From positions 225,877 to 289,876 of the forward strand of contig NVWU01000005.1 of NCBI GenBank assembly GCA_002733765.1: a stretch of DNA of 64,000 nt, written 5' to 3'. The translations under genes and the position numbers were made by a program. The notes beneath the pieces are model-generated. The model saw only the letters and a program-made list of their open reading frames with translations. It did not search any database and was not told the origin of the DNA. Source of the DNA: Colwellia sp. (GTDB taxonomy: Bacteria; Pseudomonadota; Gammaproteobacteria; Enterobacterales; Alteromonadaceae). The first letter of the stretch is position 1; every line of letters starts with the position of its first letter. This document shows, piece by piece, positions 1-64,000 of this stretch.

Positions 1-1
1 T

Positions 2-91
2 TGTTTAGACAATGATATTAAAAACGCGGATGATTTAGTCTTTAACCGCACGGTTGGTTTACGTGATACCTGGGCAAAAACTGCTAAATAA
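2..91 (+). CDS. C-terminal end of an unidentified protein (partial)
   Basis: An open frame enters from the left edge and ends at TAA 89-91, giving 29 residues that finish in LRDTWAKTAK. The frame is followed within 40 bases by a good rho-independent terminator, which supports it being the true end of a gene. Too little is present to name the family. Frame and terminator are seen directly; identity is unknown. Confidence 0.6.
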   Translation, partial: CLDNDIKNADDLVFNRTVGLRDTWAKTAK

Positions 92-129
92 AGTGATTTT
101 TTGTCGTTAAAAGAATAATGAATAAAGAA

Positions 130-158
130 AACCAATAGTACTATACTATTGGTTTTTT
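130..158 (+). terminator. Rho-independent terminator of the first partial gene
   Basis: An 11-bp perfect stem (AACCAATAGTA / TACTATTGGTT) with a 3-base loop is followed by a T run. It lies 38 bases after the stop at 91 and separates the partial gene from the ABC exporter gene. Confidence 0.85.
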
Positions 159-246
159 GCTATAAAGTTTTGTGATTAAATCTTTATGAAAATCACGTTA
201 TACTCTATGATGAACTGTCTTTATATTACCTAAATTACTCCAACCT

Positions 247-2034
247 ATGCGTCGCTCTAGTTATCCAGAACAAGAAGTAAATTCGATTAATTGGCAAGCC
301 TTTAAACTGATTCTGCCTTACTTGTTTGAATTTAAAAACCGCATCGCTTTTGCCATGCTCTGCCTAGTACTGACAAAAGTTGCCAGTGTGTATCTGCCAT
401 TTATCCTGAAAGATATTGTTGATACATTAGATGCTAATGTGCCAGAAAACTTGCAAATTGCCATTGTACCGCTTGGTTTAGTGGCCGCTTACGGTATGAC
501 GCGTTTAGCCATTGTGGTGTTTGCTGAAATTAGAGATACGCTTTTTGGTCGAGTGACTGAGCGAGCTATTCGCCGTATTGGTTTAAAAGTCTTTCGCCAT
601 TTACATGCATTGGATTTAGATTTTCATTTGAATCGCCAAACAGGCGGTTTATCTCGAGATATTGATCGCGGTACTACCGGTATTAGTTTTTTAATGCGCT
701 TTATGGTGTTCAACATTGTACCCACGTTACTTGAAATAACCATGGTTGTGACTATTTTATTCGTTAACTATGGTATTTGGTTTGCGGTTATTACCTTAGG
801 CTCAATTCTTGTTTATATTTTTTATTCTGTTTATGCCACTAATTTACGAACACGTTATGTACGTGCTGCCAATACAGCTGATTCATCAAGCAATACGCGA
901 GCGATTGATAGTCTATTAAACTATGAAACAGTTAAGTACTTTACCAATGAAGAATTTGAAGCAAAAGCCTATGATCAACAATTGGCAACGTGGGAACAAG
1001 CAAAAATTAAAAACCGTTTGTCTTTATTCGCGCTAAATGGTGGCCAAGCGCTTATTATAGCGCTCGCAATGACGTCAATGCTGGCACTTGCTGCGGTAAA
1101 GGTGAGTGAAGGCGAAATGACCTTAGGTGATTTTGTCTTGGTTAATGCCTTTATGATGCAAATTTTTATGCCATTAAATTTTTTAGGCTTTGTTTATCGT
1201 GAAATTAAAGGTTCATTAGCGAATATTGAAAACTTATTTGGTTTATTAGCAAAGTCGCCTAAAGTACAAGATGCTCCTGATGCTAAAGCGGTGGTCATTA
1301 AGCAAGGGACAATAAACTTCGAGAATATTGAATTTTCTTATCATAAAAAACGAAAAATAATTAAAAATATTTCTTTTCAGGTTAAGGGCGGAGAAAAAGT
1401 TGCTGTTGTTGGTACCAGTGGCTCAGGTAAATCAACCTTAGTAAAACTGTTATTTCGATTTTACGATGTGAGTAGTGGTAATATTTTGATTGATGGCCAA
1501 AATGTTGTAGACGTTAGTCAGCATTCTTTACGTCAACACATAGGAATTGTGCCACAAGATACGGTGTTATTTAACGACACTTTATTTGCTAATGTACAAT
1601 ATGGTGATCCTAAGGCGAGTAAAACACAGGTAATGGCAGCTATTGAAATGGCGCATTTAACCAAGTTTGTGGCGAGTTTACCTGATGGTGTAGAAACCAA
1701 GGTGGGTGAGCGAGGGTTAAAGCTTTCGGGTGGTGAAAAACAGCGTGTAGCTATTGCGCGTACCATATTAAAAAACCCTACTATTCTGGTATTTGATGAA
1801 GCGACTTCATCACTTGATAGCCAATCAGAGCAGGCCATTTTGACGGCGATAAATGAAGTGGCTAAAAACCGAACCAGTTTAGTGATTGCGCATAGATTAT
1901 CTACCATTATTGATAGCGATAATATTATTGTTATGAGCGAAGGTAACATTGTAGAACAGGGTAACCATCAACAATTATTAGCGTTGCATGGACAATATAG
2001 TAAAATGTGGCAATTACAACAATCTACTAATTAA
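247..2034 (+). CDS. ATM1/HMT1-type ABC exporter, fused permease and ATPase
   Basis: 595-residue half-transporter with an N-terminal six-helix membrane domain (about residues 35-330) and a C-terminal nucleotide-binding domain. Walker A GTSGSGKST starts at residue 389, the signature LSGGEKQR is near 493, and Walker B LVFDEATSSLD is near 515, followed by the AHRLSTI H-loop. The membrane part, with 'FHLNRQTGGLSRDIDRGT', resembles bacterial Atm1 homologues that export glutathione-linked metal or sulfur compounds; the substrate is inferred from the family only. No convincing Shine-Dalgarno precedes the ATG. The DUF1415 gene follows after 18 bases, so the two probably form an operon. Confidence 0.9.
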   Translation: MRRSSYPEQEVNSINWQAFKLILPYLFEFKNRIAFAMLCLVLTKVASVYLPFILKDIVDTLDANVPENLQIAIVPLGLVAAYGMTRLAIVVFAEIRDTLFGRVTERAIRRIGLKVFRHLHALDLDFHLNRQTGGLSRDIDRGTTGISFLMRFMVFNIVPTLLEITMVVTILFVNYGIWFAVITLGSILVYIFYSVYATNLRTRYVRAANTADSSSNTRAIDSLLNYETVKYFTNEEFEAKAYDQQLATWEQAKIKNRLSLFALNGGQALIIALAMTSMLALAAVKVSEGEMTLGDFVLVNAFMMQIFMPLNFLGFVYREIKGSLANIENLFGLLAKSPKVQDAPDAKAVVIKQGTINFENIEFSYHKKRKIIKNISFQVKGGEKVAVVGTSGSGKSTLVKLLFRFYDVSSGNILIDGQNVVDVSQHSLRQHIGIVPQDTVLFNDTLFANVQYGDPKASKTQVMAAIEMAHLTKFVASLPDGVETKVGERGLKLSGGEKQRVAIARTILKNPTILVFDEATSSLDSQSEQAILTAINEVAKNRTSLVIAHRLSTIIDSDNIIVMSEGNIVEQGNHQQLLALHGQYSKMWQLQQSTN

Positions 2035-2052
2035 TCAACGAGCTAATTTTTA

Positions 2053-2628
2053 ATGACAATAGCAGAAAACTCCAATGAACAAAGTGTCGTGTTAGCGACT
2101 AAAGAATGGCTAAATGAGATTGTTATAGGTCTTAATATTTGTCCTTTTGCGAAAAAAGAATTTATTAATAATACTATTCATTATCATTTATCCGAAACAG
2201 AACAAGTAAAAACAGCTTTGCATGAGCTTATTGAGCAATGTCGTTATTTACAAACCCATGATGAACTAGAAACTACACTTATTATTTATGGTAATGGCTT
2301 TCGTGGTTTTGAGCGTTATTTAGATTTAGTTGATTTTGCTAATGACTTACTTGTTGATTCAGGTTTTGAAGGAATCTTTCAAATAGCGAGTATGCACCCT
2401 GAATATTGTTTTGATGGCGAAGATTACGATGACGCGAGCAATTTTACTAATCGTTCCCCTTATCCCATTCTTCATCTTATTCGAGAAGCGAGCATGTCAA
2501 GAGTATTGTCAGTCTATAATGAACCTGAAAAAATACCAGAAAATAACATTAAGTTAACGCACAAAAAAGGAACTGATTTTTTCCAGCAAGTGCTAACACG
2601 TATTCATGAAAAACACCGTAATAATTAA
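2053..2628 (+). CDS. DUF1415 family protein
   Basis: 191-residue soluble protein of the DUF1415 family, recognised by the N-terminal TKEWLNEIVIGLNICPFAKKE block with its single Cys and by the later 'HPEYCFDG' and 'NRSPYPILHLIRE' blocks. The biochemical function of the family is not established. It starts 18 bases after the ABC exporter stop and is probably cotranscribed. Length is normal for the family and there is no signal peptide or membrane segment. Confidence 0.85.
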   Translation: MTIAENSNEQSVVLATKEWLNEIVIGLNICPFAKKEFINNTIHYHLSETEQVKTALHELIEQCRYLQTHDELETTLIIYGNGFRGFERYLDLVDFANDLLVDSGFEGIFQIASMHPEYCFDGEDYDDASNFTNRSPYPILHLIREASMSRVLSVYNEPEKIPENNIKLTHKKGTDFFQQVLTRIHEKHRNN

Positions 2629-2716
2629 CGAGTATCGACCTATAATACTTCAACTGTCGCTGAACCCTAGTTGGATATTAATGATAGGCAGTCAAACAAT
2701 TTTTGTTGCAAGGTTA

Positions 2717-2780
2717 CTTTCTCGCGGTTAAATTTTGTTCGAGATAAAAGTAGTAAAATCGCGACGAGTAATGTGTAGCC
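2717..2780 (+). repeat. 64-bp dispersed repeat, copy 1
   Basis: This noncoding stretch matches the reverse complement of 62888-62949 at about 52 of 64 aligned positions, with one 2-base gap. The shared blocks include GCGGTTAAATTT, CGAGTA and TGTGTAGCC at the far end. The ends are partly self-complementary (CTCGCG / CGCGACGAG). It lies between the DUF1415 gene and the next membrane protein gene. It probably belongs to a small repeat family of this genome, but only two copies are visible here. Confidence 0.7.
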
Positions 2781-2846
2781 TTATGTTAAATGACTTTATC
2801 AGTCTTTTATGTTGAATATTGTTGTCATTAACCATTCTATTTAATA

Positions 2847-2864
2847 TCAGGTATAATAACCTGA
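2847..2864 (+). promoter_or_regulatory. Possible promoter with palindrome over the -10 box
   Basis: A perfect TATAAT (2852-2857) sits inside the palindrome TCAGGT-ATAATA-ACCTGA, 42 bases before the TTG start at 2899. The -35 is weak: TTAACC with 18-base spacing. The symmetry over the -10 box would suit a repressor site. The sequence is seen; the role is inferred. Confidence 0.4.
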
Positions 2865-2898
2865 TTATTTAATTTCGTATTTTAAAAAGGGTATTGGT

Positions 2899-3732
2899 TT
2901 GCCAGAAAAAATTACTATTGTACAAGTTGGTGGCAGTATTGAACGTGCCTTGAAGGGTGACTATCAAATTGATGTTAAAGCTATTTTAACTGAATCTTGG
3001 CAACAAACATTAAAGTCTCGGTTAGCAATTAATTTAGGTTTACTTTTTTCTTTAATGCTCGGTATGTTGGTTTCCTTTGTCGCTAGCAGCTACCTTGGTG
3101 GCATTGAAAATGTATTAGCTGATCCGCAAGCGGGTATGTTATTAAATGTTGTGGTTACTGTTGCTATCTGGCCTTTTATGGCTGGTGTGGAAATGATGGG
3201 TGTTCAACATGCCGTTGGTATGAAAACTCACGCGAAAATGACTTTTGCATTTCTTAATCGAGCTAGTTGGGTCGTATTGTGCGCACTATTAACCTCGGTG
3301 CTTATCAGTGTTGGTTTTCAGTTGTTTCTTGCTCCCGGAATTTTTCTTGCGGTGACCTTATCATTGACTGTGCCATTGGTTATTGAAAAAAAGATGATGC
3401 CAATGAAGGCTATTATTCTCTCAATTAAAGCGTTGCGCTTTAAGTTTTTTCCGCTATTAGCATTATATTCTCTTTTACTTTCATCGCTTGTTGTCTTATT
3501 ACTTCCGTTTATTTTCTTACTTGAATCAAGTATTGCGCCCCTTGGTATTGTAATTTTCTTGATTGGAATATCGTTCCTTGCACCATTATTTTACAACGCT
3601 AAAGGTATTATATATCGTGAAATTTTCGGTATTAGCATAGCAAAGAGTGATGATACTAATACACCTCATAATACGGGTAACTCTACATCGAAAGACGTCG
3701 ATTCTGGTCCAAATGATACCTTTTCAGCATAG
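2899..3732 (+). CDS. Uncharacterised multi-pass membrane protein
   Basis: 277-residue protein with about six hydrophobic segments between residues 48 and 235, a short soluble N-terminus and a polar Asn/Thr/Ser-rich tail. The start is TTG at 2899, preceded by AAAAAGGG (2884-2891). The layout resembles bacterial small inner-membrane proteins of unknown function; I do not recognise a named family or catalytic motif. It is followed 28 bases later by the Bax-like gene, so the two may be coexpressed. Confidence 0.7.
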   Translation: MPEKITIVQVGGSIERALKGDYQIDVKAILTESWQQTLKSRLAINLGLLFSLMLGMLVSFVASSYLGGIENVLADPQAGMLLNVVVTVAIWPFMAGVEMMGVQHAVGMKTHAKMTFAFLNRASWVVLCALLTSVLISVGFQLFLAPGIFLAVTLSLTVPLVIEKKMMPMKAIILSIKALRFKFFPLLALYSLLLSSLVVLLLPFIFLLESSIAPLGIVIFLIGISFLAPLFYNAKGIIYREIFGISIAKSDDTNTPHNTGNSTSKDVDSGPNDTFSA

Positions 3733-3760
3733 CAAGTTATAACTACATTATGGATTCTTT

Positions 3761-4639
3761 ATGAAAAGTGCCACATTAATTAAAATTGAGTTATTACTTT
3801 TATTGGTTGTATTTTTAGTTGCTCCTTTTACTTTTTTAAAACCAAAAGTGAATGAGCAAGCACTCGAAGACTCAATAATAAAAATAGCGGATAAAAAGCC
3901 ACAAAAAGTTATGGTAAAAAAAGTGTTAGAAAAACCATTACATGATGTGATTTTACCTGACTTTGCTGCTATTAGAGATGTAAAAGATAAAAAGAAACAA
4001 TTTTTTGATTTTATGCGTCCTGCTGTCGTTAGACAAAATGAGGCGCTACTGGCTATCAGAGCCAAACTGAACCTTTGGCTTGAGCATGTATCATTGGAGT
4101 TACCTTTATCGAGCCAAGAAAATCAAGCGTTAGCGGTATTAGTTAAACGCTATCGCGTTAACAATGATGCTTCACCATTATCACAACTGAATGAATTGCT
4201 AATGCGTGTTGATGTGGTGCCAATGCCATTGGTGTTAGTACAAGCGGCAAATGAGTCTGCATGGGGAACATCGCGTTTTTCTCGAATAGGATTAAACTTT
4301 TTTGGTATATGGTGTTTCCGACAAGGTTGTGGCATGGTCCCGGGTGGTAGAGATACCGGCGCTAAACATGAAGTGGCGGCTTTTAAAAGTTTAGATGCAG
4401 CGGTAGCTCATTATTTTTATAACATTAATTCTCATAATGCTTATCGTGTTTTTAGAACAATTCGCTTTGAATTAAGATCACAAGATCAGCCACTAAACCC
4501 CGAAATTTTAGCAACGGGTTTATTACCTTATTCTGAGCGTGGTGCTGATTACGTTATAGATATCACAAAAATGCTGAGACAAAACCAGCAATATTTAATC
4601 GAAGATAATACTCAGTTAAATACTGCGATAGACCATTAA
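3761..4639 (+). CDS. Bax-like glucosaminidase-domain protein (GH73-type)
   Basis: 292 residues with an N-terminal signal-anchor (residues 6-25) and a C-terminal glucosaminidase domain (about 140-280). The block 'PLVLVQAANESAWGTSRFSRIG' followed by 'NFFGIWCF' is the hallmark of Bax/FlgJ-type peptidoglycan hydrolases; the Glu in ANESAWG is the expected catalytic acid. The enzyme should cleave N-acetylglucosaminyl bonds of peptidoglycan in the periplasm. It resembles E. coli Bax in length and architecture. It converges with ttcA, 68 bases away. Confidence 0.85.
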   Translation: MKSATLIKIELLLLLVVFLVAPFTFLKPKVNEQALEDSIIKIADKKPQKVMVKKVLEKPLHDVILPDFAAIRDVKDKKKQFFDFMRPAVVRQNEALLAIRAKLNLWLEHVSLELPLSSQENQALAVLVKRYRVNNDASPLSQLNELLMRVDVVPMPLVLVQAANESAWGTSRFSRIGLNFFGIWCFRQGCGMVPGGRDTGAKHEVAAFKSLDAAVAHYFYNINSHNAYRVFRTIRFELRSQDQPLNPEILATGLLPYSERGADYVIDITKMLRQNQQYLIEDNTQLNTAIDH

Positions 4640-4707
4640 ATATTGTTTAGCTAAATAAAATAGTGGTTGTGAGTGAATGTTTTTTGATGTTAATAAGGAT
4701 TAACGGA

Positions 4708-5616
4708 CTAAATATGTGTTACATCAATTCGTGTCGTATCAATATATAAAGATTCATCAATATTTGTTGATGATATTTTTTCAGATGAAAACTCATAAGC
4801 ATCTTTTTCTTTAGTTCTATCAATTGATAAATTTACAAAATCAAATGCAGTTGTATCAGCTAATTGGCTTAAGCCTACATTTTTAAGCGATTTAAAAATA
4901 CTTTCAACTCGTCCCGGTGAGATTGTATCCCAAGAAGATAACATTGCTTTAATATTTTTCCGTTGCAGATTCTCTTGAGAACCGCATAAGTTGCAAGGTA
5001 TTATTGGGTGTTTGCTTAAATTGGAATAGGCTAACAGCTCTTTCTCTCGACAATAAGCAAGTGGTCTAATAATAATATTTCTGCCATCATCAGAGCGTAG
5101 CTTTGGTGGCATTGCTTCTAGTCTTGCCCCGTAAAACATATTAAGAAACATAGTTTCTACAATATCATCTAAATGATGACCCAATGCTATTTTGGTTGCG
5201 CCAATTTTTTCAGCAAATGAGTATAGTGTACCTCGACGCAATCTAGAGCAAAGGCCACAGGTTGTTCTATTTTCAGCTATTTTGTCTTTAACAATAGAGT
5301 AAGTATCTTTATCAATAATATAAAAAGGGATGTTTAGTGAACGAAAATAGTCTGGCAAAATAGTTGCAGGAAAATCAGGTTGTTTTTGATCTAGATTTAC
5401 CGCAATTATCTTAAAGTTAATCGGAGCAGATTTCTGGAGTTTTAATAGGATATCTAACATCACAAATGAATCTTTGCCGCCGCTAATGGCGACCATCACC
5501 ACATCAGAATCTTCGATCATATTGTAGTCGAATATAGCTTTTCCGATATTTCTTCTAAGTTTTTTTTCAAGTTTGAGCATACTTGCACTTGGCTTACTTA
5601 GTTCTTTTTTGCCCAT
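4708..5616 (-). CDS. ttcA: tRNA 2-thiocytidine synthetase TtcA
   Basis: TtcA thiolates cytidine 32 of certain tRNAs using ATP and an iron-sulfur cluster. The PP-loop SGGKDS is at residues 45-50, with two CxxC pairs at 120/123 and 208/211, and '[21 protein letters not shown]' is diagnostic. The frame is open up to a TTG at 5706, but the ATG at 5616 ([10 protein letters not shown]) gives 302 residues, close to the family length, and aligns with the E. coli N-terminus, so I place the start there. Transcribed alone, convergent with the Bax-like gene. Confidence 0.93.
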
Positions 5617-5941
5617 GGTTAAATCTAAACTCGTATAAAATGATTTATTTGATAGCGCTTTATTATAAAGCAAATATTTTGGATTTGAATATTTATTTAT
5701 CCTCAATAGATGGTGTGTTTTCTATTGAATAGACATCATGAAAGCAGCTAATTAAATTAAAAATAGTGAATGATTAATTTTTTGGCGAATGATAGTAAGG
5801 CGCGCCATATACTTTGCAGTTTACTACTATCACATCTTATAAATGACACGGTATGATACATAATAAAAATCATGCACTGGGTGTTATCTGCGGCTTTATG
5901 AACGTTAATATTTAGTTTATAGTATTTTCAAATTATGCAAT

Positions 5942-5984
5942 AAAAAAACCAGCTAAGTTATTATATAACTTAGCTGGTTTTTTA
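5942..5984 (-). terminator. Terminator of the RND efflux operon
   Basis: A long near-perfect hairpin with core AGCTAAGTTAT / ATAACTTAGCT and AACC/GGTT extensions, flanked by A and T runs, lies just after the minus-strand stop at 6012. It could also work in the other direction. The rest of 5617-6011 holds no gene; the ttcA promoter must lie there but I cannot define it. Confidence 0.88.
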
Positions 5985-6011
5985 TTCGATGTGTTAATCG
6001 TTTTGGTTATA

Positions 6012-9000
6012 TTACTTAAGGGTTAACTCTTGCTCATGACGCTGAGCTATTTCATCGATAATAGCTTGCTGCTTTCTCGTTTCAGAAATTTTACGTTCAG
6101 TTAACCAATAAAAGAATAATGGTACAAAAAATATTGCCAAAAATGTTGCCGCTATCATTCCCCCCATAACACCCGTTCCTACACTGTGGCGAGCACCCGC
6201 ACCAGCTCCTGAACTTAATATTAAGGGAACAACACCTAAAATAAAAGCAAGCGAAGTCATGATTATTGGCCTAAAGCGCAAACGAGCGGCTTCTAATGCA
6301 GCAGCGCCTGTTGTCCAACCTTCTTGCTTTTTCATTAAGGCGTATTCAACAATCAAAATAGCATTTTTACTGGCTAAACCAAGTAATGTGACTAAACCAA
6401 TTTGAAAATAAACATCACTCGTCATGCCGGCAATCCAAACCGAAACCAAAGCACCAAAAATACCAAAAGGTAAAGCTAATAGTACTGAGAAGGGAAGAGA
6501 CCAACGCTCATACAAGGCGGCTAATATCAGAAATACCATAATAACGGCCATCCCTAATGCAATCGCGGTAGAGCCAGAGCTTCTTTTTTCTTGATAAGCA
6601 GTACCCGTCCATTCATAACTGATGTCTGAGGGTAATACCTCTTTGGCAATACGTTCAATTTCAGCAATTGCTTGGCCAGAGCTATATCCGGGTGCTGCGT
6701 TACCCAATAGTTTTACCGCAGACAAGTTATTGTATCGGTCTAAGCTATCCGGACCACTGCTGTAATTAATTTCGGCAAAGGCAGAGATAGGGATCATATC
6801 ACCGCCATTACTTTTCACATAAATACGACCGATGTCTTTAGGACTCATTCTAAATTCAGGCTCTGCAGACATTAATACCTGCCATGTTCGGCCGAATTTA
6901 TTAAAATCATTGAGATAATAAGTCCCCATAGTTCCAGCTAAGGCGTTAAAAGCATTATTGATAGGAATATCCATAGCACGCGCTTGTTCACGATCAATTT
7001 TTACAGTTAATTGTGGTGAGTCTGAACGCCATAAAGTTTGTACTCCAGCAAGTATTGGACTCTGCTGAGCAGCGCCCATCACTGCACGCATACTTTGTTT
7101 TAATTTTTCTATACCACCGTCACCACGGTTTTGTAAATAGAACTCAAAACCACCGGTACTTCCTAGGCCGGGTATCGCTGGTGGATTAAAAGCTAATACT
7201 AATGCTTCTTTGATATTAGCTGTTTTCATAAATAACTCACCGACCAATTGTTGAGTACTTACCTCTCTATCATCCCAATGTTTTTGCGTGACAAAAATAG
7301 TAGCAGCATTGTTTTTATAACCACCGCCTAGAAAGTCAAAACCAGTAAAAGAGATAACATTTTCATTTGCTGGATTTGATTCTATTGCTGCTATTACTTC
7401 ATCGACTACTTTTTTTGTTCTTTGCAATGATGCACCATCAGGTAAAAATACCGCTGAAATGTAATAGCCTTGGTCTTCATCAGGTACTAAAGAACTTGGC
7501 GTTTTTAACCACATATTTGCGGTGATTATTACCATACCTATAACAAGCATTAATGCTAATAAGCCACGACGAAGAAAGAAGCTCACCCCGGTAACATAGT
7601 GCCCAGTAACTTTAGCGAAAAATCGATTGAAGCCGTTAAAAAAGAAGTTGGTTTTTTTGTCTTCATGTTTTAATACTAATACACATAAAGCAGGTGTCAT
7701 GGTTAATGCCACCACGCCAGATATAGTCACAGAAATAGAAATGGTGATAGCAAATTGACGAAATAACTCACCGGTTAAGCCACCTAAAAAAGCAATAGGT
7801 ACGAATACCGAACATAACACCAAGACAATAGCAACGACTGGGCCACTGACTTCTTTCATCGCCTTTATAGCCGCATCACGAACTGATACATCTTCTTCAT
7901 GCATAATGCGTTCTACATTTTCAAGTACAACAATCGCATCATCAACAACAATACCAATAGAGAGCACCATACCAAATAAGGTCAGGGTATTAATTGAATA
8001 GCCCAGCATATACAGGCCGGCAAAAGTACCCAATAAGGAAACGGGAACTGCCATAATAGGAATTAACGTAGCACGCCAATTTTGTAAAAAGATAAAAACA
8101 ACTAAAAATACCAGTAACATAGCTTCGCCAAGTGTTTTTAACACTTCACGTATGGATACTTTGACAAAACGGGTAGTATCGTAAGGCAGTAAATGTTTGA
8201 GCCCTGACGGAAAACGAGTTTTTAATTCGTCGATGGTTGCATTAACTTCATCGGCCACATCAAGTGCATTAGCACCAGGTTGTAAAAATATGCCTAGTAA
8301 TACCGCTTTTTTACCGTTGATACGGCCATCAAAGTCATAATCTTTTGAGCCTAATTCTACTCGGGCAATATCTTTTAAACGTAATGAACTACCATCAGTA
8401 TTTGAACGAATAATGATATCTTCAAACTCTTTTGCCGTTGTTAATCGCCCTTGTACTTTAACACTGTAAACTAATGATTGCGGGCTTACAGATGTAGGTG
8501 TTGCGCCTATTCTACCAGCTGCATATTGTGAATTTTGTTCACGTACCGCAGTGCTAATTTCTTCAACAGTAACGCCTAATTGACTCATTACATCAGGGCG
8601 TAACCAAATACGCATAGCATAATCTTTTGCACCAAAAATTTGTACGCTGGTAGTGCCGGGAATACGTTTTATTTTATCAAGAATGTTTAAGGTCACATAA
8701 TTAGACGTCCATAATGCTTCGCGGCTACCATCAGGAGAATAGAAGGCATGCACATGTAAAAAGCTTGATGAGCCTTTAGCAACCACAACACCTTGACGGC
8801 GTGTTTCTTCTGGTAAACGGGCTTCTACTTGTTTAACTCGGTTGTTAACATTAGTTGCAGCTTGATCTGGATCCGTGCCTATTTCAAAGGTAACAGTGAT
8901 GGTTGTTGCACCCGCACTGGTTGACGTAGAAGACATATACATCATACCTTCAACCCCTGTAATAGCATTTTCTAAAGGGGTAGCAACGGTTTGTTCTAGT

Positions 9001-9170
9001 ACTTCAGCGGACGCACCAGGATAGACTGCCGTTACCTGTACAACAGGAGGAGACATTTCTGGATATTGTGCAATAGATAAACTACGCATAGCAGCTAACC
9101 CGGCTAAAACAATAAAAATAGAAATAACAAAAGCAAAGATAGGTCGATCAATAAAATAACGAGAAAACAT
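6012..9170 (-). CDS. RND multidrug efflux pump, inner-membrane subunit (HAE1/AcrB family)
   Basis: 1052 residues, typical of AcrB/MexB proton-driven drug pumps. The N-terminus MFSRYFIDRPIFAFVISIF is classic. TM4 carries the proton-relay pair in 'GIVVDDAIVVLENVERI', and 'LLGLASKNAILIVEYA' marks TM10. Two large periplasmic loops are present. It lies 11 bases downstream of the adaptor gene, forming one operon. No outer-membrane TolC-like gene is nearby, so the pair probably uses a factor encoded elsewhere. The divergent TetR gene beyond the adaptor is the likely local repressor. Confidence 0.95.
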   Translation of the reverse strand: MFSRYFIDRPIFAFVISIFIVLAGLAAMRSLSIAQYPEMSPPVVQVTAVYPGASAEVLEQTVATPLENAITGVEGMMYMSSTSTSAGATTITVTFEIGTDPDQAATNVNNRVKQVEARLPEETRRQGVVVAKGSSSFLHVHAFYSPDGSREALWTSNYVTLNILDKIKRIPGTTSVQIFGAKDYAMRIWLRPDVMSQLGVTVEEISTAVREQNSQYAAGRIGATPTSVSPQSLVYSVKVQGRLTTAKEFEDIIIRSNTDGSSLRLKDIARVELGSKDYDFDGRINGKKAVLLGIFLQPGANALDVADEVNATIDELKTRFPSGLKHLLPYDTTRFVKVSIREVLKTLGEAMLLVFLVVFIFLQNWRATLIPIMAVPVSLLGTFAGLYMLGYSINTLTLFGMVLSIGIVVDDAIVVLENVERIMHEEDVSVRDAAIKAMKEVSGPVVAIVLVLCSVFVPIAFLGGLTGELFRQFAITISISVTISGVVALTMTPALCVLVLKHEDKKTNFFFNGFNRFFAKVTGHYVTGVSFFLRRGLLALMLVIGMVIITANMWLKTPSSLVPDEDQGYYISAVFLPDGASLQRTKKVVDEVIAAIESNPANENVISFTGFDFLGGGYKNNAATIFVTQKHWDDREVSTQQLVGELFMKTANIKEALVLAFNPPAIPGLGSTGGFEFYLQNRGDGGIEKLKQSMRAVMGAAQQSPILAGVQTLWRSDSPQLTVKIDREQARAMDIPINNAFNALAGTMGTYYLNDFNKFGRTWQVLMSAEPEFRMSPKDIGRIYVKSNGGDMIPISAFAEINYSSGPDSLDRYNNLSAVKLLGNAAPGYSSGQAIAEIERIAKEVLPSDISYEWTGTAYQEKRSSGSTAIALGMAVIMVFLILAALYERWSLPFSVLLALPFGIFGALVSVWIAGMTSDVYFQIGLVTLLGLASKNAILIVEYALMKKQEGWTTGAAALEAARLRFRPIIMTSLAFILGVVPLILSSGAGAGARHSVGTGVMGGMIAATFLAIFFVPLFFYWLTERKISETRKQQAIIDEIAQRHEQELTLK

Positions 9171-9181
9171 TTATCTACCCC

Positions 9182-10405
9182 TTATTGCTGTGCTGTAGAC
9201 GTTAACTGATCATCAGCTAAACGTATCGGCATACCTGGGAAAAAAATACGTGCCATGCCATCAATAATGACTTGATCGCCTGTTTTTAGGCCTTTGCGAA
9301 TTATCCAGCCATTTGCTATACCTTTTGCTTGGGTTACCCATTCACCAACGACAACAGGTGCAGGTAATGCGACTGTCATGCCCTTATCATTTTTGCCCAT
9401 AACATAGACAAATTTGCCAAGACCATTATCTAAAACCGCTCTTTGAGGCACGACAAAGGCATTTTCACGTACAGCACCTTCTAATATGATACGAACAAAT
9501 TGTCCAGGTCTTAATGAAAAGTTGGGGTTTGGCGTAATTGCCTGTAATTCACTCGTCCCTGTTTTACTATTTATACGTATATCGCTGAAGTTAACTTGCC
9601 CAACCTGAGGGTGGAGTGAGCCATCAAATAATTTTATTCTGGTTTTCCAATGGCCTTCTTTTGGTAAGGTAAGTGAACCTGCCGCGGCATCATTACGCAT
9701 TTGTAATTGCTCACGTTCGGATAAACCAAAACGTACACGAATAGGATCAATTTGGGTTAATTGTGTTAACAACACTTCAGGGCCTGAAACATAAGTGCCT
9801 TCAGAAACTAATTCACGGCCAACAATACCAGTAACAGGGGAGGTTACCTTAGTGTAATCTAAGCGTAATTGCGCTTGATCTAATTTAGCTTGCATAGACT
9901 TAACATCAGCAAAGTTAATATCAACACTCGAAATTGCATTGTCTAATTCACGTTGTGAAATTGAATTTTTAGCACGTAATGGTTTTATTCTGTTAACTTC
10001 GCGTTGTGCTTGCTTAAGACGGACCTTGGCAGCATTTAAGTCGGCTTTACTTTTTTCCATTTCAGCGGCATACGTTTTAGCATCTAAGCTAAATAATGAC
10101 TGTCCAGCTGTCACTTTATCACCTTCACCAAAGTTCCGAGTTTGTAAAATACCGGAAACTTGAGCACGAATTTCCACTTCTTTTGCACCAGATAAAGTAG
10201 CAGGCAATTCAATACTAAAAGGGACTGATTGGGTTGTCATACTCATCACAGACACCGCAGCAGGTGCCATACCTTTAGGTGCAGACTGTGGTGCTTGTTC
10301 ACAACCTGTTAGTGATGTAACGAGGATAACGCTGGATGATAACAATAAAAGACCACTAAAAAATGGCTTTAGCTGGCCATTTAACCTAAAACGAAATGTA
10401 GACAT
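9182..10405 (-). CDS. RND efflux periplasmic adaptor lipoprotein (AcrA/MexA family)
   Basis: 407 residues from the ATG at 10405; an upstream in-frame TTG (10447) is less likely because the ATG puts a normal lipoprotein signal at the N-terminus. Lipobox LTGC places the lipidated Cys at residue 35. The lipoyl/hairpin/beta-barrel order of membrane-fusion proteins is visible: 'VEIRAQVSGILQTRNFGEGDKVTAGQ', a coiled-coil hairpin with 'ISQRELDNA', then 'VTSPVTGIVGRELVSEGTYV'. It bridges the RND pump to an outer-membrane channel. First gene of the efflux operon. Confidence 0.93.
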   Translation of the reverse strand: MSTFRFRLNGQLKPFFSGLLLLSSSVILVTSLTGCEQAPQSAPKGMAPAAVSVMSMTTQSVPFSIELPATLSGAKEVEIRAQVSGILQTRNFGEGDKVTAGQSLFSLDAKTYAAEMEKSKADLNAAKVRLKQAQREVNRIKPLRAKNSISQRELDNAISSVDINFADVKSMQAKLDQAQLRLDYTKVTSPVTGIVGRELVSEGTYVSGPEVLLTQLTQIDPIRVRFGLSEREQLQMRNDAAAGSLTLPKEGHWKTRIKLFDGSLHPQVGQVNFSDIRINSKTGTSELQAITPNPNFSLRPGQFVRIILEGAVRENAFVVPQRAVLDNGLGKFVYVMGKNDKGMTVALPAPVVVGEWVTQAKGIANGWIIRKGLKTGDQVIIDGMARIFFPGMPIRLADDQLTSTAQQ

Positions 10406-10475
10406 AAAAAACCTATAAGCAAATGACCAAATACATAATAAAAACAAGAATTACAAATTTAGTACAAAATAAAAT

Positions 10476-10498
10476 GTAAACTACTCAGTGCAGTTTAC
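10476..10498. promoter_or_regulatory. TetR-type operator 1 between adaptor and tetR genes
   Basis: Inverted repeat GTAAACT-N9-AGTTTAC in the 136-base divergent intergenic region. A second, imperfect copy lies 16 bases further on, and both share the core CAGTG. Placement between a TetR gene and its divergent efflux operon makes repressor binding the obvious reading, though it is inferred. Confidence 0.7.
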
Positions 10499-10514
10499 CT
10501 ATTTATATTGAAAA

Positions 10515-10539
10515 GTAAACTAAACAGTGTAGAATTTAC
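10515..10539. promoter_or_regulatory. TetR-type operator 2, overlapping the tetR promoter
   Basis: GTAAACTAAACAGTGTAG followed by AATTTAC repeats the pattern of operator 1 with weaker symmetry. It overlaps a candidate tetR promoter: TTGAAA (10508-10513), 16-base spacer, TAGAAT (10530-10535). This would give autorepression. Confidence 0.6.
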
Positions 10540-10541
10540 CT

Positions 10542-11186
10542 ATGGTTCAAAATTTTAAAATTAGTTGTATGGAAAAAGCATTAACCTTAACGGAAAAAAA
10601 ACGTTTAGATATTTTAGCCGCAGCTCAAGAAGAGTTTAAAGAAAAAGGCTTTTTAGGTGCTAGTATGGACTCATTGGCAAAAAGAGCCGAAGTATCAAAA
10701 CGTACCGTTTATAATCATTTTCCGAGTAAAGATATTTTGTTTCATAATATTGTGAAACAACTTTGTGATTCCTTCAGCCAAGCGGTAAATATTCAATACG
10801 AACCGAATAAGCCACTTGATGAGCAATTACATATTGCTGCGATGAATGAAATTGAACTGTTAGGATCTGAATGCTTTCGTAACTTAAACCGTATAACTAT
10901 TTCTGAATGTATTCGCTCCCCAGAATTAGCATCGAGTACTTTAGAGCACCTAGGCCAACAAAAAGATGGCTTACATGTTTGGATTAATGAGGCGATGAAT
11001 GACGGTCGACTCAAAACAGCGGATGCTAACTTTGCTGCTCAGCAATTTTTAGGCTTGATTAAGGCCAGTGCTTTTTGGCCACAATTATTTATGAATCAAA
11101 CTTTCCCATCACCTGAACAGCAGCAAATAATTGCGGATGATGCCGTGTTAATGTTTTTAGCGCGTTATAAAATAGAGTCTTTATAG
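10542..11186 (+). CDS. TetR/AcrR-family repressor, probable regulator of the efflux operon
   Basis: 214 residues with an N-terminal TetR helix-turn-helix (about residues 20-65): 'ASMDSLAKRAEVSKRTVYNHFPSKDILF'. The C-terminal ligand-binding half resembles AcrR-like proteins with a TetR_C domain. Divergent from the RND operon, with two operator-like repeats between. The first ATG (10542) lies about at the transcription start expected from the candidate promoter, so either the message is leaderless or translation begins at the second ATG, 10569 (MEKALTLTEKK); neither has a clear Shine-Dalgarno. Confidence 0.9.
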   Translation: MVQNFKISCMEKALTLTEKKRLDILAAAQEEFKEKGFLGASMDSLAKRAEVSKRTVYNHFPSKDILFHNIVKQLCDSFSQAVNIQYEPNKPLDEQLHIAAMNEIELLGSECFRNLNRITISECIRSPELASSTLEHLGQQKDGLHVWINEAMNDGRLKTADANFAAQQFLGLIKASAFWPQLFMNQTFPSPEQQQIIADDAVLMFLARYKIESL

Positions 11187-11335
11187 AAAAAACAGCCTAA
11201 GTTGATGTGTCTATTATTATTGAAACCCCTTGATTTTAAATTAAATGGCAGTATTTGTTAAATAATAAAGTTGTTTTAATTACGATGTAGTGAGGTTCTT
11301 AAATTTTAAATATGTCAGTTTTACCTACGCAATAA

Positions 11336-11376
11336 AGCCTGTTTGGTCAATTTAATGAGGTCACAGGCTAGTTTTT
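11336..11376 (+). terminator. Weak terminator after the tetR gene
   Basis: AGCCTGT pairs with ACAGGCT across a 20-base loop and is followed by AGTTTTT. It lies about 150 bases after the TetR stop in the 238-base convergent gap before the TauE gene. The short stem and long loop make it uncertain. Confidence 0.4.
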
Positions 11377-11424
11377 GGCATTGAATGGCGCTTTTAATCG
11401 CTAAAATTTATGCTATTTAATACG

Positions 11425-12228
11425 TTATATTATAGAAAGTAACATTTTAAAACTGAGTAAAATAAGTAAGCAGGCAAATACTTTTTTTAATATGCTTACC
11501 GGCAAATGTTGTGCTAACTTAGCGCCATATGGCGCGGTGAAAAAACTCGTAATAGAGATTAACAATACTGCGGGTAGGTAAATAAAGCCCAAGGTGTATT
11601 CGTAGCCTAGGTTACTATCCCAACCGTTAATTAAATAGCCTAGTGTTCCTGTTATCGATATGGGTAAGCCTATCGCTGCAGAGGTTCCGATGGCTTTTTT
11701 TACATTAATGCCTTTCGATGCCAGATATGGAACGGTTAGTGAGCCACCACCAATTGACACTAAAGCGGAGATGGCGCCTATGCCGCTGGCAGAAAAAAGT
11801 AGATTTTTATTACTTATCTGGCAATTTTTACTATCTATTTGATTTTTAATCAGCAGCTTTATCGCAACATAGGCCATAAATAAGGTAAAAAATATTGCTA
11901 AATAAAGAGAGCTTAGCTGAGCGGCTAAAAAGGTAGCAATAAAAGTACCGAAAATTACCCCTAATGACATCAGTTTTACTATATTCCAATTGATTGTGCC
12001 ATGCGATTGGTGCGCCCGTAAGCTTGAAATAGAGGTGAAAATAATAGCAGCCATTGAGGTGCCTAATGCTAAGTGCATTACTGAGTCTGGATCTACACCT
12101 TGCTGTAAAAAAATTATTGTTAATATTGGCACCATAATACCACCGCCGCCAACACCTAATAATCCGGCAACAAAGCCAACCAAAGATCCTAATAATAGAA
12201 AAGATAATACCCATTCAATGGCTAACAC
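11425..12228 (-). CDS. TauE/SafE-family (TSUP) membrane permease
   Basis: 267 residues with two repeated blocks of hydrophobic helices, typical of the TSUP family that exports or imports sulfite, sulfonates or related anions. The family motif 'GLLGVGGGGIMVPIL' is near residues 24-38 and its second copy is 'ALVSIGGGSLTVPYL'. I choose GTG at 12228 because AAGGA lies 7 bases upstream; the longer frame to TTG 12300 runs into a 47-bp palindromic repeat and has no ribosome site. Substrate cannot be told from sequence. Confidence 0.88.
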   Translation of the reverse strand: MLAIEWVLSFLLLGSLVGFVAGLLGVGGGGIMVPILTIIFLQQGVDPDSVMHLALGTSMAAIIFTSISSLRAHQSHGTINWNIVKLMSLGVIFGTFIATFLAAQLSSLYLAIFFTLFMAYVAIKLLIKNQIDSKNCQISNKNLLFSASGIGAISALVSIGGGSLTVPYLASKGINVKKAIGTSAAIGLPISITGTLGYLINGWDSNLGYEYTLGFIYLPAVLLISITSFFTAPYGAKLAQHLPVSILKKVFACLLILLSFKMLLSII

Positions 12229-12267
12229 GTGCAATTCCTTAATCGTTATTTTAATGGTGGCAGAGTA

Positions 12268-12314
12268 TATACCCTTTCCACTTGAAGATGCATGATTCAA
12301 GTGGAAAGGGTATA
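12268..12314. repeat. 47-bp near-perfect palindromic repeat
   Basis: Two perfect 19-base arms (TATACCCTTTCCACTTGAA and its complement) flank the 9-base centre GATGCATGA, itself nearly symmetric. It lies 40 bases upstream of the GTG start chosen for the TauE gene. It resembles short intergenic palindromic elements of marine gammaproteobacteria, and its TATACyC...CTTGAA end loosely recalls the left end of the element at 57790. It could also act as a bidirectional hairpin. Symmetry is seen; class is inferred. Confidence 0.75.
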
Positions 12315-12376
12315 AAATAAAGTGACGGGGAAGCTATCAACTTTTTGATTTGCTATTTAACTATTTAGTTAAGGAG

Positions 12377-12922
12377 CTATAAAAGTTTTTCTACTATTTT
12401 TATACATTTTGCAGGCATTGATAAATCATGATTGACATAAGCCATGCTAATCGCCCCTTCCTTTAATACGCAGATAGTATCTAACAGTTCGGTGTTTGAC
12501 TGTGATAAATACTGAGCAATTAATTGTCGTACTTGTAGTTTATGATCCCGGCAGTATTGTGAAATGTTACTAGTTGGATCGCTAAATTCTGCTGAAGTAT
12601 TGATAAAAAAGCAGCCGCGAAAATTTCCTAGCTCAATAGCCGAATTTGAAAACCATGCGAATAGGCCATTAAACAGTTTATTTACTACCTCAATGTCACT
12701 GTTAGTTTCTTTTAAACTCATATCTAACCAAGTGATAAAATTATCATTACGTTGTTTGAGTGTCGCTAATACCAATTCTTCTTTGCTAGTAAAATGGTTA
12801 TATAAGGTTTTCTTGGCAACGCCAGAAACGGCAAGTATTTCATTAATACCAACCGAGTTAATACCTCTTTGGTAAAATAATTGTAAGGCAGTATCGATTA
12901 ATTGTTGACGTTTTTTACTCAT
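12377..12922 (-). CDS. TetR/AcrR-family repressor
   Basis: 181 residues; the N-terminal TetR helix-turn-helix is clear in 'RGINSVGINEILAVSGVAKKTLYNHFTSKEELV' (about residues 19-50). The C-terminal half has the 'GCFFINTSAEF' block common in TetR proteins that govern small oxidoreductase or flavoprotein genes. It is divergent from the PNPOx-DUF1348 gene, and an operator-like palindrome lies between the -35 and -10 boxes of that gene, so it is probably its repressor. Confidence 0.88.
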   Translation of the reverse strand: MSKKRQQLIDTALQLFYQRGINSVGINEILAVSGVAKKTLYNHFTSKEELVLATLKQRNDNFITWLDMSLKETNSDIEVVNKLFNGLFAWFSNSAIELGNFRGCFFINTSAEFSDPTSNISQYCRDHKLQVRQLIAQYLSQSNTELLDTICVLKEGAISMAYVNHDLSMPAKCIKIVEKLL

Positions 12923-12960
12923 ATCACTTAGCTATTGTTATTTTCATCTATGAACATATA

Positions 12961-12990
12961 TTGACAGTTGTAGACAAGTTTGTCTATACT
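12961..12990 (+). promoter_or_regulatory. Strong sigma-70 promoter with an embedded TetR operator
   Basis: TTGACA (12961-12966) and TATACT (12985-12990) are spaced by 18 bases. The perfect palindrome TAGACAA-GT-TTGTCTA (12971-12986) fills the spacer. A second, weaker site, TAGACCG-C-TCAGTATA (13002-13017), follows at about +6; it resembles the TAGACCG half-sites of other TetR operators. The divergent TetR gene ends its 5' side 39 bases away. Binding would block RNA polymerase directly. Confidence 0.8.
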
Positions 12991-13087
12991 TGCTCTGTTG
13001 GTAGACCGCTCAGTATACTTTTGTGGTGTTATGCTTAGTAGCTTGAATAAAAAACTGGTTAAATAGATAAAATTTAAGGATGAAATA

Positions 13088-14164
13088 ATGGGACATAAAT
13101 TTGCGGAAATAGCGTTCACAACAGCAGTTAAAAAAGTGCAAAGTGAACAAAAAAGTAGAGCTGGTTATGCACGTTGGGAAAATAGCCTTGATGTTAATCA
13201 CCTACTTAGCGAGCAAGAAGTTGACTTTATTGCCACTAGAGATAGCTTTTACATGGCTAGTGTCAGTGAAACCAATTGGCCTTATGTTCAGCATAGGGGA
13301 GGGCCTGTTGGTTTTTTAAAGGTTATTGATGAAAAGACAATTGGTTTTGCCGATTATTCTGGTAATCGCCAATATATCAGTACAGGCAATTTTAGCAATA
13401 ACGATCGTGTTTCGCTCTTTCTTATGGATTATCCGAGTAAATCTCGCCTTAAAATTTTGGGTAGAATCAGTATTGTTAATGGCGATAATACACAAGAATT
13501 AGCACTATTAAAAAGTACAAATTCTAGCGCGCCTATTGAGCGAGGCTTTATTATTCATATTGAAGGGTTTGACTGGAATTGTCCTAAATATATCACGCCA
13601 AGATATACTGAAACGCAAATAAAAAACTTTATTGAGCCTATTCAGCAAGAAAATGCACAGTTAAAAACTGTATTAGCGCAGCAAGCGCCAAGTGAAAGAG
13701 AAATTAAAAAGCCATTACCTCCTTTTACCCGTGAAACAGCGGAACAAAAAATTCGCATGGCAGAAGATGGCTGGAACGGAAAAAACCCTGAAAAAATTGC
13801 ACTCGCTTATTCTCAAGAGAGTATTTGGCGCAATCGAAATGAATTTGTCACAGGGCGGGCACAAATCATTGAACTGCTTACCCGTAAATGGCAAAAAGAG
13901 TGTAATTACCGCTTAATTAAAGAGCTTTGGGCTTATAACGATAATCGTATTGCCGTACGTTTTGCTTACGAGTATCAAGATTTAGATGAACAATGGTTTA
14001 GAGCTTATGGCAATGAAAACTGGCAATTTAACGAGCAAGGGTTAATGACTCATCGCCATGCCAGCATTAATGATTTAAAAATATCAGCAAGTGAACGTAA
14101 ATTTCATTGGCCGCTAGGTGTTAGGCCTTTAGAGCATGCTGGTTTGACTGATTTAGGTTTGTAA
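13088..14164 (+). CDS. Fusion of a PNPOx-like flavin-binding domain and a DUF1348 (SnoaL-like) domain
   Basis: 358 residues. Residues 1-190 form a pyridoxamine 5'-phosphate oxidase-like split barrel ('[31 protein letters not shown]', '[10 protein letters not shown]'). Residues about 207-358 match DUF1348, an NTF2/SnoaL-like fold ('[23 protein letters not shown]', '[12 protein letters not shown]'). The halves are usually separate proteins. A Shine-Dalgarno AAGGA lies 8 bases before the ATG. No enzymatic activity can be assigned; a flavin-dependent redox role is inferred from the first domain. Probably controlled by the divergent TetR protein. Confidence 0.85.
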
Positions 14165-14288
14165 TAATTTTATACATAAGTTTGGCTAAATAAAAAAATA
14201 ATAATTTTTTTGAAATTTTTTTATTGTTGAAACACTCTTTTATCATGAAGCTTACAACTTATACCAATTGACTTATCAAGGAATTATT

Positions 14289-14576
14289 ATGAATACTAAA
14301 ATAATAGCAACAACAGCAATTTCTAGCATCTTAGCGTTAAGTGTTTTAACGGCAACTAGTGCAAATGCAGTACCTAACCAACCTACCGCTTGGGAAAAAT
14401 GTGCAGGTATTGCTAAAGCAGGTAAAAATGATTGTGGTTCATTAAATGGTAGCCATAGCTGTGCAGGGCAATCAACTATGGATAATGATGATAATGAATG
14501 GGTTTATGCAGCGAAAGGAACCTGTGAAAAAATTACTGGTGGCGTAGTTAAAGCAGAAAAACCAGCTAAAAAATAG
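14289..14576 (+). CDS. bufA: Bufferin-type RiPP precursor (DUF2282, BufA1-like)
   Basis: 95-residue secreted precursor. A signal peptide ends at about ANA/VP (residue 27), and the mature part has four Cys at 38, 49, 58 and 79 in the DUF2282 pattern '[14 protein letters not shown]', 'HSCAGQST', 'GTCEKITGG'. The family is established as bufferins: RiPPs whose Cys residues are modified by the DUF692 enzyme so that they bind copper in the periplasm. Start at ATG 14289 has AAGGAA 6 bases upstream; an upstream ATG at 14268 lacks a site. A DUF692 gene and a DUF2063 gene follow. No DoxX-type fourth gene is present. Confidence 0.92.
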
Positions 14577-14601
14577 TTTATCGCTGTTTCTTGGTGAATA
14601 G

Positions 14602-14637
14602 GTAGCAAGGTGTAACATTTACGATACAGCTTGCTAC
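14602..14637 (+). promoter_or_regulatory. Hairpin between bufA and bufB, possible partial attenuator
   Basis: Perfect 8-bp arms GTAGCAAG and CTTGCTAC enclose a 20-base loop, 25 bases after the bufA stop. It lacks a T run. Such a hairpin could stabilise the bufA message or partly terminate it, giving more precursor than enzyme. The structure is seen; the role is inferred. Confidence 0.45.
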
Positions 14638-14671
14638 ATTTATCTCATTAATGACAAAGCGTAATTATAAC

Positions 14672-14750
14672 CGTCATCTTCGAGGTGTTTTAATCGGAGA
14701 ACTCGTCACTTTAGACTAAGACGCCCGCTTAAGTAGCCACGGGAATGACG
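14672..14750. repeat. Degenerate inverted repeat with CGTCAT ends
   Basis: The stretch begins CGTCATCTTCGAGG and ends CCACGGGAATGACG. The ends are complementary over CGTCAT and partly beyond. Such ends with CGTCATTCCCG cores are common in small non-autonomous intergenic elements of proteobacteria. It sits in the 220-base gap between bufA and bufB and may be a decayed insertion. Confidence 0.4.
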
Positions 14751-14796
14751 TTCCTGCACTATATACATAGGCATATAAAATTTAATTTCAGGTGTA

Positions 14797-15657
14797 ATGA
14801 CAATGCAAAAAATTAAAGGTGTTGGTTTAGGGTTGCGGCATCGACACTTTCAGGAGTTTATCGAAGATAAACCTGATGTTCCCTGGCTAGAAGTACACAC
14901 GGAAAATTTTTTCAGTCAGCACAGTACCTCATCAAAATACTTAGCCAAAATTAGCCAAAATTATCCAATTTCTGCTCACTGCGTTGGCTTATCTATAGGC
15001 TCTGCAGCGGTAGCATGTCCAGTGCGAGAGCAGCATTTACAACACATTAAAAAAACCGTTGATTGGCTGCAGCCGTCAATGATTTCTGATCACCTTTCAT
15101 GGAGTGCTTCTGATGGCGTTCATTATTTACCTGATTTATTACCCATCCTTTATACAGAAGAAGCCTTTAATATTGTCTCAAAAAATATCAACCGCGTACA
15201 AGACGTATTACAAAGACAAATACTAATTGAAAACCCGTCTAGTTATTTACGCTTTAATGACTCAACCATACTCGAGTGGGACTTTTTAGCTGAGCTAAGT
15301 AAAGTAACCGGCTGTGGTCTGTTACTTGATGTTAATAATATTTATGTCAGTGCTTTTAACCACGGTTTTGACGCCTTAACCTACCTTGAATGCTTACCAG
15401 TAGCGGCGGTTAAAGAAATGCACTTGGCGGGCTATAGTATTGATATTATTGAAAATAAAGAAGTCTATATTGATACTCATGGTCAAAAAGTTTATGACGG
15501 CGTGTGGCAGTTATATGAAAAAGCCATACAACGCTTTGGTGAAGTACCGACATTAATTGAGTGGGATACTGATGTACCTGAACTATCGGTATTGTTGGCT
15601 GAAAAATATAAAGCAGAAGCTATTATTGCCAAAGTACTAAATAAGCAGGTTGCCTAA
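14797..15657 (+). CDS. bufB: DUF692/MNIO bufferin-modifying iron oxygenase
   Basis: 286 residues of the multinuclear non-heme iron oxidative enzyme family (DUF692, related to MbnB), TIM-barrel fold. Metal-ligand blocks are present in order: 'VPWLEVHTENFF', 'ISAHCVGLSIGS', 'ISDHLSWS', 'LIENPSSYL', 'LLLDVNNIYVSA', 'EMHLAGYS', 'DTHGQ', 'LIEWDTDVPE'. Such enzymes oxidatively rearrange precursor cysteines. The start is ATG 14797 or ATG 14803, sharing a weak AGG. The stop overlaps the next start by one base (TAATG), showing translational coupling with bufC. Confidence 0.93.
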   Translation: MTMQKIKGVGLGLRHRHFQEFIEDKPDVPWLEVHTENFFSQHSTSSKYLAKISQNYPISAHCVGLSIGSAAVACPVREQHLQHIKKTVDWLQPSMISDHLSWSASDGVHYLPDLLPILYTEEAFNIVSKNINRVQDVLQRQILIENPSSYLRFNDSTILEWDFLAELSKVTGCGLLLDVNNIYVSAFNHGFDALTYLECLPVAAVKEMHLAGYSIDIIENKEVYIDTHGQKVYDGVWQLYEKAIQRFGEVPTLIEWDTDVPELSVLLAEKYKAEAIIAKVLNKQVA

Positions 15658-16493
15658 TGATCAAATCTACTCAGCCTACTAACCCGCTTAGCCAAGTCAC
15701 CACGTTAGCTGAGCTGCAACGTAACTTTATCAGTGATTGCTTATCTGGCAAGCTTAAACAAGATAATATTTTATTGGCAAAAGATATTGATAGCAGTGTT
15801 ATCTCAGCACAAGGTTTGATGGGCATATATCAAAACAGTGCCATTGCTAATATTACTCAGTCACTAATACTCACTTATCCTGTGATCGAAAAACTGGTTG
15901 GTGAAGAATTTTTTAGCGCAATGTGTCGACAGTTTATTTATACAGCCTGGCCTAAAAGCGGCAATATGGATGACTATGGGCTAGAGTTTGCTGATTTTTT
16001 AGCCGAATTTGAACATGTCAAACACCTTATTTATCTTAAAGATGTTGCTCGTTTAGAGTGGGCATTTCATCAGAGTTCATTAGCAGATGATGCGTCTATT
16101 ACTGATTGGTCAACACTGGCACAAGCGAGTGATGTTTTACAGTTAACGTTTTTAGTTACCCCCTCATTATCACTGGTTAGCTCTACTTTTCCTATAGATC
16201 AAATTTGGCATTTAAATCAAGATAATACTTCACCTGATATGGAAGTAGAATTTGCTGATGAACAGGATAGTGATACTTTTATCGTTTTGTTTCGCCAGCA
16301 ATTAAAAACAGTAGTATTACCCATTACTGCAGGTGAATTCGCATTATTACAAGCATTTGAGCACAGAGAAACGTTTGAAAAGGCCATTATTGTTGCATCA
16401 CAAAAACAAACCAATTTCTCCGTTGATGAGAGCCTCAAAAAATTTATTGAACTGGGTATTATTAGTGGCTTTGTAGAAAATATTGATACTTAA
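15657..16493 (+). CDS. bufC: DUF2063-family partner of the bufferin enzyme
   Basis: 278 residues with the N-terminal DUF2063 (HvfC/BufC) domain over about residues 15-110: 'LAELQRNFISDCLSGK', 'LMGIYQNSAIANITQSLILTYPVIEKLVGEEFF'. By family knowledge, these proteins pair with the DUF692 enzyme and help present or recognise the precursor leader. The C-terminal half is less conserved. It overlaps bufB by one base and is the last gene of the operon; no terminator hairpin is obvious after it. Confidence 0.9.
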   Translation: MIKSTQPTNPLSQVTTLAELQRNFISDCLSGKLKQDNILLAKDIDSSVISAQGLMGIYQNSAIANITQSLILTYPVIEKLVGEEFFSAMCRQFIYTAWPKSGNMDDYGLEFADFLAEFEHVKHLIYLKDVARLEWAFHQSSLADDASITDWSTLAQASDVLQLTFLVTPSLSLVSSTFPIDQIWHLNQDNTSPDMEVEFADEQDSDTFIVLFRQQLKTVVLPITAGEFALLQAFEHRETFEKAIIVASQKQTNFSVDESLKKFIELGIISGFVENIDT

Positions 16494-16859
16494 TGATAAG
16501 GGAAAATATAGAGTACCGTTTTATCTAAAATATCTTTAAGCGCTTTTACATGTGGCAGTCACATCAAAAAAGGTTTAAATATACTGGCGCTTCAATATCA
16601 TTTACTTCTGCTGTTACCACTAAACGCTATTTATTAGTACTGCCTTAAACACCATCTACGAACACAGTAAACAGCCAGTTTTTTTGTCTGTTAGTAAACA
16701 GGGTCATACTATTTTAAATTAGGTTGTTATCACTTTTTTATACGTTATTCTTTATGTAAAAGATAAGTTTATATTATTGATTATTCCGAGTGACGTAGTT
16801 GTTTTAGTAGGTTAGAATCTGCTAATGCAGGTGTAATTCAAATAAAATAAAGGATTAAA
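16494..16859. other. Intergenic region bufC-galU without recognised genes
   Basis: 366 AT-rich bases with stop codons in all frames. Short repeats such as AAACAG (16671 and 16691) are present but no convincing terminator or sigma-70 promoter; the galU ribosome site AAAGGA lies at 16850-16855. Confidence 0.5.
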
Positions 16860-17753
16860 ATGACGAGTAAAATAACAAAAGCCGTAATTCCTGTCGCTGG
16901 CTTAGGTACGCGCATGCTACCTGCAACAAAAGCGATTCCCAAAGAAATGTTACCAATCGTAGATAAACCAATGATTCAATATATTGTTGATGAATGTGTT
17001 GCTGCCGGTATCACCGAAATAGTATTAGTAACACACTCTTCTAAAAATGCTATTGAAAACCATTTTGATAAATCATTTGAACTTGAAACAACCTTAGAAA
17101 AGCGGGTTAAGCGCAAATTGCTGGATGAAATTCAAGCTATTTGTCCTAAAGACGTTACCATTATGCATGTTCGCCAAGGTGAAGCGAAAGGCTTGGGTCA
17201 TGCTGTACTAAAAGCCCGTCCAATTATAGGTAATGAACCGTTTGTGGTGGTGTTGCCCGATGTTATTTTAGATGATGCATGCAGCAATTTAAAAACTGAA
17301 AATTTAGCGGCTATGTTGACGCGCTTTAATGAAAGTGGTCACAGTCAAATAATGGTTGAACCTGTGCCAATGGATATGGTCAGTAACTATGGTGTGGCTG
17401 ATTGCGATGGCCATGAACTTGCTTCAGGTGAGTCTAAAGCAATGACCGCTGTAGTAGAAAAACCTCCGGTGGATGAAGCGCCTTCAAATTTAGCGGTAGT
17501 TGGACGTTATGTATTATCTGCTCAAATTTGGGATTTATTAGAATTCACTCCACCAGGCGCAGGTGATGAAATTCAACTAACTGACGCTATTGCAAGTTTA
17601 ATGAAAGTTGAAACGGTTGAAGCATTTCATATGACCGGTAAATCACATGATTGCGGCTCTAAGTTGGGCTATATGAAGGCTAATGTTGAATATGCTTTAC
17701 GCCATAATGAATTAGGTGAAGAATTTAAGGCTTATCTGAAAACAATAGTCTAA
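16860..17753 (+). CDS. galU: UTP-glucose-1-phosphate uridylyltransferase
   Basis: 297 residues; makes UDP-glucose from UTP and glucose 1-phosphate for polysaccharide and LPS precursors. The nucleotidyltransferase signature '[24 protein letters not shown]' is at residues 14-37, with '[23 protein letters not shown]' and '[10 protein letters not shown]' downstream, all standard for GalU. The ribosome site AAAGGA is 5-6 bases before the ATG. pgi follows after 28 bases, making a two-gene sugar-phosphate unit. Confidence 0.97.
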
Positions 17754-17781
17754 TTTTACCGTAGCATTTACTAAAGCCGGA

Positions 17782-19449
17782 ATGAGCATTAAGAACATGG
17801 ATTTTTTTACCGAGAGCAGTACCGTTAAAGACGCAGTAGTTTGTGCTAAGAATCGTTCGATTTTAAGCCTTTTTGATGTACCTAATAGAGTTGATGATTT
17901 TTCTCTTAGTGCAGCAAACTTGTATCTTGATTATTCAAAGCAAAATATCACTAAAACTGAACTAGACCATTTAATTACGTGGGCAGAAGAATGCAAGTTA
18001 TCTCACCATATTAATGCGATGTTTACAGGTGATAAAATTAATAACACCGAACAACGCGCTGTTTTACATACCGTTTTAAGAGCGCCATCTAGTGTTAAAT
18101 ATCAGGTATTAGGTAAAGAAGCGGTCGAAGTTGAAAAAACTGAGCGGCACATGGAGCAGATTGTTGATGATATATGCCAAGGTAAGTTAACAGGTATCAC
18201 AGGTGAAAAATTTACTGATGTATTAGCGATTGGTATTGGCGGTTCATATTATGGTATTAAAGTCAGTTTAAGTGCGCTACACCCTTATCATAGTACTGGA
18301 TTAAAAGTGCATGTTTTGGCTAATGTTGATGGGGCTGCAGTGACTGAAAAACTTGAAACTTTAAATGCAGCCACTACTTTGGTCGTGATTATTTCTAAAA
18401 CCTTTACCACGCAAGAAACCTTATTAAATGCGAAAGCCATTAAAACATGGATGTTAGCTGAGCTTAACGATAATAATGCTATCGCCAAGCAGTGGTACGC
18501 GGTTAGTAGTAATGTTGAAAAAGCACAAGATTTTGGTTTACATGTCGAAAATATTTTACCTATGTGGGATTGGGTTGGCGGGCGGTTTTCATTATGGTCA
18601 GCCGTGGGACTACCGCTTGCATTAGCTATTGGTAATAAGCATTTTACTGAGTTGAAAGCAGGTGCTTATTCCATGGATCAGCACTTTAAAACAGCCAGTT
18701 TTGAGCAAAATATGCCGGTGTTAATGGCACTTATTGGTATGTGGAACCGTAACGCACTTAATTATCAAAGCTTAGCCGTTTTACCTTATGATCACGCATT
18801 AAGAGCATTACCTGGCTATTTACAGCAAACTGACATGGAAAGTAATGGTAAGTCAGTATCGAAACAGGGCGAAAAACTTAACTGGGTAACTGCCCCTGTT
18901 GTTTTTGGTCAAGAAGGTACTAATGGTCAACATGCTTTTATGCAATTAATGCATCAAAGTGATGAAATTATTCCAACTGATTTTATTGTTGCTTTGCAAG
19001 GCACGAGTAATCTTGATGAACACCATAAAGTGTTAGTTGCTAATTGCTTTGCTCAAAGTGAAGCCTTAATGCAAGGTAAAAGTTTAGTGCAAGCTCAAAA
19101 TGAGCTTATCGCTAAGGGAGCAAGTAAGGACGAAGTTTCTCGTTTAGCTGCTCATAAAACCATGAAAGGTAACACGCCCAGTAATACCTTATTGATGCAA
19201 TCACTAACGCCAAGCTGTTTAGGGGCTATTCTAGCGCTTTACGAGCATAAAATTTTTGTGCAAGGGTCTTTATGGCAAGTTAATTCTTATGACCAGTGGG
19301 GAGTTGAGCTTGGCAAGCAGCTAAGTGAGCAAGTATTAGCATTAATGAGCGATAATACTACTAACCATAAAATGTCACCATCAAGTGTTAAATTAATTGA
19401 AACGTTTGTCCAAAAACAAGCGACGGGTAACATCCTATTACAACAATAA
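17782..19449 (+). CDS. pgi: Glucose-6-phosphate isomerase
   Basis: 555 residues; interconverts glucose 6-phosphate and fructose 6-phosphate. 'FTDVLAIGIGGSYYG' and 'WDWVGGRFSLWSAVGLPLAL' are the PGI signature regions, and 'QEGTNGQHAFMQLMHQ' carries the catalytic His region. Length and layout match the gammaproteobacterial enzyme. The start could alternatively be the second Met five codons in. Probably cotranscribed with galU. Confidence 0.97.
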   Translation: MSIKNMDFFTESSTVKDAVVCAKNRSILSLFDVPNRVDDFSLSAANLYLDYSKQNITKTELDHLITWAEECKLSHHINAMFTGDKINNTEQRAVLHTVLRAPSSVKYQVLGKEAVEVEKTERHMEQIVDDICQGKLTGITGEKFTDVLAIGIGGSYYGIKVSLSALHPYHSTGLKVHVLANVDGAAVTEKLETLNAATTLVVIISKTFTTQETLLNAKAIKTWMLAELNDNNAIAKQWYAVSSNVEKAQDFGLHVENILPMWDWVGGRFSLWSAVGLPLALAIGNKHFTELKAGAYSMDQHFKTASFEQNMPVLMALIGMWNRNALNYQSLAVLPYDHALRALPGYLQQTDMESNGKSVSKQGEKLNWVTAPVVFGQEGTNGQHAFMQLMHQSDEIIPTDFIVALQGTSNLDEHHKVLVANCFAQSEALMQGKSLVQAQNELIAKGASKDEVSRLAAHKTMKGNTPSNTLLMQSLTPSCLGAILALYEHKIFVQGSLWQVNSYDQWGVELGKQLSEQVLALMSDNTTNHKMSPSSVKLIETFVQKQATGNILLQQ

Positions 19450-19550
19450 TCTTTTTTATTACTTATATATAAGGTAGTATGCGTTCCGTTAACGTTATTG
19501 AACGTGTACTTTTCAATTAGCCTATTGTTTTTAATATAAAAAAGATTTTT

Positions 19551-19946
19551 ATGAATATTTTAGTGATTGATGATAAAAAAAGTGTTCGTGATGCTATTAG
19601 TCATTCTTTAGTGTCTCTTGGGCACTCAGTCAATACCGCGGTTAATGGCTTAGACGGTTTTGAAAAAGCACAGCAAATGCCATATCATCTTTATATTATT
19701 GATCATCTTATGCCGTTGATGAATGGTGTCGTATTAAGTAAAAACCTCAAACAAAAACCATTCTGTGCCAAAACACCTATTTTATTTATGACAACTCAGG
19801 AAATAGATAGCGTTAAACGGCTGCCAGAGTTTACTTTATTCAGTAGTATTATTAGTAAGCCTCTCAACGAAACGGCTTTTATCTCAACCGTTGAATCGTT
19901 AACGACTACTGTTAATGATGAAAGTTTACCCAAAATAGCCTTATAA
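19551..19946 (+). CDS. Stand-alone CheY-like response-regulator receiver protein
   Basis: 131 residues, a single receiver domain. The acidic pair D7/D8, the phospho-acceptor D51 (LYIIDHLMP), T81 and K103 (SKP) are all in place, so it should be phosphorylatable. There is no output domain and no neighbouring kinase or chemotaxis gene, so its partner is encoded elsewhere. It sits alone between pgi and apt with its own short upstream region. Confidence 0.9.
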   Translation: MNILVIDDKKSVRDAISHSLVSLGHSVNTAVNGLDGFEKAQQMPYHLYIIDHLMPLMNGVVLSKNLKQKPFCAKTPILFMTTQEIDSVKRLPEFTLFSSIISKPLNETAFISTVESLTTTVNDESLPKIAL

Positions 19947-20040
19947 AAAATTTTTACCTTCAAGTTCGACTATAAATTTTCAGCAAATTGTTTTATTCTT
20001 TGTCACTATTATGCATTATTAAATTGGTACAAGAATAAAA

Positions 20041-20586
20041 ATGAATACACAGCAATTGACACAATTAAAAAGTGCCATTAAAACTATTCCTGATTACCCT
20101 ATTCAAGGGATCTTATTTCGTGATGTAACGAGTCTGTTAGAAGATGCTGAGGCGTTTGCCTTAGCGTTAGCTTTACTTACCGATAAATATAAAGATCAAG
20201 GTTTCACTAAAGTAGTTGGTACTGAAGCGCGTGGCTTTTTGTTTGGTGCACCTTTGGCTCTAGCACTAGGAATAGGTTTTATTCCGGTACGTAAACCGGG
20301 AAAACTTCCTCGCGAAACTTATGCTCAAGCATATCAATTAGAATATGGTGAAGATGTGTTAGAAATTCATAAAGATGCATTAACCGCCGATGATAAAGTA
20401 TTAATTATTGATGATTTACTTGCCACTGGCGGCACTATTGAAGCAACGACAAAATTGATTCGACGTGTAGGCGCACAAGTGAAAGACGTTGGTTTTGTTA
20501 TTTCGTTGCCAGATTTAGGTGGAGAGAAGCGCTTAGTTGCAATGGGTTTAACAACTTATTCGCTTGTACAATATGATGGTGAATAA
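20041..20586 (+). CDS. apt: Adenine phosphoribosyltransferase
   Basis: 181 residues; salvages adenine to AMP with PRPP. The PRPP loop '[16 protein letters not shown]' is near residues 120-135; '[19 protein letters not shown]' and '[14 protein letters not shown]' are typical of Apt. It leads into dnaX, the same order as in E. coli and many relatives. Confidence 0.97.
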
Positions 20587-20625
20587 TCAGTAATCAGTAA
20601 TCAGTAATTAGTTATTAGTTATTAG
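20584..20625 (+). repeat. Heptamer tandem repeat between apt and dnaX
   Basis: Six consecutive 7-base units: TAATCAG three times, TAATTAG once, TTATTAG twice. The first TAA is the apt stop codon. The final units can pair with AATAACTAAT at about 20638-20648 to form an AT-rich hairpin. Such tandem heptamers can vary in copy number by slippage. Confidence 0.8.
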
Positions 20626-20684
20626 TTGATACAAACGAATAACTAATAATAAGCATAAGTTGTGAGTAAAGAGTACTAAATAGT

Positions 20685-22796
20685 ATGAGTTATCAAGTAT
20701 TAGCTAGAAAGTGGCGACCTAAAAAATTTGAAGAGCTTATGGGGCAAGAGCATGTTGTTACTGTACTTGTTAACGCCTTAGCTCAACAACGCCTGCATCA
20801 TGCCTATTTATTTACTGGCACGCGTGGCGTTGGTAAAACGACCATTGCTAGAATTTTTGCTAAAAGCTTAAATTGTGAAATAGGTATTACTGCTACTCCT
20901 TGTGGTACATGTGACACTTGTTTAGAAATTGATCAAGGTCGCTTTGTTGATCTGCTTGAGATTGATGCCGCTTCTAAAACTAAGGTGGATGATACCCGGG
21001 AAATTCTTGATAATGTGCAGTACGCGCCAACCCGTGGCCGCTACAAAGTCTATCTTATTGATGAAGTGCATATGCTTTCGCGTCATAGTTTTAATGCTTT
21101 ACTAAAAACGCTTGAAGAGCCGCCAGAACATGTAAAATTTATTTTAGCGACAACCGATCCACAAAAACTCCCTGTTACCGTATTATCACGTTGTTTACAA
21201 TTTCATTTAAAAGCATTAACGGTTAATCAAATTGAAACAAAACTAACCGAAATTTTAGTACAAGAACAGGTTAATCATGAGAATGGTACCCTAACGCTAC
21301 TTGCTAAAGCTGCACGCGGTAGTATGCGAGATTCGTTAAGTTTAACTGATCAAGCGATAGCACAAGGACGGGGGAATATTACTTTAGTCAATATTCAACA
21401 GATGCTTGGAGGCTTAGATCAAAATTGGATTTATAAAATTGTTATCGATCTATTAAAGCAAGATGGTATAAGTTTAATGGCGCTGACTCAAGAAATAGCC
21501 AGCTGTGCACCAAGTTATAGTCGTTTATTTGCTGAGTTGATTCAGTTATTTCATCAAATTGCTATCTTACAAATTGTTGATCAACATTTTGATTTATTGC
21601 CAGAACATGCTCAATTATTGAAAAAATTCAGTCAAGCGATGTCGCCAGAAGACGTGCAACTTTATTATCAAATCTGTGTTAACGGACGAAAAGATTTACC
21701 TTATGCATCGGATGAACAAGCCGCATTTGATATGACTTTACTGCGACTGTTTGCTTTTAAACCGATGCAAAAAGAGCAATTACCTGATGTAGATGTTAAT
21801 TCACTTACTTCATGCGAACCGCAAAGAGTAGAAGATAATTCATTGATACTGCCGAAGACACCAGTACAATTAGTAGAGACAAAAACAGAACGTTCAATAC
21901 CAGTGTCAACATCAATAGATACTCAAGATAAAGAGCTGCAACTTGCTCAAGAAGTTGCGGCAATTGAGCAACAAGCCGCAGAGATGCAAGAGGTCAGTGT
22001 TGAGCCAGATGTTACAGCCGCCGAACATACTGAGCCGGGACTTGAATTAACACAAAAAGCGCCTACGCAAGCATCGGCTACAGCACACGAAGTCGAACAT
22101 ATACAAGAGTCAGTGCCAGAACAGAAGCAACAAGCTCAAAACACACCGCAAGCGACAGAATTTGATAGCCCATTAAGTGCCGTACTTGCCACGCGAAATA
22201 TGCTACGCAGTCGTAAAAAACAGTTGGATAAACCAGGAAAAAAGCCTGGTGACGCCATTGCGCGTCAGTCTAATATTAATCAATCAAGCGCTACTAGTGT
22301 TGAACAGGTAGTGAAGAGCACAATTGAAGCTACCGACAAAAAAGTAGTACTAGCGAAACCAGAGCAACCATATCAAGCTGAAAACATTAATCCTGCAACC
22401 ATTCGTAAAGCGAATCAAGTCGATAAATGGGCACATATGATTGACTCTATGGAGCTTACTGCGCGTTTAAGGCAATTGGCGATTCACGCCACTATTGATG
22501 AAGAATCAACAGAAGAACATTTGATATTATGTTTAAACCAAACAACAAAACATTTAGTGACGGATACCGCACAACAGCAATTACAGCAAAATATTAGTCA
22601 GTTTTTATCTCGTCAAATTACAGTGACGATTAAAACGGTTAAAGAAACAATAGCCGACCCTTATCAAATACAATCACACATTAATGATAAACGTTACGGT
22701 TATGCTAAAGCATTATTAGAAAAAGATGACATAGTGCAAGCGCTACAGCATAACTTCCAAGCCAATTTAGATGAAGATAGCATTTCAGCACTTTGA
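20685..22796 (+). CDS. dnaX: DNA polymerase III subunits gamma and tau
   Basis: 703 residues; clamp-loader ATPase. Walker A 'GTRGVGKTTIAR' is near residues 45-56; the Zn-binding Cys set is in 'NCEIGITATPCGTCDTC'; 'LIDEVHMLSRHSFNALLKTLEEPPEHVKF' is the conserved Walker B region. Domains I-III end near residue 370; a long Gln/Glu-rich linker follows, then the tau C-terminal domain (about 570-703) that binds the polymerase. A frameshift signal at codons 518-520 predicts a shorter gamma-like product. ybaB lies downstream with its own promoter. Confidence 0.97.
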   Translation: MSYQVLARKWRPKKFEELMGQEHVVTVLVNALAQQRLHHAYLFTGTRGVGKTTIARIFAKSLNCEIGITATPCGTCDTCLEIDQGRFVDLLEIDAASKTKVDDTREILDNVQYAPTRGRYKVYLIDEVHMLSRHSFNALLKTLEEPPEHVKFILATTDPQKLPVTVLSRCLQFHLKALTVNQIETKLTEILVQEQVNHENGTLTLLAKAARGSMRDSLSLTDQAIAQGRGNITLVNIQQMLGGLDQNWIYKIVIDLLKQDGISLMALTQEIASCAPSYSRLFAELIQLFHQIAILQIVDQHFDLLPEHAQLLKKFSQAMSPEDVQLYYQICVNGRKDLPYASDEQAAFDMTLLRLFAFKPMQKEQLPDVDVNSLTSCEPQRVEDNSLILPKTPVQLVETKTERSIPVSTSIDTQDKELQLAQEVAAIEQQAAEMQEVSVEPDVTAAEHTEPGLELTQKAPTQASATAHEVEHIQESVPEQKQQAQNTPQATEFDSPLSAVLATRNMLRSRKKQLDKPGKKPGDAIARQSNINQSSATSVEQVVKSTIEATDKKVVLAKPEQPYQAENINPATIRKANQVDKWAHMIDSMELTARLRQLAIHATIDEESTEEHLILCLNQTTKHLVTDTAQQQLQQNISQFLSRQITVTIKTVKETIADPYQIQSHINDKRYGYAKALLEKDDIVQALQHNFQANLDEDSISAL
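22238..22267 (+). promoter_or_regulatory. Programmed -1 frameshift signal in dnaX
   Basis: The heptamer A AAA AAG (22238-22244) is in the slippery register. Five bases later a stem TGACGC (22250-22255) / GCGTCA (22262-22267) with a 6-base loop begins. A -1 shift adds GCC TGG and then TGA (22250-22252), giving a 522-residue gamma-like product against 703 for tau. This is the arrangement known for E. coli dnaX. Confidence 0.75.
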
Positions 22797-22928
22797 TTAC
22801 TTTGGTGATTGATATAGTGAGTTATGACTTAGATTAATCCATATAGAAAGTGATTATTTAACAAAAATTGAAAAGCTTAAAGGCAAGGCTTTAATTTCAG
22901 CAATAGTTGTTCTGTTGTTTAACCATCT

Positions 22929-22937
22929 TGGTATAAT
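22929..22937 (+). promoter_or_regulatory. Extended -10 promoter of ybaB
   Basis: TGGTATAAT is a perfect -10 with the TGn extension, 55 bases before the ybaB ATG. The best -35, TTGTTC at 22907-22912, is 19 bases away, which fits reliance on the extended -10. Confidence 0.55.
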
Positions 22938-22991
22938 GCCAATAACAAATCTTATTAACCTATTTAAAAATAAAATTTACGGAGAATAATT

Positions 22992-23318
22992 ATGATGAAA
23001 GGTGGAATGGGCAACTTAATGAAACAAGCCCAACAAATGCAAGCAAAAATGGCAAAAGCCCAAGAAGAATTAGCGAATATGGAAGTTGTGGGTGAAGCGG
23101 GTGCAGGCATGGTAAAAGTTACCATGACCGGTAGTCATAGTGTTCGTCGTGTTGAGCTTGATGATAGCTTAATGGAAGATGACAAAGATATGATTGAAGA
23201 CTTACTTGCTGCCGCGGTAAATGATGCGGTACGCCGTGTTGAAGCACAAAATAAAGAAAAAATGGGCGCGTTAACAGGAGGGATGCAACTTCCTCCTGGC
23301 ATGAAAATGCCGTTTTAG
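22992..23318 (+). CDS. ybaB: YbaB/EbfC nucleoid-associated protein
   Basis: 108 residues of the small YbaB/EbfC DNA-binding family. The N-terminal '[22 protein letters not shown]' forms the typical long helix, followed by '[21 protein letters not shown]' and the C-terminal [17 protein letters not shown] lies 8 bases before the ATG. In E. coli recR follows directly; here recR is 19 kb away, beyond the Tad locus. Confidence 0.95.
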
Positions 23319-23332
23319 CTCGTAAGTGTATG

Positions 23333-23361
23333 AAAAAGCCGACTTTTATGTCGGCTTTTTT
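23333..23361 (+). terminator. Terminator of ybaB
   Basis: AAAAAGCCGAC and GTCGGCTTTTT form an 11-bp stem with a 6-base loop and T run, starting 15 bases after the ybaB stop. Confidence 0.92.
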
Positions 23362-23391
23362 ATGGGTGGGATATAGAGAGAATAAACCTTT

Positions 23392-23717
23392 ATACCAATT
23401 GAAATAATGAATCGACCAACTTAGAGTTAGGTAGTGAGCTTAGAACGAACAAAATGAGTTAAACATAATTATTTCTATATTCCATTCATTTTGTGATGTT
23501 ATCAGTTTGCTACGAAACTCCCGAAGGGCGAGTAGCTAATAAAGAGTAAAGGCTTAGAAGCTGCGTTATTAATTTTGACAAGGGAGTAACCATTCTCTTC
23601 AATCAATGCCTTGCTTACATGGATGTAGGTACTTAGGTTCAGTCGGGAACTATGAACCTGTGCCTCTAAACCTTTTAATTCTCGCTAAGTGGTAGCATTC
23701 ATTAATTCAATTGGTAT
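23392..23717. mobile_element. MITE-like element 1
   Basis: 326 bp bounded by 21-base inverted ends matching at 20 positions (ATACCAATTGAAATAATGAAT and its complement). It has no coding capacity. Its interior shares about 90 bp with the element at 57790-58055, including CATTCTCTTCAATCAATGCC and TTTTAATTCTCGCT. About 50 extra bases near 23617-23668 carry their own hairpin (TAGGTTCA / TGAACCTG). The target duplication is unclear. It lies between ybaB and the remnant of a cupin gene. Confidence 0.75.
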
Positions 23718-23730
23718 TAGTCAGAAAAAA

Positions 23731-23972
23731 GGCAGCAAGAGGCCATCAACGAGCTTCGTTTATTTTACAGCAGGAGCTAGCTTTAGCTCATTAGTTTCAA
23801 GTTAGTGATGAAGAATATTTATTATCAGTGGTGAGTTTATTGATAAGCACGCTTGTTACCAGCAAGGAACTTGGCTGCGTAGCCCACATTTAAGTGAATA
23901 CTTTCCTAATGTTGAGCAAGAAGTTGAAGTGGTCAAGTAATATTGGTTAAAGTAGGGCATTTAGATAAATAA
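23731..23972 (+). pseudogene. Remnant of a ChrR-like cupin gene
   Basis: Three frames together spell a ChrR-type cupin: 'TSFVYFTAGASFSSL' (23749-23793), then 'GEFIDKHACYQQGTWLRSPHL' spread over 23830-23892 and continuing to FPNVEQEVEVVK, then 'ILVKVGHLDK' ending at TAA 23970-23972. Stops and frame changes separate the pieces, and the N-terminal part is missing where MITE-like element 1 ends (23717). The gene is clearly dead. In living relatives this domain binds metal in anti-sigma factors or stand-alone cupins. Confidence 0.75.
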
Positions 23973-24013
23973 CTCGTATCACTATTATTTATTAATGCTA
24001 TTCGCTATTTTAA

Positions 24014-24412
24014 CTAATTAACGGCAGACTTATCATTAATTGTGCTAAAACGTACTTTACGCTGATTCCTGCGCAGACGCTCTTGCCCTAATATATTTTT
24101 AGTGTTGATATCACCTAAGGAACGTTGATCGTCCCTAGTGAGTTCGCCATCGGCTATTAACGATAAATAACGTGAACTGCAAACTCTTAAGAAAGAGGTG
24201 AAGTTACTAATATCATGATCAGCATCAAGAGATTCATGGTACAACTTAGTGATCATTTGATTTAAGGTCATTTCATCACGAAATGCCAACTCGGCTAATA
24301 TGTCCCAAAAGAACTCTTCTAAACGAATAGAAGTAACCACGCCATCGATTCGAAGTGACTTAGTTCGATAAGTCCATAATTGGCTATCGGCATTGATAAA
24401 AAGTTGGCACAT
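24014..24412 (-). CDS. Ribbon-helix-helix domain protein (RHH_4-like)
   Basis: 132 residues from ATG 24412. The frame is open further upstream, but 'MCQLFINADSQLWTYRTKSLRIDGVVTSIRLEEFFWDIL' is the usual start of this family and AGAGAG lies upstream. The beta-strand 'VVTSIRLEEFFWDILAELA' and the following helices are characteristic of the RHH_4 family, thought to bind DNA. It lies 26 bases after the DJ-1/PfpI gene and is probably cotranscribed. Target unknown. Confidence 0.8.
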   Translation of the reverse strand: MCQLFINADSQLWTYRTKSLRIDGVVTSIRLEEFFWDILAELAFRDEMTLNQMITKLYHESLDADHDISNFTSFLRVCSSRYLSLIADGELTRDDQRSLGDINTKNILGQERLRRNQRKVRFSTINDKSAVN

Positions 24413-24438
24413 AATTACTCTCTTGATGCTAATAAAAA

Positions 24439-24996
24439 TTAAAACAAGGCGACAAATTGCTTTAACATGGCAGGATGAGCAGGCCAAGCGGGAGCTGTTA
24501 CTAAATTTCCGTCAGTAATGGCGCCATCCATAGGTAAATCAATGTACTCAGCTCCAGCCATCTTCATTTCTGGTTGGCAAGCAGGGTAAGCAGATACTTT
24601 TTTACCTTTCAGTACGCCTGCCGCACTGAGTAATTGTGGACCATGGCAAATTGATGCAATAGGTTTATTGCTTTCAGTAAAGTGTTGAATGATCTCGATA
24701 ACTTTAGCATTTAAACGCAAATATTCTGGTGCACGACCGCCCGGTAAATATAAGGCATCGTAGTCTTCAACATTAATCTCAGCAAAGGTCATATTAAGCT
24801 CAAAGTTATGGCCACGCTTTTCTGTATAAGTTTGATCACCTTCAAAATCATGAATTGAAGTAGCAATAGTATCGCCAGATTTTTTATCTGGGCAAACAGC
24901 ATCAACATCGTGACCCATTGCTAATAAAGCTTGAAAGGGAACCATATTTTCATAGTCTTCAACAAAATCACCGGTGATCATAAGTACTTTAGCCAT
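24439..24996 (-). CDS. DJ-1/PfpI-family glutamine amidotransferase-like protein
   Basis: 185 residues from ATG 24996, which has AAGGA 7 bases upstream. The nucleophile elbow '[16 protein letters not shown]' puts the reactive Cys at 117 with His 118; '[13 protein letters not shown]' is the other family block. Members are protein or small-aldehyde stress-repair enzymes or proteases; the exact activity is not predictable. The stop lies near the start of the RHH gene. A 40-bp palindrome lies just upstream. Confidence 0.88.
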
Positions 24997-25027
24997 TGGT
25001 AAATCCTTATATAAGTTAGTATATAAT

Positions 25028-25067
25028 AACATTCACTAAATGAATTAAAATTCATTCAGTGAATGTT
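25028..25067. promoter_or_regulatory. 40-bp palindrome upstream of the DJ-1/PfpI gene
   Basis: AACATTCACT / AGTGAATGTT outer arms and ATGAATT / AATTCAT inner arms form a near-perfect palindrome 31 bases upstream of the ATG. It has the look of a dimer-of-dimers repressor operator. On the plus strand it precedes a T run, so it could also serve as a terminator, but no plus-strand gene ends there. Confidence 0.6.
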
Positions 25068-25361
25068 TTTTGAATATTAATTAAATCATAATTAACAATA
25101 AATTTGGTAATATAGGAATACTACATATTCATTATTTAATGATTATTATCTATGGAAAGATCATGTTCAGCTCTTATCACTTTTAAAAATCAGGGTGTTT
25201 ATCGCTAAAAATGAAAAGGTAGCGAAGCACTAATTGTTGTGGCTTATATGGGAAGTAACAAAGCGGTAATATTCAGGTGATTTTATTCTCCGTATACCAA
25301 AACGCGTTAGCTAAACTCTAAATAATATCCCACCTGTTTATTCTGCTAATGCGTATTATCA
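25068..25361. other. Intergenic region between the Tad locus and the DJ-1 gene
   Basis: About 290 AT-rich bases without a gene. The only structure noted is ACGCGTTAGC (25302-25311) against GCTAATGCGT (25345-25354), 9 of 10 complementary with a 33-base loop. It lies just downstream of the tadD stop and could be a weak end-of-operon hairpin. Confidence 0.4.
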
Positions 25362-26330
25362 CTAGCGGCTTGTAGGTAAAAATTTCGCGTCATGTAAATA
25401 AAGTTGTACATTTTCTAAGTTAATGTGGCTCCTTTCTATATAACTAGGAGAAAGGTCAATGGCGTTTTGTAAAAAATATTCCGCTTCTTGGTAACGGCCA
25501 TCTAATAATAAGAAATAGCCAATATCATTATATGCTTGAGCAGTGCTCATCACTTGTTTAAATAGTTGAAGTGCTTGGTTGTATTGACCTGTACGGACAT
25601 AAATTAGTCCTAGGTTAAGTTTAGCTCGTTCAAAGTCAGCATTGATATCAAGCGCTTTTGTATAAAAATTTTCAGCCAAAGTATAATTGCTAGTTAAATA
25701 ATATGAGTAACCCATATTGGTATAAATCAATGATAAATTTTCTGAAATAGGCATGAGTAAATTAAAAATTTCTCTCGCATATATATGACGGCGAGAAAGA
25801 TCGCTGAGCACTGCTAAGGCGTTATAGGCTAGTAAAGGTGATTCACTATCCAGTGCGATGAAACGTTCAAATGAAACATTTATATGAAGCCGCTGTTGAT
25901 CTAATTTAACGGTACGTTCAAGTGCATCCTTAGCTTTTTCCATTTGCTTATACTCAAAATAATAAATGCCCATTTGGGCTAACGCAGGAACATGATCAGG
26001 TTTTACGATCAAAGCTTGCTTAAATGCCCTAATTGCTAATTCTGGGCTATCTAGGCTATTTTGAATATGGCCAATTTTACATAAAATTTCTATATCGTCT
26101 TTATCAAATTCAAGTGCTTGAATATAATAAAAAATAGCTTTTTTTAAATTATTACTTTGTGCTTCAGCTTCAGCCAGAGTTAAATTTTCCTCTTTAGATT
26201 GTATGTTATTTCTCGGTGATTTTTTTTCGTAACTTGAATTGCTAGTATTAGTGCAACCAGCAACAGCGACTGAAAAAATCAATAATAAACTGGAAATAGT
26301 TAAGTATTTTCTATTAGAATATATCATCAT
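25362..26330 (-). CDS. tadD: TadD-like TPR lipoprotein
   Basis: 322 residues with lipobox VAGC at residue 26 and tandem tetratricopeptide repeats from about residue 50 to 300 ('AIFYYIQALEFDKDDIEILCKIGHIQ', 'AENFYTKALDINADFERAKLNLGLIYV'). TadD proteins are outer-membrane-facing lipoproteins needed for Flp pilus assembly, probably helping the secretin. It overlaps tadC by one base and is the last gene of the Tad run. Confidence 0.9.
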   Translation of the reverse strand: MMIYSNRKYLTISSLLLIFSVAVAGCTNTSNSSYEKKSPRNNIQSKEENLTLAEAEAQSNNLKKAIFYYIQALEFDKDDIEILCKIGHIQNSLDSPELAIRAFKQALIVKPDHVPALAQMGIYYFEYKQMEKAKDALERTVKLDQQRLHINVSFERFIALDSESPLLAYNALAVLSDLSRRHIYAREIFNLLMPISENLSLIYTNMGYSYYLTSNYTLAENFYTKALDINADFERAKLNLGLIYVRTGQYNQALQLFKQVMSTAQAYNDIGYFLLLDGRYQEAEYFLQNAIDLSPSYIERSHINLENVQLYLHDAKFLPTSR

Positions 26331-27307
26331 TAAAACGCCTTATCCCAAACATTCATTATTTTTAATACCGCTGGACCAATCGCCACGATAAAGAAAGATG
26401 GCCAGATACAAAACATCATTGGAAATATCATCTTAACGCCTAATTTAGCCGCATTTTCTTCTGCAGCTTGCAGGCGTTTATCTCGATACTCATCAGCATA
26501 AATTCGAATCGTTTCAGCAACACCAGTCCCTAACCTAAGGCTTTGCACAATGACAGAATTTAACCCTCTAATATCTTCTAAACCGGTTCTATCACTAAAT
26601 TCTTGTAATGCTTGTTGCATTGATAATCCAACACGAACTTTACTGCAAACTAAGCCAAGTTCATGGGCTAATTCCGGATGTACAAAATCTAACTCATTTT
26701 TAACACGTTGAAATGCTTCTAATAAACCCAAACCAGCTTCACAACATACAATCAATAAATCGAGTGCATCGGGGAAAAATTTACGTAACGCCTTCATACG
26801 GATATTAGCTAGTCTATGTAAAATCAACGAAGGTACTATATAAGAAAGACCGATAATAAAAGCAAAAACATAAAGAGTAACTAAAAGGGAGAAACCACCA
26901 GAAATTTGCACCACAGCAATTGAAATTAATATCCCAGAGAATAAAGAGATCAGTTTAATTGCATTAAATAGCTTTAACGCGTTAGTTGAATGAAAACCCG
27001 CATGAACAAGCAGTTTTTTGGTGGCTTTATCGCCAGAGAAACTACTGTTAATCAATGGGATGTGGTTTATTTTATTTAAGTTATGTTCAAGCGTGGATGA
27101 AAAATCCTCTTGGGTATGGGTAGCCGATAAAGGCTGATGGGTCAGTTTATCTATCTGCGCTTTTATTGGCGAATAGAGACCTGATAATAAATAGTAAAAT
27201 GCCATCGCTAAAGTCACGCCAGCAGTGGCAGCAACAAGATAAATTAACCATTCAACCATGACTTTATTATTAGTAAAACTAAGTAATAAACCTTGCAGAT
27301 ATTCCAT
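26330..27307 (-). CDS. tadC: TadC inner-membrane platform protein
   Basis: 325 residues with a T2SSF (GspF-like) domain: 'RKFFPDALDLLIVCCEAGLGLLEAFQRV' and 'IIQ/IVQSLRLGTGVAETIRIYADEYR' blocks, plus membrane segments at both ends. With TadB it forms the inner-membrane platform on which the TadA ATPase acts. It follows tadB by three bases. Confidence 0.93.
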   Translation of the reverse strand: MEYLQGLLLSFTNNKVMVEWLIYLVAATAGVTLAMAFYYLLSGLYSPIKAQIDKLTHQPLSATHTQEDFSSTLEHNLNKINHIPLINSSFSGDKATKKLLVHAGFHSTNALKLFNAIKLISLFSGILISIAVVQISGGFSLLVTLYVFAFIIGLSYIVPSLILHRLANIRMKALRKFFPDALDLLIVCCEAGLGLLEAFQRVKNELDFVHPELAHELGLVCSKVRVGLSMQQALQEFSDRTGLEDIRGLNSVIVQSLRLGTGVAETIRIYADEYRDKRLQAAEENAAKLGVKMIFPMMFCIWPSFFIVAIGPAVLKIMNVWDKAF

Positions 27308-27310
27308 GAC

Positions 27311-28279
27311 TTACACCTCTACTTGAATGAGTTTTTTTATCCACCAAATACCTATCAGCATGCCAGCGCCACCCCATTTTAGTAGGTTTAATCCTGCAGG
27401 GGTTGAGATTAATATGGTGACATAACTTGGCGACGATATATATAAAACAGCAAAGAGCACAAAAGGCATTAACACCAGAACCCAACCTGAAAGTCGACCT
27501 TCTGCAGACAATGTTCTTACCTTTCTTTTAAAGGTGAATCGTTGTCTGATCACTTTTGATAATTTATCAATGTTTTCAGCAAGATTGCCACCAGTGGATT
27601 TTTGAATAGCAACCGCGCTAGAAAATGCCATTGCAGAAGTACTTGGTACGCGCTTAACAAAATTGAGTAATGCTGTGGTGGTATCATTACCAAAATTAAT
27701 ACGATTAAAAATTATCTTAAATTCATCAGCTAAATGACCGTCCATTTCCTCAAAAACAAGTTTAATGGCATCACTAAACGCATAACCGGCCTGCAAGCCT
27801 CTTTTAAGTACATCCATCGCTTCGGGAAATTGCTCTTCAATTTTCTCCATGCGTAGGGTCATGTCACGATTTAATTTTAGATGAAAAGCTAATAAAATCA
27901 ATAAAGAACATAAGAAACTAAAGAGCCAATCTTGACTAAAAAAACTAATAAATGCAAAAGCAGAAAGACTAACCCCTAAGGCAATCGCTAAATATTGATG
28001 TCCTAACAGTTTTGAACCAGATATTTCCATTTTATAGGTCAAATTTGAAATCCAAGACAAGGATTCCAACCAACGGGTAAAGGGTGGTAGTTGTGCTACT
28101 TTATTATTGTATAATAAATTTTTTTCAATATTTTTGTCCTTTAACGCCAGTGACAGTAAATGCTTTTTTAACTGCTTGGTATCTGCTCTTTGTGGACTGT
28201 ATACCGAAATAAACAAACTTTGCGCCAATAGAACGACAGCGGCAAAAACTAAAAGTAAAAAGATAAGTTGCGGACTCAT
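27311..28279 (-). CDS. tadB: TadB inner-membrane platform protein
   Basis: 322 residues with N-terminal membrane segments and a T2SSF domain: 'EQFPEAMDVLKRGLQAGYAFSDAIKLV', 'STGGNLAENIDKLSKVIRQRFTFKRKVRTLSAEGRLSGWVL'. This last block is the TadB signature. Partner of TadC in the Flp pilus platform. It begins 11 bases after tadA. Confidence 0.95.
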   Translation of the reverse strand: MSPQLIFLLLVFAAVVLLAQSLFISVYSPQRADTKQLKKHLLSLALKDKNIEKNLLYNNKVAQLPPFTRWLESLSWISNLTYKMEISGSKLLGHQYLAIALGVSLSAFAFISFFSQDWLFSFLCSLLILLAFHLKLNRDMTLRMEKIEEQFPEAMDVLKRGLQAGYAFSDAIKLVFEEMDGHLADEFKIIFNRINFGNDTTTALLNFVKRVPSTSAMAFSSAVAIQKSTGGNLAENIDKLSKVIRQRFTFKRKVRTLSAEGRLSGWVLVLMPFVLFAVLYISSPSYVTILISTPAGLNLLKWGGAGMLIGIWWIKKLIQVEV

Positions 28280-28290
28280 AAACCCCCCTA

Positions 28291-29613
28291 TTAAAATTCC
28301 ATGGCTGATTTATCAATACCATATAAACTATAGGGTATGTCGATACCCTTAATCGTTAATTGGTTATGAAATAGTGGAATAACACCTGTCGCTTGATAAT
28401 GGCCTATTACTTTGCCTTGCTCATCTGTTTCTTCACGTTTGAAAGTGAAAATTTCTGACATGGTAATTACATCACCTTCCATGCCCGTAACTTCTTGAAT
28501 ACTGGTAATGCGACGGCAACCATCTTCTTGGCGTTGTAATTGCACCACTACATCAATGGCAGAAGATATTTGTGCTCTAATATTGTGTATCGGCATGTCA
28601 AAGCCGCCCATACAAATCATATTTTCTAAACGGCCTAATGCATCTCGAGGAGAATTAGCATGTAAGGTTGTTAGTGAACCTTCATGGCCAGTATTCATCG
28701 CCGCTAACATATCTATCGCCTCAGCTCCCCTAACTTCACCAATAACAATACGATCAGGGCGCATTCTTAAACAGTTTTTAACTAGATCACGTTGTGATAT
28801 TTCGCCTTTACCTTCGATATTGGCAGGGCGAGTTTCTAAGCGTACGGTGTGAGGTTGTTGCAATTGTAACTCAGCAGAATCTTCTATGGTGATAATGCGT
28901 TCATTTTCAGGAATATAACTTGATAAAATATTGAGTAATGTGGTTTTACCACTACCAGTACCTCCTGAGATTAATACATTCAATTTACCTTTGACCACCG
29001 CTTGAATTAATTGCCCCATTTCACTGTTCATAGAGCCATAGTTTATCAATTGCTCAGCGGAGAGTTTGTCGACAGTAAAACGACGAATTGATAAAGCAGG
29101 ACCGTCAAGTGCTAAGGGGGGAATAATGGCGTTGACTCGACTGCCATCTTTAAGGCGGGCATCTACCATGGGTGAAGATTCATCTATTCGGCGACCGACA
29201 CTAGAAACAATTCGGTCAATAATATTAAGTAGATGTTTATCATCATAAAATTGCACCGCTACTTTTTCTAATTTACCGTTGCGTTCTACATAAATACTGT
29301 CATAGCGGTTAACTAAAATATCGGCAATGCTAGCATCTTCTAATAGCGTTTCTAACGGACCTAGTCCTAAAATTTCATCAATAATTAGCTTAATCAATAT
29401 TTGACGAATTTGTAAACTTAATGGCCTGGTTAATTCATTTAATAAACTAGAACATAAGTCGGTGATCTGGGTCTTAGCACTTTTGTTTTCCATGGTTTCT
29501 AATACAGATAGATCCAATAAGGTTAATATTTTGCCAAATATTTCCTGTTTAGTGTGCATATCATCAGGCGTTAAAATACTAAAAGGATCATCTGATTTTT
29601 TATCATCTAACAT
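28291..29613 (-). CDS. tadA: TadA/CpaF secretion ATPase
   Basis: 440 residues from ATG 29613, chosen for the GGAGG ribosome site 6 bases upstream. Hexameric type II/IV secretion ATPase that powers Flp pilus extension and probably retraction. Walker A 'ISGGTGSGKTTLLNIL', Walker B 'RPDRIVIGEVRGAEAIDML' and 'TGHEGSLTTLHANSPRDAL' are all intact. The start overlaps the tadZ end by 11 bases. Confidence 0.96.
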   Translation of the reverse strand: MLDDKKSDDPFSILTPDDMHTKQEIFGKILTLLDLSVLETMENKSAKTQITDLCSSLLNELTRPLSLQIRQILIKLIIDEILGLGPLETLLEDASIADILVNRYDSIYVERNGKLEKVAVQFYDDKHLLNIIDRIVSSVGRRIDESSPMVDARLKDGSRVNAIIPPLALDGPALSIRRFTVDKLSAEQLINYGSMNSEMGQLIQAVVKGKLNVLISGGTGSGKTTLLNILSSYIPENERIITIEDSAELQLQQPHTVRLETRPANIEGKGEISQRDLVKNCLRMRPDRIVIGEVRGAEAIDMLAAMNTGHEGSLTTLHANSPRDALGRLENMICMGGFDMPIHNIRAQISSAIDVVVQLQRQEDGCRRITSIQEVTGMEGDVITMSEIFTFKREETDEQGKVIGHYQATGVIPLFHNQLTIKGIDIPYSLYGIDKSAMEF

Positions 29614-30853
29614 TATTACCTCCAAACAGTTTGCTGAAAAGGCTAGGTTTTTCTACTGGCAGCTTAAGTGGGAAAGTTTGTTTTATAATGGTACAAATTT
29701 CTTTATGAATGATCTTGTTTTCAGTCAGTTTTGCCAAGGGGTAACCTAAATCGGTACAAGAGCTGGCCAATTGATAATTATTACTGACATAAAAAACACT
29801 CTCGATCGCTAGGGCTTTTTTAATATCATTAAGGGTAATATTAGTGACTTTTTTTGAATAACGATTAACAATTATCTTAATCGCACTCTTGTTAATCCCC
29901 ATTACCTGCGTGAGTTGTTGAATAAGCGCTTTGGCTTCTCTTAGGCTGACGATATTTTGTTGCACCACAATGAGAAATTGGCTCGATATAGATACTAGCG
30001 GTAAAGTGAGTAGGTCTAAACCACGAGATAAATCTGCTAATACCAAGTCATGATTCAGTTTTATTTTCCATGCGAGCCGTTCTAAGTGCTCAAAACTTTT
30101 ATTTTGCTCATTATCAAGCTGGGCATAAGCTTTACTCGCCAGTAAACTTAAGTTTTTACGTTTAGTCATCATCGACTTTATCGCGACATTATCGAGCTTA
30201 TCAATTTCATTTAAGGCATCGGTTAAAAAATAATTGGCTTCAAGATTGAGAATGTCGGCGAGAGAGCCATAGTGTAAGTCAGCATCAATGAGCGCTATTT
30301 CATCTTGGCAAAGATCTGCGCTAATTTCTCCTAAGCAGCCAGTGATAAAACTAGCACCAGAGCCAGATTTACCATTAATGATACTAATAATAGGGGCAAC
30401 TTTTTTTTCTTTTAAAATTTCATTGGCGCATATCGTTAAGGTATTAAATAGCTCCTGTTCAATATTCTTAAAGGGAATAATATCTTGTACATGAAAATGC
30501 ATTGCGGCACGAACAATGTTAGCGGCAATGCCATCACCTAAAAGTAACGTGGGCATATTTTGGTCAGCTAGTTTTTCAATAACCAACGGGTAATTATCTT
30601 TGTCGCTGTTTACTGTTAAAATAACTAAGTCAAATTGACTTAAGTGTTTAGGCATTTGGTCACTAAACTCAAAGTTTACATTGGTAATTAAGTTAAATTG
30701 GCTAGACAAGGCAAGTTGAACATTCAACTCGGTGCAAATAACCAAAACACTGAGGTGAATAGGTAAACTCTGCTTTTTTTTAACCGAACCATCAGTTTCA
30801 GCTAATCTTGCATCAGGTAGGTCAACAACATTATTGATATTTTTATTCTTCAT
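29603..30853 (-). CDS. tadZ: TadZ/CpaE ParA-like localisation protein
   Basis: 416 residues. The N-terminal part (35-140) is a receiver-like fold without a phospho-acceptor motif; the C-terminal part is a ParA/MinD-like domain. The Walker A equivalent reads NGKSGSGASF: the signature Lys is kept but the Lys before Ser/Thr is Ala, a deviant P-loop known in some CpaE/TadZ proteins. TadZ positions the Tad machine at the cell pole. Precedes tadA with overlap. Confidence 0.9.
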   Translation of the reverse strand: MKNKNINNVVDLPDARLAETDGSVKKKQSLPIHLSVLVICTELNVQLALSSQFNLITNVNFEFSDQMPKHLSQFDLVILTVNSDKDNYPLVIEKLADQNMPTLLLGDGIAANIVRAAMHFHVQDIIPFKNIEQELFNTLTICANEILKEKKVAPIISIINGKSGSGASFITGCLGEISADLCQDEIALIDADLHYGSLADILNLEANYFLTDALNEIDKLDNVAIKSMMTKRKNLSLLASKAYAQLDNEQNKSFEHLERLAWKIKLNHDLVLADLSRGLDLLTLPLVSISSQFLIVVQQNIVSLREAKALIQQLTQVMGINKSAIKIIVNRYSKKVTNITLNDIKKALAIESVFYVSNNYQLASSCTDLGYPLAKLTENKIIHKEICTIIKQTFPLKLPVEKPSLFSKLFGGNNVR

Positions 30854-30937
30854 AATACTTCCTTAAGTAACCGTTCCTTAAAGTAGACCTTGTTAAATAA
30901 TCGCTTTAAAAATAATTCCCGCTGAAAATAGCGATGA

Positions 30938-31453
30938 CTATGGGACAGCAGTTGGAAAGCAAAAAGTATAATCAGGTTGTCGTGTTACACCTAAGCTCTC
31001 TCTGGGCAAGGTAGTAGTAAAACTCGGAGAGTTCAGTGTTAAAAATACCCCCGGAATAATTAACTGGTGCTGGTAATCTTTTATCTCTGCTCTAACCAAA
31101 ATGATGTCTTTAACATCAGCTACTGGCGTACCATCAATTTGTAAATAACTGACCTGCAAGTTGTTTATACTTAAATTTGGTGCCATGGGGAGCTTGTCAA
31201 AAAGCGCCGCTTCGAGCATAGGATCAAAAGCAGATTTTGCTCCATGATCAAAGTGACAAACTGTTGCTAAGCGAGCGCCACGTCTTGAGGCTTCAGTCAG
31301 TATATTCCAAACAAAAAATAATCGGCCAACTTCGAGTACGGCAAATAATAATAAAAAAAATACGGCACCAACCAAGGCAAATTCAATGCTATAAACGCCT
31401 CGCTGTTTGCTGCATCCTTTACTGTTTCTTACTTGCTTGGCTTTAATAGTCAT
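30938..31453 (-). CDS. tadF: TadE/TadF-like minor pseudopilin
   Basis: 171 residues. 'KQRGVYSIEFALVGAVFFLLLFAVLEVGRLFF' is the TadE-type N-terminus: a prepilin site after Gly and Glu at +5, then one membrane helix. The remaining part is periplasmic with a Cys pair. Second of two tandem TadE-like genes, so I call it tadF by position; the assignment between E and F is uncertain. It lies two bases after its neighbour. Confidence 0.8.
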   Translation of the reverse strand: MTIKAKQVRNSKGCSKQRGVYSIEFALVGAVFFLLLFAVLEVGRLFFVWNILTEASRRGARLATVCHFDHGAKSAFDPMLEAALFDKLPMAPNLSINNLQVSYLQIDGTPVADVKDIILVRAEIKDYQHQLIIPGVFLTLNSPSFTTTLPRESLGVTRQPDYTFCFPTAVP

Positions 31454-31455
31454 GG

Positions 31456-31932
31456 TTATAAAGCCCTCATGGTATAGGTTGATATTAGCGGGAAACTCAA
31501 ATCAATATCGTTACCTAAACCAAAGGTGGTAAAAGTATCAGAAAATATTGGCTGCCAATCGTAAGTCACGGTAATAGTGATAAAATCACCATTAATAGTG
31601 AAACTAATATCATCGTCATTCAGGTTAGGTAGTAGTAAGGTTGTGCTAGCACTTTGACCGTACTTAATTAAGCTTTTTACTTCTGTGGTTACCGCGTCTT
31701 TAATATTGATGATGTTAGTATCACCAGGTTTGGCGTTAGCCGATAAATAACGACTAGCATCTCTTAGTGTTTTATTCAGCGCATTATATTGAAACATTAA
31801 CCGACCAAATTCAGCACTAGCAAAAATAAGCAATAATAAAAAGGGCAATACCAGAGTGAACTCTATCGCGGCCAAACCTTTTTGTTTTTTTATATAAGCC
31901 ATGTTACTGCTGTTACTAATGTTAGTTGTCAT
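31456..31932 (-). CDS. tadE: TadE-like minor pseudopilin
   Basis: 158 residues; 'KQKGLAAIEFTLVLPFLLLLIFASAEFGRLMFQYNALNKTLRDASRYL' is a textbook TadE domain with the prepilin cleavage after Gly and Glu at +5. The start may be the Met at residue 11. Processed by TadV and needed for pilus biogenesis. It lies between the TadG-like gene and tadF. Confidence 0.88.
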   Translation of the reverse strand: MTTNISNSSNMAYIKKQKGLAAIEFTLVLPFLLLLIFASAEFGRLMFQYNALNKTLRDASRYLSANAKPGDTNIINIKDAVTTEVKSLIKYGQSASTTLLLPNLNDDDISFTINGDFITITVTYDWQPIFSDTFTTFGLGNDIDLSFPLISTYTMRAL

Positions 31933-31941
31933 ACAATACTC

Positions 31942-33279
31942 CTAAGAATCAGTACTGCCGGGGACATGGTATAACACCATTTTATAGGGCCCTGGCGTAT
32001 CCACAGGCTCTAAGGTTGCATTACCACCGCCAGAGCAATCATAGATAAACTCACCGATAACATAAGACTCTTGCCCTTTATGCTCCACTTTTTGGGTGAG
32101 AAAAAAGCAACCAACGCCCAAAAAATCAAGATTATTAGCACCGTTGGTTTCACCGTCACACTTGGCAATCACTACATTCATAATTCTTCGTCCGGGGGAG
32201 GCCGGCAATACGTGACTAAAATTATCTTCTTGTGGGTTAGCGGTTAAACCTGCCGTTGGCGGTGTACAACTTGGTATCGCTTTATTATTGTCATCTACAT
32301 ACCAACTCGCTCGGTAGGCTTTAGTTGCATATGCCTCAGCTAAAGCCTCTGAATTGATTACTCCATCCACTTCAATGTCTGCCACTTCGATTTTCTGCCC
32401 TTGGCAAATATTTTCATCTCTTGGGTGTTCGTCAGCGTTTACTGGGCCGTTCCAAAATCCCATGCGAGTATTAAGCCCCTGTGCCACAGGGCCGACACTA
32501 TTCCCCGGCTCTGTTGGCACAGACTCATTATCGGAGCCTGTGGTAAAACAAGTTTTTACAATATTATCTTCCCCGGCCATCGCAGTACGAATATCAGCGG
32601 CGCCAGAATTATTTTCCAGCCGAATTAGTTGAAAGTTTCCTGCGCCAATAGCAGATTCGGTATTAGAGCCAATTTTCATCATATATAAACTATTGTGTAT
32701 TAAACCGAAAGGTGTCGTATTACCTGTGCCACACACGGCCATAGGCACTAAGTTAGTAAAGCAATTTTCTATGGCGGTGCTAGGGCCGGCTAAGGCAGTT
32801 GCCGACACTCGTTTATTAAAACTAAATACATTAGCTAAAAAATTATCTAAGCTTAGTTGGGTAAGTGATATTTTGACAAATTTGGCATCTGGATCGGCTA
32901 CCGCTAAAAAAGGATCAGCGTCGATAGAATATTCAAACGACAATACCGCCGTACTTGTCTCATCAATATCTGCTAAATCAATAGCGCGGGATAACTCTTG
33001 TTGATCAGTATGGGCTAGATTTACTTGTAATAAATTTATCGCTGCTGTTTCCGCTTGGGCACGTGTTGCTCCAGAATCTAGCTCTTTGGCAGCATGTAAA
33101 GCAGCAGCATCTACTAGGTTTTGCAATCGGCCTTTATTTAATAATAAATGGCCACCATCTAAGGCTAATGATGCCAAAGTGAGTAATGCTAATAAACTGA
33201 TAACAAATAATACCAAGACATTACCACCTTGATGGTGTTTGTCTTTATTTTGATTCAGTACCTTATGAATAGTGAACAT
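31942..33279 (-). CDS. tadG: TadG-like pilus assembly protein
   Basis: 445 residues. The N-terminal 'QGGNVLVLFVISLLALLTLASLALDGGHLLLNKGRLQNLVDAAALHAAKEL' is the TadE/G-like domain. The rest is a large, Cys-containing periplasmic region without a recognised von Willebrand A motif, unlike the classic TadG of Aggregatibacter. Function is probably anchoring or assembly of the pilus; inferred from family and position. Confidence 0.85.
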   Translation of the reverse strand: MFTIHKVLNQNKDKHHQGGNVLVLFVISLLALLTLASLALDGGHLLLNKGRLQNLVDAAALHAAKELDSGATRAQAETAAINLLQVNLAHTDQQELSRAIDLADIDETSTAVLSFEYSIDADPFLAVADPDAKFVKISLTQLSLDNFLANVFSFNKRVSATALAGPSTAIENCFTNLVPMAVCGTGNTTPFGLIHNSLYMMKIGSNTESAIGAGNFQLIRLENNSGAADIRTAMAGEDNIVKTCFTTGSDNESVPTEPGNSVGPVAQGLNTRMGFWNGPVNADEHPRDENICQGQKIEVADIEVDGVINSEALAEAYATKAYRASWYVDDNNKAIPSCTPPTAGLTANPQEDNFSHVLPASPGRRIMNVVIAKCDGETNGANNLDFLGVGCFFLTQKVEHKGQESYVIGEFIYDCSGGGNATLEPVDTPGPYKMVLYHVPGSTDS

Positions 33280-33293
33280 GATTATATACTCTC

Positions 33294-33551
33294 TTACTGG
33301 CTCAATTGACGAGACTCTTTCATGTTATAAATACTGCGTTGATATTTATTCACAACATTTTTGCCATAATTTCCATCTAAGGTGGAAATTATTCCGTCAT
33401 TTAGCTCTGCCGCATTTGGGTTAAGTATTTGTACTTGCTTAATTTGTGTATTTGATATCGCTAACTGGTAACTGGGTTGTTCTGCACAGCCCAATATCAG
33501 TAAACTTGCTAAGGCTAGTAACGAATTCTTTAGTAGGTTGGTTACTTTCAT
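33294..33551 (-). CDS. Small Tad-locus lipoprotein of unknown function
   Basis: 85 residues with lipobox LILGC (Cys 22), then a short polar domain rich in Asn and Gln. It sits between the secretin and TadG-like genes, the position where CpaD/RcpB-type lipoproteins occur in other loci, but it is far shorter. A pilotin-like role for the secretin is possible and is only an inference from place and lipidation. Confidence 0.75.
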   Translation of the reverse strand: MKVTNLLKNSLLALASLLILGCAEQPSYQLAISNTQIKQVQILNPNAAELNDGIISTLDGNYGKNVVNKYQRSIYNMKESRQLSQ

Positions 33552-33605
33552 TATTAACTCCTTTATTTCTATCTTTAGGGTTAGTTCGTTTTGCTTTAGT
33601 GAGTT

Positions 33606-35114
33606 TTAATCAGTCTTAGTCAGTTTTAGTTGATGGCCATAATGTTGATTAGTGCCACCATTATTAGTTAAAATACTATTATTATTGCTAGTACTAGTAC
33701 TTGCTGATTGATTTGGTGAGGTAGTTGCTTTAGGTCTGTTTTGTTTGGTCATTTTCCCTAATAAATAAAACTCCATATCGGATACCGGCACAAAACCATC
33801 GGTAGGTAAAGCAATGCCTTTTTTATTAAACGGTCTTACTAAACGAGGGGTTACCATGATAACTAACTCAGTTTGACCACTAATATATTCATGGCTGCGA
33901 AATAATTGCCCTAAGATGGGGATATCACCCAAACCAGGCACTTTATTAACACTGTCGCGCAAGGTATCACTCAATAAACCACCGATAGCAATGGTTTGAC
34001 CATCAGCGAGTTCAACGGTTGTTTCAGCCGTTCTTTTGACAATAGAAGGCACTACCAACGTTGAAGTTGAACCTGAAGGGGTAACGCCAACGCCATGAGA
34101 ATTAGTGAGTTCACTAACCAATATTTTAAGGTTTAAATTGATTTTTCCTGAGTCTAAAATGGTGGGTACAAAACTAACACCAACACCGAAATCTTTAAAG
34201 GCAATGGTGGTACCTTCTCTACTGGGGATTGGTACGGGGAATTCGCCACCAGCTAAAAATTCAGCTTTTTGACCACTTAAAGCGGTAATATTAGGCTCAG
34301 CCAATATTTTTGCTAAGCCATTTTGTTTAGCAATATCTAGGGCAAAACTAAATTGCATCTCGCTCTTAATTAAAGAGCCAAAAAAACCACTGCTAATGCT
34401 TCCGGCTGTCCCTGCTCCTATGCCATTAATTATGCCACCAGTGCCGTCTGAGCCATCAAAGGTTAACAACATTTTAGAATCAAACTTTCGGGAAAGCTCA
34501 GTACTGACCTCGGCAACAGTGACTTCCAACATGACTTGATGGCCGCCACCAATAGAGATCATATTGAGTACTTTACTTTTCCCTTTAATGACTGAGGCTG
34601 CATCGGCATAACCTCTGGCTAATTCTACAGCGGTATTCATTTTTGCCAAGGAAGAGGTTTGGCCACTGAGTAGTAATTGTCCCTGTGATGTTTCTACGCC
34701 AATATCTTCACCGGGTAGATAATGATATAAACGTTGGCGTAAGCTATTTAAATCGTGAGTCACCTCAAGGTTAATAGTATCAACCAGTTTATCTTCCTCG
34801 TCCCATACCATGATATTGGTGGTACCTAATGTTTTACCGACAATATAAAGCTCTTTGGCGCGTAATATTAAAATATCCGCAATGTTGTCATTGCCTATTG
34901 AAACGCGGCTAACGGTTTGATCCATTGTTAGGTTTCTTGATTTAAAAATAGGTACTTTTAACTCATCATTTATTAAGTTAGTGGGCCCTCCTGCTAGCAC
35001 TGTTGAGCTAATAAATAATTGTGCCATTATCACTAATACATAGGGCAATGATAGGTAACGCAATAATAGATAATGCTTGATTATTATGATTGTATTCACG
35101 GTTACACCTTTCAT
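33606..35114 (-). CDS. rcpA: RcpA/CpaC outer-membrane secretin
   Basis: 502 residues with a signal peptide ending near ...STVLAGG. Residues about 45-125 carry the N-domain with 'VSIGNDNIADILILRAKELYIVGKTLGTTNIMVWD'; a BON-like domain follows; the secretin core is about 230-440: 'LAEPNITALSGQKAEFLAGGEFPVPIP', 'VPGLGDIPILGQLFRS'. Forms the outer-membrane channel for the Flp pilus. The tail is Ser/Asn/Thr-rich. Confidence 0.95.
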   Translation of the reverse strand: MKGVTVNTIIIIKHYLLLRYLSLPYVLVIMAQLFISSTVLAGGPTNLINDELKVPIFKSRNLTMDQTVSRVSIGNDNIADILILRAKELYIVGKTLGTTNIMVWDEEDKLVDTINLEVTHDLNSLRQRLYHYLPGEDIGVETSQGQLLLSGQTSSLAKMNTAVELARGYADAASVIKGKSKVLNMISIGGGHQVMLEVTVAEVSTELSRKFDSKMLLTFDGSDGTGGIINGIGAGTAGSISSGFFGSLIKSEMQFSFALDIAKQNGLAKILAEPNITALSGQKAEFLAGGEFPVPIPSREGTTIAFKDFGVGVSFVPTILDSGKINLNLKILVSELTNSHGVGVTPSGSTSTLVVPSIVKRTAETTVELADGQTIAIGGLLSDTLRDSVNKVPGLGDIPILGQLFRSHEYISGQTELVIMVTPRLVRPFNKKGIALPTDGFVPVSDMEFYLLGKMTKQNRPKATTSPNQSASTSTSNNNSILTNNGGTNQHYGHQLKLTKTD

Positions 35115-35178
35115 AACTTTATCCTTATTAGCTCTAGAGCCTCAGTGTATAATCGCTTAAACTTAAGCCACTAATTAT

Positions 35179-36006
35179 TTAAATATCTACTTGTACGGTT
35201 TGTTGTCTAACCCCTCTGATTAACTCTACTCGCTGGCGTTGGATAATTTTAGGAACAATGGTCGAGGCTGGCTGAGAAACTGTTTCTACTGTGGTTTCGG
35301 GTACCGTTATTAGCTCTACTGTTTCTGTGGAGGTGCTTTTATTACTGGCAATAACGACTGCTTCATCATCAATTGGATTACGTAAGGCTAGCTGCAAATA
35401 GCCATTTCTACGCGCACTCATTAATATTTCGGCTTGAGCTAAGTCCACTTCAACGGTAATTGCCCTAACTAATTGTGGTTTGTTTTCGCCGCTGGCTGCT
35501 CTTTGATCAACCGCTAGTATATTGATATTAGAAAGAATTACATCAGTAGTAGGCTTGCCGTCTTGCTGATAAGTATTTAGAATATCTACCTTGTTACCCG
35601 GTAATAAAAAACCCGCAACACCAACAACATCATTTACTCGAATCGTTATCGCCCGCATATTTTTACCAATCAAACTGGCTAGGTAACTGCCGTCACCTTG
35701 CTGTGCCAAACGTTCTGATCTCATAATGTCGCCAATGTAAAATTGGTTTTTAGCTACCTTGCCGATAACACTCTCTAAGTCATGTATTGCTTTATCGGGC
35801 GCCATTGATTTAGGAAATACCGTTAAATTGACATGTTTAGCCTCGATAATAGTGCCAGTGGGAATAATGACTGTAGCGATAACAATATTAACTTGTTCTT
35901 CGGTTAATTCTTTCTGGCTATCATTGAGCCAATTTTTAGCGATCAATACTGCGCCGACACCAAAAACTACTGACATGGTAATAAAAAGAAGAGTATTTTT
36001 GTTCAT
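35179..36006 (-). CDS. rcpC: RcpC/CpaB Flp pilus assembly protein
   Basis: 275 residues with an N-terminal membrane helix and an SAF domain (about 40-110: 'VIIPTGTIIEAKHVNLTVFP', 'IGDIMRSERLA') followed by the CpaB domain 'MRAITIRVNDVVGVAGFLLPGNKVDIL'. It is a periplasmic partner of the secretin, possibly binding peptidoglycan. The ATG overlaps the AAA+ stop by one base, indicating coupling. Confidence 0.93.
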   Translation of the reverse strand: MNKNTLLFITMSVVFGVGAVLIAKNWLNDSQKELTEEQVNIVIATVIIPTGTIIEAKHVNLTVFPKSMAPDKAIHDLESVIGKVAKNQFYIGDIMRSERLAQQGDGSYLASLIGKNMRAITIRVNDVVGVAGFLLPGNKVDILNTYQQDGKPTTDVILSNINILAVDQRAASGENKPQLVRAITVEVDLAQAEILMSARRNGYLQLALRNPIDDEAVVIASNKSTSTETVELITVPETTVETVSQPASTIVPKIIQRQRVELIRGVRQQTVQVDI

Positions 36007-37490
36007 TACTGACTCCTTGAGTTATTGGGTTCATTTGGCTCATTTAATTTATTGTCTTGTTGAGTACTGTCTTGCTGAGTCTTATCTAGCTCAGGATTAT
36101 CAGTGCTGTGGACAAAATAATGCTGCCAAGCAAAACGGATAAGCGCCTGAGTAACGACGGGCGCTAGTTGATTGAATTTTATTTGATCACTGACAATACT
36201 TAATAAGTCTCGAGGTAAGCAGGGTAAAAAGTCTTTTTGATCAACATAATGACGTTGTTCAACTAAATAAGTGAAAAGATCATGATGACAGTCAAGCTGG
36301 TAGTCGGCACAGGTTTTAAACCATAACTTTTGGTATAGTTCAAGAGGTAGGGCTTCAAATTTAATTTTATAACCTAAACGTCGTAAAAAGGCATCATCAA
36401 CCAAGTCTTGTGGGGCTAAATTAGTCGAAAAAAGTAAAATCAGCTCAAACGGAATTTCAAAATGTTGTCCGTTTGGTAAAGATAAAAAGTCACGTCGTTC
36501 TTCTAAAGGAATTATCCAGCGGTTAAATAGTGCTATTGGACTAATTTTTTGCCGTCCTAAATCATCTAACAATAAAATACCGTTATTGGCTTTTAATTGC
36601 AGTGGCGCTTTATAAGTGTGGTTAGTGACATCAAAGTTTACCTCCAACATTTCAGCAGCCAATTCACCACCGGTTACTAATAACGGTCGTTGGCATAAAT
36701 GCCAGCGCGGATCATAACCATGGGCTAAGTTGACAAGTTTGGTATCGCCATTATCTTGTTGTTGCTCACGGGTGCTTAATACATGCAGCTGAGGATCATA
36801 AACCTGAATAATAATGTTATTAATCTCTATCGCTGATGGGATCAAAATGTCATCACCAAAGAGCAGATTTAAATGTCGACACAGGTAACTTTTACCAACG
36901 CCAGGGGCACCATAAATTAAAATAGGTTTACTGGAATTAAGCGCCGGCCCGATGGTGGCAATTAATTCGTCTGAAAACATTAGCTCACTAAAGCGTTGCA
37001 ACATCAGTTCTTTAACTACAACGGTATTACGACTGGTTTGCTTAAGACAAATATCGCAATATTGCGCTAAAGGCACAGGCGCAATGCCTAAGTAACCTGC
37101 TTGCTTAAAGGCTTTTTCAGCCTCTGACATTCCTAATGCACTAAGGGCATAACGCATTTGACCACTGGTACTTGATTGGCGGTTTTCTAGCCAGCCAAGG
37201 GTTTTGGTATGGTCTAATAAACTTTGAATAATACCGCCACTTAAGGCCATTTTTTCGGCTAATTGACGGACACTGACTACATGAGAAATTAATATATGTT
37301 TAAGTAATAGTTGTAATAATAACTGCTCTGACAGGCCGGTTTCTACCACGGTGCTAGGCCGTTTTGCCATCACCGCTTCTTTATCAAAGAGACTGCCTTG
37401 CTGATTTAACGCATTACTTTTATCTGAACCGTCAGCCACTAACTTAGTAGAGCTTGACGCTTTATCAGTTAAATTTAATGATGAGTCCAT
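36006..37490 (-). CDS. AAA+ ATPase of the Tad locus (uncharacterised family)
   Basis: 494 residues. The N-terminal 130 residues resemble a winged-helix pair; 'GYLGIAPVPLAQYCDICLKQ' leads to an AAA+ core with Walker A 'YGAPGVGKSYL' (near 195), Walker B 'GILLLDDLGR' (near 305) and 'NRWIIPLEERRDFLSL'. 'FSTNLAPQDLVDDAFLRRL' is the sensor/Arg-finger region. The family is recognisable from other genomes but has no known function. It is translationally coupled to rcpC, so a role in pilus assembly or its control is likely. The C-tail is Gln/Asn-rich. Confidence 0.8.
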   Translation of the reverse strand: MDSSLNLTDKASSSTKLVADGSDKSNALNQQGSLFDKEAVMAKRPSTVVETGLSEQLLLQLLLKHILISHVVSVRQLAEKMALSGGIIQSLLDHTKTLGWLENRQSSTSGQMRYALSALGMSEAEKAFKQAGYLGIAPVPLAQYCDICLKQTSRNTVVVKELMLQRFSELMFSDELIATIGPALNSSKPILIYGAPGVGKSYLCRHLNLLFGDDILIPSAIEINNIIIQVYDPQLHVLSTREQQQDNGDTKLVNLAHGYDPRWHLCQRPLLVTGGELAAEMLEVNFDVTNHTYKAPLQLKANNGILLLDDLGRQKISPIALFNRWIIPLEERRDFLSLPNGQHFEIPFELILLFSTNLAPQDLVDDAFLRRLGYKIKFEALPLELYQKLWFKTCADYQLDCHHDLFTYLVEQRHYVDQKDFLPCLPRDLLSIVSDQIKFNQLAPVVTQALIRFAWQHYFVHSTDNPELDKTQQDSTQQDNKLNEPNEPNNSRSQ

Positions 37491-37514
37491 GCTAACTCCG
37501 TTTACTTTTACTTG

Positions 37515-38075
37515 TTAGTTGATACTTGTTAAAAAATTGCTTATTTCTGTGCTTAGGTTAGGGCTTATTTCTGCCGCAAGTTCAGGGCTAAGGTAGCAAG
37601 CTAGCAACCAACCTAACGTTAAAGCAGGCGCATAGGGCACATATACCGATGAAGATGCTTCACTATTACTGCCAAAGTCACTATTTTTAATAAAACCTTG
37701 GCGGATCATCTTAATAAAACCAGACCAACCCACTTTATAGAGCGCTAAAAAAAAGCTAGTAAAGGTGCCAAAAATAATGCCATACACCACAGACCAAAAG
37801 AGTAAAATTGGCCCCGAGAGCGCGCCAACTGCCACCATCAACTTGACATCACCCGCGCCCAAATAACGAAAGTAAAATGCGGGTAATAACAAGGTTAATG
37901 CTAAACCTGCACCCAATAGCGCTTGCCCTATGCCATACCATTGGCTGTAATAAGCTTGCAGAATCAGGGCCGCTAGTAGCCCGGTCAAGCAAAGTTTATT
38001 GGGAATGCGTTGGTAGCGCAGATCGAAATATAAAGCGCTAAGCAGTAATAGCAAGGTAGCAGTTAGTACAGTCAT
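37515..38075 (-). CDS. tadV: TadV/CpaA prepilin peptidase (A24 family)
   Basis: 186 residues from ATG 38075, two bases after the pilin stop; an in-frame ATG at 38096 would overlap the pilin gene. Multi-pass aspartic protease: the catalytic Asp residues are in 'YFDLRYQRIPN' and 'GAGDVKLMVAVG'. It cleaves the leaders of Flp and the TadE/F pseudopilins. Adjacent to its main substrate. Confidence 0.92.
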   Translation of the reverse strand: MTVLTATLLLLLSALYFDLRYQRIPNKLCLTGLLAALILQAYYSQWYGIGQALLGAGLALTLLLPAFYFRYLGAGDVKLMVAVGALSGPILLFWSVVYGIIFGTFTSFFLALYKVGWSGFIKMIRQGFIKNSDFGSNSEASSSVYVPYAPALTLGWLLACYLSPELAAEISPNLSTEISNFLTSIN

Positions 38076-38077
38076 TA

Positions 38078-38332
38078 CTATGCCGCTGCCGTACAAACTC
38101 CGGGAGTTACGGGGTCTGTGGTATTATCAGGTGCTGTCCAGGTACCACCAGTAGTTGCACAAGATAATGAGTTAATTTGATTGGTGGCATTATCACCTAA
38201 AGTGCTAAAGGCAAGGACCATACCGCCAACTACTAAACCACCGGCAATGGCATATTCCACCGCGGTTAAACCACTTTCATCTTTAATAAAACCTTTTATA
38301 AAACCTTTGATACGATAAGTTGATTTATTCAT
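38078..38332 (-). CDS. flp: Flp-type type IVb prepilin
   Basis: 84 residues from ATG 38332, which has GGAG 7 bases upstream; an earlier ATG at 38350 lacks this. 'GFIKDESGLTAVEYAIAGGLVVGGMVLAFSTLG' gives a basic leader, cleavage after Gly, Glu at +5 and a single hydrophobic helix, as in Flp pilins. The mature pilin is about 65 residues with a Cys in the tail. First gene of the Tad run, preceded by a structured leader. Confidence 0.93.
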   Translation of the reverse strand: MNKSTYRIKGFIKGFIKDESGLTAVEYAIAGGLVVGGMVLAFSTLGDNATNQINSLSCATTGGTWTAPDNTTDPVTPGVCTAAA

Positions 38333-38409
38333 CAGATTCTCCAGAACCATTGGTGTTTATGCATGTTTGCAAAATAAAACAAAATAAAATATAGCGAAGG
38401 AGAAGCGAA

Positions 38410-38520
38410 CAAATGCATTTGAGGTAACCATAGTGTTAACTATGGAGCCGATACTTAGCAGGTATTTAATAGAGGGTAAATACCGTATAGGTAACCACAA
38501 AGGCAATTGCACTCCTTTGC
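38410..38520 (-). promoter_or_regulatory. Structured region upstream of flp: three hairpins and repeated octamer
   Basis: In the 238 bases between the transpeptidase and flp genes lie stems at 38428-38445 (7 bp), 38461-38484 (8 bp) and 38498-38519 (6-7 bp), plus the palindrome CAAATGCATTTG (38410-38421). GGTAACCA occurs at 38423 and again at 38490, bracketing two hairpins. One hairpin may end the transpeptidase message; the rest would lie in a pilin leader and could stabilise or regulate it. Structure seen, role inferred. Confidence 0.45.
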
Positions 38521-38570
38521 TGACTTTATTCAATACAACTCAATACAATAAATGAGCCATATTAATAAAA

Positions 38571-40244
38571 CTAGTCGGTTTTTTCTGGCTTTACTAACAC
38601 CAGATTGCTATCTATTGTATCTATTTGCGAATTAAGCCTAGAAGGAAAATAAAAGGGTTGGTCTAATTGGTATATGTCAGCCGACCAATGTACTTTTCCT
38701 GCAGGGGTTAGCCAAACTGTTTGATAGGTGAGGTAAACTTCAATGCCTTTTTTTAGCTTGATATATTGGCTTTTATTGGTAGTTAAGGCTTGTTTTATTT
38801 GCTGTTTTTTATGGTTAGATTCATTAACCATAAGCTGTTGAGCTAGCAAATGAGCTGACTGTAATCGTACACAACCATGACTTAGTGCCCGATATTTATT
38901 AACAAAGAGATTTTTTGTTGGGGTATCATGTAGATATACCGAGTGAAAGTTTTTAATATTAAAGCGGTATTTGCCCAGTGCATTATTTTTTCCTGCTGCT
39001 TGTATTAATTTATACTCACCCAAGGCGGCTTTTATTGATGCGCTATCATTAAAAACGGGCTGAATAATTTGCTTAGCACCATAACCTTTTGCCAGTTTAA
39101 AGTTCTGCCGTCTGAGTGAGCCTGGATTGGTAGTATTTTCTATTAATAATTCGTTATGCACTATATTGTAGGTTGGCGTCCATTGCGGATTAATGGAGAG
39201 GCTATTAACTTGAGTAACCATTATCGGGGTAGGATGCTGACTATCACCAACAATAACTTTCATTGATAAGGTTTCTTGTTGGTTGTTCACAAAAGATAAG
39301 CGGTAGGACGGAATATTAACCATAACATAACGTTTTGGCGGTTTACTCGGTAATGATAACCAACGCCATAAATTAATTTGCATGGTAGTTATGCGCTTTG
39401 CAGGACTGATATTAAGTGCCGTGATTGTTTTCACTGTTAATTTACCATCAGGTTTTAAGCCATGTCTGATTTGAAACTTTTTAAGCGCGTTAATTACTTC
39501 AGGATCAAAAATATGCTGGCGGTAGTGATACTTCTGTTTTTTGTTAAGATCAGCCAAGGTAACTAAAATATAGCGTAGTTTAACCACTTCCTTGTGACCT
39601 TGACCTAAGGTTAGTGATAAGTTTTTATCAATGACTGGCCAAGTTTCTTTGGCTAATTGGCGATAATTAGCAATGGCGCTACGCAGGTGAAGCACCTGAT
39701 CAAATTGCGGTAATAATTGATCTACGTAACGGGCTAGGTTGTTATCTTTTACCGCCTGAAAAATATCTTCTTGTGGTTTTTCTTGCGGCTTAAACTGGTA
39801 ACCATAAAATAAAGTGGCAATAGTAAATAATTGCTGAGTTAGCTGTTGATCTACTCTTTTTATAACTTCATCCTGTTGGGGAGCTAAGTTAACCATCTCA
39901 GGAAAAAGTAACTGTTTAATGCCGAGATCATTAAGTAAACTGATTAATGACAGCCCAGATAAATTAAGCTTGTTGTTATTAAACCATAAGTAATTTTTAT
40001 GATGATGAGCCATCAGTTGTTGATAAACGACTTCTTGATCGCTAACTTGTTTATTTTTAGATATAGGTTGATAAGGTAAGGGATCTTGCCGAGTAAAGGA
40101 GATTTTAGTGGGTACAATGCTTTTTTTACCCACAGAGTTTTGACGCTCAGTAATTTCACTATCAGTAAGATAAAAATTTTCTGCTGCTCTGACAATGCTC
40201 AAGCCGAGCAATAAAAAAAGTGCCAAAATAACGCTAGTTTTCAT
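38571..40244 (-). CDS. L,D-transpeptidase with peptidoglycan-binding domain (YcbB/LdtD-like)
   Basis: 557 residues with a signal peptide (cleavage near IVRA/AE). A peptidoglycan-binding domain ('EVINALKKFQIRHGLKPDGKLTVKTITALN', about 255-285) precedes the YkuD catalytic domain; the active-site Cys is in 'YRALSHGCVRLQSAHLL'. It makes 3-3 cross-links in peptidoglycan or attaches proteins. A GGAGG site precedes the ATG, 31 bases after the AraC gene. Its place upstream of the Tad genes suggests wall remodelling for pilus passage, which is inference. Confidence 0.92.
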   Translation of the reverse strand: MKTSVILALFLLLGLSIVRAAENFYLTDSEITERQNSVGKKSIVPTKISFTRQDPLPYQPISKNKQVSDQEVVYQQLMAHHHKNYLWFNNNKLNLSGLSLISLLNDLGIKQLLFPEMVNLAPQQDEVIKRVDQQLTQQLFTIATLFYGYQFKPQEKPQEDIFQAVKDNNLARYVDQLLPQFDQVLHLRSAIANYRQLAKETWPVIDKNLSLTLGQGHKEVVKLRYILVTLADLNKKQKYHYRQHIFDPEVINALKKFQIRHGLKPDGKLTVKTITALNISPAKRITTMQINLWRWLSLPSKPPKRYVMVNIPSYRLSFVNNQQETLSMKVIVGDSQHPTPIMVTQVNSLSINPQWTPTYNIVHNELLIENTTNPGSLRRQNFKLAKGYGAKQIIQPVFNDSASIKAALGEYKLIQAAGKNNALGKYRFNIKNFHSVYLHDTPTKNLFVNKYRALSHGCVRLQSAHLLAQQLMVNESNHKKQQIKQALTTNKSQYIKLKKGIEVYLTYQTVWLTPAGKVHWSADIYQLDQPFYFPSRLNSQIDTIDSNLVLVKPEKTD

Positions 40245-40275
40245 TATACCTCCTTAATCTACCTCTTTAAGCCGC

Positions 40276-41142
40276 TTAACTTTGATTAAGACCAATAGCG
40301 CGACGGAGTTTAGCTTGTTTCATTTTTGTTATCGGTAATAACTCCATTCTTAATTTTTGATACCTTTGATATAAGCAGCTTAATTCTATGCCTTGTTCAT
40401 TTTTAATATAGGCCGTTGGTGTTAACCCTATATGTTCTTTAAAATTTCGGCAAAAGTGTGACGGATTTGAGAAGCCAACCGCAAAGGAGGCATTGGTCAC
40501 GGAAGCGTTAGCTTGACGTAATAAAAACTCACTTTCTTCTAATCGTCGACATAAAATATATTGGCAAAAACCGATACCGCATAAATCTTTAAACATATGG
40601 CTAATACGACTTGGGCTTAAATAGATACTTTTAGCCGCTTGTTTTAACGAAGGAGCATCACAAAAGTGATGTTCTATTAACTCAAATAAATCTTCTAACG
40701 GGTGAGTTATTAATTCTTCTGTTGCCGGTATAAAATTGTAATTCATTGGCTCTTGTTCAAAACAGTCAATGCTGGTAGTTTCGTTAAGTTCGATTAACAA
40801 ATTAACTAATGCTTTGTTATCTATAGGTAGCCTGAGTACATCTTTAACGCCGAGTTTTAGTGCATGGTGAAGCATAGGTATTGATATAGAAGCAGATAAG
40901 ATATAAAGCGGTGTTTTAGCAAAGTGATGATGTATTGATTCTAAATTATAACGATGTACTTCAGATTGGCCGTCCATTACATAAGCAATGGCACCTAAAC
41001 AGCCATTTAATTTTTTGATCTGTTCAAGTGATGAGATAGTTTTAAGGGAAAGTTTATCAGCTAAGCTATTGTAAACATCAGTAACTATTTTTTTGTTTTG
41101 GCCCATAATACCAAAGTATTGTTTTGTTTTAAGAATAGTCAT
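40276..41142 (-). CDS. AraC-family regulator with a degenerate receiver-like N-domain
   Basis: 288 residues. The C-terminal AraC/XylS double helix-turn-helix (about 165-260) is clear: 'SLKQAAKSIYLSPSRISHMFKDLCGIGFCQYI', 'FAVGFSNPSHFCRNFKEHIGLTPTAYI'. Residues 8-120 look like a receiver fold ('HHALKLGVKDVLRLPIDNKALVNLL') but lack the acidic pair and phospho-Asp. It heads the minus-strand run leading into the transpeptidase and Tad genes, so it is the best candidate for their regulator. Confidence 0.85.
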   Translation of the reverse strand: MTILKTKQYFGIMGQNKKIVTDVYNSLADKLSLKTISSLEQIKKLNGCLGAIAYVMDGQSEVHRYNLESIHHHFAKTPLYILSASISIPMLHHALKLGVKDVLRLPIDNKALVNLLIELNETTSIDCFEQEPMNYNFIPATEELITHPLEDLFELIEHHFCDAPSLKQAAKSIYLSPSRISHMFKDLCGIGFCQYILCRRLEESEFLLRQANASVTNASFAVGFSNPSHFCRNFKEHIGLTPTAYIKNEQGIELSCLYQRYQKLRMELLPITKMKQAKLRRAIGLNQS

Positions 41143-41619
41143 CGTTCCCCCCTTAATAATTATTGTGAGTATTTAAAGCGGTTTGAATTATGGCTAGTGT
41201 TTCAGCTTTCATAGTCATCCAGCGTTAAAGGGTCATAGCTAGATTTTGCATAAAGTAGGCCAGTTTAATTTAAGGTTTTTACCTTGTTTTTGTCTCTATT
41301 TAGGGGGTTTTATTGCAATGTGCGAATAGATGACTAATTTTGCAAAGCGAATTGCTACTGTATTTCAATCTCATCCTTTCACTTTCATAATAATTTTGAC
41401 TTTTGTAACCTAGATAAGAATGCAAGCGCTGACTATTAGAAAATCTCTAGGCAGGGGAATGTTGAATAACTAAATTTACCTACCAATGCTTTGTGATCAC
41501 GTTTGGATAAGCCTGATATTGTGTGTATTATTCAAGTTCTTTAATTCAACAGTCGACTATTTAACTTTTTACGTTATACTGCCGCGCTTAAATCGAGTAT
41601 CTAATTAGCGGAGTTCATC
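41143..41619. other. Divergent intergenic region between the AraC and SEC-C genes
   Basis: 477 bases without a gene. It must hold both promoters. The only fair candidate is TCGACT (41553-41558), 16-base spacer, TATACT (41575-41580) ahead of the SEC-C gene. A short hairpin AAGGT / ACCTT (41272-41285) precedes GTTTTTG. Confidence 0.45.
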
Positions 41620-41952
41620 ATGCACGATCTGTACTACAAAGGGCGTATTCACACCCGAATGAATCATATCAAAACAGGTTATAATACTAAGCGTACTACT
41701 AAGCTTGGCACAGAAAAACATCCATTAACGCTAGTAGTTAACAGCGATGAAAAAAAATTAGCAGTAGAGGCATTAGTTGCCGATAATGGGTTGTTTGCCG
41801 ATATCACCGTAGATAGCGCCATCGATGAAAATATTAATGAACTTAACGCCATACTAAACAAGCCAACGACTACTAGGTTTGATAAAACCCCTAACCGCAA
41901 TGATCCCTGTTCATGCGGCAGTGGTAAAAAATATAAAAAATGTTGCGGCTAA
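41620..41952 (+). CDS. SEC-C motif protein (PBPRA1643-like)
   Basis: 110 residues ending in the zinc-binding SEC-C motif 'NRNDPCSCGSGKKYKKCCG', with three-plus-one Cys as in SecA tails. The N-terminus 'MHDLYYKGRIHTRMNHIKTGYNTKRTTKLGTEKHPL' matches a small family of marine gammaproteobacterial SEC-C proteins. Function is unknown; the motif may bind zinc and dock to SecB or ribosomes in relatives. GGAG lies 8 bases upstream of the ATG. Confidence 0.85.
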   Translation: MHDLYYKGRIHTRMNHIKTGYNTKRTTKLGTEKHPLTLVVNSDEKKLAVEALVADNGLFADITVDSAIDENINELNAILNKPTTTRFDKTPNRNDPCSCGSGKKYKKCCG

Positions 41953-42248
41953 CAATATCAACTTACTAGTGATGTGATTATTTCTACTTGCTATGTATTT
42001 GGCTATTTTTCCCTACGTAAAAATAGCTTAGCTCATGAATGAAACCGGTAGTAGATGTAGAACTATTGTTGAAAATTAAACTATGTTAAATTATATCTTT
42101 AATGCTAGTTATTAAATAAAGTCTATATTTGGCTTTTTTTTCTGCGTAGAAACAATGAAAATGTCAGCTGATAACTGTTAATAGCAGATAATCAGGCTAT
42201 CTCCACTTTGCATGAAAATGCCTTTATAGGCAGATATAAATTACTTAT
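41953..42248. other. Intergenic region SEC-C gene to recR
   Basis: 296 AT-rich bases, no gene. A small hairpin GCCTTTATAGGC (42219-42230) lies just before recR. No convincing promoter was found by eye. Confidence 0.4.
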
Positions 42249-42854
42249 ATGAAATTTAGCCCGTTAGTACAAGAACTTATCGACTCGTTAAAATGTTTGC
42301 CTGGTGTTGGCGCAAAATCAGCCCAACGCATGGCTTTTCATTTACTTGAACGCAATCGTCGTGGTGGTAGTAAACTTGCGAATACACTGGCGAGTGCTAT
42401 GACTGATATTGGTCATTGTCAGTCATGTCGAAACTTTACCGAAGAAAATTTATGTGATATTTGCCAAAACCCTAAGCGTAAGTTGGCGACTATTTTGTGT
42501 GTTGTCGAAAGCCCTGGTGATGTTATTGCCATTGAGCAGACAGGTGAGTTTAAAGGGAAGTATTTTGTATTAATGGGGCATTTATCCCCCATTGATGGCA
42601 TAGGCCCGGATGATTTGGGTTTTGATATACTTGCCAAGCAGTTTGCTAGTGGACAATTTGAGGAAATTATTTTAGCAACTAATCCAACCGTGGAAGGTGA
42701 GGCTACTGCGCACTTTATTGCTGAATTAGCACAGCAATATCAAGTGAGTATTTCTCGTATCGCACATGGTGTGCCAGTTGGTGGTGAACTTGAATATGTT
42801 GATGGTAATACCTTATCTCATGCTTTAGCTGGACGAAAAAGTTACGAACTTTAA
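42249..42854 (+). CDS. recR: Recombination mediator RecR
   Basis: 201 residues; with RecO and RecF loads RecA at gaps. '[17 protein letters not shown]' is the HhH region; the four-Cys zinc finger runs from '[16 protein letters not shown]'; the Toprim domain has '[16 protein letters not shown]' and '[15 protein letters not shown]'. Full length. Normally directly after ybaB, here separated from it by the Tad insertion. Confidence 0.97.
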
Positions 42855-42948
42855 TTATCAGTATTTAATTGCGAAGCTCGGCAAGTCGCATAGAGACATT
42901 TTCTCTTAAAGTGTGAACGTGATTTATTTTAATTTTTTACCTACCCCC

Positions 42949-42974
42949 CTTGAAAAAAATCAAATCCCCCTCAA
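42949..42974 (+). promoter_or_regulatory. Sigma-32 heat-shock promoter of htpG
   Basis: CTTGAAA (42949-42955), 11-base spacer, CCCCTCAA (42967-42974). This fits the sigma-32 consensus CTTGAAA / CCCCATnT closely and lies 90 bases before htpG, a known heat-shock gene. Confidence 0.75.
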
Positions 42975-43063
42975 ATAAGACACATGCAAGATAACCCGAT
43001 TTAACCTTCGGGCTATTTACCAAGTAATTTACCACATTGTAAAATCACACAGGATTCACTTAC

Positions 43064-45025
43064 ATGACAGTCGAAAATAAACCAGTAAATCATGCGTTTG
43101 CATCAGATAATGCAAAGATACTTCAACTAATGATCCATTCTCTTTATTCTAACAAAGAGATCTTTTTACGTGAATTAGTCTCTAATGCCGCCGATGCCTC
43201 GGATAAATTGCGCTTTAAAGCTTTATCAAATGCAGATTTATATGAAGGTGAAGGTGAATTACGTGTTCGCGTAAGCTGCGATAAAGAAAATAATACCCTG
43301 ACTATTTCTGATAATGGTATTGGTATGAATCTTGAGGAAGTGATTGAGCACCTTGGCACTATTGCTAAATCAGGCACCGCTGAGTTCTTTTCTCAGCTTT
43401 CTGGTGATCAAGCGAATGACTCACAACTGATTGGTCAATTTGGTGTTGGTTTCTATTCGTCTTTTATTGTTGCTGATAAAGTGACTGTTCGTACGCGTAA
43501 AGCCGGTGATGCGGCTTCACAAGGTACTGAATGGGTGAGTGCTGGAGAAGGTAACTTTACTACTACGAATATTGAAAAATCTAATCGCGGTACCGACATT
43601 ATTCTTCACTTAAAAGAAGATGAAAGTGAATTTGCTGATGACTGGCGTTTAAAATCTATTGTCACTAAATATTCAGATCATATTTCAGTTTCTGTCGAAA
43701 TGCTAACGCCAGAGGTGCCTGCAGTTGAAGCGGTAGCTGAAGTAAAAGATGATGAAGATAAAGTTACCACTTATGGTGTTGAAGCACGTGATGCCGTTCC
43801 GGCTACATGGGAAGCAATTAATAAAGCTACAGCGTTATGGACTCGTGAAAAAAGTGATATTAGTGACGAAGAATATAAAGAATTTTATAAGCATGTATCA
43901 CATGACTTTGGTGACCCATTATTATGGGAACACAACAAAGTAGAAGGTAAAACTGAGTATACTTCACTGTTATATTTGCCATCAAAAGCACCATTTGATA
44001 TGCATAACCGTGAAAAACAACACGGCTTAAAATTATATGTACAACGTGTATTTATCATGGATGACGCTGAACAATTTATGCCAACTTACTTACGATTTGT
44101 TAAAGGTTTGCTTGATTCAAATGATTTACCATTAAACGTTTCGCGTGAAATTTTACAAGATAACAAGGTAACACAAGCTATTCGTAAAGGTTGTACTAAA
44201 CGCGTATTGAAAATGCTTGAGAAGTTAGGCAAAAAAGATGCTGAAAAATACCAAGGTTTTTGGGATGAGTTTGGTCAAGTCTTAAAAGAAGGCCCTGCTG
44301 AAGACATGGCAAATAAAGAGCAAGTTGCTGGTTTATTGCGCTTTGCTTCAACCAATGAAGATAGCTCAGTGCAAAATGTTTCGCTTGCCTCTTATATTGA
44401 GCGTATGAAAGAAGGTCAAGAAAAAGTCTATTATGTGGTTGCTGACAGCTTCGCCGCTGCTAAAAACAGCCCGCATTTAGAAGTGTTCCGCAAAAAAGGC
44501 ATTGAAGTGTTACTGATGTCTGACCGAATTGATGAATGGTTAGTTAGTCATCTAAGTGAATTTGATGGCAAGCAATTACAATCAGTTACTCGTGGTGGTT
44601 TAGACTTAGGTGATATGGATGATGCCGAAACTAAAAAAGCACAAGAGAAGCTAGAAAAAGAATTTGATACGGTTGTTACTCGTATTAAAGAAACGCTTAA
44701 AGGTAAAGTGAAAGATGTTAAATTATCACAACGTTTAACTGATTCACCTGCTTGTATTGTTGCTGATGAAGATGACATGAGTAGCCAAATGGCTAAGTTG
44801 ATGGCGTCAGTAGGCCAAGACGTACCAGAGACACTACCAATTTTTGAAATTAATGGTGAACACGATTTAGTTAAACATGTTGCTGATGAGCAAGACGATG
44901 ACAAATTTAGCCAATGGGTTGAAGTGTTATTTGAGCAAGCGATGTTAGCAGAGCGTGGTAGCCTAAAAGATCCGGCAAGTTTTGTTGGTCGCTTGAATAA
45001 ACTCATGTTGAGTTTAACTAAGTAA
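43064..45025 (+). CDS. htpG: Hsp90 chaperone HtpG
   Basis: 653 residues, full-length bacterial Hsp90. N-terminal ATPase: '[22 protein letters not shown]', '[25 protein letters not shown]', '[18 protein letters not shown]'. The middle and C-terminal dimerisation domains follow. It assists protein folding in the cytoplasm. It lies between recR and adk as in E. coli, with its own heat-shock promoter. Confidence 0.98.
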
Positions 45026-45057
45026 CTTTAGGGTAAGGGAAAGTAGACTTTAGTCGG

Positions 45058-45096
45058 AAAAAAGGGCACTTTACTATTAAAGAGTGCTCCTTTTTT
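45058..45096 (+). terminator. Terminator of htpG
   Basis: GGGCACT pairs with AGTGCTCC (one bulged T), flanked by an A run and TTTTTT, 33 bases after the htpG stop. Confidence 0.8.
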
Positions 45097-45194
45097 GTAT
45101 AGTGTCTTCTGCTAGAAATAAAATGTATAAGAATTATTACATTAGTGTGATTAATACATTCTTTAAAGAGATAACTGACATCCCCTTACTGTAA

Positions 45195-45884
<690 letters not shown>

Positions 45885-45917
45885 TTCGTTTGTAATAACG
45901 TGCTTTGTTAACTAAAT

Positions 45918-45941
45918 AAAACTCGCTTCGGCGAGTTTTTT
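45918..45941. terminator. Terminator of adk
   Basis: AAAACTCGC stem with a TTCG tetraloop and GCGAGTTTT, followed by more T, 34 bases after the adk stop. It can also serve the convergent acetyltransferase gene. Confidence 0.92.
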
Positions 45942-45963
45942 GTTTTATATCTAGTGTTAAATG

Positions 45964-46431
45964 TTAAAGCTTTTTAACCATAGCAACATGTGGAATATTA
46001 TCTTCTAGATACATTTCTGATACCTGTTCAAAGCCATGTTGTTGGTAATAGTTTATCAGGTGTTCTTGTGCTGATATTTTAATGTTTTGGTTAGCAAAGT
46101 ACTGTTGACACACTTTAAGTCCTGCGGACATTAATTGATGCCCTAAGCCAGCGTTTCTAGCGTGCTTAGCTATGGCTACACGGCCAAGACTAATATAATT
46201 ATCATAACTCTGACCTTGAGCCAAAATACGTAAATAAGCCACTAGAGTACCTTCTTGATAGCCAAGTAGATGTAGCGTTTCTTTATGTCGGTCTAATTGG
46301 TTTTGTTCACTGTCTAAATCAGGGTAATAACAGCGTTGTTCAACAATAAAAACATCAACGCGGAGTTTTAATGCATCGTAAAGTTGGTTGAGTGATAATT
46401 TGTTAAATTTTTGTGTTTGCCACTGAATCAT
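45964..46431 (-). CDS. elaA: ElaA-like GNAT acetyltransferase
   Basis: 155 residues from ATG 46431 (GGAAA 5 bases upstream); the open frame to TTG 46440 is less likely. 'LYDALKLRVDVFIVEQRCYYPDLD' and 'LGRVAIAKHARNAGLGHQLMSAGL' are the ElaA family blocks; the latter is the acetyl-CoA loop. The substrate is unknown. Converges with adk. Confidence 0.88.
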   Translation of the reverse strand: MIQWQTQKFNKLSLNQLYDALKLRVDVFIVEQRCYYPDLDSEQNQLDRHKETLHLLGYQEGTLVAYLRILAQGQSYDNYISLGRVAIAKHARNAGLGHQLMSAGLKVCQQYFANQNIKISAQEHLINYYQQHGFEQVSEMYLEDNIPHVAMVKKL

Positions 46432-46453
46432 ATTTTCCAACGTTTGAATCTAT

Positions 46454-46749
46454 TTAAATAGATAGTAACTGTAAGTGACCATGATATTTTCGTTTGTCTA
46501 AATAGTCACAAATATCTCTTCTATAATTATTAATACAAACAGCAGGGAACTCTTCGCGTATCAGCTGCATAAGTAAGCAAGGATCGAGAAATAATAAATA
46601 GCCTAAAGGCAAAAAATTAGGGTTGAAATTACATTGATAAACCGTTGCTCGAATTTGGCTCGCGGTATAAAAAAATGTTCACCGTACCGCTTTTGTAAAC
46701 GAGGTAATAATTTATAACCGTATTTTTTGATTGCGGCGTACTTTAACAT
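46454..46749 (-). pseudogene. Small gene with a 1-base frameshift in a T7 tract (DUF6559-like)
   Basis: From ATG 46749 (AAGGA 7 bases upstream) the frame reads MLKYAAIKKYGYKLLPRLQK and on to GEHFF, then meets a run of seven T (plus-strand A7, 46669-46675). One frame over it continues YTASQIRATVYQCNFNPNFL through to LDKRKYHGHLQLLSI and TAA at 46454-46456. Adding one base restores 98 codons. The intact protein would resemble small DUF6559-like proteins of unknown function. It may be a real mutation, slip-prone switching or a sequencing error. Confidence 0.8.
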
Positions 46750-46806
46750 GCCTATTCCTTAGCAAAATGATTTTCCGTAAAGAGCCGATAGTATATATAA
46801 GTATTT

Positions 46807-46844
46807 TAAAAAAGCATCTTCATTAGTGATAATAAGGATGCTTT
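46807..46844 (-). terminator. Terminator of the histidine operon
   Basis: AAAGCATC and GATGCTTT pair across an 18-base loop; on the minus strand a T6 run follows. It lies 49 bases after the hisI stop. Confidence 0.8.
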
Positions 46845-46892
46845 AGCTTAATAAAAACCGATATAAAATTTATATCAAATTAAAAGGTAAAA

Positions 46893-47513
46893 CTATTTTT
46901 TATGACGTTGCTGTAATACAGCCATTACTTCTGACAACTTAATTTTTTGATCAGCAAGTAACACTAGCGTGTGATAGAACAAGTCCGCACATTCACCTAA
47001 TAAGTCTTCTTTAGTTTCAGCTACAGCAGCAAGCGCAACTTCTACGCCTTCTTCACCTACTTTTTGCGCCATTTTTGTCGTGCCACGTGAGAATAAATGC
47101 GCAGTGTAGCTTTCTTTTGGATCATCACCTTTTTTACTGGCAATCACTTGCTCAAGCTGGCTTAAAAAGTTTTGCTGGGTGAGTTTTTGCTCTGGAAAGC
47201 AAGACTCTGTGCCTAAATGACAACTAGGGCCAATGGGTGTACAAGCAATTAATAAGCTGTCTTGATCGCAATCACTAAGCACTTGCTGAACATTTAAGAA
47301 ATTTCCTGAGGTTTCACCTTTTACCCATAACGCTTGTTTTGAGCGGCTAAAAAAGGTGGCTTTACCTGTGTCTAATGTGGCAGCTAAAGATTCTTTACTC
47401 ATATACCCTTGCATCAGTATAGCGCCAGTAGCGGCGTGTTGAATAATGGCAGGTATTAAGTTATTCATTTTCTGCCATGCTAATTCATTAATGTTTTCAG
47501 TTGTTATTAACAC
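46893..47513 (-). CDS. hisI: Bifunctional phosphoribosyl-AMP cyclohydrolase / phosphoribosyl-ATP pyrophosphatase
   Basis: 206 residues; steps 2 and 3 of histidine synthesis. The N-terminal cyclohydrolase half has '[19 protein letters not shown]' and metal Cys in '[21 protein letters not shown]'; the C-terminal pyrophosphatase half has '[38 protein letters not shown]'. Last gene of the operon, overlapping hisF by 7 bases. Confidence 0.97.
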
Positions 47514-48283
47514 GGTCTTACCTCAATGTTTTGTTGTCTTAAATAGGTTTTTAAATCGCTAATGGCAATAATGCCTTTATGAAAAACCGATGCAGCTAGT
47601 GCGCCATCAACATCAGCTTGTTGATAAACATCGCTAAAATGCGCCATAGTGCCAGCGCCACCAGAAGCGATTAAGGGGACGTTACATGCAGTTCTTGCTT
47701 GTTTTAGTTGTTCAATATCGTAACCTTGACGAACCCCATCTTGGTTCATGCAGTTAAGGACAATTTCTCCTGCGCCTAAACTAACTACTTTTTCTATCCA
47801 ATCAAAGGTTGTCCAATCCGTTTTTTTGGTGCGTTTTTCATCGCCAGTAAATTGATAAACTTGATATGTACCGGTGTCTTTATCATAAAAACTGTCGATG
47901 CCAACCACAACACACTGTTGACCAAAATGATCAGCAAGGCGTGATATTAGCGTTGGATCGCGCAGGGCAGGAGAGTTGATACTAATTTTGTCAGCGCCCA
48001 TCATTAAAATTTCTTTCGCGTCGCTTTCGCTTTTAATACCACCAGCGACACAAAAAGGAATATCAATCACTTCGGCGATACGACTAACCCAGCTTTTATC
48101 TACTACGCGGCCATCTGCGCTCGCAGTAATATCATAAAATACTAATTCGTCAGCGCCGGCTTCAGCATATTTTTGCGCTAATGGAACAATGTCACCAATA
48201 ATTTCATGGTTTCTAAACTGCACACCTTTTACCACTTTACCATCACGAACATCTAAACAAGGTATTATTCTGCGGGCCAACAT
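47507..48283 (-). CDS. hisF: Imidazole glycerol phosphate synthase, cyclase subunit
   Basis: 258 residues, TIM barrel. '[23 protein letters not shown]' and 'DITASADGR', '[12 protein letters not shown]', '[11 protein letters not shown]' carry the phosphate and catalytic Asp sites. With HisH it makes IGP and AICAR. Overlaps hisA by 19 bases. Confidence 0.98.
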
Positions 48284-49002
48284 GCGATAGCCTCCTCAAG
48301 CGTAAACTTACCTTCTAATAATGAACGACCTAAAATCACACCGCTAACACCTGAGCCAATTAACGCTTTAATGTCATCAAGACTGCCAATGCCTCCCGAA
48401 GCTTGCCATTGAACATCGGGATACTTTTGACAAAGTTCGATGTACAAGTCGACGTTAGACCCACTTAAGGTACCGTCTTTAGAAATATCAGTACATAAAA
48501 TATGTTTAATACCTGCTTCAATATAAGCATCAAGCAAGTCTTCTAAATTTACGCCGCTATCCTCAATCCAACCATGAGTCGGTAGGGTTTTATTACCTTG
48601 CTCATCAATTTTTATATCAAGTGCGAGTACAATTTTTTCACCGCCATAAATTTTTAACCATTCTAATACTAGCGCGGGTTGTTTGATGGCAAGAGAGCCA
48701 ATAACAACACGTGTTGCGCCTAAGTCGAGTAATTGTTTAACATCGTCTTCACAACGAATACCACCACCCACTTGGGTGATCATAGTTTCATGATTAACGA
48801 CAGTTTTCAGTGTTGATAGCTGACGTTTAGTGCTGTCTTTTGCGCCATCTAAATCAACAAAGTGCATAACAGTAGCGCCTGAAGCAGCATAGGCTTGTTG
48901 GCGTTCTTGTACTGTGTACTTGTAGTTGGTTTTTTGGCTGTAGTCGCCTTGAAATAAACGGACAACCTGACCATCAATAAGGTCAATTGCTGGGATCATC
49001 AT
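48265..49002 (-). CDS. hisA: ProFAR isomerase
   Basis: 245 residues, TIM barrel; isomerises ProFAR to PRFAR. '[21 protein letters not shown]' carries the catalytic Asp; '[12 protein letters not shown]' and '[12 protein letters not shown]' are the other active-site blocks. It lies four bases after hisH. Confidence 0.98.
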
Positions 49003-49006
49003 AATT

Positions 49007-49666
49007 TTATAATTCCAAAAAATTCTTAATTATTTTACTGCCTAAAGCACTAGAGCGCTCAGGATGAAATTGACAACCAATAAAGTTATCTTTGGCAATT
49101 ACCGCTGAAAACTCACTACCGTATTGACAACTGGCAATGGTGTATTCACTAATAGGCGCGGCAAAGCTATGGACAAAATAAAAGTAATCGTCGACGTTAA
49201 TGCCTTTTAATACCGGATGACTAGCCACTTTTGTTAGCGTATTCCAGCCCATATGTGGTAAACGATTACCTTGGGCATCTAATGGTTCAACTAAGGTAGG
49301 AATAATATTTAAACACTCAACTACACTTTCATCAACGCCTTCGGTAGCGCAATTTCCTTCTGTTGAAGACTTTGTCATTAGTTGCATACCTAAACAAAAG
49401 CCCAACACTGGCTGAGTTAAATTTTGTAAAGTTTCAACTAAGCCTTTGTCGATAATATTTGCCATGGCATGTTTAGCACTGCCAACGCCGGGAAAAATCA
49501 CTTTATCTGCCGCTTTAATTAATTCAATGTCATCGGTAATGGTTACGCTAAAACCAAGGCGCTGTATGGCAAATTTCACCGAGGATAAATTGGCGCAGCC
49601 AGTATCAACAATAACGTTTTTACTTCCATCATTACCTTCATCGCTACTTGGTACTACTTGTGCCAT
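49007..49666 (-). CDS. hisH: Imidazole glycerol phosphate synthase, glutaminase subunit
   Basis: 219 residues, class I glutamine amidotransferase. Nucleophile Cys in 'PVLGFCLGMQLM', oxyanion region 'IFPGVGSAKHAM', catalytic His-Glu in 'CQFHPERSS'. It feeds ammonia to HisF. It has a slightly long polar N-terminus before VIVDTGCANLSS. Its start overlaps the hisB stop by one base. Confidence 0.97.
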   Translation of the reverse strand: MAQVVPSSDEGNDGSKNVIVDTGCANLSSVKFAIQRLGFSVTITDDIELIKAADKVIFPGVGSAKHAMANIIDKGLVETLQNLTQPVLGFCLGMQLMTKSSTEGNCATEGVDESVVECLNIIPTLVEPLDAQGNRLPHMGWNTLTKVASHPVLKGINVDDYFYFVHSFAAPISEYTIASCQYGSEFSAVIAKDNFIGCQFHPERSSALGSKIIKNFLEL

Positions 49667-50751
49667 TACAATGTTCCTTTCGAGCTAGGTAATTCATCAC
49701 CATCTACTTTGATCGCTTGGCCCAAAGCGCGACCAAATACTTTAAATAGGCTTTCTACTTGGTGATGGCAGTTACCTTTACTGGTTGATAAATGCAAGGT
49801 AATCAGCATTGAATCGGCCAGTGAACGGAAAAAATGTGAGATCATTTGTGTTGACATAGTGCCAACATTATCGCTGGTGAATTTGGCATCAAATTCAAGC
49901 CAAGGGCGACCAGACAAGTCAAGTGCACACTCGGCACGACATTCATCCATCGGCAGTACAAAACCAAAACGGCCAATACCACGTTTATTACCTAGCGCTT
50001 CTTTTAATGCTTGGCCTAAGGCAAGGGCGGTATCTTCAACACTGTGATGATCGTCAATGTGATAATCACCACTAACACTACATTGTAAGTTGAAGCCGCC
50101 GTGGGTAGCAATTTGATCTAACATGTGATCAAAAAAACCTAAACCTGTGTCTATGCTGCTACCGCCCTTTTTATCTAAATTAACCGAAATGGTGATATCG
50201 GTTTCTTTAGTGGTACGTGTGACAGTGGCAATGCGATCCTGCTTTGATGAGCCAAGTATTTGCTCACTAACTTGTGCCCAATTCAAGGTGTCTCGGTTAT
50301 ATTTAATCCCAACAATACCCATGTTAGCGGCTAAACCCATATCGGTTTCTCTGTCACCGATAACGTAAGAGTTGGTAAAATCAACTAAGCCTTGTTGTAG
50401 ATAGTCGCTAACCAACCCTAATTTTGGCTTACGGCAATTGCAGTTATCTTCATCAAAGTGAGGGCATAATAATACGTCTTCAAAGGTGATGCCTTGCGAA
50501 GAGAATATAGCCATCATTTTATCATGAGGTAAATCAAAATCGGCTTGAGGGAAGCTTTTAGTGCCTAAACCATCTTGGTTTGAAACCATTACTAGGGTAA
50601 AACCTTTAGCTTGTAATTTTAATAGCTCGGGAATAACGTTAGGCTCAAATACCAGTTTTTCTAAGGTGTCTAATTGCTTATCAACAATAGGCTCTTCAAC
50701 TAAGGTACCATCGCGGTCGATAAATAATATTTTCTGTTGTTTGTTACTCAT
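49666..50751 (-). CDS. hisB: Bifunctional histidinol-phosphatase / IGP dehydratase
   Basis: 361 residues. N-terminal HAD phosphatase ('[13 protein letters not shown]', zinc-binding '[15 protein letters not shown]') fused to the C-terminal IGP dehydratase ('[18 protein letters not shown]', '[17 protein letters not shown]'). The fusion is typical of gammaproteobacteria. Overlaps hisC by four bases. Confidence 0.98.
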
Positions 50752-51863
50752 GATAATACTTCTTTAAGTTGGGTGATTTCTAGCTCGCTGCCGATACTTA
50801 TACGTAAGCAGTTTTCTAACTGCACTTGTTTAGACTGATCGCGGATCAAAATATTTTTTTCTACTAAGCTATCAAAAATACGTTTCTTTTCTTGTGGGTT
50901 AATACAGCGAAATAAAATAAAGTTAGCGTCGCTAGCAAATATTTCACTACACCAGCTTTGCTCGTCTAACCATTTTGATAATGTTATTTTTAGGTTGTTA
51001 CAGTTTACTACTCTTTGGCCCATTTTTTCTAAATCAGTACTTAATGCTTTGCTGGCTATTTCTGCGACGGGCGCTGAAATAGGGTAAGGGGCAATAACTT
51101 TACTGAGCAAGGTAATAATGTCTTTACTGGCTAAGGTAAAACCACAACGTAAACCTGCTAAAGCAAACGCTTTAGATAAGGTTCTTAGGACAATAATATT
51201 GTCGTATTTGGCTAATAAATCGGTGCTAGTTTGTTCTGGTGAAAACTCAATATAGGCTTCATCAACCACCACGATGGCGCTATCTTTAAATAGTTCGATC
51301 GCAGTGATAATATCTTCTTTAGACAATAAGTTGCCCGTAGGATTACCTGGAGAACATAAAAAGACGACTTTTACTTTGCCAACTTGTGACGTTAAATCAT
51401 CAAGGTTTAGTTGCATGCCTTGAGAAGAACTTTGTAAAGGAACTGTCACAATACCTGCACCATGATTTTCAGCACTGATTGCATACATACCATAGGTCGG
51501 TGGACAAATTAATATACTGTCTCTATAAGCACGACAAAAACTGCGAATGATTAGTTCTATGCCTTCATCAGCACCACGAGTGGCTAGTATTTGTGAGCGT
51601 TCAAGGCCACAGTAAGTACTATAAGCATTCAGGAGATTATCCGGTTGAAAGTCAGGATAACGATTGATATTTTCACTGCTTATTTTATATTCACCTTGTC
51701 CGGGTGCTTCATTGGCGTTAAGCCATATTTTATGCTTTGTTTGCTCAGTATCCCCACTAGCGCTATTACCATGTGAAAACAATCTACGTGCAGATTGGTA
51801 AGGTACCATATCAACAAGTTCTTCACGGGCTAATTTTTCTATTAAGGTCAGTGCAGTACTCAT
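50748..51863 (-). CDS. hisC: Histidinol-phosphate aminotransferase
   Basis: 371 residues, PLP fold type I. '[15 protein letters not shown]' includes the PLP-binding Lys; '[11 protein letters not shown]', '[14 protein letters not shown]' and '[10 protein letters not shown]' are standard. It lies two bases after hisD. Confidence 0.97.
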
Positions 51864-51865
51864 GG

Positions 51866-53170
51866 TTATGCCTTTTCTTCTAAACGAATAGTTACCGCAC
51901 GTTGATGAGCATCTAAACCTTCAGCATTCGTTAGTTCAATAATACATTCGGCTAAGTTGCTCAAGCCTGCTTTAGTGATTTCTTGCACGGTATAGCGGCG
52001 AGAAAAGTCTGCTAAAGATAAACTACTGATCACTTTTGAATAACCATAAGTTGGCAGTACGTGATTAGTACCACTGGCGTAATCACCTGCAGATTCTGGC
52101 GTATAAGCACCGACAAAGATTGAACCGGCATTACGTAAATTAGTCAATAAAGCTTGTGGGTTTTCGGTTTGAATAATTAAATGTTCAGGGCCGTAACGAT
52201 TCGATATTTCTACCGCTTGTGTTAGATCTTTCGTTAAAATTAAACGCGACTGTTTTAGTGCTTGTTTAGCAATTTCACCTCTTGATAGCACTTCTATTTG
52301 TGTTTTAAGCTCAAGGTTCACATTTTCGATTAAACGTTCACTATCGGTTAATAAAATAACTTGGCTGTCTGCACCATGCTCTGCCTGTGAAAGTAAATCA
52401 GCAGCAATAAAGGCAGCATTGGCGTCTTTATCACCAATCACTAATACTTCTGAAGGGCCTGCGGGCATATCAATAGCAAAACCTGCTACTTTTTGAGAAA
52501 GTTGTTTTTTTGCTTCAGTAACATAGCGGTTACCTGGGCCAAATACTTTATTTACGGGCGGAATACTTTTGGTACCATAAGCTAAGGCGGCAATAGCTTG
52601 TGCGCCGCCGACAGTATAAATTTCAGTAATACCACAAAGCTCGGCAGCAACTAATATTTCATTGGCTAACTGACCATTTTTATCTGGTGGGCAAACAAGT
52701 ACTGTACGCTTACAACCGGTTAATTGTGCAGGAACACCTAACATGAGCACAGTAGAAGGTAAAGGCGCTGAGCCTGCAGGAATATACAAGCCGACACTTT
52801 CAATCGCTTCTGTTTTTAAGGTACAACGAACACCGGGACACGTTTCAACAGAAATATCTTTAGGGGTTTGTGCACTATGAAAACTTTTTATTTGCGTATA
52901 AGCCGTATTAATGGCTTTTAAACGCTTCTCTGTTAACGCTAGTTTTGCTTGTTGAACTTGCTCTGCAGTAACCGCTAATGTTGTTAAGGCAATACCGTCA
53001 AACTGTTCGGTTAAAGCAAAAAGGCTTTTATCACCTTGTTTTTTTACTTGCGATAAAATGTTAGCGACTTGCGTTGATAACAAAGCATTATCGGCAATTG
53101 CAGGACGTGCAAGCGCATCAGTTTTTTGTTGCTCAGAGGTTTCTTGCCAATTGATTATTTGCGTATTCAT
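51866..53170 (-). CDS. hisD: Histidinol dehydrogenase
   Basis: 434 residues; the last two steps, histidinol to histidine, NAD-dependent with zinc. 'IDMPAGPSEVLVIGDKDANAAFIAADLLSQAEHGADSQ' is the HisD signature, with 'GTNHVLPTYGYSKVISSLSLADFSR' at the C-terminus. Separated from hisG by 148 bases, the only sizeable gap in the operon. Confidence 0.98.
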   Translation of the reverse strand: MNTQIINWQETSEQQKTDALARPAIADNALLSTQVANILSQVKKQGDKSLFALTEQFDGIALTTLAVTAEQVQQAKLALTEKRLKAINTAYTQIKSFHSAQTPKDISVETCPGVRCTLKTEAIESVGLYIPAGSAPLPSTVLMLGVPAQLTGCKRTVLVCPPDKNGQLANEILVAAELCGITEIYTVGGAQAIAALAYGTKSIPPVNKVFGPGNRYVTEAKKQLSQKVAGFAIDMPAGPSEVLVIGDKDANAAFIAADLLSQAEHGADSQVILLTDSERLIENVNLELKTQIEVLSRGEIAKQALKQSRLILTKDLTQAVEISNRYGPEHLIIQTENPQALLTNLRNAGSIFVGAYTPESAGDYASGTNHVLPTYGYSKVISSLSLADFSRRYTVQEITKAGLSNLAECIIELTNAEGLDAHQRAVTIRLEEKA

Positions 53171-53318
53171 AATTCTCTCTAAATCTTTACTACTTAAACT
53201 TCATTGTAATTCTTTTAAGCTCGCCGGTAGTTAGTTCAAAGATAAAGCACGGAGTTGACGCCAGTCAATGAGTACTTTCGATGATGAACTTGAGCTAACT
53301 ATCAAGAGATTAATGAAT

Positions 53319-54221
53319 TTAGCCCATCATTTTTTCTATAGGCATAACAAGAATAGAGTTACAGCCTAGATCTTTTAGCTGCTCCATCGTTTCCCAGAAA
53401 AAGGTTTCTGTTGCCACAACATGTACCGCGACTAAATCATCACGACCAGCAAGAGGTAATATTGTTGGCGTTTCTGTGCCTGGCATTAAAGCGCTAACTT
53501 CACTAACTTTGTCTTTAGGCGCGTGTAGCATAATGTACTTGCTTTCTTTCGCTTTCATTACCCCGTTAATACGAGGAAGTAGCGTATTTAAAATAGCTTG
53601 TTTTTCATCACCTAAAGGCTCAGAGCGTTGAATCAGTGACGCTTTAGAGCGAAATACTTCAGCAACTTCTTTTAAACCATTGGCTTCAAGCGTTGCACCG
53701 GTAGATACTAAATCACAAATACCATCGGATAAACCAACTCTTGGTGCAACTTCAACAGAGCCTTTTAATAGACAAAACTCAACGTTAATGCCGTTATCTT
53801 TAGCAAAGCGAGTTAATAACTGAGGGTAGGTCGTGGCAAATCGTAAACCGTCTAAACACTGTAAACCTGTATATTCAAATTCTTCAGGCATCGCGATTGA
53901 AAAACGACAACCACCAAAGTTTAATGGTGTTGTTTTAATGTAACTGTTTTTTCTGCCTATTAATGCACGTGATAATTCTTCTTCTTCAAGGGTATTATCA
54001 CCAACAATGCCTAAGTCACAAACACCATCCATAACAAGACCTGGAATATCGCTACTGCGTACTCTCATAATATCAATAGGCATATTTTTTACATGAGCAA
54101 GTAAGCGACGGTCGGTTACATTAAGTTTTAGACCGCAACCTTTAAGTAATTTTTGCGTGTCGTCACTAAGGCGCCCTGATTTCTGCATCGCTATGCGTAA
54201 ACGTGGCTCAGATGTAGTCAT
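53319..54221 (-). CDS. hisG: ATP phosphoribosyltransferase, long form
   Basis: 300 residues; the first, feedback-inhibited step. '[16 protein letters not shown]', '[13 protein letters not shown]', and the signature '[30 protein letters not shown]' are present. The C-terminal regulatory ACT-like domain makes it the long HisG form that needs no HisZ. First structural gene after the attenuator. Confidence 0.98.
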
Positions 54222-54303
54222 TTTTTTATTCCTAGTTTAATTTTTTAATACTTAAAATTTGTTATTCAAAAATATATATACAATTTTCAATTCGCTAAAT
54301 GCG

Positions 54304-54340
54304 AAAAACCCCCGAAAGATTTCAAGCTCTTTCGGGGGTT
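54304..54340 (-). terminator. Attenuator terminator of the histidine operon
   Basis: CCCCCGAAAGA (54309-54319) and TCTTTCGGGGG (54328-54338) form an 11-bp stem; on the minus strand a T5 run follows (54304-54308). It lies between the hisL peptide and hisG, where the his attenuator is expected. Confidence 0.93.
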
Positions 54341-54432
54341 TATAAATTTAGTTATTTAGTTTAACTCCACGAAAGGCTGTAGCCCATCGTGATTTAGCTT
54401 GATATTTACTATAAAGCTAAAACCTGAATGGA

Positions 54433-54492
54433 CTAGTCCATATGATGGTGATGATGTCGCTTACTTAGGTTGATAATCAGGTTGATAATCAT
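54433..54492 (-). CDS. hisL: His operon leader peptide
   Basis: A 19-residue frame starting at ATG 54492 and ending at TAG 54433-54435 contains five consecutive His codons (54444-54458 region), followed by Met-Asp. The attenuator hairpin lies about 95 bases downstream. This is the known his attenuation design: ribosome stalling at His codons when charged tRNA-His is scarce prevents the terminator. Too short to be found by usual gene calling. Confidence 0.95.
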   Translation of the reverse strand: MIINLIINLSKRHHHHHMD

Positions 54493-54702
54493 AATGTGTT
54501 AAACTCAATAGTGTAATGAGATACGTTTTATATTCTCTATGCGTGTACAGTACTGATAAAGTTATTCAGCTGCAAGGAATAAATAGCCGTTTTTTATAAC
54601 TAATGTTTATATGGTACGTACTTAGAGTTATTACTCTTTTTTTTAATTAAAGTTTTTACTTTATTTGTCGATAAAATAGGCAGATAACGATGATTAAGTT
54701 AT

Positions 54703-55023
54703 ATGGTGGCAATAATGGATATTTTTACTACGCAGTTAACACGGTTTATACCAGTACCGATTAAGCCAGCAAGCTTGAAGGTTAAAGCATTATTGAAAGA
54801 AGCAGGAGCGGGTAAATTAAAAGAAGATCCTGATCATCTGGAAAACCATGATTATTACTTTATTAAAAAGCCAGTTGATGATGTCGCGGGTAAAAAAGAT
54901 AAACAGGATAAAGAATCCGCTGAGCAACAAGGCGAAAGTTCGGATGAAAAATTAGTTGACTCGAACGCTGACTCAGGGACTAAACCTAAAGAGGAAGTAA
55001 AACATTTAGATCTTTATGTTTAA
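54703..55023 (+). CDS. Small hypothetical protein with charged tail
   Basis: 106 residues; not recognised. The N-terminal third has 'FTTQLTRFIPVPIKPASLKVKALLKEAG'; the remaining part is hydrophilic and Lys/Asp/Glu-rich with low complexity. The start may be the second ATG at 54715, with GGTGG just upstream. It precedes the yoaA gene by 57 bases and may be cotranscribed. Confidence 0.65.
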   Translation: MVAIMDIFTTQLTRFIPVPIKPASLKVKALLKEAGAGKLKEDPDHLENHDYYFIKKPVDDVAGKKDKQDKESAEQQGESSDEKLVDSNADSGTKPKEEVKHLDLYV

Positions 55024-55080
55024 GTGTAAAATAGTATAATCGTCAATCTTCCTAATTTTCATTTGATTTTCTAGCCCGTA

Positions 55081-57012
55081 ATGACGTCTGTAGCCCAAGC
55101 TTTTTCTAAAAATGGCACGTTAGCCAAAGCCATTGATGGCTTTTCTCCTCGCCAAGCGCAAACAGATATGGCGTTAGAAGTGGCAACTGCTATTGAAAAA
55201 CAATCATCCCTTATTGTTGAAGCAGGCACAGGGACGGGTAAAACATTCGCCTATCTAATTCCTGCTTTTCTTAGTATTAACTCATCAAATAATGATAAAA
55301 AAATCATTATTTCAACGGGCACTAAAAATCTACAAGAACAGCTTTTTCATAAAGATATTCCGCTTGTTAAAAAAGCCTTGGCTAGTAATATTCAAATTGC
55401 TTTATTAAAAGGGCGTGCTAATTATTTATGTCGTTATCGATTAGCACAATACCAAGAAACCCGCGGTCAGCTTGATGCCAATACTTTAACCGATTTAGTA
55501 AAAGTGAAAACGTGGGCTAATAGCACCCAAACTGGTGATATTGGTGAATTGGTAAATGTAACCGAAGACTCTGACGTTTTTCCTTTTATTACTAGTACGT
55601 TAGATAATTGTTTAGCGAGAGATTGTCCAGACTTTGAACAGTGTTACTTAGTAAAAGCAAGACAAAAAGCCATTGATGCGGATTTGATTGTGGTGAATCA
55701 TCATTTGTTTTTTGCTGATATGGCACTTAAAGATACTGGCTTTGGTGAATTAATTCCTAAAGCACAAGTGATGATTTTTGATGAGGCACATCAAATAGGT
55801 GATATTGCCAGTGATTATTTTGGCGAAGCCTTTTCTACCAAGCAATTAGTGGATTTATGTGCTGATGTTGTGCAGGTTTACCGTAGTAAATTAACTGATG
55901 TAAAGCAATTAGGCTTGGCTGCGGATAAGTTGCAAAAAACTTGTCAAGAATTTCGCTTACTTTTTAATTATGATCCAGAACGTGGCAATTGGCGTGAAAA
56001 ATGTCAACAGCAGCAATTTATGCAAAAATTTCAACGCTTAAAAGTTGATTTAGATTTTCTGTATCAAGTTATTAAACTTTGCGTTTCGCGTAATGAGGCG
56101 ATTGATAACTGCTTTGATAGAGCGGTATATTTGTTAGCACAATATGACGTAATGGTGAATGTTGATATTAATGGTATGAGTTTTTGGTATGAAACTACGC
56201 CTCGTCATGTGGTGTTACATCAAACACCGCTAAGTGTTGCGGATAAATTTAGTACCTATGTTAAAGAGTCTGGCGCAGGTTGGATTTTTACTTCAGCAAC
56301 GCTAGCGGTTGACAATAGTTTTGATCATTTTGCTCAGCATTTAGGCTTAAATGGTGCGCGCCAGTTGCTGTTAGAAAGCCCTTTTGATTATCAACAGCAA
56401 TCTCAGCTTATTGTACCGCGTTATTTACCTGAAGCGAATGATAAGAATCGTGCTATACATTTAGCACAACTGGCAGAGCCATTAATTGCTGCCAGTAATG
56501 GTGCTTGTTTTATGCTGTTTACTAGCTATCGAGTCATGCACCAAGTAGCTGAAATTTTAGCCGATAACATTGATAATCCTTTATTAGTACAAGGGCAAAT
56601 GGCAAAGCGAGTATTGCTTGAACAATTTATTGAAAATAGCGATTCGGTATTGTTGGCTACTGCGAGTTTCTGGGAAGGTATTGATGTTAGAGGTGATAAG
56701 TTAACTTGTGTTATTATTGACAAGTTGCCCTTTGCTTCTCCTGATGATCCATTATTACAAGCGCGTTGTGAAGATGTTAGAAGGCAAGGGGGCGATGCAT
56801 TTGCTCAAATACAATTACCGCAAGCCGTGATAGCGCTTAAACAAGGGGTTGGTCGACTTATTCGTGATGTTAGTGATCGCGGTGTATTGGTCATTTGTGA
56901 TAACCGGTTAGTTAATCGTCCTTATGGACAAACCTTTTTAAAAAGCTTACCACTGATGAAGCGTAGTCGTGATTTAGTGCAAGCAGTTGAGTTCTTAAAA
57001 AACATAACGTAA
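55081..57012 (+). CDS. yoaA: DinG-family ATP-dependent helicase YoaA
   Basis: 643 residues, XPD-like superfamily 2 helicase. Walker A 'VEAGTGTGKTFAYLIPAF', four iron-sulfur Cys ('RANYLCRYRL', 'DNCLARDCPDFEQCY'), DEAH box 'MIFDEAHQIGDIA', and motifs 'SFWEGIDVRG' and 'QGVGRLIRD'. In E. coli YoaA helps repair stalled or damaged DNA ends together with a polymerase III chi subunit. tsaB follows closely, as in E. coli neighbours. Confidence 0.95.
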   Translation: MTSVAQAFSKNGTLAKAIDGFSPRQAQTDMALEVATAIEKQSSLIVEAGTGTGKTFAYLIPAFLSINSSNNDKKIIISTGTKNLQEQLFHKDIPLVKKALASNIQIALLKGRANYLCRYRLAQYQETRGQLDANTLTDLVKVKTWANSTQTGDIGELVNVTEDSDVFPFITSTLDNCLARDCPDFEQCYLVKARQKAIDADLIVVNHHLFFADMALKDTGFGELIPKAQVMIFDEAHQIGDIASDYFGEAFSTKQLVDLCADVVQVYRSKLTDVKQLGLAADKLQKTCQEFRLLFNYDPERGNWREKCQQQQFMQKFQRLKVDLDFLYQVIKLCVSRNEAIDNCFDRAVYLLAQYDVMVNVDINGMSFWYETTPRHVVLHQTPLSVADKFSTYVKESGAGWIFTSATLAVDNSFDHFAQHLGLNGARQLLLESPFDYQQQSQLIVPRYLPEANDKNRAIHLAQLAEPLIAASNGACFMLFTSYRVMHQVAEILADNIDNPLLVQGQMAKRVLLEQFIENSDSVLLATASFWEGIDVRGDKLTCVIIDKLPFASPDDPLLQARCEDVRRQGGDAFAQIQLPQAVIALKQGVGRLIRDVSDRGVLVICDNRLVNRPYGQTFLKSLPLMKRSRDLVQAVEFLKNIT

Positions 57013-57050
57013 AAATACATAATTAATAGATAGTGTTTAAGGAAAAAGTA

Positions 57051-57773
57051 GTGAATTATTTGGCCATTGATGCCTCAACTGAAGCTTGTTCAGTTGCTTT
57101 ACAAATTAACGGTAAGCTTTATAGCCGTTACGATTTATGCCCGCAATCTCATAGCTTGCAATTATTGCCTATGGTTGATGAGGTTTTAAAAGAAGCAGGC
57201 ATTAAGTTATCACAATGCGATGGTTTGATTTTTGGCCGAGGCCCAGGCAGTTTTACTGGTGTACGTATTGGCGTTGGTGTTGCACAAGGCTTAGCTTTTA
57301 CTGCGAATTTGCCCGTTGTTGGTGTATCAAGTTTACAAGCGATGGCGCAGTTAGCATTTATGCAAGGAAAGGTGCAAGGGAAAGTTAAGGGGCAACAAGT
57401 CAGTGTTATTGCTGCCATTGATGCCCGCATGGGAGAAGTATACAACGGCTATTTTATGCTTGATGAAAATAACATTATGCAGCCACAGTGTGCCGAAGCT
57501 GTAACGCCTCCTGAGCAATTAGCACAGCATTTATCAAGTGTTGTTAATAACGTTGAATATGGTGTCGGCACCGGTTGGGATGCTTATAGTGAAAAACTAT
57601 CATCATTAAAAAGTAATACTGGTACACCTGACGTGTTATTTCCAAGTGCTGAAGCAATGTTAGCGATTGGTGTTATTGCACTTGAACAAGGTAAAGGCGT
57701 TGCTGCTGAAGATGCCCAGCCTGTTTATGTACGTGATACTGTTTCATGGAAAAAATTGCCGGGAAGAGAATAA
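57051..57773 (+). CDS. tsaB: tRNA threonylcarbamoyladenosine protein TsaB
   Basis: 240 residues from GTG 57051 (AAGGA 8 bases upstream), which gives the usual start 'NYLAIDASTEACSVAL'; an earlier GTG at 57033 is in frame. 'LIFGRGPGSFTGVRIGVGVAQGLAF' is the family signature. It is the TsaD partner in forming the t6A base of tRNAs. Cotranscribed with yoaA, 38 bases apart. Confidence 0.95.
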   Translation: MNYLAIDASTEACSVALQINGKLYSRYDLCPQSHSLQLLPMVDEVLKEAGIKLSQCDGLIFGRGPGSFTGVRIGVGVAQGLAFTANLPVVGVSSLQAMAQLAFMQGKVQGKVKGQQVSVIAAIDARMGEVYNGYFMLDENNIMQPQCAEAVTPPEQLAQHLSSVVNNVEYGVGTGWDAYSEKLSSLKSNTGTPDVLFPSAEAMLAIGVIALEQGKGVAAEDAQPVYVRDTVSWKKLPGRE

Positions 57774-57789
57774 TTTGCTAAATTAATCT

Positions 57790-58055
57790 TATACTCATGA
57801 TACTTCAAAATGTCTGTTTCAGGACTCCTGAGTAATTCATGATCAAGGCGCTTTTTTTTATTAATGGTTGTTCCCTTAAAAAAAGGAGCAACGACGAGCA
57901 TTATTTACTCAGGCGTCCCCGTAGGGCGAGTTTTAAAGGCTTATATGCTATGTTATTGATTTCGACAAGGAAACAACCATTCTCTTCAATCAATGCCTTG
58001 CCTCTAAGCCTTTTAATTCTCGCTGAAACGAGTATTTCGAGGTAACATGAGTATA
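57790..58055. mobile_element. MITE-like element 2
   Basis: 266 bp with perfect 10-base inverted ends TATACTCATG / CATGAGTATA. The interior shares a roughly 90-bp core with the element at 23392 (AAGGCTTA, CATTCTCTTCAATCAATGCC, TTTTAATTCTCGCT). It has a small internal hairpin CAGGACTCCTG. It contains no real gene. Its right end runs into the ATG of the next gene, so it supplies the whole upstream region of that gene. Confidence 0.75.
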
Positions 58056-58423
58056 TGAATATTTCTAGCGCTTCGAGTCAAAATTCAACTTTTGCTCTAA
58101 CGAATCAAACAAACATATCAAGAAAGTCTTCGGTGCGCTCTGTTGAACCTGCGGGTGTTTCAACGACAGAGCAAGAAAAATTATTAAATAAACAAGCTAA
58201 TCAAGCTATTGTCGCTGACCCGCGAGCCATTGCGCTGTTTGAAAAAAATCAATTTGAAGCCAATGCGGCTAAATCTATTGTGAGCAGCAGTACCTTTTCT
58301 ACTACAGATAAAGATAAACCTTCCCCTAAAAATGAAACTGCTGTGGCCAGTTATCAAGCCATTGGTAATTTAGCCCAGAGAGAATCTATACAACAATTAT
58401 TTGGTGTTGATCTTTTCGCTTAA
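58055..58423 (+). CDS. Hypothetical protein behind a MITE-like element
   Basis: 122 residues, not recognised. Ser/Thr/Asn-rich N-terminus, a central helix 'EKLLNKQANQAIVADPRAIALFEKNQFEAN', and a C-terminal 'SYQAIGNLAQRESIQQLFGVDLFA' that looks conserved. No signal peptide or membrane segment. The start codon shares its A with the end of the MITE-like element; the nearest GAGG is about 12 bases upstream, poorly spaced. An M50-like gene follows after 65 bases. Confidence 0.65.
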   Translation: MNISSASSQNSTFALTNQTNISRKSSVRSVEPAGVSTTEQEKLLNKQANQAIVADPRAIALFEKNQFEANAAKSIVSSSTFSTTDKDKPSPKNETAVASYQAIGNLAQRESIQQLFGVDLFA

Positions 58424-58488
58424 GCGCGTTTGATTTTGTTATTATCTTATATCTGTATAACGAACTACATAACTACAAAGAATTATTA

Positions 58489-59166
58489 ATGTCTAATATA
58501 TCCACAGAGCAAACATCAAGTTTCTGGAAAAAGCATCACTTTTTTATTCTATTTATTGCGGCAGTTATTATTAAACAACTACCGCTGGTCTCTATTCCCT
58601 TTAATTGGCTAGAAAGCTATTTTCATGAAATTAGTCATGGTATTGCCGCTATTATTACTGGTGGTAGTGTATTACGTATTCAATTGTTCGCCAATGGTGC
58701 TGGTTTATGTACGACACAAGGTGGTATCGGCTTTGTTATCAGTTTTGCTGGTTATGCTGGGGCAACGCTGTGGGGATGGGGAATATATAAATTAGCCAGT
58801 GCTCATCAACGTGCTGCACAAGGTTTTTCAGTGTTAGTATTTTTGTTAATCGTTAGCTCTATGATTTTTTGGGGGCGTGATCTTTTAACATGGTTTATTT
58901 TAGCTGTGCTAGGCGCTTTATTTTTACTTACTATTAAATTAAAAAAGCTTCACTATTTACAGCGATTAATGCAATTATTTGGTTTGTTGATATTATTAAA
59001 TAGTTTATTTAGTCCATCTTACTTACTTGACGGACGTAATCTAGGTGATGGTGCAGCTTTAGCTACGATGACGTTTATTCCTGAATTTATTTGGGTGTTA
59101 ATTTGGTTTTCGTTAGCGTTAGTTGCGTTATATTCTCTTTATAAAAGTGCTAAAAAATATAATTAA
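58489..59166 (+). CDS. M50-like membrane metalloprotease family protein
   Basis: 225 residues with about six membrane segments. 'WLESYFHEISHGIAAIITGG' contains HEISH, the HExxH zinc motif, inside a hydrophobic segment as in M50B-type intramembrane proteases. A later conserved Asp is in 'LDGRNLGDGA'. Substrate is unknown; the family includes site-2 protease-like proteins. It ends 9 bases before the alpha/beta hydrolase gene. Confidence 0.8.
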   Translation: MSNISTEQTSSFWKKHHFFILFIAAVIIKQLPLVSIPFNWLESYFHEISHGIAAIITGGSVLRIQLFANGAGLCTTQGGIGFVISFAGYAGATLWGWGIYKLASAHQRAAQGFSVLVFLLIVSSMIFWGRDLLTWFILAVLGALFLLTIKLKKLHYLQRLMQLFGLLILLNSLFSPSYLLDGRNLGDGAALATMTFIPEFIWVLIWFSLALVALYSLYKSAKKYN

Positions 59167-59175
59167 GGTTATTAA

Positions 59176-60075
59176 ATGTCATCTGTAAACACGTTAGAAG
59201 AAATTAAATATTCTTTTGAAACTATGTCGCTACAAGGTATTGCTTGTGGCGGTAAAGAAACGAAAGATAATGTGGTTTTATGCCTACATGGTTGGTTGGA
59301 TAATGCCGCAAGTTTTTTACCATTAATGCCATACTTTGAAAGTGAATTAGCGAATAAACGTATTATTGCAATTGACTGGCCAGGCCATGGTAATTCAAGC
59401 CATAGAAGTTTAGATGCCCATTATCATTTTATTGATTGGGTGTATGACTTATTACAATTGTTTGAAGTAAACCAATGGCAACAAGTTGATATTGTTGCTC
59501 ACTCTATGGGAGGCATGGTAGCGAGCGCATTTGCTGCTGCTTTTCCTGAAAAAGTAAAATCATTGACCTTAATTGATTCTATTGGCTTTATTAGCAATGA
59601 GGCCGAACAAACTACCCAACAATTACGTGATGGTATGCTAAGTCGCTTTAAGGGCAGTGCACTCTATAATAAACAAGGAGGAGCCAAAAAGAAACGCTAT
59701 CATGCCAGTATTGATTCAGCCATTAAAGCTCGCGTTAATGTTTCTGATCTTCAATTTGAACATGCTAAATTAATTGTTGAACGCGGGTTGATCAAAGAAG
59801 TGGAGGGCTATCGTTGGCGATCTGATGCGCGTTTGCGTAATACCTCTCCTTATCGGTTAACGTTAAAACAAGCTCAGCAATTTATTCGTGATATTAAATG
59901 TCCAGTGCAACTTATTTATGGCAGTGATGGTATCGATATGGTTAGCTCTGGCATTAAAAGCTTTGGCGACTTATTTCAAAACTTCTCCAATATAGAACTT
60001 AAAGGCGGCCATCATGTGCATATGGAACAACCACAAAAGTCAGCTGAATTGATTAAATGTTTTTTAGATGAGTAA
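59176..60075 (+). CDS. Alpha/beta hydrolase
   Basis: 299 residues. Oxyanion 'CLHGWLDNAASFLPL', nucleophile elbow 'VAHSMGGMVASAFA', an acid near 'IYGSDGIDM', and catalytic His in 'GGHHVHMEQP' give a complete triad. Probably an esterase of small lipids or thioesters; the substrate is not predictable. It precedes fadD on the same strand, but fadD has its own promoter. Confidence 0.9.
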   Translation: MSSVNTLEEIKYSFETMSLQGIACGGKETKDNVVLCLHGWLDNAASFLPLMPYFESELANKRIIAIDWPGHGNSSHRSLDAHYHFIDWVYDLLQLFEVNQWQQVDIVAHSMGGMVASAFAAAFPEKVKSLTLIDSIGFISNEAEQTTQQLRDGMLSRFKGSALYNKQGGAKKKRYHASIDSAIKARVNVSDLQFEHAKLIVERGLIKEVEGYRWRSDARLRNTSPYRLTLKQAQQFIRDIKCPVQLIYGSDGIDMVSSGIKSFGDLFQNFSNIELKGGHHVHMEQPQKSAELIKCFLDE

Positions 60076-60081
60076 TGAAAC

Positions 60082-60110
60082 TTGACTAATATTGAAACAA
60101 CTGTTTAAAT
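60082..60110 (+). promoter_or_regulatory. Promoter of fadD
   Basis: TTGACT (60082-60087), 17-base spacer, TTAAAT (60105-60110), placing transcription start close to the FadR-like site that follows. The fadD start is about 140 bases downstream. Confidence 0.55.
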
Positions 60111-60112
60111 CC

Positions 60113-60129
60113 AACTGGTCGTATCAGTT
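60113..60129. promoter_or_regulatory. FadR-like operator at the fadD promoter
   Basis: AACTGGTCGTATCAGTT matches the FadR consensus AACTGGTCnGACCAGTT at 15 of 17 positions. It lies directly after the predicted -10 box, where a bound repressor would block initiation. FadR control of fadD is established in E. coli and Vibrio; its presence in this organism is inferred. Confidence 0.7.
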
Positions 60130-60251
60130 GAGGTTTATAAAACTGTGACAAAAATTAAGGCTTCAATTGAATAGAAGCATCAACAACAAAGTTATAAGCA
60201 CTCTACTAGAGTGTTAAATAATTGTTAAAAAGAACTTATGAGGAAGGTATT

Positions 60252-61907
60252 ATGGAAAAGATTTGGCTAGAAAAAAGTTATCCCCCTGGCGTTCCATTTG
60301 ATATAAACCCAGATAAATATCCTTCTTTAGTTGCTATGTTTACTAAATATACTACGCAATATAGTGATAGAACGGCATTTATTAATATGGGGGCCAAAAT
60401 TAGCTATGCTGAGTTAGCGCAGCAAGCCACAGCATTTGCAGCTTACTTACAACAAGATTTAGGTCTTAAAAAAGGCGATAAATTTGCCATTATGGTACCC
60501 AATACGTTGCAATACCCTATTGCTTTGTTTGGCGCTTTACTTGCCGGTTTAACCGTAGTTAATGTTAACCCCTTGTATACTGCACGTGAGTTAGAGCATC
60601 AACTTAAAGATTCTGGTGCTAAGGCGATGTTGATTATTGAAAACTTCGCGCAAACATTAGAAAAAATAGTACATAAAACACTGGTTGAACATGTGATCAT
60701 GACCTCTCTTGGCGATCGCCTAGGTTTGGTAAAGGGATTAATCGTTAATGCGGTAGTTAAACACGTTAAAAAAATGGTACCCGCATTTAATCTACCTGAT
60801 GCTATTCGTTTTAATGCCGCCTTGACTAAAGGCGGTAACTTAACTTTTAAGTCAGTTGAATTGTGCGGCGATGATCTGGCCTTTTTACAGTATACCGGTG
60901 GTACAACTGGCGTATCAAAAGGCGCCATGTTAACCCATAGAAATATGGTTGCTAATTTAGAGCAAGCAAAAGCCGCAATAAAGCCGATGCTTGAGGAGGG
61001 GAGTGAATTAGTTGTTACTGCGCTACCGCTTTATCATATTTTTGCCCTAACGGCCAATTGCCTGACCTTTATGACATTAGGTGGGACTAATTTACTTATT
61101 ACTAACCCACGTGATATGCCTAGCTTTGTTAAAGAACTAGGCAAGTATAAGTTTACTGCAATTACGGGAGTTAATACCTTGTTTAATGGCTTGTTAAATA
61201 CTCCTGGTTTTAAGGATTTAGATTTTTCAACGCTTAAAATGGCGCTGGGTGGTGGTATGGCGGTCCAGCGTCCAGTTGCTGAGCGTTGGCAACACGTTAC
61301 CTCAACTCGATTGTTAGAAGGTTACGGTTTAACTGAGTGTGCACCTTTGGTGACGATAAGCCCTTATAATCAAGAGAACTACAATGGCACGATTGGTTTG
61401 CCAGCACCTTCGACCGACATTAAAATTATGCTTGATGACGGTAGTGAAGCCGTCATAGGAGAACCGGGTGAAATGTGGGTACAAGGTCCACAAGTGATGA
61501 AAGGTTATTATAATCGAGAGGATGCCACCAATGAAATTTTAAATGATGGCTGGCTTGCCACGGGAGATATTGCTTGTGTAGATGAGCAAGGTTACTTCAC
61601 TATTGTTGATCGTAAAAAAGATATGATTATAGTGTCGGGTTTTAACGTTTTTCCGAACGAAATAGAAGAAGTCGTTATGATGCATGAAGGGGTGTTAGAA
61701 GCGGCGGCTATTGGAATACCTCATGAAGCGAGTGGCGAAATGGTAAAAATATTTGTTGTTGCTAAGCAAGATGAATTAGATGAAGCAGCACTAATTAAAC
61801 ATTGCCGTGAAAACCTGACAAGCTATAAAGTACCTAAATTGGTTGAGTTTAGAGATGAGCTACCTAAAACTAATGTGGGTAAAATTTTACGAAGAGAGTT
61901 GAGGTAA
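60252..61907 (+). CDS. fadD: Long-chain fatty acyl-CoA synthetase FadD
   Basis: 551 residues from ATG 60252, which follows GAGGAAGG and aligns with the E. coli FadD start; an earlier ATG at 60222 is in frame. ATP/AMP motif '[18 protein letters not shown]', 'GYGLTECAP', and the FACS signature '[43 protein letters not shown]' are complete. It activates fatty acids for beta-oxidation at the inner membrane. Confidence 0.96.
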
Positions 61908-61927
61908 AGTTACCAGAAAAATTTAAG

Positions 61928-61968
61928 GTAATGAAAACACTTTACTATCAGCGGTGTGTTTTCATTAC
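61928..61968. terminator. Bidirectional terminator between fadD and the SDR gene
   Basis: Perfect 13-bp arms GTAATGAAAACAC and GTGTTTTCATTAC with a 15-base loop lie between the two convergent genes. T-rich stretches on both sides of the stem serve either direction. Confidence 0.82.
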
Positions 61969-61986
61969 GCTAAACTCGTCATTGAT

Positions 61987-62724
61987 TTATTGCGCTTTCA
62001 ACGTTTTACCATTCACAGCCAAACTATCATCAGACATTAAATAAACATATAGCGGCATAATATCAGCAGGTGTTGCTAGTTTATCTTTATCTTCAGCCGG
62101 ATACGCACTAGCGCGCATATTGGTTTTAGTTGCACCAGGGTTAATGGCATTAACTCGTAGGTTTGAGTTTTCATACTCATCAGCAATAACTTGCATTATA
62201 CCTTCTGTAGCAAATTTAGAGATACTATAAGCTCCCCAAAAAGCACGCCCTTGACTACCTACACCAGATGAAGTGAAAACTAAAGAAGCATTATCGGCTA
62301 ATTGTAGTGTTGGTATTAATGCTTGTGCTAATAAATATTGTGCAGTGACATTAACCTTCATCACATCATTAAATATTTGCTCATGAATTTGAGTGAATGG
62401 TGTTAATTCACCTAACATCGAAGCATTAAGCAATGCACCATCTAATTTGCCAAATTGGCTGGTGATGGTGGCTGACATGTCAATATAGTTCTGCTTGGTT
62501 GCCCCTTTTAAATCCAATGGAATAATAGCGGGCTCTGCTGAGCTTTGGGCAATTATTTCATCATAAACGCTTTCTAATTTTTTTACTGTTTTTCCTAGTA
62601 AAATAACCGTTGCGCCAAGTTTAGCATAGGTTAATGCCGCTTCACGGCCAATGCCAGCGCCAGCGCCGGTTATTAGAATAGTTTTATTAGTTAAACAATT
62701 TTCGGTAATGGAATAATCAAACAT
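61987..62724 (-). CDS. yciK: YciK-like short-chain dehydrogenase/reductase
   Basis: 245 residues. The Rossmann motif 'ILITGAGAGIGREAALTYAKLGA', 'DGALLNASMLG', and catalytic 'WGAYSISKFATEG' (Tyr-x3-Lys) are intact. 'INPGATKTNMRASAYPAEDKDKLATPADIMPLYVYLMSDDS' matches the YciK end. Substrate is unknown. Converges with fadD. Confidence 0.9.
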   Translation of the reverse strand: MFDYSITENCLTNKTILITGAGAGIGREAALTYAKLGATVILLGKTVKKLESVYDEIIAQSSAEPAIIPLDLKGATKQNYIDMSATITSQFGKLDGALLNASMLGELTPFTQIHEQIFNDVMKVNVTAQYLLAQALIPTLQLADNASLVFTSSGVGSQGRAFWGAYSISKFATEGIMQVIADEYENSNLRVNAINPGATKTNMRASAYPAEDKDKLATPADIMPLYVYLMSDDSLAVNGKTLKAQ

Positions 62725-62887
62725 ATTGTGGTCTGGATTCGAGTAAATAATTAATTCTGTCTATTCTACTCTGTGGCTTTTTCAATGACGAGGGAAAATT
62801 TATTTTTTATGCTTTTTGAACGCTGTCTGAAAAATTCGGTTAAAAGCGCTTTATTCTTTGTTGAATAATATTTACTTAGAGTGACTA

Positions 62888-62949
62888 GGCTACACACTAC
62901 TCGCCGCGATTAAAATGCTTTTCTTTTGAACGAAATTTAACCGCGAAAG
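62888..62949 (-). repeat. 64-bp dispersed repeat, copy 2
   Basis: The reverse complement matches copy 1 at 2717-2780 at about 81 percent. It lies in the 483-base gap between the SDR gene and the lipase gene. The remainder of this gap is AT-rich, with an inverted repeat TTTTGTA-N9-TACAAAA (63000-63022) and a possible sigma-54 site. Confidence 0.7.
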
Positions 62950-63036
62950 ATCAATAAATTCTATTTTAATAATAACGCTTTTATTTAGTTTTAGTGGTTT
63001 TTTGTAAAAATTTTATACAAAAGTTGTAAAAAAAAC

Positions 63037-63051
63037 TGGCACATTGTTAGC
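63037..63051 (+). promoter_or_regulatory. Possible sigma-54 promoter of the lipase lipoprotein gene
   Basis: TGGCACATTGTTAGC has GG and GC separated by 10 bases, as in -24/-12 promoters (TGGCAC-N5-TTGC); one of four bases in the second box differs. It lies 157 bases before the start codon. The upstream palindrome at 63000-63022 could be an activator or IHF site. Inference only. Confidence 0.35.
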
Positions 63052-63207
63052 GCTTACGTTAAATTTACTTACTGGTCCAAGGTCTAATGAGATGTCTTGG
63101 TGTTCACTTATTACTCAAAGTAGCTAAAAGTGAATTAATAATAACAGCAGTTATAAAATCATACTTATAAAAATATATAAATAAAAAATAGGCATTGGGG
63201 AGATAAA

Positions 63208-64000
63208 ATGAAAAAGTTAATTCTTAGTTTAGCCATTATCAGCGCGCTTAGTTTAGCTGGTTGTGATAGTGAAACCATTAAAGATATAGAAAAAGATGTA
63301 GCTAATAATCCTACACCCATAGTTGCTTCGGCAAGAGTTGTGTTTGATCCCGGTGCAGATGAACCAAGGCTATCAATACCAAATAACCTATTATTTTTAG
63401 GTTCTCAAGATGGAACTCTAAATTTGCCAGCTGAGAACCTTGAAAATGAAGCGGGTGAAAAATTGCCCGCTGATTATTTAAATCCTTCAGCAGCGGTTGG
63501 TGCACTTGATGGTTGGTCAACCGTTAACCCATTTTTACTCGAGATAGATTTTCCTGCAGATACAACACTAGACGGTAATTCAGTTTATAGCTCTGCTTCA
63601 GTGAAAATGTTTGAAACTATCATGGGCGGTGATACGGGTTGTGAAGGCGTTTCTCCTGCTGCGGCATGTGGTTTTGTGAGAGAACTAACTTTTGGACTTG
63701 ATTTTATTGCAAAAGCTTCAGGTAATAGTATTGCTATTATCCCTCTGATACCACTTAAAGCGAAAACCGGCTATGTAGTAGCACTGACAAATAATTTAAA
63801 AGACAGTAACGGCAAAGCTGTGGCAGGTTCAACAAGCTACGAGGCAGTGCGTCAAGATGTTACTGCTAACCCATTACCGGCAGGTTCACTGCAAGATTTA
63901 CAAAAACTTATCAATAGTTATGAAAATGTTGTTGCCGCTGCAGGTGTAGATAAAGACAGTCTCATTTATACGATGAGTATGACTACCCAGTCTATTGAAG
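63208..64000 (+). CDS. VolA/Pla-1-type surface lipase lipoprotein (N-terminal part)
   Basis: The first 264 codons of a gene that leaves the window. A lipoprotein signal with lipobox LAGC (Cys 22) is followed by 'ARVVFDPGADEPRLSIPNNLLFLGSQDGTLNLP', the N-terminal domain of Pla-1/cef lipases and the Vibrio outer-membrane lysophospholipase VolA. The catalytic domain lies beyond the edge. It is expected at the cell surface, releasing fatty acids from lysophospholipids; fadD nearby would activate such acids. GGGGAG lies 8 bases before the ATG. Confidence 0.85.
   Translation, partial: MKKLILSLAIISALSLAGCDSETIKDIEKDVANNPTPIVASARVVFDPGADEPRLSIPNNLLFLGSQDGTLNLPAENLENEAGEKLPADYLNPSAAVGALDGWSTVNPFLLEIDFPADTTLDGNSVYSSASVKMFETIMGGDTGCEGVSPAAACGFVRELTFGLDFIAKASGNSIAIIPLIPLKAKTGYVVALTNNLKDSNGKAVAGSTSYEAVRQDVTANPLPAGSLQDLQKLINSYENVVAAAGVDKDSLIYTMSMTTQSIE

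Follow-up and report, generated by a model that had tools for sequence, protein, structure and literature searches.

The window, a 64,000-nucleotide stretch of Colwellia DNA, carries a three-gene operon on its plus strand. The first gene, bufA (14289..14576, ATG at 14289), encodes a DUF2282 precursor of 95 amino acids with a signal-like N-terminus and cysteines at positions 38, 49, 58, and 79. It is followed by bufB (14797..15657), which encodes an MNIO bufferin maturase of 286 amino acids, and by bufC (15657..16493), which encodes a DUF2063 partner protein of 278 amino acids with an RRE-like part; the ATG of bufC and the stop codon of bufB have one base in common (15657). The initial annotation had placed these three genes at the same positions and had read them as a bufferin-type layout in an Alteromonadales-like genome, in which a DUF2282 precursor with four conserved cysteines precedes a DUF692/MNIO enzyme and a coupled DUF2063 protein, and each part of that description was borne out. 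BufA matched the Pfam DUF2282 profile (E = 1.6e-24; 86.1 bits, cut-off 22.4), and its four cysteines were invariant in 22/22 aligned sequences. By eye, its N-terminus has a basic start, a hydrophobic stretch, and an ANA-like cleavage site; the predicted BufA structure was of low confidence (mean pLDDT 67.8) and was left out of the analysis. BufC matched PF09836 (E = 7.4e-18). A search of the PDB with the BufC sequence returned zero matches, and the best solved matches of its predicted structure (mean pLDDT 83.9) were 3DEE, a DUF2063 protein from Neisseria (E = 5.7e-05), and the TglHI complex (E = 2.3e-04).

BufB matched Pfam PF05114 (E = 1.1e-101) and scored 359.8 bits on the NCBIfam model NF050167 (MNIO_BufB, "MNIO family bufferin maturase"), above the curated cut-off of 310, while the HvfB, ApyH, MbnB, and ChrH models matched it at scores that did not reach their cut-offs. 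When BufB was aligned with 3BWW, an MNIO of known structure, the conserved blocks that make up the metal site (EN, DHLS, EN, LDVNN, H-AG, and DTHG) were intact. The five nearest BufB relatives were 80-93% identical, and every one of them lies in a Colwellia-labelled record. Judged from its sequence, the window operon is an ordinary, well-formed Buf1 bufferin operon with the standard gene set.

According to PMC12452194, members of the bufferin family carry thiooxazoles on the central cysteines, have the outer two joined by a disulphide, and sequester copper in the periplasm. By analogy, the window BufA would be made with a Sec signal, and BufB, as a multi-iron oxidative enzyme, would probably act together with its RRE-type partner BufC to convert Cys 49 and Cys 58 into 5-thiooxazoles in the cytoplasm. 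The modified peptide would then be exported, form a disulphide between Cys 38 and Cys 79, and sequester copper in the periplasm. The chemistry, export, and copper binding proposed for this BufA, and with them the copper role of the operon, are carried over from the family. We consider it improbable that the metal concerned is not copper, or that the operon introduces a different modification. Such a reading would fit the several modifications installed by MNIO enzymes and the identity of the "gig" (gold-induced) operons with bufferin clusters, both described in PMC12452194, and a search of this genome for the NrsF anti-sigma protein, which gave zero matches. Against it stand the score of BufB above the curated bufferin-maturase cut-off and the suggestion, in PMC13097082, that DUF2063-partnered MNIOs are broadly involved in 5-thiooxazole formation.

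Two kinds of bufferin operon recur in the genus, for which we coined the names type A and type B. Type A, to which the window operon belongs, consists of bufA-bufB-bufC alone. Type B has the order YHS-Trx-bufA-bufB-bufC-DoxX beside a divergent AraC gene, as seen in genomes G135, G158, G157, G149, and G162. The initial annotation had proposed that the spacing of the central cysteines may change which of them are modified, and had singled out the Lys-rich end of the precursor. Neither point was supported. In the family survey (147 genomes taken from a larger group), a spacing of eight residues (x8) was found in 27/27 distinct motifs, which came from 28 of 29 loci, and the one locus outside the motif pattern (L116), read separately, also had x8. 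The genus loci gave x8 in 20/20 distinct motifs (24/27 loci yielded a motif); the three outside the pattern (L161, L162, and L171, from G170 and G164) have x7 (CKAGAGTSC), and together they make up a third lineage of bufferins within the genus. The stretches L196/L206 (G170) and L198 (G164) show this x7 lineage, and G170 has a second, near-identical precursor copy about 7 kb off. In a set of 80 named BufB-anchored loci, 79 yielded a motif, and the 83 distinct motifs divided into 55 with x7, 15 with x8, and 13 with x6; L027, outside the pattern and read separately, has x6. As x8 is the usual spacing among the family and genus motifs, C-x8-C was rejected as an unusual feature. The tail KPAKK is identical in 14/14 type A loci, the window counted. 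The small derived feature of the lineage is the residue after the first cysteine, which is Ala in the window and its type A relatives where Tyr or Phe is usual; Ala occurs there in 5/83 of the named, 3/27 of the family, and 9/20 of the genus distinct motifs.

The 220-nt gap between bufA and bufB holds a hairpin and a repeat-like element. The hairpin lies directly 3' of bufA (14602..14637, plus strand) and has 13-nt arms that are 92% complementary. The fold of positions 14577-14660 had a z-score of -4.08 against shuffled sequences, and 0/200 shuffles were equally stable. Across 14 type A loci, the first 75 nt 3' of bufA had raw fold energies from -8.0 to -30.7 kcal/mol, and their sequences differ. 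The hairpin is possibly a transcript-stabilising or partial stop element, and it may raise the output of the precursor over that of the enzymes. The repeat-like element (14672..14778, plus strand) has matches of 71-83% identity on three other contigs of the same genome (C15, C18, and C20), and a similar stretch was seen by eye in the bufA-bufB gap of L016 (G167). At G000:C15:44236-44683, a 93-nt unit related to this element is repeated in tandem (4.8 copies).

Upstream of bufA, we noted a candidate promoter element, TGAAAT...TCTT (14211..14239, plus strand), of which TGAAA is invariant in 14 aligned type A loci. As raw counts, the full pattern was found upstream of 4/4 type A loci (of the 14 aligned) versus 0/11 type B operons, one of the latter (G162) having been cut at a wrong start. 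The element might be an alternative-sigma promoter. Since the pattern was not found upstream of type B operons, the window operon and the second precursor locus of this genome (contig C32, below) may not be expressed together, a point against the shared-maturase reading given below. Further upstream in the window, positions 13088-14164 encode a PNPOx-like domain fused to DUF1348; G167 instead encodes these domains in distinct frames roughly 0.5 kb from each other.

The source genome (G000) is a draft of 41 contigs, estimated to be 98.9% complete. Profile searches found 1 MNIO, 1 DUF2063, and 2 DUF2282 matches in it, so that BufB and BufC of the window are the sole matches of their kinds. The second DUF2282 precursor, which shares 51% identity with the window precursor over 90 alignment columns, lies on another contig (C32) in the arrangement YHS-thioredoxin-bufA-DoxX. 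Its upstream neighbours are a thioredoxin-like gene, a gene encoding a YHS-like domain (28.4 bits, slightly below the cut-off of 30.3), and then a divergent AraC-type gene; the DoxX gene, one of two in the genome, starts 184 nt past this second bufA. The initial annotation had described an operon of only three genes with no DoxX-like member. This holds for the window locus, which contains no DoxX, and not for the genome, where DoxX adjoins the second precursor; loss of DoxX from the genome was thereby ruled out. The absent DoxX is a matter of a gene set split over two loci, not of a reduced system. A contig break was also ruled out as the cause of the missing bufB-bufC pair on C32, because the 184-nt spacer is internal to a contig of 272 kb. 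The C32 locus would then be a type B operon whose own bufB-bufC was apparently deleted, with the other genes retained beside the AraC-type gene.

Comparison with relatives placed this arrangement in the genus. Both operon kinds were complete in five of the genomes examined (G149, G156, G157, G158, and G178), and a further stretch of one of these (L184 5910-7281; G178:C187) encodes an MNIO and a Cys-rich precursor that matches DUF2282 weakly (27.3 bits). The source genome and its closest relative seen, G167 (Colwellia sp. DT_18; L016/L180), each have a complete type A operon plus a type B operon without bufB-bufC, and the draft genome of G167 likewise has 1 MNIO and 1 DUF2063 match. With type B BufB and BufC as queries, no remnant of bufB-bufC was found at E <= 1e-4 between bufA and DoxX on C32 or in G167, and no AraC match was found within the 19-kb stretch around the G167 locus. 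The bufA-doxX spacers of the two genomes can be aligned along most of the length of the shorter spacer and have blocks such as GGATGGCAC in common, so the loss of bufB-bufC probably predates their split and is probably common to both, as the spacer sequences indicate.

A tree of 61 BufB rows was built from the window, 18 of the 80 named loci, and further stretches from relatives, after exclusion of L129, which has a stop in the matched stretch, and of one duplicate (62 to 61). The 15 type A rows and the 18 type B rows fell into two clades of their own, each with support of 100/100; type A stood apart from a grouping of type B with four betaproteobacteria-labelled BufBs (99/96). On the bufferin-maturase model (cut-off 310), the G135 type B BufB narrowly missed the threshold with 303.5 bits, and that of G137 scored 283.7 bits (matched part only), also below it. 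The window BufB shares only about 39% identity with the G135 enzyme and belongs to the other clade, so it may not accept the C32 precursor.

That distance bears on what becomes of the orphan precursor. One reading is that it is now unmodified and, if it works at all, serves as a four-Cys periplasmic metal or redox protein with DoxX and thioredoxin, the window operon being a bufferin operon as before; we regard this as unlikely, although it is the strongest of the competing readings. The cognate maturase is gone and the remaining BufB sits in the other clade, as this reading would have it, and the survey in PMC12452194 leaves "not modified" possible for unlinked precursors. On the other side, the four cysteines and their surrounding motifs are unchanged, and pairwise estimates, which carry wide error, point to constraint. 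Over 93 codons the orphan precursors of G000 and G167 differ by 15 synonymous and 6 non-synonymous changes (Nei-Gojobori dN 0.028, dS 0.28, dN/dS 0.10), and the ratio falls within the range of 0.015-0.22 obtained for paired type B precursors from five further genomes of the genus (10 pairs). For the same two genomes, dN/dS was 0.06 for the window precursor, 0.09 for BufB, 0.23 for BufC, and 0.17 for DoxX. The orphan precursor is under apparent purifying selection.

The same values weigh on a further reading, by which the C32 precursor is a decaying leftover and its conservation in two genomes reflects the short time since the enzymes were lost. The YHS and thioredoxin genes beside the orphan precursor are truncated in G167, as decay would produce. 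However, precursor and DoxX are intact there, the precursor frame is intact in both genomes, and dS is 0.28 against a dN of 0.028. G030 offers a separate second case of a type B operon without bufB-bufC: this single-contig genome has 2 DUF2282, 1 MNIO, and 1 DUF2063 match, its remaining BufB is itself type B, and its bufBC-less locus (L110; L130) likewise keeps a full-length precursor frame. We consider decay very improbable.

Linkage of precursor and enzyme was the rule across the survey. In the family set, DUF2282 was found in 47/147 genomes and MNIO in 108/147, and 49 of the 56 DUF2282 matches had an MNIO gene at most 275 nt downstream on the same strand; in G137, the MNIO lies about 3.5 kb from DUF2282 on the opposite strand. 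Six had no close MNIO: G000:C32, G019:C6 (16 kb), G030:C1 (1.5 Mb), G029:C40, G073:C25, and G080:C358. Within the genus (39 genomes), 28/31 DUF2282 matches were MNIO-linked, and the 20 genomes with DUF2282 were the identical 20 with MNIO, so that no genus member has the precursor without an MNIO, which argues against an unmodified C32 product. G080 points the other way, as its DUF2282 match, at a contig end, stands in a genome without any MNIO match. G029 and G073 carry lone type A-like precursors (L132 2493-2828 and L133 242-532) and three MNIOs each, two scoring above the bufferin-maturase threshold and the third above that of HvfB; the type A clade contains none of these MNIOs. The G029, G073, and G080 cases indicate that lone precursors occur also without a matching enzyme in view.

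Together, these results are best explained by a Buf1 operon in the window whose BufB-BufC, the sole pair found in the genome, most likely also modifies the C32 precursor from a distance, a reading to which we assign a probability of roughly 0.7. Gene counts argue for this maturation in trans. We hold with slightly less assurance, while still favouring it, the fuller statement that two precursors from different lineages, encoded at unlinked loci, are matured by a single BufB-BufC pair, one operon having lost its own pair while keeping its precursor and DoxX. DUF2282 substrates show little conservation around their cysteines, and the matching enzyme site is likewise little conserved, according to PMC13097082; this is compatible with a broad substrate range and does not demonstrate one. 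Sizeable proportions of bufferin precursors are unlinked to MNIO genes according to PMC12452194, which leaves open both that their modification comes from enzymes encoded at a different locus and that they stay unmodified. In the present genome, the question comes down to a single enzyme pair with two substrates. If our reading is true, bufferin operons are modular and maturases are shared across BufB clades. Beyond an ordinary operon, the locus is of value because its gene set is split and only one maturase pair was found. With that pair, two intact precursors, and relatives that still have both pairs, the sharing of maturases and their substrate range can be tested simply. Among the literature matches listed, a set that mostly did not cover subscription papers, none concerned a Colwellia bufferin operon or a shared bufferin maturase.

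The closest known system is Buf1 (BufA1-BufB1-BufC1, including the gig operons), with which the window operon shares the precursor family, the four cysteines, the signal-like N-terminus, the MNIO equivalog, the DUF2063/RRE-like partner, and the gene order. It differs in having no DoxX at the locus, a 220-nt bufA-bufB gap, and Ala after the first cysteine; the four-gene layout with DoxX, which is common and non-defining, is not found in the window operon. The type B operons of Colwellia relatives have the same kind of precursor, and a version minus bufB-bufC stands on C32 of this genome, whereas their BufB belongs to a separate clade and genes for YHS, thioredoxin, DoxX, and AraC come in addition. 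A further related group, the captophorins (HvfABC; fontiphorin and oxazolin are examples), also combines an MNIO with a DUF2063 partner, and the 5-thiooxazole class has been proposed to take in bufferins (PMC13097082). In contrast to the window precursor, captophorin precursors have EGKCG repeats, and the window BufB reached 226 bits on the HvfB model, for which the cut-off is 360.
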